This document shows, piece after piece, positions 1 through 43,727 of a stretch of DNA of 43,727 bases. This DNA comes from Thermoprotei archaeon. GTDB taxonomy: Archaea > Thermoproteota > Thermoprotei > QMSL01. The notes under the pieces were generated by a model. That model had not been told where the DNA came from. It saw only the letters and a program-made list of their open reading frames with translations, and did not search any database. The stretch is from assembly GCA_003650925.1 (NCBI GenBank), contig QMSP01000015.1, positions 1 through 43,727 on the forward strand, written 5' to 3'. Numbering within the stretch: position 1 is the stretch's first letter; every line of letters starts with the position of its first letter. The translations under genes and the position numbers were made by a program.

Positions 1-1
1 C

Positions 2-199
2 ACAGGACTACATGATGATAGAGTCCACCCAGGCCATGCATTCAAGTTCGTAGCCAAGCTAGAGGAAGTAGGCGCGCCTGTCTACCTAAGGGTGGAGACG
101 GTGAGCGGACATAGAGGAGCATCTCCTGAGGTGAAGATCAAGGAGCTCGCAGACATAATAGCCTTCATGGAAAAAGCAGTCTCAACGCCATGGCAATAG
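2..199 (+). CDS. Prolyl oligopeptidase family (S9), C-terminal end
   Basis: This is the last 65 or so codons of a gene that enters from the left edge and stops at TAG 197-199. The reading contains LHDDRVHPGHAFKF near its start and a GHRGA motif about 30 residues later. In prolyl oligopeptidases the Asp of the DDRV motif and the His of the GH motif are the second and third members of the Ser-Asp-His triad of the alpha/beta-hydrolase domain, so both are present. The nucleophile serine would lie upstream of the window. The enzyme family cleaves short peptides after proline in the cytoplasm. The identity is quite secure for such a short piece, but completeness of the gene cannot be judged. It is the only clearly chromosomal housekeeping gene at this edge. 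Confidence 0.85.
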   Translation, partial: TGLHDDRVHPGHAFKFVAKLEEVGAPVYLRVETVSGHRGASPEVKIKELADIIAFMEKAVSTPWQ

Positions 200-225
200 G
201 TCTGGAATCGTCTCAAAACTAGGGC

Positions 226-465
226 CTATATCACACCCAACAACTTCAGCAGTATTGGTATTAACGTACACATTATCGTAGTCCACATGGCGATGATCAA
301 GCCCACCAACCACTTGAAGAGGGAATCAATTCTGCCATTAAGCAGGTCAAATCTATTGTTCATCTCCTCCCTAAGGTGACTAACCTCATTCTCGAGCCTA
401 GATAACCTCTTATCCATCTGCTCAAGGATACCTTCAATCCTGGCAATCCTCTCCTCTAAGGCCAA
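226..465 (-). CDS. Small coiled-coil protein with C-terminal membrane anchor
   Basis: The 79-residue product starts with about 48 residues of charged heptad-type sequence (ARIEGILEQMDKRLSRLENE and onward), which should form a coiled coil. A hydrophobic segment follows from about residue 51 to the C-terminus (WLVGLIIAMWTTIMCTLIPI), consistent with one or two membrane passes or a tail anchor. Such short coiled-coil plus anchor proteins are common in Thermoproteota and have no assigned function. It runs convergently with the prolyl oligopeptidase and lies downstream of the HEPN-MNT pair on the same strand. I do not recognise a family beyond this architecture. Confidence 0.65.
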   Translation of the reverse strand: MALEERIARIEGILEQMDKRLSRLENEVSHLREEMNNRFDLLNGRIDSLFKWLVGLIIAMWTTIMCTLIPILLKLLGVI

Positions 466-538
466 CGTGGGCCCTCCAGCACTATGTGTTGATCTCTGAG
501 CCTGCTAATAGTCATTTCCCTTAAAACACAGATGGAAC

Positions 539-961
539 TCAGGTGAGTTCTTCAAGCAACCTCTTGACCACCTCATACACATGCTCTGTTGCCTCCAAGG
601 CCTTACGAGCATAAGGCTCCGTGTATAGCCTATCAGGAGGAAGCCCAAGCTCCTCATCTCCATACATTGAAGGCTCACGCTCCCTTCTTAGCCACCTTGA
701 AGTAGCTGCTAGCTGAGGAATTTCGCTCTGAAACCACTCAGGAAATCTACTTGAGAACTCTACGAGAACTGGACCCACATCATGCCACTTGGGAGGCTCT
801 ATCCCAACAAGCCTTAGCGCAGCTTTCAATAAGAGCTCAACAGCCTCCTGACTCTGCCTAATACAATAGGCGTAGGCTTTCTCACCCAATGCTCTCCTAG
901 CCGTCTCTATCCTTCTAACAGCCTCCCTTATGTAGGCTTTAGCCATTTGGATATTGTCCAT
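539..961 (-). CDS. HEPN-domain protein of an HEPN-MNT pair
   Basis: This 140-residue, mostly helical protein has the features of archaeal HEPN proteins: an N-terminal helix with AKAYIREAVRRIETARRAL, a second helix SQEAVELLLKAALRLVGIEP followed by a histidine-aspartate (WHDVGPVL), and a C-terminal helix with alternating Ala/Glu (YARKALEATEHVYEVVKRLL). HEPN proteins encoded beside minimal nucleotidyltransferases are toxin RNases or their relatives. The gene lies 14 bp downstream of the nucleotidyltransferase gene on the same strand and is surely co-transcribed with it. A clear RX4-6H RNase motif is not obvious, so it may be the non-catalytic subtype. Family assignment is by eye. Confidence 0.8.
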   Translation of the reverse strand: MDNIQMAKAYIREAVRRIETARRALGEKAYAYCIRQSQEAVELLLKAALRLVGIEPPKWHDVGPVLVEFSSRFPEWFQSEIPQLAATSRWLRREREPSMYGDEELGLPPDRLYTEPYARKALEATEHVYEVVKRLLEELT

Positions 962-975
962 CAGCTCACTCCCTC

Positions 976-1479
976 TTAGAGCTCCAGAAGTATTTTATCA
1001 CCTATCCGATATTTTTCAGGTTTAAGGACTACAACCCATTTCTTACCTATCCTCACCCTTCGAGCACCCAGTTCTTCAAGCCTCTTTCTCACCTTCTCCA
1101 GTATATTCTTCATGAAGTCATTCCTATCATAGAGGATCTTAGCATCAAAAACGACATCAATATAGAGCGGGCGAAACACCTTGGCTTGACCTTCAGTGAG
1201 TATGTATGGAGACAATACTGGAGCATATCCCTTGCGCTTGAATTTCATCATCAGGGGCCTCAACAGCTCCTCAACTCTATCAATCATACTATGTACCTTA
1301 AACCTATCTCTAAGCCTATCCTTGACTACAACTATCACATCCACATCACTGTCAGGCCTAGCCTCTCGCCTTGCATAAGAACCATACAACACCAATGACA
1401 CAAGTTCATCATTAAACACCTTGAGGAAGGCCTCTATCAAAGCCTTCTCCATGTCCTCATAGTCCTTTTCCGAAAGCAT
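976..1479 (-). CDS. MNT-family nucleotidyltransferase (antitoxin partner of HEPN)
   Basis: This 167-residue protein carries the minimal nucleotidyltransferase signature. GSYARREARPDSDVDVIVVV at about residues 33-52 gives G-S followed by D-x-D, which holds the two metal ions in the DNA polymerase beta fold. In HEPN-MNT modules the MNT protein can inactivate the HEPN toxin by adding nucleotides such as AMP to a tyrosine. The gene precedes the HEPN gene on the minus strand, the usual order for one class of these pairs. At 167 residues it is longer than the roughly 100-residue minimal form. The extra C-terminal part, including VRKRLEELGARRVRIGKKW, is basic and unassigned. Confidence 0.85.
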   Translation of the reverse strand: MLSEKDYEDMEKALIEAFLKVFNDELVSLVLYGSYARREARPDSDVDVIVVVKDRLRDRFKVHSMIDRVEELLRPLMMKFKRKGYAPVLSPYILTEGQAKVFRPLYIDVVFDAKILYDRNDFMKNILEKVRKRLEELGARRVRIGKKWVVVLKPEKYRIGDKILLEL

Positions 1480-1622
1480 GACCTACGACACCTTCTTGAT
1501 AATCTCCCTCTAGCAGAATATTAACCTAGCGTCATCCCAACTCCCCCATTGCAGAATGAAGCTGAGTCTCCGACACCTGGTCTTGGGGCCTAAACTCATT
1601 GAGCAGTGAAAGGAAGGTTTGA

Positions 1623-1880
1623 GAAGCGTTGCGACATAGCGCCTACAGAGGACTTGAAGTTCACCTGTCGAAGGAAAGGCTTCGAGTATGAGCAAGGACG
1701 ACTGAGCATCACCTTTGCAACCACGACTACCAAGAGGCTACAGTTAGACTCTGTGAGAGATAGAAGCAAAGAGGTTTCGAGAGGTTCCAAAATCTCAAGG
1801 AATATGACATACTCTTCATCACAGGGACGTGGCTAAAGGACTACCTCAAGGAGTTAATGGACTCTTACACTCTCTTCTGA
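1623..1880 (+). pseudogene. Probable gene relic, open apart from two stops
   Basis: One plus frame reads through 86 codons with only two internal stops, TGA at 1689-1691 and TAG at 1761-1763. The flanking readings look protein-like, for example LRHSAYRGLEVHLSKERL before the stops and NLKEYDILFITGTWLKDYLK at the end, closing at TGA 1878-1880. There is no start codon or ribosome binding site. I take it as the remains of a small gene of unknown family. A different-frame reading of 76 residues covers the same bases but looks low in complexity. Confidence is low because the evidence is only the local coding appearance. Confidence 0.3.
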
Positions 1881-1918
1881 TGGCCAGGAAAAGTTATATT
1901 TTATTTATTCTCCGATAA

Positions 1919-1927
1919 ATTTATATG
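1919..1927 (+). promoter_or_regulatory. TATA-like box upstream of the zinc-finger gene
   Basis: The sequence AAATTTATATGC at 1917-1928 matches an archaeal TATA element and is centred 28 nt before the ATG at 1951. That spacing puts transcription initiation close to the start codon, so a leaderless mRNA is expected. There is no purine-rich Shine-Dalgarno motif directly before this ATG, which fits. Confidence 0.55.
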
Positions 1928-1950
1928 CTTTCACGCACAGATATTGCACC

Positions 1951-2154
1951 ATGGTGAAATGTCCTTGTTGCGAGAGATGGTTTAAGGACAAGAGAAGGCT
2001 TAAGATACACATCGCGGAGAAGCATCCTACTGATCTCGATAAGGTTGCTGACTCCATTATATATGAAATGAAGCGTACTTCACGGAGTATCCTTAGTGTC
2101 TTAGGCTCATCGAGATCAACCAGGAGACGAGGAAGAAAAAGAAAGAGGAGGTGA
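1951..2154 (+). CDS. Short C2H2 zinc-finger protein
   Basis: The 67-residue protein has a single classical C2H2 finger at its N-terminus: Cys4, Cys7, His20 and His25 with the spacing C-x2-C-x12-H-x4-H, and hydrophobic core positions Phe11 and Leu17. The C-terminus is very basic (STRRRGRKRKRR), suggesting nucleic acid contact. Single-finger proteins of this size occur in Thermoproteota and their viruses and are taken to be DNA-binding regulators; the target is unknown. Transcription is predicted to start at the ATG (TATA-like box at 1919-1927). The next gene begins 7 bp downstream with a GTG preceded by AGGAGGTGAG, so the two probably form an operon. Confidence 0.8.
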   Translation: MVKCPCCERWFKDKRRLKIHIAEKHPTDLDKVADSIIYEMKRTSRSILSVLGSSRSTRRRGRKRKRR

Positions 2155-2161
2155 GTATTGC

Positions 2162-2679
2162 GTGAACGCTAAAGGGCATCTTGGAATGGGCCTACCGATA
2201 GTCTTCGGTGTTCTTTCTCTACTCAAGCTCTCTTCCGTAGACTACATGATCCTTGGCCTCATCACGGTAACGGCAGTGACTCTTCCAGACATAGACATAA
2301 GGCTAGAGATAGCTCACAGAAAATACGAAAATACACACATAATATCGCAGCAGGAGTAGTTTTCGGCATTGTCTTAGGATTGCTTTACAAGCCACTAGGC
2401 TTTTGGACTGGCTTTATAGCGGGATTCTCAGCCACGTTGATACACATTCTTGGAGATATATTCACATACATGGAATTCAGCCCATTATGGCCAATAAGCA
2501 AGAAGAGGATAGCACTTAAATGGTTCAGATCAAGAGACCCCATAGCTAATGACCTCATGTGGTTTCTGGGCTCCATGACCTTCCTCTTCTACATACTATT
2601 CATATACACAAATGCAGGCTACGTGCTCATAGAAGTCATACAACGGATTGTCAAAGTATTGCAAAAGCCTAGGCCATAG
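2162..2679 (+). pseudogene. DUF457/YdjM-type membrane protein, split by an 8-bp tandem duplication
   Basis: The GTG start at 2162 follows a strong AGGAGGTGAG ribosome binding site. The first part has an N-terminal KGHLGMGLP motif, hydrophobic helices and a LPDIDIRLE metal-binding-like motif. The frame then closes at TAG 2357-2359 just after HRKY. A second frame carries on with THNIAAGVVFGIVLGLL and LIHILGDIFTYMEFSPLWPI to 2679. The family (predicted membrane-bound metal-dependent hydrolases, DUF457) has an HR-x-x-TH motif at this point. Removing one copy of the duplicated octamer GAAAATAC restores HRKYTHNIAAG exactly. Without the duplication the protein would be about 170 residues with four or five membrane helices. 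As sequenced it is a frameshifted gene. Confidence 0.8.
2319..2334. repeat. Perfect 8-bp tandem duplication GAAAATAC x2
   Basis: GAAAATAC at 2319-2326 is repeated directly at 2327-2334. It lies exactly where the reading frame of the DUF457-type gene breaks. Deleting one copy joins the two reading frames and restores the family motif HRKYTH, so the duplication is the likely cause of the frameshift. Confidence 0.9.
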
Positions 2680-2807
2680 AAATACTTAGAGCATCCTTCA
2701 CCAACATAGCGACTTGTGGAGGATATCATAGCTATATCGTACTCCATGCTATATACATCGACAGTTTTATAGCATCTTGGTAGTAACCAGATTGAAGAGG
2801 TGAAAAG

Positions 2808-3017
2808 TTGAAGCTCGCAAAAGACCTCGTCAAAATCTACAGAGAGCTACTGACAATAATAGATGAAGCAAGAAGGGAGCATCATGACAAGGACTACTTC
2901 GAGAAACTAGTGGATGCACTTGATGCCATAGGCAGTGCACTTACAAGAATGAGAGCCAGAGGGATATTAGACCCAGAGATGGAGAAAGTAGTGGAGGAGA
3001 CCCTACTGAGTAGTTAG
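2808..3017 (+). CDS. Small helical protein of unknown function
   Basis: The 69-residue product starts with TTG at 2808 after a GAAGAGGTGA ribosome binding site about 9 nt upstream. It is predicted to be all helical and highly charged (DLVKIYRELLTIIDEARREH, then FEKLVDALDAIGSALTRMRA) and has no cysteines or membrane segment. I do not recognise a family. It precedes the AbrB-PIN pair on the same strand, separated by about 100 bp that contain a TATA-like element, so it is probably a separate unit. Confidence 0.6.
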   Translation: MKLAKDLVKIYRELLTIIDEARREHHDKDYFEKLVDALDAIGSALTRMRARGILDPEMEKVVEETLLSS

Positions 3018-3121
3018 TCATCAACATATAATGCTCTCTTTCAGCTTGGCAAGTGTGACATTATATTTAAAGTTAGACTTATTAATTATAGGTTTGACTT
3101 TAATGTAGAAAGGTGGATATA

Positions 3122-3382
3122 ATGAGGGAAGTTAGAGTCAAAGTTAGAAAGAAAGGCCAGATAACGCTCCCCGCTGAAATAAGAAGAGCTTGGGGCATAA
3201 GTGAGGGGTCAGAGCTTATACTCCTGTACGATGAAAGAAAGGCGATCATCAAGCCTATAAAGGAGATAAAGGTGAGGGAATACTCAGGGGCTCTAGGAAG
3301 TCCTGAAGAGGATGAAGTATTATTCTCCATAATAGACCCAGAGTTAATTCCCTTATATTTCAAAGAGAAGTACAAGGGTTAG
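3122..3382 (+). CDS. vapB: AbrB-type (SpoVT-AbrB) antitoxin of a VapBC pair
   Basis: The N-terminal 45 residues form a swapped-hairpin AbrB domain: VKVRKKGQITLPAEIRRAWG, then ISEGSELILLYDERKAIIKP. This fold binds the operator DNA as a dimer, while the C-terminal tail (about residues 50-86) usually wraps round the PIN toxin. I choose ATG 3122 rather than the in-frame GTG 3113 because AAAGGTGG at 3109-3116 is well placed as its ribosome binding site. The PIN toxin gene starts 3 bp after the stop. A TATA-like run (TTAATTATA) lies near 3081-3090. Autoregulation of the pair is expected from the family. Confidence 0.85.
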   Translation: MREVRVKVRKKGQITLPAEIRRAWGISEGSELILLYDERKAIIKPIKEIKVREYSGALGSPEEDEVLFSIIDPELIPLYFKEKYKG

Positions 3383-3385
3383 ACC

Positions 3386-3895
3386 ATGGTCAAAGCCCTA
3401 GGAGAAGTCCCTACAGGAACCTCAATCTTCATAGATGCGAACATATTCCATTTATACCTGAGAGGCCCCAGGCCCATCAGAGACGTCTGCACTATGTTCC
3501 TAGAAAGAATCGAAAAAGGAGAGATAAAGGGCTATACCTCCACACTAGTTCTAGACGAGCTAGCTTACAAACTACTACTGAGAAAAATTGAAGACCTATA
3601 TGGACGAAATCCATTAGAAGTATTAAGGGAAAGGCGGGAAGCCATAGCTCAAGCCACACCTTACGTTGAAGAAGGCCTTAACATAATACTTGGGATAAGA
3701 GGGTTGAAGATCCTAAGCATAGGACCCTCACATATAGCATACTTCACAGAGTACATGAAGAACTACTCATTATTACCAAGAGATGCCCTGCACTTAACTC
3801 TCATGATATCAATAGGTTGCAGAAACATAGCCTCAGCAGACAAAGACTTCGACACAGTCCCTTTCATCACCAGATGGTCGCCAATCAAAGAATAG
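3386..3895 (+). CDS. vapC: PIN-domain toxin (VapC-like RNase)
   Basis: The 169-residue protein starts with SIFIDANIFHLYLRG, in which the Asp is the first catalytic acid of the PIN domain. Further acids follow in STLVLDELAYKLLL (Glu), LLPRDALHLTLM (Asp) and ASADKDFDTV (Asp). These match the four-acid Mg-binding site of VapC RNases, which cut tRNA or rRNA. It is immediately downstream of the AbrB antitoxin gene and co-transcribed with it. The length is somewhat above the usual 130 residues owing to a longer central helix region (LRERREAIAQATPYVEEG). All catalytic positions appear intact. Confidence 0.87.
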   Translation: MVKALGEVPTGTSIFIDANIFHLYLRGPRPIRDVCTMFLERIEKGEIKGYTSTLVLDELAYKLLLRKIEDLYGRNPLEVLRERREAIAQATPYVEEGLNIILGIRGLKILSIGPSHIAYFTEYMKNYSLLPRDALHLTLMISIGCRNIASADKDFDTVPFITRWSPIKE

Positions 3896-3916
3896 TCCAC
3901 CTCTACCTCGCTCATC

Positions 3917-4030
3917 TCACAGTTTATCAATCAAATACTTCTCAATATGCCCTTCACCGTACTGGCAAGAATGACACTCTCGCATGCGTATTTCAAGCTC
4001 CGATAGGAATTTAGTGCCATAATCGAGCAC
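3917..4030 (-). CDS. Possible 37-residue ORF after the orphan AbrB gene
   Basis: A GTG-initiated frame begins 7 bp after the AbrB stop codon and reads LDYGTKFLSELEIRMRECHS followed by CQYGEGHIEKYLIDKL. It carries a C-x2-C pair but no second pair. It could be a small partner protein, or a leftover of the toxin that normally sits in this place. Evidence is limited to position and an amino-acid make-up that looks coding, so treat it as tentative. Confidence 0.3.
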   Translation of the reverse strand: MLDYGTKFLSELEIRMRECHSCQYGEGHIEKYLIDKL

Positions 4031-4037
4031 ATACGAC

Positions 4038-4259
4038 CTAGGCCTCAAGCCTCATTTCCTCCTCCTTGGCTTTCCTAACAATCTCCGATACCCTACCCTT
4101 CAATCTCACACGCTTGGGCACATAGGGTCTCAATATCAACCTATCTCCCTTCAACTCTAAGATAACTGACATGCCCTCCTCCAATCCTAATGCCTCTCTT
4201 AACCTCTTGGGAATAACAATGACCCCCTTCTTCCCAATCCTCGTTACAGTCACATCCAA
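4038..4259 (-). CDS. Orphan AbrB-type DNA-binding protein
   Basis: This 73-residue protein is almost entirely an AbrB domain: VTRIGKKGVIVIPKRLREAL, then GLEEGMSVILELKGDRLILR, and a short basic/acidic tail ending KAKEEEMRLEA. It matches antitoxins of VapBC pairs or stand-alone AbrB regulators. No PIN toxin gene follows; only a 37-codon frame and then the converging PIN gene are found. It may be an antitoxin that has lost its toxin or an independent regulator that cross-talks with the neighbouring AbrB-PIN pair. Confidence 0.8.
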   Translation of the reverse strand: MDVTVTRIGKKGVIVIPKRLREALGLEEGMSVILELKGDRLILRPYVPKRVRLKGRVSEIVRKAKEEEMRLEA

Positions 4260-4415
4260 GATATCACCTGGCAGTACTTGTTAGATGACGCTCATAAGTT
4301 TAACCAGACCCAAATTATGATTTGGGATATTCTTGTGGTCGGACTAGGCCTGTGGTCAGCTGAGACTTTAGAAAGTGTTCGGATAGATGTCAAGATCGAG
4401 GAATTCACATCAGCA

Positions 4416-5513
4416 CTATGATGTGTGCTTAATCAGAAAGTACCTCCTTGCCTGTGAGATCATGTCATAAGCCAAAGCGAACAACTCCTCAGGACAGCTC
4501 ATATAGAAGACGCCAACCTCATAATTCTTAAGCAGACTCCCCTTAGTAATATTAGCTGAGCCTAAGAAGGCAGAGCCCATAGAGGAACAGGAGAGCTTGG
4601 CATGAAGCCTATCAACAACATAAGCCCTAACTTCCACATCATACATAGAAGCACATCTTTTCACATGATCAATATCCCTCTCATTCCTCAACACGATGAT
4701 TATGTTCTCAAGCTTCTTGACATCATCCATAGGTTTCATAACATATTCAAGCATGCTATTAACCCAAGGCGATATCAGGATGAACTCATCCTTAGAATCT
4801 AACAAAGTCTGCTGATAAGCAACAAGAGCAGTGGGAGCGAAAGGAGCATTCCTGAGGACAAGAGTCCTAGCAACATCAATTCCTTCAAGAAGCTCAAGTC
4901 CCTCAAAGCTTAGATAAATTGAAGAGCCATCGATATCAACAAGTCCCAGCTCCCTGAGAAGAGGCACAAAGAAATTCCTAACAACAAAGCTATTATAAGG
5001 CTTTGCAAAAGGAACCCGCCTCCTACCACCCAAGGCCTTAAGCAAACCATATCTCTTCATCTTCATGCTATACTCCTTCATCTCACCTCCCAAGTCCCTT
5101 ATGATATCCCTGACCCTGACCTTCTTTCTACCAATATATCTAACAAGAGCCACAAAAGGTCTCCACTTGCACAAGACCCTGATTAAAGACCTCCTGAAGG
5201 ACTCATCATCCCTCATACTAGCGTACAATATGTGACATGTATTAGTAGGAACATATTCACCATCACCACGTATGCTTATAAGCCCCAAATGCCATAGAAG
5301 ACGCTCGATATAGTAAGCCTCACTAGCTCTCCTAAACCTAGGAGCATATCTCTCAATCAAAGCTCCTAAGGCATCTCGAGTAAGCTTACCCTTCTCGACC
5401 AGAGGCTTAATCACACACCTGAGCAAATCAAGACTGAACCATGCTATGCCATACGATTGAAGAAAGATCATCGAAGCCTCAAGATAGTTCATGAAATGCT
5501 TGCTACTACTCAT
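4416..5513 (-). CDS. Phospholipase-D-like protein with one HKD-type motif
   Basis: The 365-residue protein has two parts. Residues 1 to about 215 are helical with wHTH-like stretches (SEAYYIERLLWHLGLISIRG, LVDIDGSSIYLSFEGLELLE). Residues about 230-350 form a PLD half: DEFILISPWVNSMLEYVM, then RLHAKLSCSSMGSAFLGSAN. The latter is a HxKxxx...GSxN motif, the single-copy form seen in PLD-family nucleases that work as dimers, such as BfiI-type enzymes, and in helicase-associated nucleases. Substrate is unknown; a DNA-directed defence role is an inference. It stands alone, with no helicase or methyltransferase beside it. Start ATG 5513. Confidence 0.7.
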   Translation of the reverse strand: MSSSKHFMNYLEASMIFLQSYGIAWFSLDLLRCVIKPLVEKGKLTRDALGALIERYAPRFRRASEAYYIERLLWHLGLISIRGDGEYVPTNTCHILYASMRDDESFRRSLIRVLCKWRPFVALVRYIGRKKVRVRDIIRDLGGEMKEYSMKMKRYGLLKALGGRRRVPFAKPYNSFVVRNFFVPLLRELGLVDIDGSSIYLSFEGLELLEGIDVARTLVLRNAPFAPTALVAYQQTLLDSKDEFILISPWVNSMLEYVMKPMDDVKKLENIIIVLRNERDIDHVKRCASMYDVEVRAYVVDRLHAKLSCSSMGSAFLGSANITKGSLLKNYEVGVFYMSCPEELFALAYDMISQARRYFLIKHTS

Positions 5514-5733
5514 ACTCCAGCTCCAGATTCACTATCCATGACCATGGCTTAAAACCTATCCCACCTACATGACAACTTTCAACATTGATGCCCTTTACCT
5601 TCATAATGTCGATAACTCAACATTCACACCAAAGGCACTTGAACCAAAAAGGTGCCAAGATGGTGGATGCATTTGGCTTTCTCAGCATTAGGCTTATGTC
5701 TTCTCCCAGCATCATGCTTCATTATGAATGAAA

Positions 5734-5742
5734 TTTTAAATA
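5734..5742 (+). promoter_or_regulatory. TATA-like box of the RHH-PIN operon
   Basis: AAATTTTAAATATG at 5731-5744 is centred about 25 nt before ATG 5763. This supports ATG 5763, not the upstream in-frame codons, as a leaderless start for the antitoxin gene. Confidence 0.5.
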
Positions 5743-5762
5743 TGTTTAATGCTTCATATTGC

Positions 5763-6008
5763 ATGGGAGTTCCCTTGAAGGTAGTCCAGACCAAGATTAG
5801 CAATATCGAATACGAACTACTGCGCAAATACGCCGAATCCAGAGGACTGACTATAATGGAGGCTTTGAGAGAAATCATCAGAAAGCATGTGCTAGAAGGA
5901 AGCATCGATCCAGATGACCCCATCTTCACAGAGGAGCCAGTCGTCAAGAGAAAAGGAATCAAAGAGAGAACCTCCATCGAGCATGATAAAATACTCTACG
6001 GTGAATGA
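5763..6008 (+). CDS. vapB: Ribbon-helix-helix-like antitoxin of a VapBC pair
   Basis: The 81-residue product begins MGVPLKVVQTKISNIEYELL, a beta strand followed by a helix, then RKYAESRGLTIMEALREIIR, which is the arrangement of ribbon-helix-helix antitoxins. The C-terminal half (IDPDDPIFTEEPVVKRKGIK and onward) is acidic and flexible, typical of a toxin-binding tail. The frame is open further upstream to 5652, but the TATA-like box at 5734-5742 argues for the ATG at 5763. Its stop overlaps the toxin start (ATGA at 6005-6008), so translation is probably coupled. Confidence 0.75.
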   Translation: MGVPLKVVQTKISNIEYELLRKYAESRGLTIMEALREIIRKHVLEGSIDPDDPIFTEEPVVKRKGIKERTSIEHDKILYGE

Positions 6009-6415
6009 CCATGATATTCATTGACACAAGCGCCTTCTACGCACTAGAGGTGGAGGATGATATTAACCATGAGCAAGCCAGATCCTTCCTCAATGAGCTA
6101 CGAAAAGGAAAATATGGAGCTCTACTCACATCCGATTATGTACTAGATGAAACCCTGACACTACTAAGGATAAGACATGGAGTTGAAGTTGCATTGAAAT
6201 TCTACGACAAGGTCAGACGAAGCCGCAGCCTCAGAATAATATGGGTTGATGAGACAATCTTCAACAAAGCCCTTGAACCATTCTCAAGAAACAACAAACT
6301 CAAATGGAGCTTCACAGACTGCGTAAGCTTCGCCATCATGAAGCTCCTCGACATTAAATATGCATTCACCTTCGACAAGAACTTCGAAGAAGCAGGCTTC
6401 ATCAAGCTGCCGTAG
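6005..6415 (+). CDS. vapC: PIN-domain toxin (VapC-like RNase)
   Basis: The 136-residue protein is a standard-length PIN domain: IFIDTSAFYALEVEDDINHE with the first catalytic Asp, SDYVLDETLTLLRIR with the conserved Glu, KWSFTDCVSFAIMKL with the third acid, and AFTFDKNFEEAGFIKLP with the last. All metal-binding positions are present, so an active Mg-dependent RNase is expected. It overlaps the RHH antitoxin by 4 bp. This subtype (FTDCVSFAIM, TFDKNFEEAGF) is common in thermophilic archaea. Confidence 0.88.
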   Translation: MTMIFIDTSAFYALEVEDDINHEQARSFLNELRKGKYGALLTSDYVLDETLTLLRIRHGVEVALKFYDKVRRSRSLRIIWVDETIFNKALEPFSRNNKLKWSFTDCVSFAIMKLLDIKYAFTFDKNFEEAGFIKLP

Positions 6416-6466
6416 GAAAGCAGGCCATTACAGGAATACCTAGGATAATATGAGCTAGCAAGTGAA

Positions 6467-7411
6467 CTATGTTAACCTTGGAATAACCTCCTCAACGAAC
6501 AGCTCTGCACCCCTAGTGCTTGGGAAGTCAACAAACCTCAGAATGAAGTAGGAGACGCCAAGCCTAATGTACTCCCTCAGCCTTCTGGTCACCATCTCTG
6601 GATCTCCTATTATGTAGTTCTCCTCAAGGCCTTTCCTTATGAATGGGCTCCTGGAAGCTATCCTGATGGCCTCATTCTTATCCTCAGCAATCGAGACCAC
6701 GTTAGCCAGGGTCTTGACTATCTCATCATAGTCTCTGCCAACTTCCTTGCAGTGTTTCTTCAAAACATTCAACTTGTGCTCATAGACCTTAGGCGAGGCG
6801 TTGGGGATATTCCACCAGTCAGCATACTTAGCAACAACCCTCAGCAGATACTTCTCCCCGCCTCCACCGATCATCAACGGAGGTATGGGATCTGGTCTTG
6901 GCATACAGATGGCATCCTCAACTCTATAATACTTGCCATGGAACGTAGCCCTGCCGTTAGTCCACATCAACTTGATTATCTGAACAGCCTCCTCAAGCAT
7001 CTCAATCCTAACTCTAGTCGGCGGAAACTCTATCCCATAGGCGAGGTACTCATCCTTCTTCCAGCCAGCACCAATGCCCAGGATAAACCTCCCACCAGTC
7101 AGATTCTGGAGTATAGCACTCATCTTAGCAACCAAAGCTGGATTCCTGAAGTTATTACAAAGGACAAGAGTACCCCACTTGTACTTCCTGTAGATAGCTG
7201 ACAGATAGGCAATTGAAGTCATGCACTCAAGATTTGGAGTCATCCGATCAACAAGATCAGACCAAGGGTAAAGATGGTCACATATCCAGGCAGAATCAAA
7301 CTGCCCCTCGAACTTACTCAGCAGATTATGTACCTGATTCATGAACTCATCAAAGCTGCTACCATCAACTGGAAAGGCTGGAACCCTCAAGCCAAAGCGA
7401 ATCTCAGCCAT
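6467..7411 (-). CDS. LLM-class, probably F420-dependent oxidoreductase
   Basis: This 314-residue protein belongs to the luciferase-like monooxygenase superfamily (TIM barrel). Marks are EIRFGLRVPAF at the N-terminus, GRFILGIGAGWKKDEYLAYG around residues 107-126, RIEMLEEAVQIIKLMW, and PIPPLMIGGGGEKYLLRVVA near residue 176. In archaea this class uses coenzyme F420 and includes alcohol dehydrogenase-like and Mer-like enzymes; the substrate here cannot be told. The length is typical and the sequence uninterrupted. It is a single gene between unrelated accessory genes, with no obvious operon partner. Confidence 0.88.
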   Translation of the reverse strand: MAEIRFGLRVPAFPVDGSSFDEFMNQVHNLLSKFEGQFDSAWICDHLYPWSDLVDRMTPNLECMTSIAYLSAIYRKYKWGTLVLCNNFRNPALVAKMSAILQNLTGGRFILGIGAGWKKDEYLAYGIEFPPTRVRIEMLEEAVQIIKLMWTNGRATFHGKYYRVEDAICMPRPDPIPPLMIGGGGEKYLLRVVAKYADWWNIPNASPKVYEHKLNVLKKHCKEVGRDYDEIVKTLANVVSIAEDKNEAIRIASRSPFIRKGLEENYIIGDPEMVTRRLREYIRLGVSYFILRFVDFPSTRGAELFVEEVIPRLT

Positions 7412-7684
7412 ATAGTCACCAAGAAATATATGGGAAGACTGTGGATTAATAGTTTCATCAAATGGTAGAGGAGCAAAGTACCATGAAGAATTTAGAGTCT
7501 ACATGACCAAGATGTCGCTACATTATTAAAACCGTAGACTAACCTCTCCACAAAGACAAGCATGGGATTGAGCAAACAGCCTCCCCAGATGCGCTCAGCC
7601 TACCATAGTAAAACCCCTCGTGCACTTGATGAGGTAGAGAAGTTCACTCTCTCGGGATAGAAAGTTATAAAAAATTCGTATAAA

Positions 7685-7696
7685 AATGTATATATC
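7685..7696 (+). promoter_or_regulatory. TATA-like box of the large surface-protein gene
   Basis: AATGTATATATC at 7685-7696 lies about 28 nt before ATG 7719. A second AT-rich element, AGTTATAAAAAATT, sits just upstream at 7663-7676. Either could act as the TATA box; the nearer one has the standard spacing to a leaderless or near-leaderless start. Confidence 0.55.
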
Positions 7697-7718
7697 GAGA
7701 TTCTGGGGATGAGAGATT

Positions 7719-10700
7719 ATGAAGCTCAGAGTATACACTCTACTGACTATGGCGTTGCTGATATCATTCTTCATAGCTTACAATACATCGCCATTTACAG
7801 CAACAGACCTCTATGTACTCAAGAGAAGCCCCAAGAAAGTTTACTCTATGCAACCTGTCTTAGTTTTTGCTAAAGTAGTCAAGCCTGCAGAGGAGATACT
7901 CCTCAGAGTAAATATAGAGGTAGTGGTCAGTATAAAGCCTGAAGAGACGATTTCACTTCCTCCCTCGCTTAGTGTCAGTTACTCATTGAGAATGATACCT
8001 CTCCCCTGGACTCGTGAATGGTATGTAGCTCTAATCCCTGGCCTCATAAGTGAGACCTTCACGATCAGATATGAAGCTCTGCCTGGTATTGCGGCTGAAG
8101 CAGAGATCAAGCTTAGCAGTAGAGTGGAATATAAGCTTCTAGTTGATGGTGTTGAAGTAGCTGAGGGAGAATATGAGGTATTAGAAGGCGAAATAACGAG
8201 GAGAGTCCCTCCTATCATAATATCCATGGTTCGTCATGCACTAGAAGACGTAGAGGTAATGAAAGAGACCTATGGGCTAGGACCTAGAGGATGGGTTCTA
8301 GGAGCCGGAATGCCATTAGAAGTAGTGCTTATAGCCTTTGACGATAGAGGTATTAAGAAGATAAACCTTGAATACAGCGTCTGCTCTGGGGCTTGGAAGC
8401 AAGCTGAGCTGAGGAAGGATCCTTACATGGATTTAATAGGGAAGCTCCTTGAAGATGTCAATGAGTTCCTTGGAAAAGTCGAGAGCATTATCAGAACAAT
8501 AAAGCCTGACTTCACACTGCCAAGAGTAAAATGTCCCTTCTCCGTAGTGAATGCGATAATTCCGGCCCAGAAAGCTGGCGTATACGTGCTATTCCGTGGA
8601 AGAGCTATTGACGTTGATGGTAATGAGCAGTTTTCACCAATAGGCCTATATTATGTCGTAAACGCTGAAAGCAAGGTAAGGATCCTCATAATAGACCCTC
8701 ACGTTTGGATATGGCTCTTCCAGAGAAACTGCAAAGAGTTTGGAGATGCTATTAGACGATACATGGAGTATGAAATTCCTGAAGAGATCCTTGGTAATCT
8801 GACCATAATCAAAGAGATAGCAGACATGATCCTTAAATATGGAATAACCCCCTTCCATCATTGGGAGCTCCTAGGCAAACACTACAACCTCTACATAACG
8901 TGGCCTGATGAGAGGATCAAGGAATCGCTTAAAGAATGTGACCGAGGGAGGATTTGAACCCCATGTCATAGTCCTTAGCAACGTAGTCCTCGGCTTTAAC
9001 TTAACTAGAAGAGAGACCTTATGGAATTGGGACCTGAGGGAAGCTGGTGTCCTTGATGAGCTGATAGAATACGTCAAGGAGAAGCATGCGGGAGTCATAG
9101 CTACTCATGGAACGATTAGTGATTGGATGGTATGGCTCGACTGCGATAGTCATTACAAAGTGGGATGTAGAGGACATGTAGGCTCATCTCTATTGGATAT
9201 AAATCCAGTAAGTGAGAAAACTATAGCAGCTCTGTTAGGAATACCCCAGCTAGCTCTTTGGGAATATGTTCGAGACAAGATCGCATATGCCTTATGCTCA
9301 TATGAAGAGACCATGGTCTATGGAGCCCTACTAGGCTCCATTCCTCTACAAATTCCCTATGTGCCGTTTAATGGATCCATGAAGATAACACCTGAAGCAA
9401 AAGTGCTGGGATGGAAGCTCCCTGAGGAGTTCAGGATAGAGATTCCAGGAATTCATGAGAAGTTCAAGGTCTCTGCATATACTCACGTAGGTTGGCAGCT
9501 AGCTCTTCCCAGAGCTCTCGCTTATGCAGCATGGTGGAAAGCCAAGGAGTATGGCCCAATAGCTGATAGGCTCTATGCCAAACTGTCCAAGCTCATAGAG
9601 AAAATCACAGGAGGAGCTTATAGAGCAGAGCATGTTCGTGTTCATGTAGACTCAGCGCTTAAATGGGGTCTGCATCATCTATACAAATCGATAATCTCGA
9701 CAAACATAACTGGCACGAAAGTGACTTTAACAATAAGCATACCTACCCTGAAAAGAAATGTAACCTTTACCATTGATATTGGCAAAGGATTGGAGTTCCT
9801 TCTAAAGCTCATGCCTGTCAAGCTCATAGCAGTCTCAAAGGATGGTCTTGCTGGAATTATAGCACATGATAAGTATTGGGATCCTGAGGGCTACCGTGCC
9901 GTCTACTTCAGCTTTGAAGTGGAGGCCTGTAAGAATGACATAGCAGAGAAATTATTGACTCAGGCTGTTGAATGGACTAGGAGATGGCGTCACGTCGAAG
10001 TAACTGAACTTCTTGGCAAGCTTGTGAGAGTAACTAAGGAATACGCTGAGCGATTCCGTGAGAAAGCAAAAGAGCTTGCTGGAACTGAAATCCTCTCACA
10101 AGGACTCCTCCTCGTAGAGGAAGGCTACAGCTTTGTGAACATAAGCGTTCCAAGCCCTACTATCTTGCATGTTCTCATAGCTCATCCAACAAGCGACAAA
10201 GTGGGAGTGTTAGTAAAGGGGGAGGCTGAAATAATATCGTTGACTACAACAGATAGGATGACTGAAGTGAGCATTGAGGTCAAGAAAGCGGGTACTGTGA
10301 CCATAGGACTAAGGTGCTTCTCCGAATTAAGCCTCAATCCAGCCTACGTAATCGTAAAAGTAAGGGTCAAAGTTCCACCAAGCTTAGAGACAGAGGAGAT
10401 CACTATAAGCCCAAAGGAGATTAAAGTTGGTGAGAAAGTCAGGATAATAATCAAGGTTAGAAATCCAAGCGAGGAGACAATATCACAGACCATAGTGCTT
10501 AAGATAAATGGAACCATTGAAGCCACCAAGGACATTATCCTAGCTGGAGGAGCTATCGAAACCATATCCTTCGAAGTGATAAAGGAAGCTCCTGGCATCT
10601 ATATAGTCGAGGTTAATGGAAAACGCGGAACATTTATCGTGAGAAGACTCAGACCAGCAGACGTATGCATCGAGAAACTTGAAATAATTCCTCGTGAAAT

Positions 10701-11037
10701 TAGAGTAGGAGAAGGAGTAAAAATAACGGTATATGTTGTTAATAGAGGTGAAGAAACAGGTACTCGTACGATTGAGCTTAAGGTTAACGGAAAAGTTATC
10801 AAAGCAGAGACCGTGACGTTAGCGGGAGGCAAGGCGACCAGTATCTCTTTCACTTTAAGCTTCGAAAAGTCGGGAACCTATGACATTGAAGTTGATGGAT
10901 TGAAGGATACTCTTATCGTCAAGGAAGCTCCTCCCTCAGCAGTTCCCCCAGAGGTCTCACTATACGCTTTTCTTGCTATAGCCATAACGATTACTATGAT
11001 AGCCGTCGTAGTGCTCATCAGAAGAAGACGCTCTTGA
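7719..11037 (+). pseudogene. Large secreted, C-terminally anchored protein with CARDB-like repeats; one frameshift
   Basis: Two long frames join into one gene of about 1,100 residues. The first (7719-8957) starts with a signal peptide (LLTMALLISFFIAYNTSPF). The second continues from about 8945 to 11037. Reading one G fewer at GGG 8945-8947 gives ECDRGGFEPHVIVLSN and a continuous protein. The C-terminal region holds two CARDB-like beta-sandwich repeats with the shared pattern ISPKEIKVGEKVRIIIKVRN / IIPREIRVGEGVKITVYVVN and SGTYDIEVDG-type endings. It ends in one membrane helix (FLAIAITITMIAVVVLI) and RRRRS. It should be anchored outside the cell as an envelope or adhesion protein. The frameshift could be real decay or a sequence error. 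Confidence 0.78.
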
Positions 11038-11467
11038 AAATCACGCTCTTCTCTTTCTATTGTATCGCTATGCTAAAACCATGATTTTACTGAGGATATG
11101 TAGACAGAAAGGCGCGATCATCTGTTAAGCATAAGGCGGTTGTTTAAATGCTGAGATAGCATATCAAATTAGAGGAAGTAGCTTCATAGTCCTAGTGCTA
11201 GGCACTAATACTGTATCAGCACTCGGTATAAATGGTGTAAAAGTCCGGGAATATTGTGATGGAGACTACAGCGGCAACTTTCAACTTCATCTATAATGAA
11301 TGATTTGTATTTTCTGGAAAAGCTCTAAAGTGTAGCTTTAACGAAAGGCCTACTACAATAGCCCTACTAAGCAACTACATTGAAATTTCTCCGAGGCTAA
11401 GAGGGCATCAAGTTATCTACTAGGAATCTTTCAGACCCTTTCATATGTGCACTCAATGGTCAGTTTA
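11038..11467. other. Intergenic stretch with a short protein-like frame
   Basis: No gene with a start codon fits here. One plus frame from about 11148 to 11286 reads SSFIVLVLGTNTVSALGING and ends in TAA without an ATG. It could be a relic of a secreted or membrane protein, but nothing confirms it. A TTTAAATGC element near 11143 could be a TATA box. I see no RNA structure that I can support. Confidence 0.3.
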
Positions 11468-11845
11468 TCATGGTCTTAACTTGCCTCTAACATAGCTCAG
11501 AAAGTTCCTCAGTATCTCATCTGGTCTATCTCCAAAGTCTCGCTCTACAATATGGTCTTCCGAGCCTTCATGAAAATGCTTGGGAAAAGTTGATAATTCT
11601 TGAGCTCTCCTATCTGGTATGTTATCGTATCTATATATCATCCCATCTATGCCTCTCCTCTCCCAATGAAATGCGAAAGTGTTAGGCCTTCTGATAGAGA
11701 ACCATACATCAATATAACTTCCATCTACTAGGAAAATACGTAGCTTATTTTCCAGGATCCTAGTATCCTTGACGATATCAGGGAATTCCATTAATGCTAT
11801 CATAGAAAGCTCTCTGTAAAGCTTGAATAGTTCCTGCAACTTCAC
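11468..11845 (-). CDS. TumE-type toxin (DUF6516-like)
   Basis: The 125-residue protein has the pattern of the TumE toxin family: IFLVDGSYIDVWFSIRRPNT for the central sheet, HWERRGIDGMIYRYDNIPD, and FPKHFHEGSEDHIV. The Tyr-Arg-x-Asp-Asn and H-x-H elements are the hallmark region. TumE proteins are toxins of a two-gene toxin-antitoxin system; the biochemical target is not settled as far as I know. It overlaps the antitoxin gene by 4 bp (ATGA at the minus-strand junction 11842-11845) and is translated after it. Family assignment is by motif, not search. The second TumE-like gene in this window at 37695-38078 strengthens the call. Confidence 0.78.
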   Translation of the reverse strand: MKLQELFKLYRELSMIALMEFPDIVKDTRILENKLRIFLVDGSYIDVWFSIRRPNTFAFHWERRGIDGMIYRYDNIPDRRAQELSTFPKHFHEGSEDHIVERDFGDRPDEILRNFLSYVRGKLRP

Positions 11846-12129
11846 TTAGAGTCCCTCAGAAGCCTCAAAATCTCCTCCAACCTAGCCTCAAGATATTCAA
11901 GCCTCATCAGGTCATTCAAGCACTCAGACTCCGTCAACTCACCAGCCTCTATCTTCCTCCACAACTCCTCCGAAGAATGGACTCCATACTTGGAGCCTAT
12001 CCTGTCGATCTCAATCCTAACATTCCTCAACTCATTCTCTAGAAAAAGCCTAATACCCTCTCTCAACACAACCTCCTTAGGAACTCCCAGCCTCTCAGCC
12101 ACTTCCTCAAGACTCAACGCCTCACCCAT
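11842..12129 (-). CDS. TumA-type antitoxin
   Basis: This 95-residue protein starts with a short helix-turn-helix-like segment (LSLEEVAERLGVPKEVVLRE), then a helical hairpin (IRIEIDRIGSKYGVHSSEEL, WRKIEAGELTESECLNDLMR) and a final helix rich in Leu/Glu (LEYLEARLEEILRLLRDSK). The hairpin pattern recurs in the partner of the second TumE-like gene at 38106-38426. The gene is first in the operon, as expected of an antitoxin, and shares the ATGA overlap with the toxin gene. Start ATG 12129 follows no strong Shine-Dalgarno motif. Confidence 0.75.
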   Translation of the reverse strand: MGEALSLEEVAERLGVPKEVVLREGIRLFLENELRNVRIEIDRIGSKYGVHSSEELWRKIEAGELTESECLNDLMRLEYLEARLEEILRLLRDSK

Positions 12130-12263
12130 CTCTATCGCCTAAACTCCTACTAGTCACCTACGCTTAAGTGCCTTCCGCTACAACAGACTATCGACACGAT
12201 ACGTATCCTTGCATTTGATACCCATGTTATCCTTCAAGGACAAAATATCCTAGGCCTGATTAT

Positions 12264-12504
12264 TGGATCAAGAATCGGGGAGAAGTAAACCTACCGAAAG
12301 CTATAATCGAACTCCTCAGGCTAAAGGAAGGAGACAATATAGTGACAAAAGTCCTCGACAGGGGGATAATCATAGAGCCAGTCATGGACCCTCTTGAACT
12401 CGCTCTATCGGGGAGGTAGCTTTGCTCATATCAACCCTGGGGAAGTCAAGACGATAAGCCTTGAAGAGCAGGAACCTGAAGAGCCAACTCCTCAGCCAGC
12501 TTAA
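12264..12504 (+). pseudogene. Decayed AbrB-type antitoxin gene
   Basis: The frame from 12264 reads NRGEVNLPKAIIELLRLKEG, then NIVTKVLDRGIIIEPVMDPL and ELALSGR, and stops at TAG 12417-12419. The next frame continues FAHINPGEVKTISLEEQEPE to TAA 12502-12504. Removing the T at 12417 gives SGRSFAHINPGEV, the usual course of VapB tails in thermophilic archaea, so a single base insertion broke the gene. The first 20 or so codons, including any start, are also missing or scrambled. No PIN gene follows. This is a dead antitoxin. Confidence 0.7.
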
Positions 12505-12543
12505 GCAATATCTTAAGGACAAGATTAAGAGCAGGAAAGGAAT

Positions 12544-12645
12544 CTAGAGGTAGCCTATTAGGGCCAGTATTATCATTACTAGGGCCATCATATGACATGC
12601 TATAGCCCATATGCCTAAGAGCTTGATGTAGGTCTCCTCATCCAC
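12544..12645 (-). CDS. 33-residue membrane protein
   Basis: A GTG start at 12645 follows GGTGAGGTGAAC on the minus strand, a good ribosome binding site. The product reads DEETYIKLLGIWAIACHMMA then LVMIILALIGYL: an acidic head and one transmembrane helix. It lies 9 bp downstream of a decayed membrane-protein gene on the same strand and may once have been its operon partner. Function unknown; such tiny single-helix proteins are numerous in this 12.5-14.3 kb stretch. Confidence 0.5.
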   Translation of the reverse strand: MDEETYIKLLGIWAIACHMMALVMIILALIGYL

Positions 12646-12654
12646 CAGTTCACC

Positions 12655-12894
12655 TCACCCCATGAACGCTAGTATGATGGCTATGATGTCGCAGACTATG
12701 GCATATACCATTGCAAAGATTGTATCCCAACGATCCATAGGGTCATCATATAGTAGTTCTCGAACCCTCCTTAACACCTTTTCCATTCTCAATCAAATTA
12801 TGCCTAAGGCATTAACTACCACAAGCACTACCACGGTACTGCTTAGCGTAGGGTCCGCCTTAAGCACCTTGCCTCATCCCCCTCTAAAACTCAT
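12655..12894 (-). pseudogene. Decayed paralogue of the membrane protein at 13995-14249
   Basis: The minus-strand reading RVLRKADP-like VLKADPTLSSTVVVLVVVNA, then LRMEKVLRRVRELLYDDPMD and RWDTIFAMVYAIVCDIIAII aligns along its whole length with the intact 84-residue protein at 13995-14249 (VLKANLLLGSIIIMLVVISA; RWEMIFAMVYAMVRSIIALI). Two in-frame TGA codons interrupt it, at 12876-12874 and in the middle, where the intact copy has Cys TGT followed by Met-Arg-Met. A 43-residue piece from the ATG after the second stop could still be made. I regard it as a pseudogene copy of the same family. Confidence 0.65.
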
Positions 12895-13135
12895 GTCCGT
12901 AATCAGCATCATCTGATACTTTATATAGATTATCGCATGCTACGTCCAAATAGCCTACTACATCTTAGTACTTAATGGGTATTGTGACAAGAACTCCAGT
13001 CTATATTATATTCCATCTTTGCATGACTGAAGCCTTAAGACTACAAAGTTGCTTATATTTATCTGTAACGCTTAATTTGATGCGGGAAGAAGAGCATGAA
13101 CTTCCCCTCATCTAGCCTAAGGAGGATGACACCAC

Positions 13136-13294
13136 ATGAGCTCCTATAGGAGAACAGACGCCAATAGACTCATGGGGATCGTGCTTGGAGGCTTCATAGG
13201 AGGCTCACTATTCGGCATGGCAGGCGCAATATTAGGCATGATAATTGGCCTCATAGTAGCTGAGATCATCAACAGAAAGGAGGTGAGCAAATAG
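13136..13294 (+). CDS. 52-residue glycine-rich membrane protein
   Basis: ATG 13136 is preceded by AAGGAGGATG, a strong ribosome binding site. The product reads SSYRRTDANRLMGIVLGGFI, then GGSLFGMAGAILGMIIGLIV and AEIINRKEVSK. It is one long or two short membrane helices with a G-x3-G-rich, glycine-zipper-like pattern. Such helices pack tightly in oligomers and occur in some phage or toxin pore-forming peptides, which is only an analogy. It is first in a run of three small membrane genes; its stop codon abuts the next ATG. Confidence 0.65.
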   Translation: MSSYRRTDANRLMGIVLGGFIGGSLFGMAGAILGMIIGLIVAEIINRKEVSK

Positions 13295-13393
13295 ATGGAC
13301 CTATTCCAAATACTGATGATAGGACTCGGCCTACTCTACCTAATAATCTCATGCGTTTTTATTATCACAAGAATAGACGAGCACCAAGCCTAA
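13295..13393 (+). CDS. 32-residue single-helix membrane protein
   Basis: The ATG at 13295 directly follows the stop of the preceding gene and is preceded by AAGGAGGTGAG within it, a strong ribosome binding site. The product is MDLFQILMIGLGLLYLIISC followed by VFIITRIDEHQA, one transmembrane helix with a short polar tail. Tight spacing and the strong site make it a likely real gene despite its size. Function unknown. Confidence 0.6.
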   Translation: MDLFQILMIGLGLLYLIISCVFIITRIDEHQA

Positions 13394-13590
13394 CCACACT
13401 CATCTCCTCATACTTCTACGGAATGACCCTCGGAGTCTCGATAGGCATTTCCCTATTAATATTAAGCCTGATGGGCATCACGATAGTGGATTTAAAACTA
13501 GAGGATGTCAAAGTCTACCTACCAGTATTAGCCATAGCCATGATGTACATCGCCATAAGCAGCCTACGCGAAATCATAGTCACCAGATAG
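13351..13590 (+). CDS. 79-residue two-helix membrane protein
   Basis: The frame from ATG 13351 gives a basic N-terminus, a hydrophobic helix (GMTLGVSIGISLLILSLMGI), a short polar loop (TIVDLKLEDVKVY) and a second helix (LPVLAIAMMYIAISSLREII). ATG 13351 overlaps the previous gene by 43 bp; a later in-frame ATG at 13423-13425 would avoid this but remove the first residues. The overlap may be genuine in so compact a cluster. Third of three co-oriented small membrane proteins. Function unknown. Confidence 0.6.
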   Translation: MRFYYHKNRRAPSLTTLISSYFYGMTLGVSIGISLLILSLMGITIVDLKLEDVKVYLPVLAIAMMYIAISSLREIIVTR

Positions 13591-13836
13591 TCAATCTCGC
13601 CCCAGAACTCTAGCCGCATATAACAACGCCGCTCGTACATCATCAACACTTATCTTGTAATCCCCCGCAATCTCCTCAGGCTTCATCCCCATAGCTAAAA
13701 GCCTCAAGATCAAGTCAACAGTTATCCTAGTACCACGAATCACAGGCTTTCCAGCCATGATCCGTGGATCAACAACTATCCTATCAAGCAACCCCTCCAA
13801 GCCGAGTCCACCCATCCTTGACAACGTACCAGGCAT
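13591..13836 (-). CDS. DUF433-type antitoxin-like protein
   Basis: This 81-residue protein shows the full DUF433 pattern: LDRIVVDPRIMAGKPVIRGT, then RITVDLILRLLAMGMKPEEI, then KISVDDVRAALLYAARVLGR. DUF433 proteins are small helix-turn-helix antitoxins usually encoded just upstream of a PIN-like DUF5615 toxin. No such toxin gene is here: the stop abuts the end of the converging membrane-protein gene. It is therefore an orphan, either a relic or a free-standing regulator. The true start may be the Met at residue 8 instead of the first one. Confidence 0.82.
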   Translation of the reverse strand: MPGTLSRMGGLGLEGLLDRIVVDPRIMAGKPVIRGTRITVDLILRLLAMGMKPEEIAGDYKISVDDVRAALLYAARVLGRD

Positions 13837-13994
13837 ATAAATGATTATCTCTTACATAGGATGTGAGGAAGCATTATGATAGACCATCATGATGAATAAC
13901 TCATCAAGTAGAACCATGAAGCTATAGAGCTTCTGACATGTTAGAACTCGTGCATCAACAAGCTTAACACAGGTACCATCATCTATGACCTCAC

Positions 13995-14249
13995 CTAGCC
14001 GAAGAGGAGTAATATCAACGCTATGATACTACGGACCATGGCATATACCATCGCAAAGATCATCTCCCAACGGCCCATCAGGCCACCATATAATACTTCA
14101 TAAATCCTCCTTATCGCCTTTCCCATCCTCATACAGAGCACTCCCAAGGCTAGGGCACTAATTACCACAAGCATTATTATGATACTACCAAGCAGAAGAT
14201 TTGCCTTGAGCACTTTGAGAGGACCAAGATAGGCTCTTAAGCTACGCAA
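13995..14249 (-). CDS. 84-residue two-helix membrane protein
   Basis: The product has a hydrophobic helix at about residues 18-39 (LLLGSIIIMLVVISALALGV), a charged middle (RMGKAIRRIYEVLYGGLMGR) and a second helix (MIFAMVYAMVRSIIALILLL). It is the intact member of a local family whose decayed copy lies at 12655-12894. The family is unknown to me. The order of charged linker and helices suggests a hairpin in the cytoplasmic membrane with the linker inside the cell. Confidence 0.6.
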   Translation of the reverse strand: MRSLRAYLGPLKVLKANLLLGSIIIMLVVISALALGVLCMRMGKAIRRIYEVLYGGLMGRWEMIFAMVYAMVRSIIALILLLFG

Positions 14250-14404
14250 GGACTAGCATCCATGAGAATCTACGCCTTAAGCCAGTCTCCAATCGCGTCC
14301 TCATCCGAGACGAGACCTGAGTCCTCATAACAACGAAAACTTTTTATCGGCCATATACAAAACGAGCACAGCATCCAACACGCGCATCCAAGGTGCTAGA
14401 GGAT

Positions 14405-14559
14405 ATGACCAAGCTCAAGAACCACGACCCCTCAAGAAAACACGCCACCACAACCGAATCAGAACATTAAAGAAAATAAATCAACTCCTTGAAAAGCTGC
14501 CAGTAACATCAAAAGGCTTAGCCAATAGACTGGTGAGAGAAGACCGTGAATATCATTGA
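14405..14559 (+). pseudogene. Possible frameshifted small basic protein
   Basis: ATG 14405 opens a frame reading TKLKNHDPSRKH. About ten codons in, another frame (from about 14431) carries on with KKTRHHNRIRTLKKINQLLE then KLPVTSKGLANRLVREDREY to TGA 14557-14559. The two readings join naturally if one base is lost or gained near 14440. It would be a very basic, helical protein of about 50 residues, possibly nucleic-acid binding. It overlaps the next start by a few bases. Tentative. Confidence 0.35.
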
Positions 14560-14719
14560 TGTCTTGACGAGGTCGATGATGGAGATCTTCAAGGAACATA
14601 AAGGTGCTATGAAGACAGTTGAGTATGCTACCAAGGAAGTAAGAAGGATCTCATATCATGTGAATTTATCACTAAAAAGAATTGTACAGGTAAGTCAAAT
14701 CGAAGAGAAATCTGAGTGA
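14546..14719 (+). CDS. 57-residue helical protein
   Basis: A GTG at 14546 opens a frame reading NIIDVLTRSMMEIFKEHKGA, then MKTVEYATKEVRRISYHVNL and SLKRIVQVSQIEEKSE. It is charged and predicted helical, without cysteines or membrane segments. Its start overlaps the end of the preceding basic frame (GTGAATATCATTGATG), the layout of a translationally coupled pair. I do not recognise it. The preceding frame is broken, so this gene may be inactive too. Confidence 0.45.
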   Translation: MNIIDVLTRSMMEIFKEHKGAMKTVEYATKEVRRISYHVNLSLKRIVQVSQIEEKSE

Positions 14720-14918
14720 ATGTAGTTAAAACATGTATTCGGCAAAATCAACAGAATATGTCGTAGGAAATTCATAGAAGATATAGGGAATAGAATAGCG
14801 GTGTAACTTTTTATCACTAGCAGGAGCGTAATCTGGCCTCTAGCAGGACGTGTGAATGTTAGATTCTTCATAGTTCTGCAGGGGGGACAAAAATGAGAGG
14901 AAATTCTAGGTCTTGCGC

Positions 14919-15323
14919 TTAATCATTGATGAGTTTTATATTCAGTAAATCTAATGCCCTCTTTAAACATGCTTGCACTATATGTAGATCTCCTATGAAA
15001 TCATAGTCCTTACCATCATTTAGCTTCTTTGCTACATCTATGAGTTTCATGTATGCTATACTAATCTCTCTCATAGCGTCTAATATTTTATCAACTCTTG
15101 GCTCTTGTAGTATCATGGTATCTTCGCTTAATATGAGCCTATCAGCTTTTAACCATATTAACATTCCATCTCGTCGCTTAACTATAACATACTTTATTGC
15201 ATCATATTGATTTAGCACAAGATCTTCCACAACTTCTATCTCTTCATTTGATAAGGTTTTGACTTGTAGGCCTAAAATTTTATTGGTAGCTCTACTTGAT
15301 TCTTCAAAGACTATATCGGACAC
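14919..15323 (-). CDS. Hypothetical protein, 134 residues
   Basis: The protein has a mixed N-terminal half (SSRATNKILGLQVKTLSNEE; DAIKYVIVKRRDGMLIWLKA, strand-rich) and a helical C-terminal half (RVDKILDAMREISIAYMKLI; HIVQACLKRALDLLNIKLI). It is AT-rich compared with genes to its left and marks the beginning of the AT-rich island. TATA-like TTAAATTTTTTACG on the plus strand at 15360-15373 is consistent with a promoter for the minus strand. Family not recognised. Confidence 0.6.
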   Translation of the reverse strand: MSDIVFEESSRATNKILGLQVKTLSNEEIEVVEDLVLNQYDAIKYVIVKRRDGMLIWLKADRLILSEDTMILQEPRVDKILDAMREISIAYMKLIDVAKKLNDGKDYDFIGDLHIVQACLKRALDLLNIKLIND

Positions 15324-15901
15324 TACTCATCTCAGGATAATACTTAGAAATACTGTATCTTAAATTTTTTACGTACTTCATTCTAATGGGATTTCATTCT
15401 CTTCTTAGGACAATTAAATTATTAATTTTGAGTGATAAAAGGTTAAATATCTCGGTTGAAACTGAACTCCTTTCAGTGGCATTTCTGGTACAGTCTAGTC
15501 TAACTTATTTTGTCTAATTTAACAGTAATTGCAGACATTGGAATAAGTTCAAAATCTCGTTAAATGTCCTATTTTCGTTCTTTAAAACTTAATCACTTCT
15601 TTGAGCACATCATGAGTAAATGCTCTTACCTTAGTGCCTATGAAGTTATCTAGTCCCCTCTTTTAAGCCCTATTAGTCCTATTCCATAATCTCAATAATG
15701 TGATTTTATCATGGTCCGAGATAATGCTCTTAATGATCTTTACTTTTGGATAAGCTCATTATTTACATATTAATTGCAATTTATTATTAACTATTATGAT
15801 AGACTAGCATTAATATTGCTGCATATTTCTCGCTATTTTCGTGGGATGACGAAAGTTAGGAATAAAACCATGTCTAAGTCTTTTCTTATAGGGGTTAGGT
15901 A
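15324..15901. other. AT-rich intergenic region without a recognisable gene
   Basis: This 578-bp gap is strongly AT-rich and broken by stops in all frames. It should carry divergent promoters, one for the gene ending at 14919 on the minus strand and one for the methyltransferase on the plus strand, where TCTTATAGGGG precedes GTG 15902. I see no tandem repeats, no RNA gene and no long inverted repeat that I could defend. Confidence 0.5.
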
Positions 15902-17230
15902 GTGATATACTCTGAAGAGAGAGTACATTTCACATTCGAGATATTTAAACGCCTAGAGAGAGAGTTAAGCTCAAAATGTAATACTCGATTCCTATACACA
16001 CATAACTTCGAAAAAGTGATAAATCCGAGATATGCAAAGAAGGTGCCTATTCACAGATGGTACATTCTTAAAGAAAGCTATTCCCCCTACTTAATAGAGG
16101 AACTTGTAAAGGCAAAAGTTGTGAGAATGCCTACAAAGGGAGTGCTTGATCCCTTCGTAGGTGCAGGCTCCACCCTCCTAGGCAGTCAATGGATAGGTAC
16201 ACCCTCAATAGGCGTAGATATAGTGCCGTTCTTCTGTTTAGTTTCTAAGGTCAAGACCTTGTGGAAATCATATAATATAAAAGTTCTTAAGGAGATCTAC
16301 GAGAAGGTAAGAAGACTTGATGTGGAGAAGGAGCCTAATCTTGGATTTCCTACTCTTTCGACATTTTCGAGAGTCTACGATGCAAGAATATTAAGGGAAT
16401 TACTTGTTATCAAAGAGTTTATCCTTGACTTAAACAAGGACCTAGAATTATATAAGGATTTATTGAAAGTTGTACTTGCCTCTATATTAGAACCTACGAG
16501 TAGGGCAAAGAAGAATGGAAAAGGATTAAAAATTGTTAGAAAAGGTCCTTTAGAGAAACCGAAGAACGCCTTCCTTAGGAAATTGGAAGAGGTCATAAAT
16601 GATCTAAGTGTAGTACACTATTTCCTTAGACCTAAATATGCAAGCGCGAAGGTACTAAATGACGATGCACGTCAATTAGGCAAAGTACCGAAGGGTGAAA
16701 CAGACCTAGTGGTTTTCTCTCCGCCCTATCTAAACACATTTGACTACACAGAAGTATATAAGCTTGAACTATGGTTCCTTGATTTTGTAAAAAGCAGAAA
16801 TGAATGGTATGAGTTAAGAAGAAAGACATTTAGGAGTCATAATCTTGCAAAATGGGCAAGAACAGAGTACTGGTCACACGAGGTGCTTAATAAGATTGAG
16901 GATTACTTAAGAAAACAAGAACTATGGTGTGAAGAAATACCTATCATTGTAAGGGGTTACTTTGATGATATGTATCTAACATTAAAGGCACTCTATGAAG
17001 TAACATACGATGAATGTTGTGTAGTCATAATAGTGGGTAATTCAGCTTATGGCGGGATAATAATACCAGTTGATTTACTAATTATGAGGAGTGCTCTTGA
17101 GGTGGGTTTTATACCTGAAAAGCTACTAATAGTACGCGAGTTAGGTACATCATCTCAACAACTTAGGTTATTGAGGAGAGATATGAGGAAATTACTCAGA
17201 GAGAGTATAATTGTGCTTCGCAAAAGGTAG
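15902..17230 (+). CDS. DNA amino-methyltransferase (N4-cytosine or N6-adenine)
   Basis: The 442-residue protein has the S-adenosylmethionine-binding motif I, GVLDPFVGAGSTLLGS, at about residues 80-95 and the catalytic motif IV, VVFSPPYLNTFDYTEVYKLE, at about residues 270-288. SPPY is used by exocyclic-amino methyltransferases, often N4-cytosine ones. Motif I precedes motif IV with about 180 residues between them, which probably hold the target-recognition region. The GTG start follows GGGGTTAGG. It is followed by a predicted restriction enzyme and so should protect the host genome at the same site. Which base is methylated cannot be read from the sequence. Confidence 0.85.
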   Translation: MIYSEERVHFTFEIFKRLERELSSKCNTRFLYTHNFEKVINPRYAKKVPIHRWYILKESYSPYLIEELVKAKVVRMPTKGVLDPFVGAGSTLLGSQWIGTPSIGVDIVPFFCLVSKVKTLWKSYNIKVLKEIYEKVRRLDVEKEPNLGFPTLSTFSRVYDARILRELLVIKEFILDLNKDLELYKDLLKVVLASILEPTSRAKKNGKGLKIVRKGPLEKPKNAFLRKLEEVINDLSVVHYFLRPKYASAKVLNDDARQLGKVPKGETDLVVFSPPYLNTFDYTEVYKLELWFLDFVKSRNEWYELRRKTFRSHNLAKWARTEYWSHEVLNKIEDYLRKQELWCEEIPIIVRGYFDDMYLTLKALYEVTYDECCVVIIVGNSAYGGIIIPVDLLIMRSALEVGFIPEKLLIVRELGTSSQQLRLLRRDMRKLLRESIIVLRKR

Positions 17231-17306
17231 GAGTGATAGTGAAAGAGGGCATAAATAAGACATAAAGCTCCTTAGCATAATACAGAACACAGATAGGGGA
17301 TAAGGG

Positions 17307-18026
17307 TTGGTGAGCTTCGATCCGAAAAAGAAATATGACGAAGTAGTTAGTGAGAGATATGATGGGAATTATGTAAGAGCACTCGAGGATTTTGAAAATA
17401 TAGCCGAGAGCATAATAAGACCTAAATTCACAGAGCATTTAGAGAGGCTAGGTAGATCAAGACGAAGTATAGACCAATCATGGCGTAATAGAAAGGGAAG
17501 ACTTTATGAGTATGCAGTAATTCAGGCTCTAAGAAGCATGATCGGGCAAGATGAAAAACTAAAGAGTAGGTTGTCAGTTCTAGGAAAACGCGAGATAAAG
17601 CAAAGCGTAAGGGATAAGGTAGCGATTAGGAACTGGAGCAAAGTATATCCTGATGTGGATATACTAATTCTTGACGACAAGGAGAATAAAGTCATTGCTA
17701 TAATATCATGTAAAACTAGCCTTAGAGAGAGACTCACCGAAACAGCTTATTGGAAATATGAATTAATAAAACATGAAAATACAAAGGATGTAAAGGTACT
17801 TTTCATAACTACTGATAAAGATGAGGAGCTTCAGGAGGATGTAAATAGATATATAGCTATGCATGTTATAGACTGCACATTCATAACTGACCTGCAAAAG
17901 TACAACAAATTGATGAGCTGCTACAAAACATTATATGGATCAAGGGAAGATTTTAATATAATTAAGGATAAAATTCGACCATTCCATGAAATTATATGTT
18001 ATCTAAATAGCATAATCGGTGACTGA
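17307..18026 (+). CDS. Type II restriction endonuclease, BsaWI/CCGG-family-like
   Basis: The 239-residue protein has a PD-(D/E)xK core: WSKVYPDVDILIL around residues 110-122 and VIAIISCKTSLRERLTETAY around residues 129-148. A helix with a conserved Glu (WRNRKGRLYEYAVIQAL) precedes it. The K-T-S-x-R-(D/E)-R segment matches BsaWI, in which R-D-R contacts the CCGG core, so a CCGG-containing site is a reasonable prediction, not a result. The gene is 76 bp after the methyltransferase gene and on the same strand, forming a type II restriction-modification pair. The start is TTG 17307 or the adjacent GTG 17310; AAGGG lies just upstream. Confidence 0.75.
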   Translation: MVSFDPKKKYDEVVSERYDGNYVRALEDFENIAESIIRPKFTEHLERLGRSRRSIDQSWRNRKGRLYEYAVIQALRSMIGQDEKLKSRLSVLGKREIKQSVRDKVAIRNWSKVYPDVDILILDDKENKVIAIISCKTSLRERLTETAYWKYELIKHENTKDVKVLFITTDKDEELQEDVNRYIAMHVIDCTFITDLQKYNKLMSCYKTLYGSREDFNIIKDKIRPFHEIICYLNSIIGD

Positions 18027-18089
18027 GGTACTCCGTGAGTAACCTTTATCATATACCTTCGTAGCGATTATATTTGAGGTCGAAGCATT

Positions 18090-18494
18090 GTGTATTGGTT
18101 ATGTGTTACTAGGCAAGAGAACTGGGAAGTAATAAAGAAGAGGAGAATTTGGGGCGTATCAGAAAGACAGAGGAAGAGCATTAATCAAACGAAACCTGAT
18201 GATATACTAGTGTTTTACGTAATTCCAAAAAAGATAACTGGCATATATCGTGTCGTATCTTATCCTTATGAAGAACAAAAGGCCCTCTTTCCAGAAGGTG
18301 GAATGTATCCATACAGAGTCAAAATAGAACCACTTATCATACTAAAGGAACCAAAGGATTTTACACCACTCATCTCACTACTGTCCATAACTAGAGGTAA
18401 AAAGAACTGGAATGCTATACTACAAAGAGTCATGATTAAAATGGATGAAAATGATTTTAGGATAATTCAAGAATATCTAAGGAAAGATCCATGA
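18090..18494 (+). CDS. EVE-domain protein
   Basis: At 134 residues this is a single EVE domain (PUA-like fold). Seen are MYWLCVTRQENWEVIKKRRI, the WGVSER motif, KPDDILVFYVIPKKITGIYR, and MYPYRVKIEPLIILKEPKDF in the family order. EVE domains bind modified bases in a cage of aromatic residues and are found in defence genes, including modification-dependent restriction. It lies 64 bp after the restriction enzyme on the same strand, with a TATA-like GATTATATTTG at 18066-18076. It may read the methylated base set by the methyltransferase two genes upstream, which is an inference from proximity. Start GTG 18090. Confidence 0.82.
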   Translation: MYWLCVTRQENWEVIKKRRIWGVSERQRKSINQTKPDDILVFYVIPKKITGIYRVVSYPYEEQKALFPEGGMYPYRVKIEPLIILKEPKDFTPLISLLSITRGKKNWNAILQRVMIKMDENDFRIIQEYLRKDP

Positions 18495-18924
18495 ATAATA
18501 GCCTAAAATTATGAAGTTCAGCACTCGTCAACTGGGGATTACAGAATAGCAACTACTGATAAGAATGACGAGAAGTGAATAATCCACATAAACTCCTTAG
18601 AGGCAAGCATAAAGAGTGTTATGATAATAACTGTTATCACCAGTGTAGTTCTATTCGCTAAACAATTCTGCACCCATGACCGCTATTATGGAGTATCAAT
18701 TTTGAAGAGATAAAATTGTTTCCTAATTTTGAAATAAACTACCTCTATATTCGGCTAAGCCAACTCCAGAATCATACTTTATCCTAATTTATGAGCAATG
18801 ACTACGGAATCTTCAATTGCAATTTTCGGGAATTACATAATCAGCATGTAGCTCATCAAGAACGATACAAATACTAAAATACTCCTTCTTCATTTTACTT
18901 CTCTCCGATTGATAGAGGCAGCCT
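18495..18924. other. Intergenic region, no gene recognised
   Basis: This AT-rich stretch has no open frame with coding character beyond about 30 codons. It separates the restriction-modification genes from a possible transposase fragment on the minus strand. I see no RNA gene or repeat. Confidence 0.45.
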
Positions 18925-19119
18925 CTAATATCCTTTACTTACTCTAGGCCTTCTCGCAATTCTTGCAATTTCTGAACAATATTTGAGAATCAGCCCATTC
19001 CACCTATCCTTTGGCCGACGCTTATGCAATCCTCTAAATTTTCTGAAGGTAGCAGTCCTATGCTCACTTTTAAGTCCGTAATGCTCGTATAATTGGAGCT
19101 TTGGAGCCGCCGCCTGCAT
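18925..19119 (-). pseudogene. Possible TnpB-like transposase fragment
   Basis: The minus frame reads YEHYGLKSEHRTATFRKFRG, then LHKRRPKDRWNGLILKYCSE and IARIARRPRVSKGY. A run of Arg-rich helix followed by IARIA resembles the segment before the RuvC Glu strand in TnpB/IS605-type proteins. There is no start or terminal inverted repeat. It overlaps the start region of the plus-strand pilin-like gene, so it may equally be an out-of-frame accident. Low confidence. Confidence 0.25.
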
Positions 19120-19149
19120 GAGATATGGATAAAGAGGGCTAAAAGCCCA

Positions 19150-19704
19150 ATGACCCGCCCACTTCTTAGACCTCTTAGCCCTTACCTCATGGAGTTAACA
19201 ATAGACTTTACAGCAGGATTCTTAATCTTCATAACAGCATTAAGCCTGTGCTCATCATCGCTTATGACTAGCCTAGGCATTCCAGCACCTGCGATACTTG
19301 AGCCCAGAGCTTACGCTTACTCGATCCATTTAACAATATATCGTGATAATGGTCAGCTAATCGTTGATTCAGTAGAGGGCTTAGTCGTTGAGGTTGTAGT
19401 CGTATACTTTGAGAATGATGGATCCTACATAATCACCAGGAGTCATACACCTTTGAGGCTTAAGCTTCGTGACTTCGTCGTAGCCTTCGCAGGTTCATGC
19501 ATTAGGGCCTACGGCAGCCCTCCTCTGAACCTTCGGGGTCACGTAACATCTCATGGACTTTGTTCAAAGTCTCTAGAAAGACCCTATGCCTATGTTAGGA
19601 ATGGACGAATTACAGCATTCATTCCTACCGAGGTAGGACACTTTGTGATCAACTTTAAAAGACTTAGCGCTATTAACGGGACGATAATGATAAGTAGTCG
19701 ATAG
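19150..19704 (+). CDS. Pilin-like or secreted protein with N-terminal hydrophobic helix
   Basis: From ATG 19150 the product is about 184 residues. It begins with a short polar leader ending YLMELTIDF and a hydrophobic helix TAGFLIFITALSLCSSSLMT. This layout, a polar leader, an acidic residue at the start of the helix and a beta-rich tail, is that of archaeal type IV pilin-like proteins. The remainder is strand-rich (YSIHLTIYRDNGQLIVDSVE; LVVEVVVVYFENDGSYIITR). An upstream in-frame TTG at 19093 and an ATG at 19189 are alternatives. Less AT-rich than the following genes. Related in style to 23725-24207 and 25031-25402. Confidence 0.6.
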   Translation: MTRPLLRPLSPYLMELTIDFTAGFLIFITALSLCSSSLMTSLGIPAPAILEPRAYAYSIHLTIYRDNGQLIVDSVEGLVVEVVVVYFENDGSYIITRSHTPLRLKLRDFVVAFAGSCIRAYGSPPLNLRGHVTSHGLCSKSLERPYAYVRNGRITAFIPTEVGHFVINFKRLSAINGTIMISSR

Positions 19705-19768
19705 AAGGTCAAGATCATTAACTTTCACGTACATTTATGTACTCAGACCTCAGGAGATATTCATAGGA

Positions 19769-21130
19769 GTGAGGGAAGTGTTTGGAGTGACAAGCACTCA
19801 CTACAATAAATCAACTATAATGGACATTGAAGATTATATGGGGAGTGTATTAAAGGAAGGAGCTAGCTGTATTGAAGAGCTTCTATTAGCTCTTGATGCT
19901 CTTTATCCAAGAAAGAAAAACCTTATACTAAGGGAGCTAGAGAAGTATCCCCTACTGCAATATCTGATAAAGAATTTTAGAAATTTTGCATTAAAAAGTT
20001 ATTCAAAAACTGCTATACTTCTATCGCAGGAAATATTGAGTCCTCTCATAGGTAGTGAATTTAGAGTACCATTGGATGTGAGTGAATTAGAAGATGAAAT
20101 TACAAAACTTGACCTAGACCTCTATGCTCTGTTATCATACATAGCACTGAGAGAAGCATATCACAATAAATCATTAAAAAATTTAGAGGTGTTAATTAAG
20201 CTAGCCGAGGTCATAATTGACAAGATAGGCGATAAAGAGCAGTTTAGATCACTCCGAATAGGCATGTACTTCTACATTTATGCAGTTAAAAGACATACTG
20301 CCCTGAAGGAGGCACTTGAAAAGAACCTTAAGGAAGCTTTAGAACTTTACAGAAAAAGAATTCTCAGTTTTACTGAAACCTGTGCTCTATTTAATGTACT
20401 ATACGATATTTACAACGATATCCAAGATAACGCTTCATTAAGAAGAGAGCTCGAAAATATTGATATTATGCTAGCTAATATGGCGTCCTATATTTACAAT
20501 AATTATCATGACCATCTACAGCAAATGTACTCACAATTTAGTGAATCTAGTGAATTAGTTAGAGAATTCTATGCAGGTGAAGAGTTAATATTTTCATGGA
20601 TAATGCCCTCGATAACCGAAATATACCATGTAGTTCGCGCAAAGAGAATTCTTGAGAAGTACTTCTTAATGATACCTTGCCTTAATGTTCTTAGGGAAAT
20701 CTCTGAGACCTTCATGCTCCCTTATTCAATTCTCAAACTTATACTATGGATGGAGTACCAATTACTCAGAATTGAACATGTTACATTAGACTTCTTGCTA
20801 AAGCACTCCAATATGCTAGCCATAGTTCTAACTGCGATACTGATATTCGAACCCTTACTGAAACTGACATCACTGCTGGCTTCTCTATTAAGATTCCCAT
20901 TAATACCCCCTCTGTTAGTTATCGAGAGGTATGTCCCTGTATTCTCTGCATCTATTTTCTCTTTAATTATTGCAAAATATATAATAAAGGAACTTCATAA
21001 AAGAGTGGCAGATAAGTTACGTGCCAAGATAGTGAATCGTCTAGAGAACAAACTCAAGAGTGTTAAAATAAAAATCGAGATTCTACACGCAATGCTTGGT
21101 GGAGTATATCCTCAGATTGTTCAGTCCTAG
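19769..21130 (+). CDS. Large helical membrane protein, convergent with the Argonaute genes
   Basis: The 453-residue protein has about 330 residues of charged helices (SVLKEGASCIEELLLALDAL; ALKEALEKNLKEALELYRKR). Two hydrophobic segments follow: MLAIVLTAILIFEPLLKLTS at about 345-365 and YVPVFSASIFSLIIAKYIIK at about 385-405. The tail is basic and cytoplasmic (VADKLRAKIVNRLENKLKSV). The stop lies 14 bp from the stop of the PIWI-type gene in convergent orientation. I do not recognise a family. Membrane effectors accompany several inactive Argonautes, so it is a candidate partner, but it would need its own promoter. Start GTG 19769, with ATG 19820 as an alternative. Confidence 0.65.
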   Translation: MREVFGVTSTHYNKSTIMDIEDYMGSVLKEGASCIEELLLALDALYPRKKNLILRELEKYPLLQYLIKNFRNFALKSYSKTAILLSQEILSPLIGSEFRVPLDVSELEDEITKLDLDLYALLSYIALREAYHNKSLKNLEVLIKLAEVIIDKIGDKEQFRSLRIGMYFYIYAVKRHTALKEALEKNLKEALELYRKRILSFTETCALFNVLYDIYNDIQDNASLRRELENIDIMLANMASYIYNNYHDHLQQMYSQFSESSELVREFYAGEELIFSWIMPSITEIYHVVRAKRILEKYFLMIPCLNVLREISETFMLPYSILKLILWMEYQLLRIEHVTLDFLLKHSNMLAIVLTAILIFEPLLKLTSLLASLLRFPLIPPLLVIERYVPVFSASIFSLIIAKYIIKELHKRVADKLRAKIVNRLENKLKSVKIKIEILHAMLGGVYPQIVQS

Positions 21131-21144
21131 CGTCCTCTTTAACT

Positions 21145-22470
21145 TCATATGAACCACAATCTTGAGCTCCTCATTACTTTGGGAACTTGAAGTTCTTTCC
21201 ACCTTTCGACTATTTTCGCTGATAAATATTGCAATGATGCTACGAGGAAAGCCAGTCGCCTAGTGTATCGGGTACTTATAGGTTCTCTTATTCTAGTACT
21301 CATTGTATGCCAATGTAATCTAGTTAGCACCAAAATATCCTTGGCAACTTCATAGAGTACTCTTTCCTCATTAATGTTGGTATCAACAATATCCACTTTT
21401 AGACATCTAGGCATACCAACGGGGTGATAGTACTTTTTGTCATCGATTATTATAGCACCACCTGTCGTTAGAATTCCCTCTATATTCGACAATTTTATCA
21501 GGCAAGATTTGGGAGGGTAATAATCATATATAGGTGAGAATGCCCTGTATATGGTATCATCCCTCACCGTGACCACAGTGTAATATGCCTGAATAGGTAG
21601 AACGTCCAATACCCCCTTTATGGTCTCTACCTCGCTCTTGCTTGGTCTCTTTCCAGAATAGTGAATTGACACAGTGATTTTCTCTCTTTCTTCCCTCATG
21701 AACTCTTGTGCAAGGGATGTTAAGGATTCATAAAGTAGTTTACCAAATCTTTCTCTAAATTCTTCTTTATTCTCGAATACAATACTCATGAAATCCTTGA
21801 ATACTGGATATGTCGTATATCTGTATATGCTGAATGCTCCTATATACCTAGAATCGATTGGTAGGCTCTTTTCGTATATTCTCACCATAGTTGTAGCTAT
21901 TCCTATCACTATATCACTCCTTGGTTGCATACTAGGTATCCATGGAACACCTCCTAGCTTCGTGAAAATGGCAAGTGCGATATTTTCTATGGACATCCTA
22001 TAGCTACTTAGTGCGTTTTCTGTAATGTATTGCGAAACTATGTAATCTCGACATACTATTTTTAGAGCATAATAAGGAGACATTTTGTACCATCTTGGAG
22101 TTCTCCTACCGAAGACAAGCATAACAGGTGAGCGATTCCATTGTTTTTCCTCCTTAAGGCATGAGCTCTTAATATCAATAAGCTTTTCAATTACACTATG
22201 AAGGTCTTTATCATCAACAATTATAGGCTCATCCCTCTTTCTTACTATTACATGAAGGTCGTAAGTGTCTCTTAGTACTCTAGCTATATCATTACATATC
22301 TCCATAGCTTTATTACGTAATTCGTCAGAGGCACTTTCCAATACTATGGGATATAATGCTACAGCACGGCAAGGAGGAGATACGTAGGGTTTACATCTTT
22401 TCACATATATAGGGTAATAACCCTTACCCTCTCTAAACGTTAGGATTATCTCAGGAAACTGTATAATCAC
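21145..22470 (-). CDS. Argonaute MID-PIWI subunit, PIWI catalytic residues apparently lost
   Basis: The 441-residue protein is the C-terminal half of a long prokaryotic Argonaute. The MID domain keeps the guide 5'-end pocket pattern: Tyr133/134 and Lys137 in PYYALK, Gln147 in VSQYITENAL, and Lys171 in FTKLGGVPW. The PIWI domain starts at SDIVIGIATT, where the usual catalytic Asp of IGID is Ala192. The second Asp, normally in H-R-D-G, is Ser272 in IHYSGK. The fourth site reads RYTRRLAFL with no clear acid. The C-terminus LWFI is typical of Argonautes, so the domain is full length but unlikely to slice. The start overlaps the upstream subunit's stop by 4 bp. Confidence 0.85.
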   Translation of the reverse strand: MIIQFPEIILTFREGKGYYPIYVKRCKPYVSPPCRAVALYPIVLESASDELRNKAMEICNDIARVLRDTYDLHVIVRKRDEPIIVDDKDLHSVIEKLIDIKSSCLKEEKQWNRSPVMLVFGRRTPRWYKMSPYYALKIVCRDYIVSQYITENALSSYRMSIENIALAIFTKLGGVPWIPSMQPRSDIVIGIATTMVRIYEKSLPIDSRYIGAFSIYRYTTYPVFKDFMSIVFENKEEFRERFGKLLYESLTSLAQEFMREEREKITVSIHYSGKRPSKSEVETIKGVLDVLPIQAYYTVVTVRDDTIYRAFSPIYDYYPPKSCLIKLSNIEGILTTGGAIIIDDKKYYHPVGMPRCLKVDIVDTNINEERVLYEVAKDILVLTRLHWHTMSTRIREPISTRYTRRLAFLVASLQYLSAKIVERWKELQVPKVMRSSRLWFI

Positions 22471-23534
22471 AAAGAACCACCTCCTATCTCCTTAAAGGTA
22501 GATCTAAATCTTATTCTTACGTTATCCAGATATATATTATTCATTACCTCTATCCACACTGTCGCCAATTTCTGCGTTATGCGGTAATATTCCTCGGCAA
22601 GTGTACGACCTTTATATCTCCCTTGCCTCCTTAATTCATCGAATTCCTTATAACCTATGTCAAGAGTTACCTCTCTTCTCTTTTGTTGGAGCTCTTCGTA
22701 AGACTCGCCTATTTGCGCCAATATATGTTTATAGTATTCGAATTTCCCAAGTAGCTTAATGCGTGAAAGTGGTACTTCGAGGAGAGAGCCATCATAAAAT
22801 TCTACTATAGCACTTCTAGCTTTCATGTCAATTCTCCTTAACACGGCCTGTTTATAGATTTCCCCTAGAGGGCAAAGACGAGGTGCTTTACAATAAATAC
22901 CTTCTAACATCTTTGACTCCACATAATGTGATAATTCTTCCATGGTACAACTATCGATCACAAGCTTGGGTTTTATTAACACAAACCATTTGTCGTGTAT
23001 GTGTGCGTAGCGAATTTCAAAACCTCTATATAGTTTAAAGATCTTAGATAGGGACAACTCTTCACTAGGAGAGTAATAAATATAGAGTCCTAAGCTTCTA
23101 AATCCTCTATTCTCAAGAACTCTCCTTGTAGCCGAGTATAATAGGGATTTAACTATCTCGTTTGAGATTTCGATATCTCTTCTTTTCATGTGTACATTAT
23201 TTTCTTCAAATATACTCCCTAAATGTTCCATATAGTCGTTAGCCTCATTAATATCGATAATCTGCTCCTCTCTTCCTACTTTACCCATTATCAAATTGTA
23301 CTGTATTGAGTATTTCTTATTATGAACTTGTAGTCTAGACCTTAGCGAGTATACTATGTTCCAAGGTAGGTTATCCCTGAACTCCTTGAACTTTCCTACG
23401 ATCTCTGACAGTCTAGTAATATGGTCTTCATGTTTTATCACGATGTTTATAAGTCCTATTATTTCCTTATCTGAGAACTCTACCTCTACAGCGTTCAATT
23501 TCACTTCAATGTTGTTGGCAAAGGGTGGTTTCAT
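22467..23534 (-). CDS. Argonaute N-PAZ-L2 subunit (separate gene)
   Basis: The 355-residue protein matches the N-terminal half of a long Argonaute. Residues 1 to about 160 would be the N and L1 domains. A reduced PAZ-like domain spans about 168-265: FKLYRGFEIRYAHIHDKWFV, LIKPKLVIDSCTMEEL, then SAIVEFYDGSLLEVPLSRIK. Residues 270-355 correspond to L2, with a long helix (ESYEELQQKRREVTLDIGYK). PAZ seems to lack its second subdomain, as in long-B Argonautes. It is encoded immediately before the MID-PIWI gene with a 4-bp overlap, so the two are almost certainly made together as a heterodimer. A TATA-like box on the minus strand lies at 23561-23568. Confidence 0.8.
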   Translation of the reverse strand: MKPPFANNIEVKLNAVEVEFSDKEIIGLINIVIKHEDHITRLSEIVGKFKEFRDNLPWNIVYSLRSRLQVHNKKYSIQYNLIMGKVGREEQIIDINEANDYMEHLGSIFEENNVHMKRRDIEISNEIVKSLLYSATRRVLENRGFRSLGLYIYYSPSEELSLSKIFKLYRGFEIRYAHIHDKWFVLIKPKLVIDSCTMEELSHYVESKMLEGIYCKAPRLCPLGEIYKQAVLRRIDMKARSAIVEFYDGSLLEVPLSRIKLLGKFEYYKHILAQIGESYEELQQKRREVTLDIGYKEFDELRRQGRYKGRTLAEEYYRITQKLATVWIEVMNNIYLDNVRIRFRSTFKEIGGGSL

Positions 23535-23560
23535 ACCATATCTTTTACTAAGAGGAAGCC

Positions 23561-23568
23561 TATTTATT
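23561..23568 (-). promoter_or_regulatory. TATA-like box of the split Argonaute operon
   Basis: On the minus strand the sequence GAATAAATAGG (plus-strand TATTTATT at 23561-23568) is centred about 31 nt before ATG 23534. No Shine-Dalgarno motif precedes that ATG, consistent with a leaderless mRNA for the two Argonaute genes. Confidence 0.5.
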
Positions 23569-23724
23569 CTCTAAGTCTCAGTTGAAGTAAGCCTTGTATA
23601 ATTAACAATCTAAAGACAACAAGCGCCAACGCCTACATTTAATGGATTTAGAAGAGCCATGCCGTGTAGATCAAGTTACATTTTAAATGTTCCTAGGCTG
23701 TAACGGATGAGACGGTGATTATTG

Positions 23725-24207
23725 ATGGTGAACAATAGGGGTCAAGTCCATACGCTTGATGCGATTGCAGCTTTGGCTCTCATACTAATGACAACTATAA
23801 GCATACTCTTCATTCAGCAACTTCATGTGGCAAGGATCTACAAAGCTCTAGACGAGGTACTAGGCGCTCTCTGCAAAGATGAGTGCTTCATACAGGCAGT
23901 CTACAGCCTAAACTCCTCAAGATTAGAAGCTCTATTAAACGCCTATTTAGGCTCTACACCATACAACCTCACAACACATGATATCCATGGGGATAAGCTT
24001 CTAAGTATTGGACAACCTATTGAAGGATTAGCTTCAGTCATCATACTTCCTGGAATTGATGGTATACTAAACCCCTTGATTATTTGTCTGAAAGTGAAGG
24101 GAGTAGAGTATTCCCTATGCCTAGTTTCTTGCTATTTTCGTCATGCTTATGATAGACTACGTACTAAGCCTTTACCTATGAAGTTAGGAAATTTGTTAGG
24201 GGGATAG
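23725..24207 (+). CDS. Pilin-like protein with RGQ leader
   Basis: The product (about 160 residues from ATG 23725) begins VNNRGQVHTLDAIAALALIL, then MTTISILFIQQLHVARIYKA. A short leader with RGQ, an acidic residue at the start of the hydrophobic helix and a globular tail mark archaeal type IV pilin-like or pseudopilin proteins. The last 25 residues (SCYFRHAYDRLRTKPLPMKL and onward) look different in composition and may be read-through into inserted DNA. A TATA-like ATTTTAAATG lies at 23681-23690. The stop is 1 bp before the next ATG. Confidence 0.6.
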   Translation: MVNNRGQVHTLDAIAALALILMTTISILFIQQLHVARIYKALDEVLGALCKDECFIQAVYSLNSSRLEALLNAYLGSTPYNLTTHDIHGDKLLSIGQPIEGLASVIILPGIDGILNPLIICLKVKGVEYSLCLVSCYFRHAYDRLRTKPLPMKLGNLLGG

Positions 24208-24208
24208 T

Positions 24209-24994
24209 ATGTCATCCTCTACTCTCAAAGAGTACGTGAAACTTGCGCAATCTGTCATTGAAGAAATTCTAGAGAATAACAAAGAGGTTTTATTAAGACC
24301 ACCACTAAATGGGGAATACTCAAGATTACAGGATAAAATTGCCAGGCTGGAAGGTTCCCTTACATTAAGTCCTTTCAAGAAACTTGGAGAATCTGAGTAC
24401 AATAGGTTCCTTAACTTCTATTTTCATAAACTACCTGATAGAGGATTCTATAATTTTGCAACACTAGTATCTGAGATATTCTACCTGTCAGAAAGACTCG
24501 ACCTGATAATGTCTGCGTTCTACATGCCCGATATATGGGCTTATCACCTACGGCAGATATTAGAGATTTCAGCTTATTTATGTAAAATCATAGATGAGAG
24601 CCTAGAGAGTAGTCAGGATAAAGTATTAGAAGACATAGAGTATAAAGCTTGGAAATACGTTGAGCACAAGAAGAAACTAAGGAAATATATCAGAGAAAGT
24701 TTTGGCGAAGACTATAAAAATATCCATGATAAACTATCAAAATATGTACATGTAAAAATTACCCCCTCCAGATTCAGAACATTAATGGAGAAGTTCAAGG
24801 GTGTAAGGTCTTTTAAAGAATACATGCTAGCTAAAACTTTCATGATGTATCCTACAGATGATGAAAGCTTAGGTCTTATTAGAGAGGAAATGAAGGAATT
24901 CGAAGAATATGTTGAAAAGCTAGCTGAAGCCTTGGAAACCAAGTTCCTGCCTAAGCTCATAGAGCTCTATGAGCAACTAAAGGATAAACTTTGA
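24209..24994 (+). CDS. Helical protein of unknown function (HEPN-like possible)
   Basis: The 261-residue protein is almost all helix and AT-rich in codon use. Segments such as YHLRQILEISAYLCKIIDES and IHDKLSKYVHVKITPSRFRT recall HEPN or AbiV-type abortive infection proteins, in which a conserved Arg and a later His form the RNase site. The match is weak and I would not name a family. It begins 1 bp after the pilin-like gene with GGGGGATA as ribosome binding site, and lies divergent from and about 0.7 kb away from the Argonaute operon. Confidence 0.55.
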   Translation: MSSSTLKEYVKLAQSVIEEILENNKEVLLRPPLNGEYSRLQDKIARLEGSLTLSPFKKLGESEYNRFLNFYFHKLPDRGFYNFATLVSEIFYLSERLDLIMSAFYMPDIWAYHLRQILEISAYLCKIIDESLESSQDKVLEDIEYKAWKYVEHKKKLRKYIRESFGEDYKNIHDKLSKYVHVKITPSRFRTLMEKFKGVRSFKEYMLAKTFMMYPTDDESLGLIREEMKEFEEYVEKLAEALETKFLPKLIELYEQLKDKL

Positions 24995-25030
24995 CCTTGA
25001 CAGTTCATACCTCTTTTTCACTCTGTTAAA

Positions 25031-25402
25031 TTGTCCTTGAGTGAGCTGATGAATTATGTGTTAATGGCTTACATGATCTCGCTAATAATCGCTCTAGCTA
25101 TATTGGCACATCCTCAGAACCTGATGATTACGCTCAGAGAGGAAAGCCTTGAAAAGGCATTAGCCCTTGATTACTGGCTAGTTGTTAACGCTTTAGCCTA
25201 TGCTCAAGACAAACCCAATCCAGAGCAAGCCTTTATAGCCTTCCTAGAGGATGAGCTTCAAGCACTAGACCCAAGGATCATCGAAATCCCTAATGCTACT
25301 ATAGAGAGCCTTATCGAACTCGTCTTTAACTTCTTCAAGTGCTCTCCTTATGTTCTTCGTATTTGCCTTTTTCCCACTTCCCCTCGATATTTAGTGTCAT
25401 GA
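25031..25402 (+). CDS. Membrane-anchored pilin-like protein, probably 3'-truncated
   Basis: The first 30 residues, MSLSELMNYVLMAYMISLII followed by ALAILAHPQNL, form a leader and hydrophobic helix. A regular soluble region follows (LALDYWLVVNALAYAQDKPN; FIAFLEDELQALDPRIIEIP). The last 30 residues (FKCSPYVLRICLFPTSPRYL) are unlike the rest and overlap the antisense gene ending at 25335. I infer that the 3' part was lost when AT-rich DNA joined at about 25,330. TTG start at 25031. Third member of a group of secretion-type genes in this island. Confidence 0.5.
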   Translation: MSLSELMNYVLMAYMISLIIALAILAHPQNLMITLREESLEKALALDYWLVVNALAYAQDKPNPEQAFIAFLEDELQALDPRIIEIPNATIESLIELVFNFFKCSPYVLRICLFPTSPRYLVS

Positions 25403-25634
25403 TCAGTGAAAAAGGTCTAGTCCACCCACCTAAATCTGGCGGTCTTAGTATATCCTCAAGTGCTCTCCAGAGGAGTATTCTACGAACTAATTCCTGTGTA
25501 AGCCTTATGATCTTTATCTGTTGTTCCTCTCTCTTCTCTCTCGAATAGTAGAGTAGTGCTTGGTACAGCGCGAATACTATCCCAATAAGCGTAGCCATTA
25601 TCTGGGCCCACGTATTCAAGGCTGAGAGCACCAT
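25335..25634 (-). CDS. Small membrane protein, 99 residues
   Basis: One membrane helix near the N-terminus (WAQIMATLIGIVFALYQALL) is followed by a charged cytoplasmic helix (YSREKREEQQIKIIRLTQEL) and a C-terminal part ending KWEKGKYEEHKEST. I do not recognise the family. It lies upstream-to-downstream in the same direction as the 273-residue membrane protein and both are AT-rich. Its 3' end overlaps the pilin-like gene on the other strand by 68 bp, which suggests one of the two is no longer intact. Confidence 0.5.
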   Translation of the reverse strand: MVLSALNTWAQIMATLIGIVFALYQALLYYSREKREEQQIKIIRLTQELVRRILLWRALEDILRPPDLGGWTRPFSLIMTLNIEGKWEKGKYEEHKEST

Positions 25635-25748
25635 AACACCCCTCTACGTTAGTTTAGTTACAACTTAGCTAAATTATTTACAGACTTCTTGCGATGATCC
25701 TCTCACCTTTATCTCTACTTCAGTTAGTAGCTTCTTATTGAGATTACT

Positions 25749-26570
25749 TCATTTATGTTTGTTTTGTACCTGGTCTAATCTCATACTTAGATAGTTCAAT
25801 ATAATCTCGATTGTGTTGTAGACAAGCAGCTGTGTTTTATACATGATGCCTTTTAGTACGTCATATGATGCCTCTCCTCTAAGCTTCTTTTCGCTCAAAC
25901 GAAGAGTGAAAATAATTTCTATATCATGTGTGTACACAATAGAAAGTTCGTTATTCTTAAAGGCAAGAACAGGAAGGGGGCATACTTCAACGTTTAGCTC
26001 TGCTAAACCAGCATAATAGCGTACTTTAATATATTTCATTCCCCGGGAGGTTATTTCGTTACTTGAGATCTCCAACCTTATTTCGTCTACGGCATTTGAG
26101 TGAAATGTTTTAAGCATTTTATATGCATATTCTACTATCTCTTCACCCTTAATAACTAAGCTTTTCTTGCGCAGTCCTTCAAGGATTTTCATAACACCCT
26201 TGTCTCTAAGCCTGGAGAGAATGCATATGTAGGTTGCTTGAGGACTGTATTTTATGCTGTAATGTCTTATTATGTAGTACCATATTGCTGTTGAGGTTGT
26301 TAGGAATATTAAAGCAATAACGACGTTAATAGGGTTAATACTCCCCCTCTCAATATAATTGATAATACCAGAGGATACTATATTTACTGCTAGACCGGTA
26401 ATTACTGTTGCAATAATTATAGAATGTAGCTCCTTCTTTCTAGACCATTCCCTCTCAAGTCCTTGAACTAATTCTTCGAAAGCATCTTTTACTTCATGTC
26501 TTAGTGTCTCATGTAGATATAGGGTATCGATTTCTCGCTTTTCCACAAAGTATCCTGTTTCTATTAGCAA
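25749..26570 (-). CDS. Two-helix membrane protein, 273 residues
   Basis: Two membrane helices lie at about residues 50-72 (SIIIATVITGLAVNIVSSGI) and 79-102 (INVVIALIFLTTSTAIWYYI). A helical N-terminal domain (LHETLRHEVKDAFEELVQGL) precedes them, and a strand-rich C-terminal domain of about 160 residues follows (EEIVEYAYKMLKTFHSNAVD; KYIKVRYYAGLAELNVEVCP). The C-terminal domain should be cytoplasmic. No enzymatic motif is visible. It is a possible membrane effector or sensor in the island, but nothing ties it to a neighbour. Confidence 0.6.
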   Translation of the reverse strand: MLIETGYFVEKREIDTLYLHETLRHEVKDAFEELVQGLEREWSRKKELHSIIIATVITGLAVNIVSSGIINYIERGSINPINVVIALIFLTTSTAIWYYIIRHYSIKYSPQATYICILSRLRDKGVMKILEGLRKKSLVIKGEEIVEYAYKMLKTFHSNAVDEIRLEISSNEITSRGMKYIKVRYYAGLAELNVEVCPLPVLAFKNNELSIVYTHDIEIIFTLRLSEKKLRGEASYDVLKGIMYKTQLLVYNTIEIILNYLSMRLDQVQNKHK

Positions 26571-26592
26571 ATATATGAATATCTAAGAATGA

Positions 26593-26847
26593 GACACAGG
26601 CTTACTATGTAAGCCTGTACTAGTAGAGAATAAAGAGGAGAAGCTGAAGAAGAAAGTTCAATTATATGCTAGGAAGGAGTTGGGGATTAATAGGCATTCG
26701 CTTAGGTATGCATTTATCACCTATTTGCTGAGGAAGGGAATCAGCCCAAGCTTGATAGCTAAGATAACACGCCATAAGAACCTTAACTATATTCTAACCT
26801 ACACTCAACAGAAGACGGCTGATAAAATATTGGAAAAATTAAGTTAG
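26593..26847 (+). pseudogene. Tyrosine integrase, C-terminal catalytic fragment
   Basis: The frame contains NRHSLRYAFITYLLRKGISP, then IAKITRHKNLNYILTYTQQK. These are the second catalytic Arg in H-x-L-R, the third-position His in ITRH, and the nucleophile Tyr in YILTYTQ of the tyrosine recombinase family. It ends at TAG 26845-26847 after TADKILEKLS. The N-terminal half, with the first catalytic Arg and any start codon, is absent; a stop lies just before 26593. Archaeal SSV-type integration splits the integrase gene, so such a fragment can mark one edge of an integrated element. No matching N-terminal half was found in the window. Confidence 0.78.
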
Positions 26848-26997
26848 TGCATTACCTGCTTTATCGTAGATTTCTTGACTGTTCCATTGAATGGTCATGT
26901 CGTGTATTGTGAGTATATAAGAAACGTGGTATAAGGGAAAACATATACGTAATGATATTAAGAAAGGACGATGTTCTATTTTCACGTTGTACTAGCC

Positions 26998-29232
26998 TTA
27001 TACAGCGAATACTGCGATGAACAAATCGCCATCATAATAATGAATTACAATATAGCGTATCTCGGTACCTCTAGGGACTAAAAAGAGTAGAACAATTTCA
27101 CTACTTTCATTAGGTTTCAACTCAAGCTTCACATTTTCCCACAGACGTTTAGCTTCAACAACTATAGCGGGGTTAACGTTCTTAATATGCAACAGCTCAC
27201 TTAGGTACGCAAGCTCGAAGATACCACCTTTAGTTATTACAACACTATCATCGGAATCTATATACTCTATATCAATACTTCTTAAACCTCTGTTTCTCAC
27301 CTCGATAAATGCTACAAGAATACTATATCCCTCAGGAGCTTTGTAGTAGTCAATCACCATCCTCTTCTCCCAATAACTGTACTGCTGAACACCGATGACA
27401 TCCACTACGGAGATATTATTAATTTTAAGAACTAGGTTGTCTAAAGCAACTTCCTCTCCTATTTTATGTGTAAACTCTGTCAGAGGCAAATCCAGACAAG
27501 ATAAACCGATGCACAACCTTAGGTACTCGTGTAGTGCAAGAACTTCATATAGCTCATCCACATCAAACTCTATTTCAACATCTACAACCATAGATTTGCC
27601 TAGTGCGAGTTCTTCGTAGGACACAAAGTAGTGGAACGTACTTAGAGGTTCATCATCAAGGTAGAGCTTGATCCAATCGGTGCTTATTGGTAAGATCCAA
27701 GTGTTCGAGATTAATAATTTGATGTTAGACTTCACATAGCTCCATTCTGTATGTAACTTTGTAATGTTGAGCGTGCCTAGTCCAACTGTTAGTGGCGGAA
27801 TCGTTATGCTGCACGATGTATTCGTGTAGATAGATTCTATTTCTATTACATGACTACGATTCAAATCTTCTAATGATAACTCTAGACCAAATCCTTTAGA
27901 TGTGATAGGCGTTAGTGATACCGTAATTGTTTCACCTGAATCAACTATGACAGCTGGAGAAATCACACCACTATCCCAACGCCCGTTCGCATCTTGTGTT
28001 ACATAGATTAAGTCCATCAAATCCATCTTCCCTTTCAACATCGCATAGTTTGGAGGCAAATCGTAGAGGAAATATGCCTGAGGTATAACGACAGGTATCT
28101 TCCCAATATTTCTCACTACAACATCTATCTTTTCAATTATAACCTTATCACTGTAAGCCGTACCATTCACGTTCACTATCTCTACAACTTCTAGCCTTGG
28201 TTCAAATTTCGCCACCCCCCAAGGTGTACCTATTGCAATAGGTGTATTGTTGAAAAGCGGTTCTGGATAGATTGCACCATAAGCTTTGAATACTAAGGTA
28301 AAGACACCAGGAGGGATGACTGTGGCTACATATTCGTGTTCAGGATCTTTCCATACATCAAATGCATTAGGTGGTAAAGGTGGTATAATCATATCTGTAA
28401 AGTGTTCGTCTATGGGTAGGAGTTCGCCATTCTTCCCCACATAGATACTTATATCTATGGGGAAGTTTGCCTTGGACTTCCTACCTGTTGCCTCATCATA
28501 ATAGAAATACAGAAACAGGTATCCCTCCTTAAGCTCGAATGTCACGTTGTATAGGTATAGTTCTTTATTGAGGCACTTACCTTCAACATCTAGGACTCTG
28601 AGTATGGTTGGCGGAGGAGTAAAGTTTACATAAAATCCCGAGCCGTAATGGCTGTGAGTAAAACATATTCCCCCTATACATCCACTAGTAGGTAATATAT
28701 CGTGATAGCCGTTTACTTCGAAGTAAAGCCTTATCGTTTCAGCTTTCAGAAGGACTTCCATATCCTTTCTCGATTTACAGACTCGGTACGGTATGAGAAA
28801 AACATCGGTATCTATCTTTATTGGCGGTAACCAAGGGTCTGCACTAAAAACGAGTTTGTATTGCTCACCTACCAGCACATACGCTTTACTATTAATACCA
28901 TTTGAAAGGTTAAGGTTTGTTCTGACCTTAAGCCACACATGCAACCCTTCAGAATCTCTTATCGTTCCCCTCATTCTTAGTATGTTTATAACCTCTTCTC
29001 GTGATGGTAGCTCCCAACCTTCAATAGCGAAGTAATACGGTTTGCCATCCTTAACTATGCAGAAAGAGATAGAGGAATTGCTGACAGGTATCTGCTGTAT
29101 TTCTGTTACCCTTTCCGACTGCTCTCCGATAAAGCCTATAACTATTAAGATGAAGAATGCTATCGTAATAATCGGAGCAATTTTTGCTAACCTTGGCATA
29201 ACAAGTCCCAGATAAACTTCGTAGTTAACCAC
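26998..29232 (-). CDS. Large secreted/membrane-anchored protein
   Basis: The 744-residue protein has one N-terminal membrane helix (IAPIITIAFFILIVIGFIGE), after which all the rest should lie outside the cell. It is beta-rich with many N-x-S/T sites (NSSISF, NLSNGI, NVTFEL, NTSCSI). The last 160 residues resemble a DUF4352-like immunoglobulin-type domain: KINNISVVDVIGVQQYSYWE, GYSILVAFIEVRNRGLRSID, and ELKPNESSEIVLLFLVPRG. Start GTG 29232 or ATG 29199 (MPRLAK); the second puts the signal anchor closer to the N-terminus. Function unknown; an envelope or host-interaction role is an inference. Confidence 0.7.
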   Translation of the reverse strand: MVNYEVYLGLVMPRLAKIAPIITIAFFILIVIGFIGEQSERVTEIQQIPVSNSSISFCIVKDGKPYYFAIEGWELPSREEVINILRMRGTIRDSEGLHVWLKVRTNLNLSNGINSKAYVLVGEQYKLVFSADPWLPPIKIDTDVFLIPYRVCKSRKDMEVLLKAETIRLYFEVNGYHDILPTSGCIGGICFTHSHYGSGFYVNFTPPPTILRVLDVEGKCLNKELYLYNVTFELKEGYLFLYFYYDEATGRKSKANFPIDISIYVGKNGELLPIDEHFTDMIIPPLPPNAFDVWKDPEHEYVATVIPPGVFTLVFKAYGAIYPEPLFNNTPIAIGTPWGVAKFEPRLEVVEIVNVNGTAYSDKVIIEKIDVVVRNIGKIPVVIPQAYFLYDLPPNYAMLKGKMDLMDLIYVTQDANGRWDSGVISPAVIVDSGETITVSLTPITSKGFGLELSLEDLNRSHVIEIESIYTNTSCSITIPPLTVGLGTLNITKLHTEWSYVKSNIKLLISNTWILPISTDWIKLYLDDEPLSTFHYFVSYEELALGKSMVVDVEIEFDVDELYEVLALHEYLRLCIGLSCLDLPLTEFTHKIGEEVALDNLVLKINNISVVDVIGVQQYSYWEKRMVIDYYKAPEGYSILVAFIEVRNRGLRSIDIEYIDSDDSVVITKGGIFELAYLSELLHIKNVNPAIVVEAKRLWENVKLELKPNESSEIVLLFLVPRGTEIRYIVIHYYDGDLFIAVFAV

Positions 29233-29755
29233 TAATAAGGTTTATCACCATATACAGTATACTGAAATACCAAAAGAACTTGCAAAGAAGAGTCTAGTTG
29301 TGTACCCTTCTCTGGTTTTGTACTTCATGATATTTGAGTTTTAAGCGAGTAAAAGTTCAGACATGGAGAAGAAAAGGTATTATACTATTATACATTTCAA
29401 TTTCTAACAAACTACCTCAGGGGGTGTTAATGAAACATCCTCCTTAAATTTTTCAGAAACCTACTTCACTACTGTTGGAATATCTGATTAGTAGTTCAAC
29501 ATGATTTGCACTGACCATTATCATTTTGATTTAGAATATTTGGTGGGCACAATGTTTGTTCTTATAGGTGGAATATAATGAATGATTGACATTATGGAGA
29601 GTGTCGTAAGTCTGGTTGGAGCTTTAATAACCGTGAATAAGGTTTAAATCCAACCTCAAAAGGCTACTAGTGGAGTTGAATTACACTCTCAAAGCATTAG
29701 CAAGTATTAAAGCATTTCTTGAATTAGATGAGTAAGCTGATAAATAGGGAAAGTA
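29233..29755. other. Intergenic region, no gene recognised
   Basis: About 520 bp of AT-rich sequence at the right edge of the AT-rich island. Short protein-like readings occur around 29674-29733 (NYTLKALASIKAFLELDE) but none has a start and reasonable length. GATAAACC on the minus strand near 29240-29250 may be a promoter element of the large secreted protein. No RNA gene is seen. Confidence 0.4.
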
Positions 29756-29819
29756 AGCATTAATATCATTCCCAAAGCGATACAGAACTGCATTTGATTA
29801 CTTTGTAATTGAGAGACAT

Positions 29820-30011
29820 TTGACGAGACTTTCTGAGAAAGACAGGATGAAGTTATTGTTTATTGATAGCATTCGTATACAAGCCATGTTCATAGCTAAC
29901 CTAGTAGCATTAACACCCATAATAGCACCGCTAATACACCTAGCAAGGCTTGTGCATGCATTTGAAAGAGCAAAAGAAGCTGAGGCTATTGTCAAGGCTG
30001 TCGGAAGGTAG
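29820..30011 (+). CDS. Hypothetical protein or gene fragment, 63 residues
   Basis: A frame open from 29756 reads FDYFVIERHLTRLSEKDRMK, then LLFIDSIRIQAMFIANLVAL and TPIIAPLIHLARLVHAFERA before ending KEAEAIVKAVGR at TAG. TTG 29820 and ATG 29847 are possible starts. The part upstream of the TTG also looks coding, so this is perhaps the 3' remnant of a longer gene. Predicted helical with one hydrophobic helix. No family recognised. Confidence 0.4.
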   Translation: MTRLSEKDRMKLLFIDSIRIQAMFIANLVALTPIIAPLIHLARLVHAFERAKEAEAIVKAVGR

Positions 30012-30070
30012 ACAATAGGCTTATAAAAGACCCCCTCAACTTCTGATATAGGGCATAGCTAGGCAGTCAA

Positions 30071-30104
30071 TGCAAGGTAGTGCAGTGCGGTGCTAAGCCT
30101 TGCA
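30071..30104. repeat. Inverted repeat TGCAAGG...CCTTGCA
   Basis: TGCAAGG at 30071-30077 and CCTTGCA at 30098-30104 are perfect inverted arms of 7 bp around a 20-base centre. With a two-base bulge (AAGGTAG / CTA-AG-CCTT) the stem extends further. The centre contains GTGC three times. It lies about 44 nt before ATG 30148 and could be an operator or an RNA hairpin in the leader. Confidence 0.6.
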
Positions 30105-30147
30105 CAGCACAGTATTCCTCTTCTTAAAACTTTCTACCTAATACTTG

Positions 30148-30786
30148 ATGAGTCTTCAACTCCTAAAGTATAGGCTCATACCAAAGGATAGGTGTCTGCT
30201 GGACTGTATAGTCTATAGGCTAGTCGATAGAGGAGAGGAGTATTATCGAGTTCTCAAGCTCTTGCGCCTACTTCGTAATCCTCGTGAACTAGCACAGATT
30301 GAGACTTTGCTTGATATGCATCAAGATGTTGTAAGTGCTTTTAAGCATGAGACTAGAGCACGCCTAGTCTTGGTTGCGGTCTATTCAAAGCATTTAGGCT
30401 TGATTTGGTGTTATGGTGTTGCAGTTGCTGATAGAGAGCTTGAGATTGCTAAGGCTTGGGCTGATAAGCTGTTCGAAGCTCTAAAAGCATGCCTGAAAGG
30501 CACTTACAGGCAGGCTGTGTTTAGGGAGCTTACTTATGATGAAGCCTGCGAGATAGTACGCATATTAATGAATTCAAAGCATGCTGCAGCAATCATAGGC
30601 TTACCAGAGCCTAGGGAAGCCATGGCAAGACCAGCAAAGACTGCCTATTATTACATCGGCACTCGCATAGTTGAAATGGCTGAGGAAGTAGTTAGAGGCT
30701 TATTAGCCCTTGGTGAGGAATCTGCTTATGTGGCCCTGGCCTGGGCTGTACCGTTGGATATTTGCAAAAGTACATGTGCACACTAG
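30148..30786 (+). CDS. Hypothetical helical protein, 212 residues
   Basis: The product is helical with several cysteines (KDRCLLDCIVYRLVDRGEEY; LKACLKGTYRQAVFRELTYD). It has a hydrophobic central stretch (RLVLVAVYSKHLGLIWCYGV) and a C-terminal region with Cys residues (PLDICKSTCAH). I do not recognise it. It is less AT-rich than the island to the left. The gene precedes the wHTH-RelE operon by 55 bp, and one TGTGCA element of the presumed operator lies inside its last codons. TTG at 30145 is an alternative start directly before the ATG. Confidence 0.55.
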   Translation: MSLQLLKYRLIPKDRCLLDCIVYRLVDRGEEYYRVLKLLRLLRNPRELAQIETLLDMHQDVVSAFKHETRARLVLVAVYSKHLGLIWCYGVAVADRELEIAKAWADKLFEALKACLKGTYRQAVFRELTYDEACEIVRILMNSKHAAAIIGLPEPREAMARPAKTAYYYIGTRIVEMAEEVVRGLLALGEESAYVALAWAVPLDICKSTCAH

Positions 30787-30820
30787 CTAGACATATTGTG
30801 CATATGTGCAGTTTAAATGC
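30775..30820 (+). promoter_or_regulatory. Promoter with three TGTGCA elements before the wHTH-RelE operon
   Basis: TGTGCA occurs at 30775-30780, 30797-30802 and 30805-30810. The last copy abuts a TATA-like GTTTAAATGC at 30811-30820, which is centred about 27 nt before ATG 30842. Repeats next to a TATA box in front of a winged-helix gene suggest autoregulation by that protein. The link is inferred from position. Confidence 0.5.
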
Positions 30821-30841
30821 TCTTGTGAGTTATTGATATTG

Positions 30842-31600
30842 ATGACTGTCAAGGACCGTCAACTTGAGCTATTCAAGGTAGTAATGGATATCTCAGCAGA
30901 AAAGGGTCCTCTCAGTATCTACGCTATAGCCAAGGAAGCCTCTGAAAGGCTCGGCGAGGATATGCATAAGGTCAGGATGCGTATAATGCGTCTCATAGAT
31001 AAGTTGGAGGCCTTAGGCATGGTGAAAGTGACTCGTGGTCCAAGGAATGCCAAGTTAGTTGACTTATCTCCCAAAGGCTTGGGTATAGATGTACAATTTA
31101 GGTTTTACAAGCTTTTCAAGCCATGCACTTCGAGAGATATATTAACCTTGACAGGCATGTTATCCTGCTACAAAAGAGCTACCCTAAAGAAACTCGTTAG
31201 GGAGGGGTCAATACCTGGGATAGCTCTAAAAATGCCTGAGCTCGCTGAGAAAATACTAAATGCTATAAAGAAAAGCCTAGAGGATAGAGAATTCGAATAT
31301 GAAATGGAACTTACTAGTGATGCCGACATTATAGCCTACAATGAAGTAGCAGACTGGATAGCAGATATCATGAGTGACATTAGCACGGAAGAGCTATATA
31401 GCTCTACTCTAAATCCTCAATTCCTAAAGCAACATTTAATTGCTATATTCAAGGAGGCCAATCTTACAGAGGAGGACATTAGGCTTTTAAGTTATACAAC
31501 TAAGGAGGAGCAACGTTACCATATGTTCTTGGCTAAGATATGCGGTACGATTCATGAAGCTCTTAATGAGCTTAAGGAGGAGTCTATACATGAATGCTGA
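30842..31600 (+). CDS. Winged-helix regulator, probable antitoxin of RelE
   Basis: From ATG 30842 the product has 252 residues. Residues 1 to about 75 form a MarR-like winged helix: ELFKVVMDISAEKGPLSIYA, IAKEASERLGEDMHKVRMRI, then LEALGMVKVTRGPRNAKLVD. The rest is helical (SRDILTLTGMLSCYKRATLK; LKQHLIAIFKEANLTEEDIR). The frame opens upstream at 30806, but the TATA-like element at 30811-30820 supports the ATG. The gene overlaps the RelE toxin start by 11 bp (ATGAATGCTGA), indicating coupled translation. A large wHTH protein is an unusual RelE partner, and a role as antitoxin and repressor is inferred from position. Confidence 0.7.
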   Translation: MTVKDRQLELFKVVMDISAEKGPLSIYAIAKEASERLGEDMHKVRMRIMRLIDKLEALGMVKVTRGPRNAKLVDLSPKGLGIDVQFRFYKLFKPCTSRDILTLTGMLSCYKRATLKKLVREGSIPGIALKMPELAEKILNAIKKSLEDREFEYEMELTSDADIIAYNEVADWIADIMSDISTEELYSSTLNPQFLKQHLIAIFKEANLTEEDIRLLSYTTKEEQRYHMFLAKICGTIHEALNELKEESIHEC

Positions 31601-31887
31601 GTGGAGGATTGTTGTCACTAGGAGCCTCCTTAAGGAGCTTAAAAGAAGAGGTATAACATCGAGGATTCTGGGAAAGCTAAAAGAACTTAGTCAAGAGTTA
31701 AGTGAAGAACCTGAGAGGGTGCTTGAAGCGCTTATGAAGGAGCCTACAATCTTTGATCTCGAGGGATTTAAGGTGAGAAGATTGAGGATAGGTAGTTATC
31801 GCCTCTTCTACATAATTGATCATGAAAGGAGGCTTGTCATCTTTTTTTGATGTTAAGCCTCGTGAGAGAGCTTATAGGAGAAGATAA
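31590..31887 (+). pseudogene. relE: RelE-family toxin, frameshifted at a run of seven T
   Basis: The reading WRIVVTRSLLKELKRRGITS, then FDLEGFKVRRLRIGSYRLFY and IIDHERRLVIFF is a RelE/ParE-type toxin (ribosome-dependent mRNA interferase or gyrase-type fold). The zero frame stops at TGA 31848-31850, right after T7 at 31842-31848. With six T the frame continues DVKPRERAYRR to TAA 31885-31887, which is the expected RelE C-terminus. So the gene is one T out of frame. Polymerase slippage on the T-run could restore it in part of the transcripts. Ribosome binding site AAGGAGGAG lies upstream of ATG 31590. The gene is otherwise complete. Confidence 0.82.
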
Positions 31888-31896
31888 TGTACTAGT

Positions 31897-32046
31897 CTAT
31901 TCCTTCTTGCTCTTGGTCTCTTCATTTAGCTCCTTAATTTCAATAAGCTCCTCTTTACCTTCAATGACTTTTAATACTCGCCTAAGCATCTCTTCATCGA
32001 ACTCTTCAATGTCATGAATCTTAATGGTAAGAGGCTTCTCAACCAA
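31897..32046 (-). CDS. Small acidic protein, 49 residues
   Basis: A TTG-initiated minus frame reads VEKPLTIKIHDIEEFDEEML, then RRVLKVIEGKEELIEIKELN and EETKSKKE to TAG. It is highly charged and may form strand-helix-strand. It is convergent with the relE gene, with about 10 bp between the repaired relE end and its stop. I see no Shine-Dalgarno motif of strength. Coding character looks good, but the gene is small and its family unknown. Confidence 0.45.
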   Translation of the reverse strand: MVEKPLTIKIHDIEEFDEEMLRRVLKVIEGKEELIEIKELNEETKSKKE

Positions 32047-32160
32047 GCCTTAACACCTTGTAGAGATAGGTATTCTAGACTTTAATACTTTGCGATATTA
32101 TGAAGAAAAGATTTGTGTTGGGAGCCACGAGGTTAACACTATTATGCAACAACTCCCTGG

Positions 32161-32552
32161 ATGCGAGAGATACGCATTATGCCTGAGCTCTCAGAAATAT
32201 CCGCGGTGATGTGGCTTATACTACAAGAGTTAAGGGCTAGGCTTAGCCCTATGATATACTTCCTATCACCTTATGGCTTAATTGCATGTGAGAAGTTCTT
32301 GAAGGCTTCTGAACTTTTATCCAAGTCAATATCTCAAAGAGCTTAAGCAATACATGAGTGATGAGGGATTAATCGAGCGAGAGACTGGAGCATGTCCATG
32401 GACAGACTATCAGCGTTAAGGATGATCCAGCAAAATGCCTCATACGCTACTTCGAAGGCTCGCATAAGGCAGGCCTATTTGTTGATAGCAAGTATGTTGA
32501 ATTTGAATCACTAGCGAATGGTCTTGAGCAAACTATTGGAGCAAAGCACTAA
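32161..32552 (+). pseudogene. Broken gene of unknown family, two frameshifts
   Basis: ATG 32161 opens REIRIMPELSEISAVMWLIL, then QELRARLSPMIYFLSPYGLI and ACEKFLKASELLSK to TAA 32344-32346. A second frame runs on through YLKELKQYMSDEGLIERETG to TAA 32417-32419 and a third through KCLIRYFEGSHKAGLFVDSK and YVEFESLANGLEQTIGAKH to TAA 32550-32552. The three pieces follow each other in register and would make a protein of about 130 residues. No family recognised. Confidence 0.5.
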
Positions 32553-32794
32553 CGAAGCTTAAGATGAGGTCATAGTCTTAAACATTCATGTATACATAAT
32601 TATACTACAATTATTGTGCCTAGTAGTCTAGATCAGGCCATAGCTTCAAGGTAAGAACGCTCATGCTACAAGCTTAACTATTTCAGTAATCATAAAAATT
32701 AGTTAAGGCTATCTGTCTCTTCTAGGCTTCCTGGTTATGCTGAGTGTCTTGGGAAGTGAGTTTGTCTCTCTTCCTATCAGCTACTTGTATGGGC

Positions 32795-33034
32795 TTATAC
32801 AATGTATTCTTGTGCTCTTGCCTTAGTCTTCACCTTCTCTAAAGCCTTCTTAGTAAGCCTAGTCTCCTCCACATATTCCTTGTAGAGCCTCTTAGCCTCT
32901 TCTAGTATAGCATTCCTAAGGATATTTGTTGCCACTTCATCGATAATGTTTGAGGCATCTTTGCTACACCTGGCCACTATTATTCCAGCTAGCTTCATCC
33001 CTATCGCAATATGGACCGTATCCCTAAGCCTCAT
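32795..33034 (-). CDS. Hypothetical helical protein, 79 residues
   Basis: I take ATG 33034 (MRLRDTVHIAIGMKLAGIIV) as the start because GGTGGG precedes it; the frame is open to 33121 with a poorly protein-like extension. The product continues ARCSKDASNIIDEVATNILR and ends in a basic coiled helix (TRLTKKALEKVKTKARAQEY). It is predicted helical and soluble. Family not recognised. A further frame after its stop (IQVADRKRDKLTSQ) could be its out-of-frame tail. Confidence 0.5.
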   Translation of the reverse strand: MRLRDTVHIAIGMKLAGIIVARCSKDASNIIDEVATNILRNAILEEAKRLYKEYVEETRLTKKALEKVKTKARAQEYIV

Positions 33035-33318
33035 ATTCCCACCTACTCGAGACTTCACCTCCTTGGAGCTTGGGCTATTCCCAAGGAAGAAAAGTACTAG
33101 AGGGGGGATAAAAATCTTCATTAAGCATAGTATAATTCGATGGTGTGACCAGAAATCAACTCCCCATTAATTTTCATTTTGCCAGGTATTAAAAATATCT
33201 ACGAAGACGTGATATTTGCAGTATCATCACACATCGCTACCGCCAACAAATTTTCTAGTGCGTGCATTCGCACGTACCGACTTATTTACCTCTCTCTACT
33301 GTATTATTGTTACATAAG

Positions 33319-33438
33319 TCCCTCAAATATGAACCTCACTTCATAGCGGCACTAAATATTGCGAGAGGAGTATTCAAGAAATCGAATAATCCCTCGCTTG
33401 AAGGCATAGGACATGGGGAGGGAAAACTTAGACTATGA
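33319..33438 (+). pseudogene. Possible C-terminal remnant of a TnpB-like transposase
   Basis: The frame reads SLKYEPHFIAALNIARGVFK then KSNNPSLEGIGHGEGKLRL to TGA. The core HFIAALNIARG recalls the end of the RuvC domain in IS605-type TnpB proteins, where the last catalytic Asp is followed by A-x-NIA. Here the acid is His. There is no start, no zinc finger and no flanking repeat in view. The call is weak and rests on a short motif. Confidence 0.3.
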
Positions 33439-33450
33439 GTAGGCTATAAT

Positions 33451-34029
33451 TTACAAGTCTATATGTCTTGAAAATCTGTTTACATAATATTTTATCGTGG
33501 TCTCATCCAAGACTTTAGGTCCTGAGGTAATGAAGCTAATAATATCCTCAGGCTTAAGTACGATAGCATGCTTGGTATCACTGGGCACTTCTGCACTATC
33601 AACGTTTGTAAGTATTGCATGAGTATAGACTCTTCCTCCAAGAAGCTTTCTAATAATCATAGCATGTCTTAAAGCCTCCCTCTCCAAGTTCATAATCTCT
33701 TTAGGACTACCATCCTCCCTAATTAAGACCTGCTTACTATCCCTAATCACAATACTGCGACCACGGATAGTCTTAGTCTCAATAACGAAAATGCCTGTAG
33801 GCCCTATTACAACATGGTCAGCATCACCACTAGGAAGCTTAACATTATGAAAGGCATAATATTCATCAGAAAGAGACCCCAAGATCTTACTAATAATCCC
33901 CTCATCCCTATACCTCCTTCAAGATTCCTCAGGCTTAGTGAGTATTGCCACTATGAATAGGCAGATAATAATTGGTAAGATTATGCGAAGAGGTATGAAA
34001 GACCACAGAGACCACAATATCCATAACAT
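33451..34029 (-). pseudogene. Membrane-anchored NERD nuclease-related protein, broken by TGA
   Basis: From ATG 34029 the frame reads LWILWSLWSFIPLRIILPII followed by ICLFIVAILTKPEES, a membrane helix. It then meets TGA at 33921-33919 and continues RRYRDEGIISKILGSLSDEY into the NERD domain. The NERD core is complete: GDADHVVIGPTGIFVIETKT with the Asp and the E-T-K of the PD-(D/E)xK-like site, then VYTHAILTNVDSAEVPSDTK. A TTG at 33882 could start a shortened NERD protein lacking the first conserved helix. The single in-frame TGA makes it a probable pseudogene. NERD proteins are linked to DNA processing. Confidence 0.72.
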
Positions 34030-34101
34030 CCATAGTTAAAGTAGTAAGGAATTTTAGGAAGTTTTCAGTAGACTTGTTTTCGACGATTAGCGAGTATAGG
34101 A

Positions 34102-34254
34102 GTGGGATTACTAGCCCTACTCGAGGAGGGTTTGGGCGATCACTTGGCAGTCTCAGAGGGACGCTATGAGCAATTCACCATCACAGTCCTCCTGGCCGAG
34201 CTAAGCCACCTCGAGTACTTGGGCTTGTCGAGCAAGAAGTACGACCTGACCTAA
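34102..34254 (+). pseudogene. Short fragment, possibly wHTH-like
   Basis: A GTG-started frame reads GLLALLEEGLGDHLAVSEGR, then YEQFTITVLLAELSHLEYLG and LSSKKYDLT, ending at TAA 34252-34254. The next frame continues ERFKAWQATSSQGLGFN, so the gene may extend by frameshift. The helix-strand pattern could be part of a winged helix. Too little is left to name a family. Confidence 0.35.
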
Positions 34255-34326
34255 TGAACGCTTCAAGGCCTGGCAAGCTACATCCAGCCAAGGCCTAGGA
34301 TTCAATAAGGATTACCCATAGGCTAA

Positions 34327-34746
34327 CTACCAGTGTTCTGGTTCAGCACTAGACCTGACAATGGAAGGCTCATCACTAACATGCCTCCACAGGCCTCTCC
34401 TAAAACTCACGACAATGATCCCCAACTCATCGATCACATAGTCGCTTAAGAGAACCTCATCCACATATGGATTCATCATTAGATTGCACACGATCTCGGA
34501 CTTCACCTCAGAGTCTACAAGCAACTGCAGTCTTCCACTACCCAAGATATGCACTGCAACCTCGCCACCAGCAGTAAAAGTTCCTACGGATTCTACCTCT
34601 CTACGAGGCCAAAGTCTCAATAGACGGGCCACCTCCATGGGGATACAGATATCTGGTTCCTCGCTTTCGAATCCAGAGTTCACTAACGCCGAAGTTGTGA
34701 CTTGACTTCCACTGGCAATAATCCTTACCTTGACCCTCACTCTCAT
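34327..34746 (-). CDS. Retropepsin-like (clan AA-like) protein with Asn-Ser-Gly in place of Asp-Thr-Gly
   Basis: This 139-residue, strand-rich protein contains TTSALVNSGFESEEPDICIP then MEVARLLRLWP. The position and context match the catalytic D-T-G loop of retropepsin-like aspartic proteases, but with Asn for Asp. Later parts are VGTFTAGGEVAVHILGSGRL and NPYVDEVLLSDYVIDELGII. It ends FRRGLWRHVSDEPS. A paralogue with the same plan (VNTGF, GIWRF) lies at 41775-42197. Each follows a small basic gene, here at 34748-34879. Protease activity is unlikely without the Asp. A role as part of a two-gene module is inferred. Confidence 0.65.
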   Translation of the reverse strand: MRVRVKVRIIASGSQVTTSALVNSGFESEEPDICIPMEVARLLRLWPRREVESVGTFTAGGEVAVHILGSGRLQLLVDSEVKSEIVCNLMMNPYVDEVLLSDYVIDELGIIVVSFRRGLWRHVSDEPSIVRSSAEPEHW

Positions 34747-34747
34747 C

Positions 34748-34879
34748 CTACTCTACCCTCACGAACTTCATCCTCTTACCTGTCTTCCTCATAAGCCCTA
34801 TGAACTTTATCCTCCTCCTCTCTCTCAGCAGTTTCTTTCCCAGCCTTATCGCTCTGAGCCTCTCCTCATAATCAACCAT
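34748..34879 (-). CDS. Small basic protein paired with the NSG protein
   Basis: The 43-residue product reads VDYEERLRAIRLGKKLLRER, then RRIKFIGLMRKTGKRMKFVR and VE. It is strongly basic. The stop (TAG) is followed after 1 bp by the ATG of the retropepsin-like gene, so the two are translated together. An equivalent small gene (IGYMRIKEIKGLMKIEVIPI) precedes the paralogue at 41775. Short length and lack of a family limit the call, but tight linkage in two places supports it. Confidence 0.6.
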   Translation of the reverse strand: MVDYEERLRAIRLGKKLLRERRRIKFIGLMRKTGKRMKFVRVE

Positions 34880-35055
34880 TCAAACATCCCCAACTACTAA
34901 GTGAGTCAAGATAGAATTAACCTTTTCCCATATTTCCAAACACTAGGGACAATTACATTTCTCCTCAGGGGAGATGGAGGGAAGAGCTGGAGCACTTGGC
35001 TATTGAAAACATGCAAATGGCATATTCATTACTGCTATTTTTACAGGAATAACCC

Positions 35056-35314
35056 ATGATACTTTTCAAAAGAAAGAAGAAGCTCATCAAGAAGGCCGCA
35101 AAGGAGACCGAGAAGAGATACCGAAAGGTCCCCGATATGTTCAGCAAGGGCGGGTTTGAAGAGGCCTACAAGGAATCTCTAGAAGCCTACAGGAACCTGA
35201 TGGAGCTCTCTGTGAAGTTTTGCTAATGGTACTGACTTTGAGAAGCTGTTGGCAGGTGAGGGATTTGGCTCACTGTTGATGACTAGACTGGTGGAGATTC
35301 TTCCATCTTCCTAG
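35056..35314 (+). pseudogene. Small basic-helical protein with a +1 frameshift at TTTT
   Basis: ATG 35056 opens ILFKRKKKLIKKAAKETEKR, then YRKVPDMFSKGGFEEAYKES and LEAYRNLMELSVKFC, stopping at TAA 35224-35226. With one T fewer in the run 35218-35221, the frame continues ANGTDFEKLLAGEGFGSLLM to TRLVEILPSS and TAG 35312-35314. The joined protein would have 85 residues. The very basic N-terminus suggests nucleic-acid or membrane-surface binding. No family recognised. It overlaps the next minus-strand gene at its 3' end. Confidence 0.5.
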
Positions 35315-35501
35315 CCCACTTTTTAGCCTCCAAGCCTAGCCTTTCAGCCTCCTCACTCAGATAGGGCATCTTATCCAAAAGCTCAAGAGGATTAATCCTC
35401 CATATGATGCGTTCATCACCAATCTCCACTACCAATACCTCCTCATCAGGGCTGAGGAGCTCGGAGACTTTGCCAGTTCTAATTCTCAACTGGATCACCA
35501 A
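35283..35501 (-). CDS. Hypothetical protein, 72 residues
   Basis: The product begins with strands (VIQLRIRTGKVSELLSPDEE; VLVVEIGDERIIWRINPLEL) and ends with a helix (SEEAERLGLEAKKWARKMEE). This strand-strand-helix plan with an acidic tail resembles small antitoxins of the AbrB or Phd size class, but no signature motif is present. There is no toxin beside it. The 3' end overlaps the broken basic gene by 32 bp in convergent orientation. Confidence 0.5.
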   Translation of the reverse strand: MVIQLRIRTGKVSELLSPDEEVLVVEIGDERIIWRINPLELLDKMPYLSEEAERLGLEAKKWARKMEESPPV

Positions 35502-35780
35502 TTTAGAAAACAGCCCGAGCTATATTTGCTTTCCTGAAGAATTAGTCAGACTACTTTCAGTGTCATTCATGCTGCTCTCATGGCTACACTTTACTTAATG
35601 ACTATGCTTGAAGGTATTGAGCATTCGCTATCTATTTAGATGCGATTAGCACCATGGCTTCTAACCTCAGGAGAAGGGCTAGGTGCAAGTTCAGGAGTTT
35701 ATCCTGAGCCTGCTGATGCAAAGCTATGAGTTGTGGAGGCTAATCCCCTAGACGCAAAATCGTCATGATTCGCTGAAGCC

Positions 35781-36182
35781 CTAAATCAAGGACTTCCTTG
35801 CGGTTTTGCTTCTTCCTTTAATCTCACTTGCCATGTTCTCGATATCGCTTATATGCATTTCCACTATGAACTCTCTCCACATTGGATCATTTCTCCACAA
35901 TTTTATACATTCCATCTCAGCCAGGATATGGGCTTCCTCAGCATTATAGCCTTGAGCCCTAAACTTGATCTCGGCCAGTTCATGATGTAGGATATACTTC
36001 TCCCACTTTTCACTAATCCATATCTCGTTCAATGGGATTCCAAGCTTATCAGCTGCGGGCGGCTTGATGTGCTTACCATGATAAATGACGTTATAGCATG
36101 CATTGTAATCCTTGATCACCTCATGGGGAACATATCTAATCTTATAGCCCAAGTTATTGGCTTCGGCTCTTGGGTCAATCAA
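35781..36182 (-). CDS. Putative zinc-binding protein with HHELAE motif
   Basis: The 133-residue protein contains EKYILHHELAEIKFRAQGYN followed by AEEAHILAEMECIKLW. H-H-E-x-x-E with a further His 14 residues on resembles zinc-metalloprotein motifs of the ImmA/IrrE or minimal gluzincin type. Its N-terminal part (RAEANNLGYKIRYVPHEVIK) is strand-rich. Proteins of this kind in archaea are uncharacterised; proteolysis is possible but not shown, since the spacing is not canonical HExxH. It stands alone on the minus strand. Confidence 0.55.
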   Translation of the reverse strand: MIDPRAEANNLGYKIRYVPHEVIKDYNACYNVIYHGKHIKPPAADKLGIPLNEIWISEKWEKYILHHELAEIKFRAQGYNAEEAHILAEMECIKLWRNDPMWREFIVEMHISDIENMASEIKGRSKTARKSLI

Positions 36183-36372
36183 AATGCTTCACCAACTAGT
36201 ATTATAGTTCAGGGAATCCTATAATTACTCCGTAATGCTAGCAGGCCTGCCACTAGTCATGCAGGATGGATTATGATTGCCCTTTCTCATTTCTAGATAA
36301 CTACTCCCCTATTCGCTGTCATTCTTGAACTGCCAGATGCATGAGAGAAGGAAATCAAAGTTTACATGAGGT

Positions 36373-37404
36373 TCAGCTTTGATACCATTGAGTTAAGTAT
36401 CGTTGTAGAAGTCCTTTGTATGTTCCCGCATAGGCATACCTCAAGAGTACGTATTTCTCCTTGATCATAATCCTTTTCTTCTCTTCGTTAAGAAGGGGAT
36501 TTCTCTTAGCCTCAAGAATCATGCCAGCTCTCCAATTATTTCTCTTAACTGAATCCTCAAGGACAAGTAGACCTATTGGAGTACACTTCTCCACAATACT
36601 CCTTATGCCTTCAACATCTTCCCTCTTAGGATAGCAGAGGTAGACTTTATCAAACACACCGCCTGAATAGTTGGTGTTCATGTAATTGAAGTATAGTGGG
36701 TTCGCAAGATACATTATTGCTTCTCCAATATCTTCATGAGGAGGTGCTGGTTCAAGTCTATCTCTAACCCTTCTATAACCCTTAACCTCAAAGCCAAGAA
36801 CCTCATTCTCCCTAATCGCAATTATATCGGCGTCAGGAGTGAATAAGTATGTAGGCTCTTCGCCAGCATTCATGTTATGCCTAACATTAATGAAAACCTC
36901 ATAACCATCCTTCTCAAGTAGAGAGGCAAGATTGCTCAGGAGATTGCTTTCAGTTAAAGTTGATGGGACACTGGCCCCTTTTCTTATACTTATCTTTAAT
37001 GAGTCAAGAAGAGTAACTCCTTTTCCGACAAGAGCTTTAAGGAATTCTAATACTTCATCGCTCCATCCAGCCCATATGACCTCATCATTATACAGGACTA
37101 GGAGGGAGTAGTGCAGATATATGTATCCTGAACGTGATTTAAACTTCCTTGCTACTGTCTCGACATAGACCTTAATGCCCATACTGCACAAAATCTCAGA
37201 ATTCTCGCGGATTAATCTACTCTTGGGTTTAAGCATCTCTTCATATATCCTTTCGGTTTTCACCTCATCAACATACCACACCTCATAAGGTATTCCATAA
37301 TAGTACCTTATGAGTTCTAACAACCTCTTAGCCTCTTCGAACTTTCTCCTATTATCCTCATACTTTAAGAGGGATTGGTCTATGACTAGGACCATCCTGA
37401 ACAT
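36373..37404 (-). CDS. PD-(D/E)xK nuclease-like protein
   Basis: The 343-residue protein carries TESNLLSNLASLLEKDGYEV with a conserved Glu154, then LFTPDADIIAIRENEVLGFE with Asp191/193 and VKGYRR, giving E206-x-K208. The set E...PDxD...ExK is a complete PD-(D/E)xK site. The N-terminal 140 residues include a PLD-like or Rossmann-type segment (RLLELIRYYYGIPYEVWYVD; LHYSLLVLYNDEVIWAGWSD). The C-terminal part is helical and basic. No methyltransferase or helicase is adjacent, so it is not part of an evident restriction system. Solitary defence or repair nuclease is the likely class. Confidence 0.7.
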   Translation of the reverse strand: MFRMVLVIDQSLLKYEDNRRKFEEAKRLLELIRYYYGIPYEVWYVDEVKTERIYEEMLKPKSRLIRENSEILCSMGIKVYVETVARKFKSRSGYIYLHYSLLVLYNDEVIWAGWSDEVLEFLKALVGKGVTLLDSLKISIRKGASVPSTLTESNLLSNLASLLEKDGYEVFINVRHNMNAGEEPTYLFTPDADIIAIRENEVLGFEVKGYRRVRDRLEPAPPHEDIGEAIMYLANPLYFNYMNTNYSGGVFDKVYLCYPKREDVEGIRSIVEKCTPIGLLVLEDSVKRNNWRAGMILEAKRNPLLNEEKKRIMIKEKYVLLRYAYAGTYKGLLQRYLTQWYQS

Positions 37405-37694
37405 ATTTCCTCCAATGTATACTCAGCTTTTTCGTAATAAAAAGCTTGCAAAAAGTCGCATTGATTGTTTATAGCTAAGTGTTTTGATACCTTAATAGTC
37501 TTGTAAGTGTGAAGTGCTTTCATATCTCCAGATCATTGATTAGGCTGTGATGATAGCTACTCTGAGAAAGCTTCAGAACGTTGGATAAGTTCTCTAGAGT
37601 GAAGGTAACTAGTCATCGTAGAGGCTGCACCCTAAGTTCTTAGTGACAAGCCTATCATAGCAGGCTTCAAATCTTTTGGGAAGAGAGCTGCTGA

Positions 37695-38078
37695 TTATGG
37701 ATTCAAGGAGGCTGAGGATGATTTCTGCTGTATTAGCCTTTTCACATGAGTGAGGAATTCTCTTAATGATGGAGTTGTAAGGGGTTCTATTCTTCCATCT
37801 CTGTGTCTATGGTGGGGATGGGTTGGTATTTCTGGATGGTGTGGTCTATTGTTCCACCATTCTTCATAACTTCCTATTCTTAGGTAATAGCCATAGGCTA
37901 TGATATCGCTTCCTCTTAGATATTCTCGCAATCTGAGGATGACATCCCTTTCGATGATTACGTCCACGCTAAGATACTCTGTATCATCGTCTATGCGGTG
38001 CTCTCTAACTGTGACTCTTGGGTTGAGGTTCTTTAATATGGATTCGATGAGTTCTAGGACGTAGTTTAGTCTTGTCAA
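37695..38078 (-). CDS. TumE-like toxin, last gene of a protease operon
   Basis: The 127-residue product has DVIIERDVILRLREYLRGSD, IIAYGYYLRIGSYEEWWNNR and PHHPEIPTHPHHRHRDGRIE. The R-P-H-H and P-H-H-x-H elements occupy the place of the Asp-Asn-x-x-H / F-P-x-H-x-H region in TumE proteins. It is a divergent relative of the TumE-type gene at 11468. A helical tail (REFLTHVKRLIQQK) follows. It lies 27 bp downstream of a TumA-like gene, and both lie behind a serine protease gene on the same strand. The assignment to the TumE family is by pattern and is less sure than for the first copy. Confidence 0.65.
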   Translation of the reverse strand: MTRLNYVLELIESILKNLNPRVTVREHRIDDDTEYLSVDVIIERDVILRLREYLRGSDIIAYGYYLRIGSYEEWWNNRPHHPEIPTHPHHRHRDGRIEPLTTPSLREFLTHVKRLIQQKSSSASLNP

Positions 38079-38105
38079 GAAGTCCTAAGACCTCCTGTGG
38101 CTTCT

Positions 38106-38426
38106 CTAGGTCTTCTCTATGATTCTGAGAAGTCTTTCATATTTTTCTTTAAGATATACATACTTAGGCCATGCCAGGTCTACTTCTGGTCTGTCTAATT
38201 CTCTTGTTTTGAAGATTTCTTCTAGCTCTTCTATTGAGCTCACGTTTAACTGCTTTGCAATGTCTAGTAGTTGAGCTCGGATTTGTGCTAGTTCTTCTTC
38301 TATCTGTTTGCGCCTGATGATTATTACATATGTGGGTTCCTCTTTCCTCTCAGTCCACTTTTCGACTAGACTTTTCAGGTTTATTTTCTTCATGATCCAA
38401 TATTCTGCAGGGGATAGTTCTCTCAT
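38106..38426 (-). CDS. TumA-like antitoxin, middle gene of a protease operon
   Basis: The 106-residue protein is helical. The C-terminal two thirds, EEELAQIRAQLLDIAKQLNV, SSIEELEEIFKTRELDRPEV, and YVYLKEKYERLLRIIEK, follow the same plan as the antitoxin at 11842-12129: a hairpin with S-S-x-E-E-L and a final Leu-rich helix. The N-terminal 35 residues differ and lack the helix-turn-helix-like start of the other copy. It begins 4 bp after the protease stop and precedes the TumE-like gene. A regulator or antitoxin role is inferred. Confidence 0.62.
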   Translation of the reverse strand: MRELSPAEYWIMKKINLKSLVEKWTERKEEPTYVIIIRRKQIEEELAQIRAQLLDIAKQLNVSSIEELEEIFKTRELDRPEVDLAWPKYVYLKEKYERLLRIIEKT

Positions 38427-38430
38427 GCTC

Positions 38431-39306
38431 TCACCTTGGAGGGATCACGTACCTGATTATGTGTATTCTTGAGGGTTTGAAATAGTACTTCTCTAGCCAT
38501 TTACGCATAATTTTCCACATGCTTATGTACTCCTTTTTCTCTTTATAGTGATAAGCTCTGAGACCTAAGTTTTTGAGCCTCTCTAAGGTCAGGACTTCAT
38601 CATGTATCGAGGGCTCATCTACTATTCCTTTTAGAATTTTCTCAATCCTTTCTTCATCATATTCTGCCTTCTCAAGTAACTCTCTAGCATACTTCTTGAC
38701 TAAGTCGAGTAGTCTAGCACATCTATCCACTAGCTCTGGATTAAGCTGGTTTGCAAGGTGCTTGTAGGGATATGGAGCCTCTTCCTCACGAATGGTCTTG
38801 AAGTAGCCCTCCAATACGGAGAGTGCGCTTAGCACAGATTTAGGGTATATTATTTTATCATTCTCCCTGAAGTATGGGTCTATTGGTGTAAGCCTGCTGA
38901 TATCCCCCATCACTATCTCGTCACATGCTAGTGCCAGGAGTGCAGCTCCGCTGGCAGCGATATGTGGGATGAAGGCCACCATGCGTTTAAACCTGCTTCT
39001 CAAGGTCTTGGCAATGATATAGGCTGAGTTGATGAAGCCTCCTGGGCTGTGAATTAATATGAAGAGCTGTGGTTTCTCCTCAGGAAATCTCTCATCCACT
39101 ATGTTCACAAACTCCTCTATGAGTAACTCTTCTGGATATCTTAGCTCGGCGTAGACAGCAAGTCCTGGAGCTACACGCTCTGGTATGAAGGGAGCTATCA
39201 AACATAGGAGGCAAGCTCTGTGTTTCTTGGCTAGGCTCACGAGCTCCTCCTCTTTCTCTTCTTCAAGCTTGAGAACATCAGCTTCAGACACTGGATGCTC
39301 CCTCAC
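38431..39306 (-). CDS. SDH/ClpP-type serine protease, first gene of a toxin-antitoxin operon
   Basis: The 291-residue protein has the ClpP/SppA crotonase-like fold of the serine dehydrogenase proteinase family: PQLFILIHSPGGFINSAYII at about 79-98, FIPHIAASGAALLALACDEI with nucleophile Ser119, and GDISRLTPIDPYFR. The C-terminal part (residues 180-290) is helical. There is no signal peptide or membrane helix, so it should act in the cytoplasm. It is followed after 4 bp by a TumA-like gene and then a TumE-like gene. That order suggests the protease controls antitoxin stability, or is itself guarded, but this is inference. Start ATG 39306. Confidence 0.78.
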   Translation of the reverse strand: MREHPVSEADVLKLEEEKEEELVSLAKKHRACLLCLIAPFIPERVAPGLAVYAELRYPEELLIEEFVNIVDERFPEEKPQLFILIHSPGGFINSAYIIAKTLRSRFKRMVAFIPHIAASGAALLALACDEIVMGDISRLTPIDPYFRENDKIIYPKSVLSALSVLEGYFKTIREEEAPYPYKHLANQLNPELVDRCARLLDLVKKYARELLEKAEYDEERIEKILKGIVDEPSIHDEVLTLERLKNLGLRAYHYKEKKEYISMWKIMRKWLEKYYFKPSRIHIIRYVIPPR

Positions 39307-39533
39307 TATATACTGTCTCTTCGCTTCCTAAATAAACCCCCTCTTGAGAACAAGCTTTCAGCCTTCTTAGGATATCTCCTGATACTCAGTTCAGCTAGCT
39401 GTGGTCAACATCAAGAACCATATTATGCTGACTTATTGGATAAGATGACTCCTCATAGAGCAACTTCTCCCAAGCTTAGGGAGGCGTGAGCAGTACTGAA
39501 GCTTCAGCGAATCTAATACCCCATCGGTAAACG

Positions 39534-39938
39534 TCATGCTAGGTCACGAGGATGTCTATATTTGAGACCAACAATTGTACTGTACGCCTTCTCATCAAAG
39601 CTCACAAGCTCCAAATCTTCAACCAAAGCTACAGCAGCGTGCAGGCTATCGAAATACGTGAGGCCATGCTGTGTCCTGAGCTTATGGGCCTTAGCGAAGT
39701 GTAGAGGCCTAGGCTTGACTATCCGGATTTTGTACTGCTCCAATGCGCTATTCAGCTTACGCCAAAACATGATATAGTCCTTAACAACTATGACCCCAGA
39801 CTTGATCAACAAGTCCATCTCAATGAGCGCGTATGGAGACAAGGCAATTCTGTGTTCTGCAAGTATCTTCCTTGCGATACTATGACCGGGATCCTCAGGA
39901 TCCATGGCTGCAATAAGCATATCGGTCTCAACAAGCAT
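39534..39938 (-). CDS. vapC: PIN-domain toxin (VapC-like RNase)
   Basis: The 134-residue protein begins MLVETDMLIAAMDPEDPGHS, where Asp6 is the first catalytic acid. It continues with YALIEMDLLIKSG (Glu), LTYFDSLHAAVALVEDLELV (Asp) and SFDEKAYS (Asp). The ETD in place of DTN or DTS at the start is a known variant of archaeal PIN toxins. The remaining metal-binding acids are present, so activity is plausible. The gene overlaps its AbrB antitoxin by one base (TGATG). Confidence 0.85.
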   Translation of the reverse strand: MLVETDMLIAAMDPEDPGHSIARKILAEHRIALSPYALIEMDLLIKSGVIVVKDYIMFWRKLNSALEQYKIRIVKPRPLHFAKAHKLRTQHGLTYFDSLHAAVALVEDLELVSFDEKAYSTIVGLKYRHPRDLA

Positions 39939-40192
39939 CAGCTCCTCCTCTCCATCTCCTTCATTAGCTGAGTGTATGCGATCTCGCTCAATTTAGAAGG
40001 CTTAACAGAGGCCTTCACGCGCACCTTTATAACTAAGTCGGACAGTTCATCTAGAGCGTCTCTAACAGGCTCCAGCACAATCCTACTACCTTCAACTCTC
40101 ATACTCACAAACCTTCCCACACCTAACATCTCCCTTACATCACTAGGTATGGTCACCCTACCTTTATCGTCAACACGAAGGATGCGTCTCAA
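39938..40192 (-). CDS. vapB: AbrB-type antitoxin of a VapBC pair
   Basis: The 84-residue product begins ILRVDDKGRVTIPSDVREML, then GVGRFVSMRVEGSRIVLEPV, a complete AbrB domain. A tail (LSDLVIKVRVKASVKPSKLS) would contact the PIN toxin. The first codon is the ATG at 40192, preceded by a GGAGG-like run on the minus strand (from TACCTCC at 40199-40205). It is translated before the toxin, the usual order. Confidence 0.85.
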   Translation of the reverse strand: MRRILRVDDKGRVTIPSDVREMLGVGRFVSMRVEGSRIVLEPVRDALDELSDLVIKVRVKASVKPSKLSEIAYTQLMKEMERRS

Positions 40193-40333
40193 TTGACATA
40201 CCTCCTATCATTAGGCAGAAAGCCCACTAATAAGTTTTCCCATATAAAATAAGTGGGACATCAATTCCTCGGTCTACTCATGGTTCTATCACAAAGTTGG
40301 GACTTTTTATAGATAAGCTAATACATTATATCT

Positions 40334-41134
40334 ATGGATATCATGAGCAGGATTAGGAGGAGAGGGAGAGATCATAAGGAGAAGCTAGTTGACTTACTTC
40401 TCCTATCCTACCTGATCATAGATGCGTATAGTAGGGGGAAGGCCATCAGAGAGGAGACTAGGCTTCAGAAGCTTGTGTTTCTTGCTGAGAGAATGATGCT
40501 TGCTAGAAAGATTAAGGCCTTTAACTATAACTTCGTTCGTCTGATCTTCGGGCCTTATTCTGATGAGCTGCGAAGGGATCTGGCTCTTCTACTGGAATGT
40601 GGCATATTACGTGATGATCCTCGTGAGGGGTTGGTTCCTACAGAGAAGGGTTTGGAGCTTGTGAAGCTGATGAATGATGTCTTGCATAGACATGGGGAGG
40701 TCATTGATATAATACATAACGTTAATGAAGAGTATGCTGATATTCCGCTTGATAGACTCCTTGAATATGTCTATAGTCTGAGGAGACCTCTTAAGGGCCC
40801 AAGGATGAGAATCAGGGATGTGAGGATAAGGACACCATTGTTGAAGAGAATCACCAGGGAGAGAGCTCGTCTTGTCTTCGAAATTCCCGGTGAAGCTATA
40901 AGGATTCTAGAGGTATACTTCGACCCTGACGTGGAGGAGATAGTGCGTGAGCAGGTTAAGGGGTATGAAGTCCTATTGCTGAAGCATAGAGGCGAAGCAG
41001 GATATACTGCTATTGTGCCTAAACTAACGGGGTGTATAAGCGAGGGAGTTACAAAAGAAGAGGCCTTGAAGAATTTATCTGAAGCGATAGATTTATACCT
41101 AGAGGTGAGGCAAGAAGAAATCTGTGGCAGGTAG
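40334..41134 (+). CDS. hicB: Panacea-HicB fusion, antitoxin of HicA
   Basis: The 266-residue protein has two domains. Residues about 10-125 resemble the Panacea/SocA-type antitoxin domain: TRLQKLVFLAERMMLARKIK, FNYNFVRLIFGPYSDELRRD and LVPTEKGLELVKLMNDVL. Residues about 205-262 are a HicB domain: YEVLLLKHRGEAGYTAIVPK, LTGCISEGVTKEEALKNLSE, AIDLYLEV. HicB normally neutralises HicA, and Panacea domains neutralise many unrelated toxins, so a protein with both is striking. The stop overlaps the HicA start by 11 bp. No DNA-binding domain of the usual HicB type is visible besides the Panacea helices, which could take on that role. ATG 40334. Confidence 0.75.
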   Translation: MDIMSRIRRRGRDHKEKLVDLLLLSYLIIDAYSRGKAIREETRLQKLVFLAERMMLARKIKAFNYNFVRLIFGPYSDELRRDLALLLECGILRDDPREGLVPTEKGLELVKLMNDVLHRHGEVIDIIHNVNEEYADIPLDRLLEYVYSLRRPLKGPRMRIRDVRIRTPLLKRITRERARLVFEIPGEAIRILEVYFDPDVEEIVREQVKGYEVLLLKHRGEAGYTAIVPKLTGCISEGVTKEEALKNLSEAIDLYLEVRQEEICGR

Positions 41135-41411
41135 GGCAGCGAAATTACCAGTACTCTCAGGTGATGAACTAAATAAGGTACTCGCCGACTTATGCTTTAG
41201 ACACGTCAGGACTAAGGGATCACACAAGGTGCTAGAGAGGGGAAAGCACATCCTAGTAGTTCCTTTGCATAGAGAGCTAAAAAGAGGAACCCTTAAGGAG
41301 ATAGTTAAGGCCTATGCTAGGATTCTGAATATATCGTACGAGGAGGCGAGGAAGTTGCTAGTCGATAGGAGACTTAGGAGGAGATGTAGAAGCTTTCTTT
41401 GTCCTAGGTAA
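41124..41411 (+). CDS. hicA: HicA-family mRNA interferase toxin
   Basis: The product (95 residues, GTG start at 41124) contains LPVLSGDELNKVLADLCFRH, then VRTKGSHKVLERGKHILVVP and LHRELKRGTLKEIVKAYARI. G-S-H with the catalytic His and the double-stranded-RNA-binding-type fold are the hallmarks of HicA. A basic tail follows (RRLRRRCRSFLCPR). HicA usually has about 60-75 residues, so the tail is an addition. It overlaps the upstream Panacea-HicB gene by 11 bp. No damage is visible. Confidence 0.83.
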   Translation: MAGRAAKLPVLSGDELNKVLADLCFRHVRTKGSHKVLERGKHILVVPLHRELKRGTLKEIVKAYARILNISYEEARKLLVDRRLRRRCRSFLCPR

Positions 41412-41610
41412 GAGTTACTGGCTTTTAGCAAGGAGTAGATGGCTGAGAGGTACTTCTTCTGGGCTGGGACTAAGGTTTCTATCTTCTTAGCTACTATTCG
41501 TCTGTCAGTGTGAACAGGACTAGGATACTTGACTTTAGCTTGGTGGGAAGAAGCTCGTTGAGGTTGGTAGATCCGAGGATAGTCACCATTAGGAGTACCA
41601 TATTCAGTCA

Positions 41611-41620
41611 TGCTTATATC
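41611..41620 (+). promoter_or_regulatory. TATA-like box before the second small-basic/NTG cassette
   Basis: TGCTTATATC at 41611-41620 is centred about 26 nt before ATG 41642, the expected distance for a leaderless archaeal start. It supports ATG 41642 over the upstream in-frame starts that run back to 41510. Confidence 0.5.
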
Positions 41621-41641
41621 CCACACTTTCCCAATCCTACT

Positions 41642-41827
41642 ATGGGGAATACTTTGGAGAAGAAGGTCCCCATGAAGAGGAGAATAGGCTACATGAGGAT
41701 TAAGGAGATAAAGGGGCTCATGAAGATAGAAGTCATCCCCATAAGCAAGGAGGAGGCTATGCGTCTGCTGAGAGGTGAGAGCATTGCCAGTCAAGGTAAG
41801 AGTGGAGCTCAAGTCGAGAAGAAATAG
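41642..41827 (+). CDS. Small basic protein paired with the NTG protein
   Basis: The 61-residue product reads GNTLEKKVPMKRRIGYMRIK, then EIKGLMKIEVIPISKEEAMR and LLRGESIASQGKSGAQVEKK. The frame extends upstream, but the TATA-like element at 41611-41620 favours this start. It overlaps the retropepsin-like gene by 53 bp, so expression is coupled. The same arrangement, small basic gene then retropepsin-like gene, occurs at 34879-34327. Function unknown. Confidence 0.6.
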   Translation: MGNTLEKKVPMKRRIGYMRIKEIKGLMKIEVIPISKEEAMRLLRGESIASQGKSGAQVEKK

Positions 41828-42197
41828 CAGGACGGTTACAACCACAGCGTTCGTCAATACAGGCTTCATGAGCGAAACTCCCGATATAGCTCTTCCACCC
41901 ATTGTAGCAGAGCAACTTGGATTGTGGCCAAGACCATGTGATGCGCTCCTAGTAACTCTTGAGACAGGAGGAGGAAGTATAGAAGCCTACATAGTTCCTC
42001 AGGGGCTAACGGTTAAGGTAATAGCTCAGGATAGGACAAGCAGAGAGGTCATAGCTAATGCCCTTGTAAATCCTCATCTTGATGATGTACTTATAGGCGA
42101 TGCCCTTGCCGAGGAGCTAGATATTCAGATTCTATATCCCCGTAAGGGGATATGGAGATTCGCTGATGAGGAAGTAATGCGTAAGAGTGAGGACTAG
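41775..42197 (+). CDS. Retropepsin-like (clan AA-like) protein with Asn-Thr-Gly in place of Asp-Thr-Gly
   Basis: This 140-residue protein reads VTTTAFVNTGFMSETPDIAL then PPIVAEQLGLWPRP, LVTLETGGGSIEAYIVPQGL, NPHLDDVLIGDALAEELDIQ and PRKGIWRFADEE. It aligns from end to end with the protein at 34327-34746, including the NTG/NSG loop, the N-P-x-x-D-(D/E)-V-L motif and the final G-(I/L)-W-R. Both carry Asn where an active aspartic protease has Asp. GTG start at 41775 lies inside the upstream small gene. It is likely a regulatory or binding protein with a protease fold. Confidence 0.65.
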   Translation: MRALPVKVRVELKSRRNSRTVTTTAFVNTGFMSETPDIALPPIVAEQLGLWPRPCDALLVTLETGGGSIEAYIVPQGLTVKVIAQDRTSREVIANALVNPHLDDVLIGDALAEELDIQILYPRKGIWRFADEEVMRKSED

Positions 42198-42312
42198 CAC
42201 TCAACAGACAAGAGGTATATAATCAAAACATCTATTGTCCCGGAACTATCGATAAAATTCAGAGACTGCATATTCACTGAAATAATTCCATCCAGTAATC
42301 GTAGTGATGTAA

Positions 42313-42792
42313 TTACCAGCATCTTCTCACATATTCCTTCAGGATTTCCACTAACTTTAGAGCATCCTCTCTATGGACTTTAAAACTGTCTTTATCGAGG
42401 AAGTTATGGTAGAAGTTTGCATGTAGTCTCTTGCACATGGCGAAGAGCCTGAATATCTCTACATCGCCAAGTTCCCTAGCTATGTTGTTGATAATGATGT
42501 TATAGTCCCTGTGAGTATAATGCTCCCAGCCTTTAAGCTCGGCGATTGCATTTAGGAGGGAGCAGATAGCGCCCCAGTATTTCTCACTAGCCTGTACTAG
42601 GTCGCCCTTTTTGTAGTAATCCTCAGCCTCACTTAGATATTTCTCGTGGAGCTTCATGTAGGCTAAAGCTCTATCCCTAGGGTCGACGATTAGCTTCTCT
42701 ATAAGAAGTTGCAGGATATCCTTATTCTTTCTACTAGCTTCCTTCTTCAAGATGTGATATATCTCCTCGGGAACCTCGATCTTCACCATCAA
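42313..42792 (-). CDS. PaREP1-family protein
   Basis: The 159-residue protein has the PaREP1 pattern: ALAYMKLHEKYLSEAEDYYK, KGDLVQASEKYWGAICSLLN, AIAELKGWEHYTHRDYN and MCKRLHANFYHNFLDKDSFK. It has an N-terminal RHH-like extension (VKIEVPEEIYHILKKEASRK). PaREP1 is a helical, HEPN-like family expanded in Thermoproteales and neighbouring groups; its function is not known, though a toxin-antitoxin role has been suggested. It is uninterrupted and lies alone on the minus strand. Confidence 0.85.
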   Translation of the reverse strand: MMVKIEVPEEIYHILKKEASRKNKDILQLLIEKLIVDPRDRALAYMKLHEKYLSEAEDYYKKGDLVQASEKYWGAICSLLNAIAELKGWEHYTHRDYNIIINNIARELGDVEIFRLFAMCKRLHANFYHNFLDKDSFKVHREDALKLVEILKEYVRRCW

Positions 42793-42939
42793 GATACATT
42801 ACAAAGTTCATCCATAAAAGACTTGCTGAGAGAGGACATAAAACAAAACATGTCTAAGGATTGAAAGTATGGCTGAAGTAAGGCAGGACTTGCTTAAGCT
42901 TGTGATGATCTTGGGGTAGGCTTCATGAAGTGGTTAAAG

Positions 42940-43413
42940 CTAGCATGTCTCTTTGTCCAGCCAATTATAATAGCATTCTTCGGATCTGAAGCTTCTAATG
43001 AAGTCCTCGATATGACTAATCACTGCCTCGATGAGCTTGAGTCCCAGCTCGGGAGAGGCCTCTAATGGGTTTCCTACAACTCCATACTTTCGTGGTTCAA
43101 TCCTCCTATAGACATCAAGGTCTCTGACCAGGTCATCGTCTATGGCCATAATAATGCTTGTCTTCCACATTCCTGCATGCTTATCTATGGATGTATCCAC
43201 TAAGCCTAGCTCCTCGAGGATACGTGCTATATGAAATACTGCTATGGAAGCATCATAGCTATCACATAAATTGTTACATGCCTCAACTACTGCATTCGTC
43301 ATCTCAGGGCCTCCATGACCCATGATTATAACAAACCTCTTCTGCCCGAACTTTATGAAATGTTCGATTATGGAGTGTAGATAGTCCTTGAGGACTATGG
43401 GTGGTACATGCAC
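42940..43413 (-). pseudogene. Creatininase family (creatinine amidohydrolase), 5'-truncated
   Basis: The frame contains HVPPIVLKDYLHSIIEHFIK, then KRFVIIMGHGGPEMTNAVVE and a C-terminal part with PRKYGVVGNPLEASPELGLK. The G-H-G-G motif is the second zinc-ligand region of the creatininase family. The first half, with E-x-H and the H-G...D zinc ligands, is missing; a stop occurs about 30 codons upstream of ATG 43413, and the reading before it (TSYNVPIRPGN) still looks like family sequence. Enzymes of this family need both halves, so this is probably a broken gene. The length is 157 residues against the usual 230-260. Confidence 0.75.
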
Positions 43414-43727
43414 GTTCCCTGGCCTTATGGGGACATTGTATGATGTTAATTCTAAATGTAGCCTAGACCAACGGCTCTGAATACATCAAACAAGCAGGCC
43501 CCCAACTTTAATAGCTCTCTTGATGCTGAATTTTCACATAATATTAGTCAAGAATTAGCAAGCTGTAACTCATCTAGGATGATGTATACAACTTTCAGTT
43601 TCTTTTCCATGTTTCTATGAAAATATGAAAGGCTTGGATTATATCAAGCTTGATTAAACCCTAAGAGCCCGGCGAGACTAGAGGATGTGATAATCGTCTA
43701 CTCCGCATGATCAATTGTAGGAGGAAA
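43414..43727. other. Right-edge region, no gene recognised
   Basis: Apart from about 30 codons that belong to the truncated creatininase, I see no gene here. The last bases, GTAGGAGGAAA, look like a ribosome binding site for a gene starting just outside the window. No repeat or RNA gene is evident. Confidence 0.4.

Follow-up and report, generated by a model that had tools for sequence, protein, structure and literature searches.

The stretch of DNA analysed here, referred to as the window, comprises 43,727 nucleotides and is contig 15 of a 2.14 Mb assembly from an archaeon that shares its class with genome G050 (contig L102, Thermoprotei archaeon). Two genes on the minus strand form a unit: the first one encodes a protein of 355 aa (22467..23534, ATG start), and it overlaps by 4 bp (GTGA) with the gene for a protein of 441 aa (21145..22470, GTG start). 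This is exactly the two-gene layout that the first-pass annotation had described for the locus. A TATA-like sequence, AATAAATA, is located on the same strand about 28 nt upstream of the ATG of the 355-aa gene (approximately 23563..23570); it was picked out by eye and is a possible promoter of the two-gene unit. Facing the 441-aa gene tail-to-tail, an open reading frame for a 453-aa protein (19769..21130, plus strand) ends 14 bp from the 3' end of the Argonaute gene. For none of these three proteins did Pfam and NCBIfam give anything usable.

Beyond the 453-aa gene, a row of three genes on the strand opposite to the Argonaute encodes a methyltransferase (15902-17230), a BsaWI-like restriction endonuclease (17307-18026; Pfam, E=2.5e-27) and an EVE-domain protein (18090-18494), likely a restriction-modification set. 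Defence-type genes abound in the window. Those of toxin-antitoxin type are found at 539-1479, 3386-3895, 6005-6415, 11468-12129, 31554-31850, 37695-38078, 39534-39938 and 40334-41411: HEPN-MNT, PIN-domain genes (three in the window), TumE-type toxins (two), HicA (with a HicB-like domain) and a ParE-like gene. A NERD gene is present as well. With this abundance of toxin-antitoxin genes, the window is a defence or plasticity island.

The two Argonaute halves

The 441-aa protein is an Argonaute, with matches well above chance. The PADLOC pAgo model PDLC02436 matches it with E=9e-40 over model positions 7-447 of 460, and a phmmer search of the PDB returned AfAgo (E=7e-9) and EcAgo (E=4e-7), even though Pfam holds no match for this protein. 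The top PDB matches of a profile built from 12 Argonaute sequences were EcAgo, RsAgo and AfAgo. Four residues of the 5'-guide pocket, Y133, K137, Q147 and K171, are invariant in all 12 sequences and represent a YK-type MID pocket; Y134, which had been listed with them in the first-pass annotation, is not conserved. In an alignment with Argonautes that possess the catalytic residues, A192 stands in place of the first Asp and S272 in place of the Asp of the H-R-D-G motif, as had been read from the sequence before, and a further, previously unnamed position, the fourth of the tetrad, is occupied by R404. This comparison rests on three positions of the tetrad, as the alignment of the Glu finger is not confident. 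The same three columns hold D, D, and H or D in L102, L070, L077 and the second Argonaute of the same genome. The PIWI domain of the 441-aa protein is thus predicted to be catalytically inactive and devoid of the DEDX tetrad. The IHYSGK motif around S272 is common to the Argonautes of L038, L130 and L074, and the version in AfAgo reads HVSGK.

In an Argonaute tree, the kind of placement that had been proposed earlier as a check, the MID-PIWI half belongs to the long-B clade as judged from its sequence: the node that joins it with EcAgo, RsAgo, AfAgo and the split archaeal Argonautes has a support of 98/96, and the Argonautes with catalytic Asp residues fall outside. Within the clade, the branch of the window Argonaute is long, with 2.2 changes per column. 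It groups weakly (72/12) with L038, L130 and L074, the last of which comes from the same order as the window archaeon, and it shares only about 23-25% identity with the Argonautes of L038 and L130. Plasmids and phages searched with the window Argonaute gave no match, and neither a single-protein scan of genome contigs nor a scan of viral contigs found a relative. An alignment of six rows was too divergent to serve as a search query and was dropped.

The 355-aa protein is the other half of the same Argonaute, with the order N-L1-PAZ*-L2, as several profile comparisons indicate. A two-row profile made from this protein and its nearest relative retrieved the genes directly upstream of the split Argonautes in L066, L068 and L072, and it also reached the N-terminus of the single-chain Argonaute encoded in the same genome (E=3e-5). 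Upon iteration with trimmed rows, the profile spans residues 8-338 of single-chain Argonautes of 741-749 aa. Similarly, hhalign with the single 355-aa sequence against the upstream N halves of the co-directional group (L066/L093/L094/L095) gave E=5e-7. The only meaningful PDB matches of the N-half family profile were to residues 86-189 of TtAgo (best E=0.004). The first-pass annotation had described an N-terminal half of the PAZ type; the domain order stands, and the PAZ label is correct only for a shortened version: the PAZ-equivalent stretch has 78 residues as compared to 99-104 in two single-chain Argonautes, the alignment reveals no KEYY/F motif, and the stretch is therefore designated PAZ*. 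An AlphaFold model of the N half based on five sequences was too poor to use (mean pLDDT 33).

The convergent membrane gene and related loci

The 453-aa protein has a predicted helical N-terminal part of about 340 residues, followed by three hydrophobic helices (342-360, 367-385 and 388-406) in the hydropathy profile. A model computed from the single sequence is all helical and too poor to use (pLDDT 48), and a fold search with this low-confidence model gave no match below E=0.3. The layout with at least two predicted transmembrane helices confined to the C-terminal 40% of the protein is present in most Argonaute partners and in 2 of 229 background open reading frames of similar size, with cut-offs that were set after looking at the data. 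At the level of sequence, the 453-aa protein is not similar to the other sets of Argonaute-linked membrane proteins, and these sets are mutually dissimilar as well. No convincing relative was found in 398 genomes; matches to open reading frames of about 341 aa in one genus (E 0.002-0.009) were judged to be chance helical matches. Since the effectors differ in sequence between the groups, the link between the 453-aa protein and the Argonaute rests on place and layout. By these two properties, which recall Aga2 and bAgaM, the protein is likely the effector of the split Argonaute, a partner that the first-pass annotation had overlooked. As it is encoded on the opposite strand, the genes do not form one operon.

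A pair of genes for an N half and an Argonaute, in this order, recurs in L066, L067/L094, L068, L093, L095, L038, L130 and L074, and a gene for a transmembrane protein is located beside most of them. The position of this gene varies between the groups: in L038, L130 and L074 (3 of 3), the pair faces a convergent transmembrane gene at the 3' end of the Argonaute gene, in the next group, which includes L066 and L093, the transmembrane gene lies behind the Argonaute gene in the same orientation, and L071 and L073 have it ahead of the N half. The contig of L093 is filed under Dehalococcoides sp. JdFR-56, so that an operon of N half, Argonaute and transmembrane gene appears inside an otherwise archaeal clade, due either to a binning error or to transfer. 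In L038 (genome G228), a gene upstream of the split Argonaute (3715-4596) overlaps the N-half gene and resembles, by its sequence, an N-terminal HTH domain combined with an HExxH (HEVAH) metallopeptidase; its product might regulate the Argonaute genes.

The genome of the window archaeon encodes a second Argonaute (L037, 944-3193; genome G000, contig 18), a single chain of 749 aa with D-D-D at the three tested positions of the tetrad. As the window Argonaute has lost these residues, one cell combines a probable slicer with a split Argonaute that is dead. Split Argonautes of another kind are present in the same class or phylum: L072 2-2238, L042 2-2151 (a fragment), L102 803-2071 and 4072-5274, and L070 47-1297 and 4885-6087. 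In their MID-PIWI halves, the tetrad positions are still occupied by Asp, Asp and His or Lys, as verified in L070, L072 and L102, and the N half is encoded by an overlapping upstream gene or by a separate gene that can even be oppositely oriented. Published work on Argonaute splitting covers long-B and short pAgos (PMC10954474), and catalytically intact split Argonautes may therefore be less described than the dead long-B kind.

Discussion

Split Argonautes of the long-B type have an established literature. Several independent splits of long-B pAgos have been described, and the split proteins may have or lack PAZ* (PMC10954474). Thus, the suggestion in the first-pass annotation that a PAZ-bearing split is little described fails: the architecture is already published. 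The window departs from the published systems in two respects: its membrane gene is convergent and has no relatives that could be detected by sequence, and its Argonaute has a long branch. Long-B systems with a transmembrane partner are known as BPAM, for which abortive infection has been proposed (PMC10620215), and further biology of this kind of system is published as well (PMC11084316).

We consider it probable that this is a defence locus of the SiAgo-Aga1-Aga2/BPAM kind, built around a long-B Argonaute that is split and catalytically dead, in which the sensor triggers the 453-aa membrane protein. As suggested by the characterized relatives, the 355-aa and 441-aa proteins would assemble into one guide-loaded sensor, and the guide, presumably RNA, would pair with the nucleic acid of an invader, presumably DNA. 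The non-cutting sensor may then activate or release the convergently encoded 453-aa protein, which would compromise the membrane and provoke an abortive response that ends in cell death. All the sequence evidence agrees with the earlier proposal of a guide-binding, non-slicing heterodimer that triggers a further effector, and the gene adjoining that of the Argonaute is a candidate for this effector; it is the novelty attached to this proposal that did not hold.

Two archaeal systems come close to this arrangement. The three-protein abortive infection system SiAgo-Aga1-Aga2 of Sulfolobus islandicus has an inactive MID-PIWI protein, an N half encoded by a gene of its own and a nearby membrane protein (PMC10954474). 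It is likened to the window system by description, and the likely relatives in L038 and L130 have transmembrane proteins unlike that of the window. The Archaeoglobus fulgidus pair AfAgo/AfAgo-N, which had been named as the precedent before, is indeed a relative of the window Argonaute, but with SiAgo/Aga1/Aga2 as a second one it is not the sole precedent. It is also a two-gene Argonaute with an inactive PIWI domain in which H-x-S-G-K replaces H-R-D-G, and its locus contains an SiAga2-like neighbour gene, Af1317, just as a membrane gene adjoins the window Argonaute. However, AfAgo-N has 250 aa and is devoid of PAZ, whereas the N half of the window has 355 aa and a shortened PAZ stretch; moreover, Af1317 lies downstream of AfAgo in the same direction, whereas the membrane gene of the window is convergent. 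The BPAM systems also combine an inactive long-B Argonaute with an adjacent transmembrane protein (PMC10620215), but their pAgo is long, single-chain and encoded upstream of the transmembrane gene in one operon. Finally, the short pAgos of SPARTA and SPARSA are two-chain inactive Argonautes that act via an effector, as we propose for the window. In these systems, an APAZ protein that is often fused to the effector takes the place of the N half, whereas the window N half has the PAZ* stretch but lacks an effector domain, and the window PIWI falls into the long-B clade.

Alternatively, the split inactive Argonaute could be real and the 453-aa gene an unrelated neighbour, with the effector encoded elsewhere or with silencing by mere binding of invader nucleic acid, similar to RsAgo. 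The opposite orientation of the 453-aa gene and its dissimilarity to the other Argonaute-linked transmembrane proteins fit this idea, as does the existence of some long-B pAgos, a minority, that lack a partner in their operon (PMC10620215). Nevertheless, we regard it as rather unlikely: the tail-to-tail spacing is tight and the same arrangement occurs in L038, L130 and L074, and the C-terminal transmembrane layout matches the Argonaute partners and is rare in the background. In a variation of the preferred proposal that we regard as doubtful, the 453-aa protein would represent a new family of Argonaute-controlled membrane effectors, unrelated in sequence to the others and transcribed as a separate unit, which would allow sensor and killer to be regulated independently; guides for the dead split Argonaute could come from the second one, whose catalytic Asp residues are in place.

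Two further explanations seem very improbable to us. The locus might be a decaying remnant, an Argonaute broken in two and without function. This would agree with the long branch and the loss of the catalytic residues, but both frames are open, their overlap of 4 bp is typical of translationally linked genes, the residues of the guide pocket are intact, and many genomes retain the two-gene architecture. Equally remote is the idea that the methyltransferase, the BsaWI-like endonuclease and the EVE protein supply an effector nuclease for the Argonaute, and we have rejected it: these nuclease and defence genes lie in the same window at a distance of 3-5 kb, but they are a self-contained set on the other strand with two genes between the set and the Argonaute, and such a pairing was absent from all relatives examined.

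With the sensor-effector system that we favour, the range of split long-B Argonautes with PAZ* grows by another uncultured lineage of the Thermoproteota, on a long branch. Moreover, the comparison of the related loci suggests that the effector gene holds its place and its membrane layout while its sequence changes so far that it can no longer be recognized. If this is the case, such effectors are to be found by their position and membrane topology rather than by similarity.

Follow-up and report, generated by a model that had tools for sequence, protein, structure and literature searches.

The window, a 43,727-nucleotide stretch of the genome of a Thermoprotei archaeon, contains two ORFs on the forward strand whose positions overlap by 11 bp (41124 to 41134). 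The first, panA-hicB (40334 to 41134), starts with ATG and is a single open frame of 266 codons; the second, hicA (41124 to 41411), starts with GTG and encodes a 95-residue, dsRBD-type toxin (PF07927) that is predicted to cut mRNA. An earlier note, made from the bare sequence, had described this overlapping pair; both ORFs were found in the window as given, and the sequence motifs named for the antitoxin are present in the translation of ORF 40334-41134. Three parts can be distinguished in the antitoxin: a Panacea-like N-terminal module at residues ~1 to 150 (40334 to 40783), which matches PF13274, PDC-M19A, and the DarTG fold; a linker at residues ~151 to 200 (40784 to 40933), recognized by a linker profile and ending at an FDPD junction; and a short HicB domain at residues ~201 to 266 (40934 to 41131), consisting of strands followed by one helix, as judged from HicB_lk and UPF0150 matches and from DSSP. 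A TATA-like box, TTTTTATA (40304 to 40311, plus strand), was read by eye about 26 bp 5' of the ATG, a spacing that fits a leaderless archaeal transcript. A scan for a terminator and promoter 3' of hicA and a search for a ribosome-site pattern contributed nothing to the present reading.

The operon lies in a cluster of toxin-antitoxin genes (37695 to 38426, 39534 to 40192, and 42313 to 42792), whose members include a TumE toxin (PF20126), preceded on its 5' side by a small ORF of no assigned class, and a PaREP1 gene; a PIN/MazE-like pair is divergent from the Panacea-HicB operon. Two ORFs that look alike by eye, at 34327 to 34746 (minus strand) and 41775 to 42197 (plus strand), resemble retropepsin-type proteases; Pfam finds nothing at E ≤ 0.01 in the former and, in the latter, just DUF1390 (E = 0.2). 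Farther upstream, a small ORF at 31554 to 31850 (plus strand) appears RelE-like by eye, and the region from 31554 to 37404, with ORFs at 33451 to 33882 and 36373 to 37404 (both minus strand), contains a NERD nuclease (PF08378, E = 1.5e-14); a further ORF there resembles a restriction enzyme, though weakly (E = 0.0099). This region looks like a defense island.

The HicB-HicA pairing can be read from the window alone. Pfam HicB_lk_antitox (PF15919) matched residues 219 to 258 of the antitoxin (E = 4.9e-6) with 27.1 bits, which exceeds the family cutoff of 27 bits by 0.1 bit, and UPF0150 also matched in the C-terminal part. The product of ORF 41124-41411 matched PF07927 at E = 2e-10, with 41 bits against a cutoff of 27. 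The C-terminal HicB domain and the HicA partner proposed in the earlier note are thus both above their Pfam cutoffs. In the full-length AlphaFold model, DSSP assigned strands at residues 200 to 208, 211 to 218, 224 to 227, and 235 to 239, and a helix at residues 241 to 264; this order would fit a partial RNase H fold, but the C-terminal stretch of solo HicBs is absent. Alignment with 12 solo archaeal HicBs likewise showed that the fused domain is shorter and does not have the C-terminal stretch present in all of these.

The Panacea label requires relatives, since SocA_Panacea (PF13274) matched the window protein on its own weakly, at E = 0.1 (14 bits against a cutoff of 25.7; residues 44 to 147), and did not come up when the whole genome was searched with Pfam. 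PF13274 was found at E ≤ 0.01 in 14 of 30 relatives that span the full module, the best of which, L004, lies above the cutoff (30.3 bits, E = 8.7e-7); the window protein shares one alignment and one tree with these PF13274-matching members. The PADLOC profile PDC-M19A matched residues 40 to 148 of the window protein at E = 5.2e-7, and a DarG profile matched it weakly. The window protein and the Bathyarchaeota relative L063 were modeled with AlphaFold (pLDDT 88.8 and pTM 0.83 for the former, pLDDT 90.7 for the latter), and each model was compared with the top-ranked PDB chains from Foldseek after realignment with VIA-align. A chain of the Mycobacterium tuberculosis DarTG complex, 7yk3, came first in both cases, with a Z score of 10.7 for the window model (7yk3_D, 141 residues, 4.2 Å) and 11.5 for the L063 model (139 residues, 3.3 Å); the runners-up scored 7.7 and 7.3, respectively. 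The matched chain is probably DarG rather than DarT, because it is 187 to 188 residues long and the DarG profile matches weakly at DarG positions 170 to 229. In a plain Foldseek search of the PDB, the window model found nothing at E ≤ 0.001, and the best 50 matches listed did not include DarTG. The window protein found no match in a PDB sequence search; a 30-row profile of the family found marginal matches only, mostly to winged-helix regulators and designed proteins. Foldseek against viral models also gave nothing at E ≤ 0.001, and the top-ranked entries were uncharacterized Sulfolobus virus proteins (best E = 1.5e-3). Judged by family sequence and predicted structure, the N-terminal module is Panacea-like, convincingly through its family, so that the Panacea-like N terminus that the note had read from motifs was borne out by way of relatives and is weak in the window protein alone. 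The source genome encodes a second Panacea protein (L001:1390-1932, minus strand, contig C8 of genome G000), which is above the Pfam cutoff at 35.4 bits in the genome search and 37 in the scan; it is accompanied by a convergent 221-residue ORF.

We searched 201 related genomes for homologs of the antitoxin. One full-length homolog was identified, in G166 (37% identity, E = 9.4e-41); in G132 and G162 the homology covered only residues 13 to 202, and the remaining matches were shorter ones to the N-terminal part or, in many cases, to the HicB end alone. The full-length homolog, from "Candidatus Calditenuis fumarioli" (L061, the same locus as G166/L003), is an intact fusion of 245 residues whose HicA gene begins 3 bases past the stop codon; its HicB match reaches 35.1 bits. 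A third fusion, in a Njordarchaeote (L066), adjoins a HicA gene and is split into two open frames by a frameshift at a T run that may be genuine or an assembly error. Panacea-HicB forms thus number three, and the "Ca. Calditenuis" gene is the single intact one apart from that in the window. All three partner HicAs share the GSH motif. A single-sequence scan of genome contigs for close homologs found none. Matches were obtained in 28 plasmid and 10 phage records, none covering 80% of the query; those listed (the best 20 of the 28 plasmid records and the 10 phage records) are to the HicB end, except for one Haloarcula plasmid that matches residues 42 to 148 of the window antitoxin. The concern that the fusion might be an annotation join of two genes falls away, because it is one open frame and recurs beside HicA.

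Profile searches were carried out in 398 genomes of the same phylum, 6 individual genomes, 227 genomes of the Njordarchaeote's phylum, 392 of the Halovivax phylum, 256 of the class of G132, and 44 of the class of G166; these sets overlap partly, and E-value limits differed between them. The tally is based on 154 loci (the best hits of each search), in which the profile matched 103 distinct ORFs; 30 of these ORFs spanned the whole module, the split Njordarchaeote gene being excluded from the 30. In 22 of these 30, the ORF directly downstream on the same strand encodes a RelE-like protein with a Cys4 ribbon, one of which (L097) is missing one of the four cysteines. HicA occupies this position in two, the window and "Ca. 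Calditenuis." The others comprise one locus (L036, identical to L067) where the zinc-ribbon RelE-like ORF is convergent, one (L071) with an unclassified downstream ORF of 120 residues, one (L037) without an ORF of 55 to 170 residues at this position, two located at contig ends, and one (L117) in which the antitoxin runs into an apparent toxin end. At L067, the Panacea antitoxin (3989 to 4630, plus strand) faces the RelE-like ORF (4627 to 4965, minus strand), and the two do not form an operon. The antitoxin frame L117:1444-2160 ends in residues identical to the toxin end of a near-copy, L118 (compared frames, 1489 to 2184 and 1165 to 1485); L117 appears to have lost most of its toxin gene by a natural deletion that spared the antitoxin.

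Across the zinc-ribbon RelE-like toxins (n = 24), three cysteines are invariant and the fourth is present in 90% or more; 8 of the 24 match Pfam ParE_toxin at E ≤ 0.01. Such Cys4-ribbon RelE/ParE-like toxins are paired with Panacea antitoxins in Bathyarchaeota, in Asgard archaea, and in one haloarchaeon; examples are L063:4611-4952 and L065:4391-4720. In the L063 antitoxin, the common part is followed by a helix at residues 184 to 198 and by a tail, modeled at low confidence, at residues 203 to 212. We read the tail of the antitoxins without HicB as RelB-like from its sequence, not from a match in a database. ORFs resembling transposases, all of one type by eye, lie beside several Panacea-RelE loci (L004:170-1384, L063:2621-3733, L069:2243-3157, L079:1521-2657, and L132:2515-3633), one of which is on an IMG/VR contig, and mobility of these loci is possible. 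Proteins of ~320 residues that match the Panacea profile and have a longer architecture occur in many Asgard genomes (G411 to G439 and others, e.g., L103 to L113). A 435-codon frame at L024 was discarded as a relative, as it resembles a peptidase.

A linker profile built from only the 28 members without HicB scored 32.6 bits with the window protein (residues 156 to 199), 16.7 with the Njordarchaeote protein, and 16.2 with the "Ca. Calditenuis" protein, against a maximum of 4.1 bits among 900 shuffled sequences. The part common to all of these antitoxins therefore extends to about residue 200, at FDPD, beyond which the HicB forms have HicB and the rest have a helix and a tail. A profile of segment 178 to 200 alone did no better than shuffled sequences.

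A midpoint-rooted tree of the N-terminal module (31 rows) puts all three HicB forms inside one clade (support, 95/86) of 12 rows, 9 of which are without HicB. The window and "Ca. Calditenuis" proteins pair at 89/70, and the Njordarchaeote fragment is placed elsewhere within the 12-row set. A single clade of the three fusions is not rejected (p-AU = 0.449) and is unsupported; the best tree requires two changes. This nesting makes it look as if the HicB forms arose from the RelE-paired family, in one event or two; as the tree is midpoint rooted, the direction from RelE form to HicB form leans additionally on how rare the latter is. The position of the HicB forms among nine members without HicB suggests that tail and toxin were swapped jointly at one junction. 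In several archaeal operons hicB lies 5' of hicA (e.g., L009, L020, and L025), so one recombination could have carried in both. The second HicA match in the source genome is incomplete and lies at the edge of a contig, so a donor hicBA was not seen there. In the earlier note Panacea had been taken as an addition to an antitoxin that already had its specificity; the relatives point the other way, to a Panacea antitoxin that acquired HicB, along with a new toxin gene, in place of its RelB-like tail.

Taken together, these comparisons lead us to favor, as probable, a reading in which the Panacea-linker half is independent of the toxin, HicB blocks HicA, and the locus was born when a hicB-hicA cassette replaced an earlier tail and toxin gene. 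On this reading the pair would be a type II toxin-antitoxin operon in which the HicA toxin comes from the second gene and its antitoxin from the first. The C-terminal HicB piece would bind and block HicA, and the Panacea-linker module, presumably without specific contact to HicA, would hold the antitoxin together and carry out a toxin-independent task, most likely sensing a trigger or controlling the operon. In the proposed history, a hicB-hicA cassette replaced the RelB-like tail and the zinc-ribbon RelE-like toxin gene after the FDPD helix of the linker, both parts perhaps being moved by one recombination. Since relatives carry the same N-terminal half with another end and another toxin, this half looks like a reusable chassis and not one specific to a single toxin. 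The suggestion that Panacea guards against another toxin fits this ancestry, given the relatives paired with RelE-like toxins, but does not fit the present locus. We rank a chassis, sensor, or regulator that is not toxin specific first among the possible roles of the module, a DNA-binding autorepressor second, and a second neutralizing surface third. A broader proposal, which we put forward tentatively, is that Panacea-linker serves in archaea as a toxin-agnostic sensor chassis into which cassettes of neutralizer and toxin plug after the FDPD helix, under the same trigger. If so, one recombination would convert a RelE-type toxin system to a HicA-type system with its trigger unchanged, the locus would count as a class of HicA locus not yet listed, and it would constitute a natural experiment that parts sensing from neutralization in Panacea antitoxins.

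Panacea might instead be a DNA-binding autoregulator that replaces the DNA-binding domain missing from the short archaeal HicB and represses the operon, comparable to the Phd/YefM domain of hicBA class 5. The domain layout parallels class 5, and short HicBs without a DNA-binding domain are described in the available text of the same source (PMC10865869). Winged-helix repressors of the CggR, MntR, MarR, and DtxR types came next after DarTG in the fold comparison (Z about 6 to 7.6), although Z scores under 8 are unspecific, and weak Pfam matches to HTH_45 and CggR_N were found in two and one of the 30 members, respectively. The helix at the recognition position (the third) is, however, acidic: its net charge averages −1.6 across the 30 members and is −2 in the window protein, and that of the wing region averages −0.6. 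The upstream repeats are unremarkable (one perfect 7-bp pair, one 9-bp pair at 89%, and a 75% palindrome), and upstream inverted repeats are absent in two of three relatives inspected. We regard this role as rather unlikely; the DNA binding offered in the earlier note gains no support from the charge check, itself indirect, despite the fold matches to winged-helix repressors.

It is less probable still that both halves neutralize, whether because Panacea also contacts HicA or because HicB is a mere anchor and Panacea does the blocking. Panacea directly blocks some toxins (in the available text of PMC8832971 and PMC10440598), and the nearest fold is a chain of a toxin-antitoxin complex, DarTG. 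Against this, most relatives pair the same module and linker with zinc-ribbon RelE-like toxins, the C-terminal end alone varies with the toxin, and solo HicBs partner HicA without Panacea. That the locus is a relic or a sequencing artifact, either a false merger of two adjacent genes or a decayed, nonfunctional locus, is very improbable: a frameshift interrupts one of the three fusions and the Panacea similarity of the window protein itself is weak, but the 266-codon frame is open throughout, a distant lineage has an intact fusion with HicA at 37% identity, the GSH motif is retained in three of three HicAs, and the model is confident (pLDDT 88.8).

A Panacea-HicB antitoxin beside HicA is apparently unreported; modular PanA antitoxins and hicBA loci are already known. 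The literature searched held no report of HicB joined with Panacea or DUF4065, the available text of the PanA surveys (PMC8832971, PMC10440598) mentions no HicB fusion, and neither the 14 classes into which Gerdes sorted HicA contexts in 2024 nor the available main text includes Panacea or SocA (PMC10865869). In the survey text available, HicBA escaped prediction; some PanA proteins are described there as having separate neutralizing parts (Phd-C, PAD1, and ZBD) with Panacea as an accessory, for which a sensory role is proposed, and the role of Panacea where another part blocks the toxin is treated as an open question (PMC10440598). Since evolution has swapped toxin and blocker and kept Panacea, natural pairs would allow sensing and neutralizing to be tested separately. 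The known range of HicA contexts grows by one arrangement with this locus, which also draws attention to widespread archaeal Panacea antitoxins with zinc-ribbon RelE-like toxins.

Among known systems, PanA proteins with Phd-C, PAD1, or ZBD/MqsA likewise combine Panacea and a toxin-specific part on one chain, paired with a toxin gene (PMC10440598); here the specific part is HicB and the toxin HicA, in contrast to those that the available survey text describes. Class 5 hicBA loci, as the available text presents them, are alike in antitoxin-toxin order, in an N-terminal extra domain on HicB, and in gene overlap (PMC10865869), but their N-terminal Phd/YefM is replaced here by Panacea-linker, and the Pfam scan did not match Phd/YefM. 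In classes 1 and 2, according to the same text, HicB is small and without a DNA-binding domain, short as it is here, and the gene order of class 2 is identical; HicB in these classes is solo, however, and is C-terminally longer in the aligned archaeal examples. The N-terminal module resembles DarG of DarTG in fold (Z = 10.7 and 11.5 to 7yk3 chains), whereas the window antitoxin is without a macrodomain in the Pfam scan, is not accompanied by DarT, and has HicA as its partner. The archaeal Panacea-linker antitoxins paired with RelE-like toxins have the same N-terminal module and linker as the window protein and form one tree family with it; they differ in having a short, apparently RelB-like tail and a Cys4 RelE-like toxin in place of HicB and HicA.
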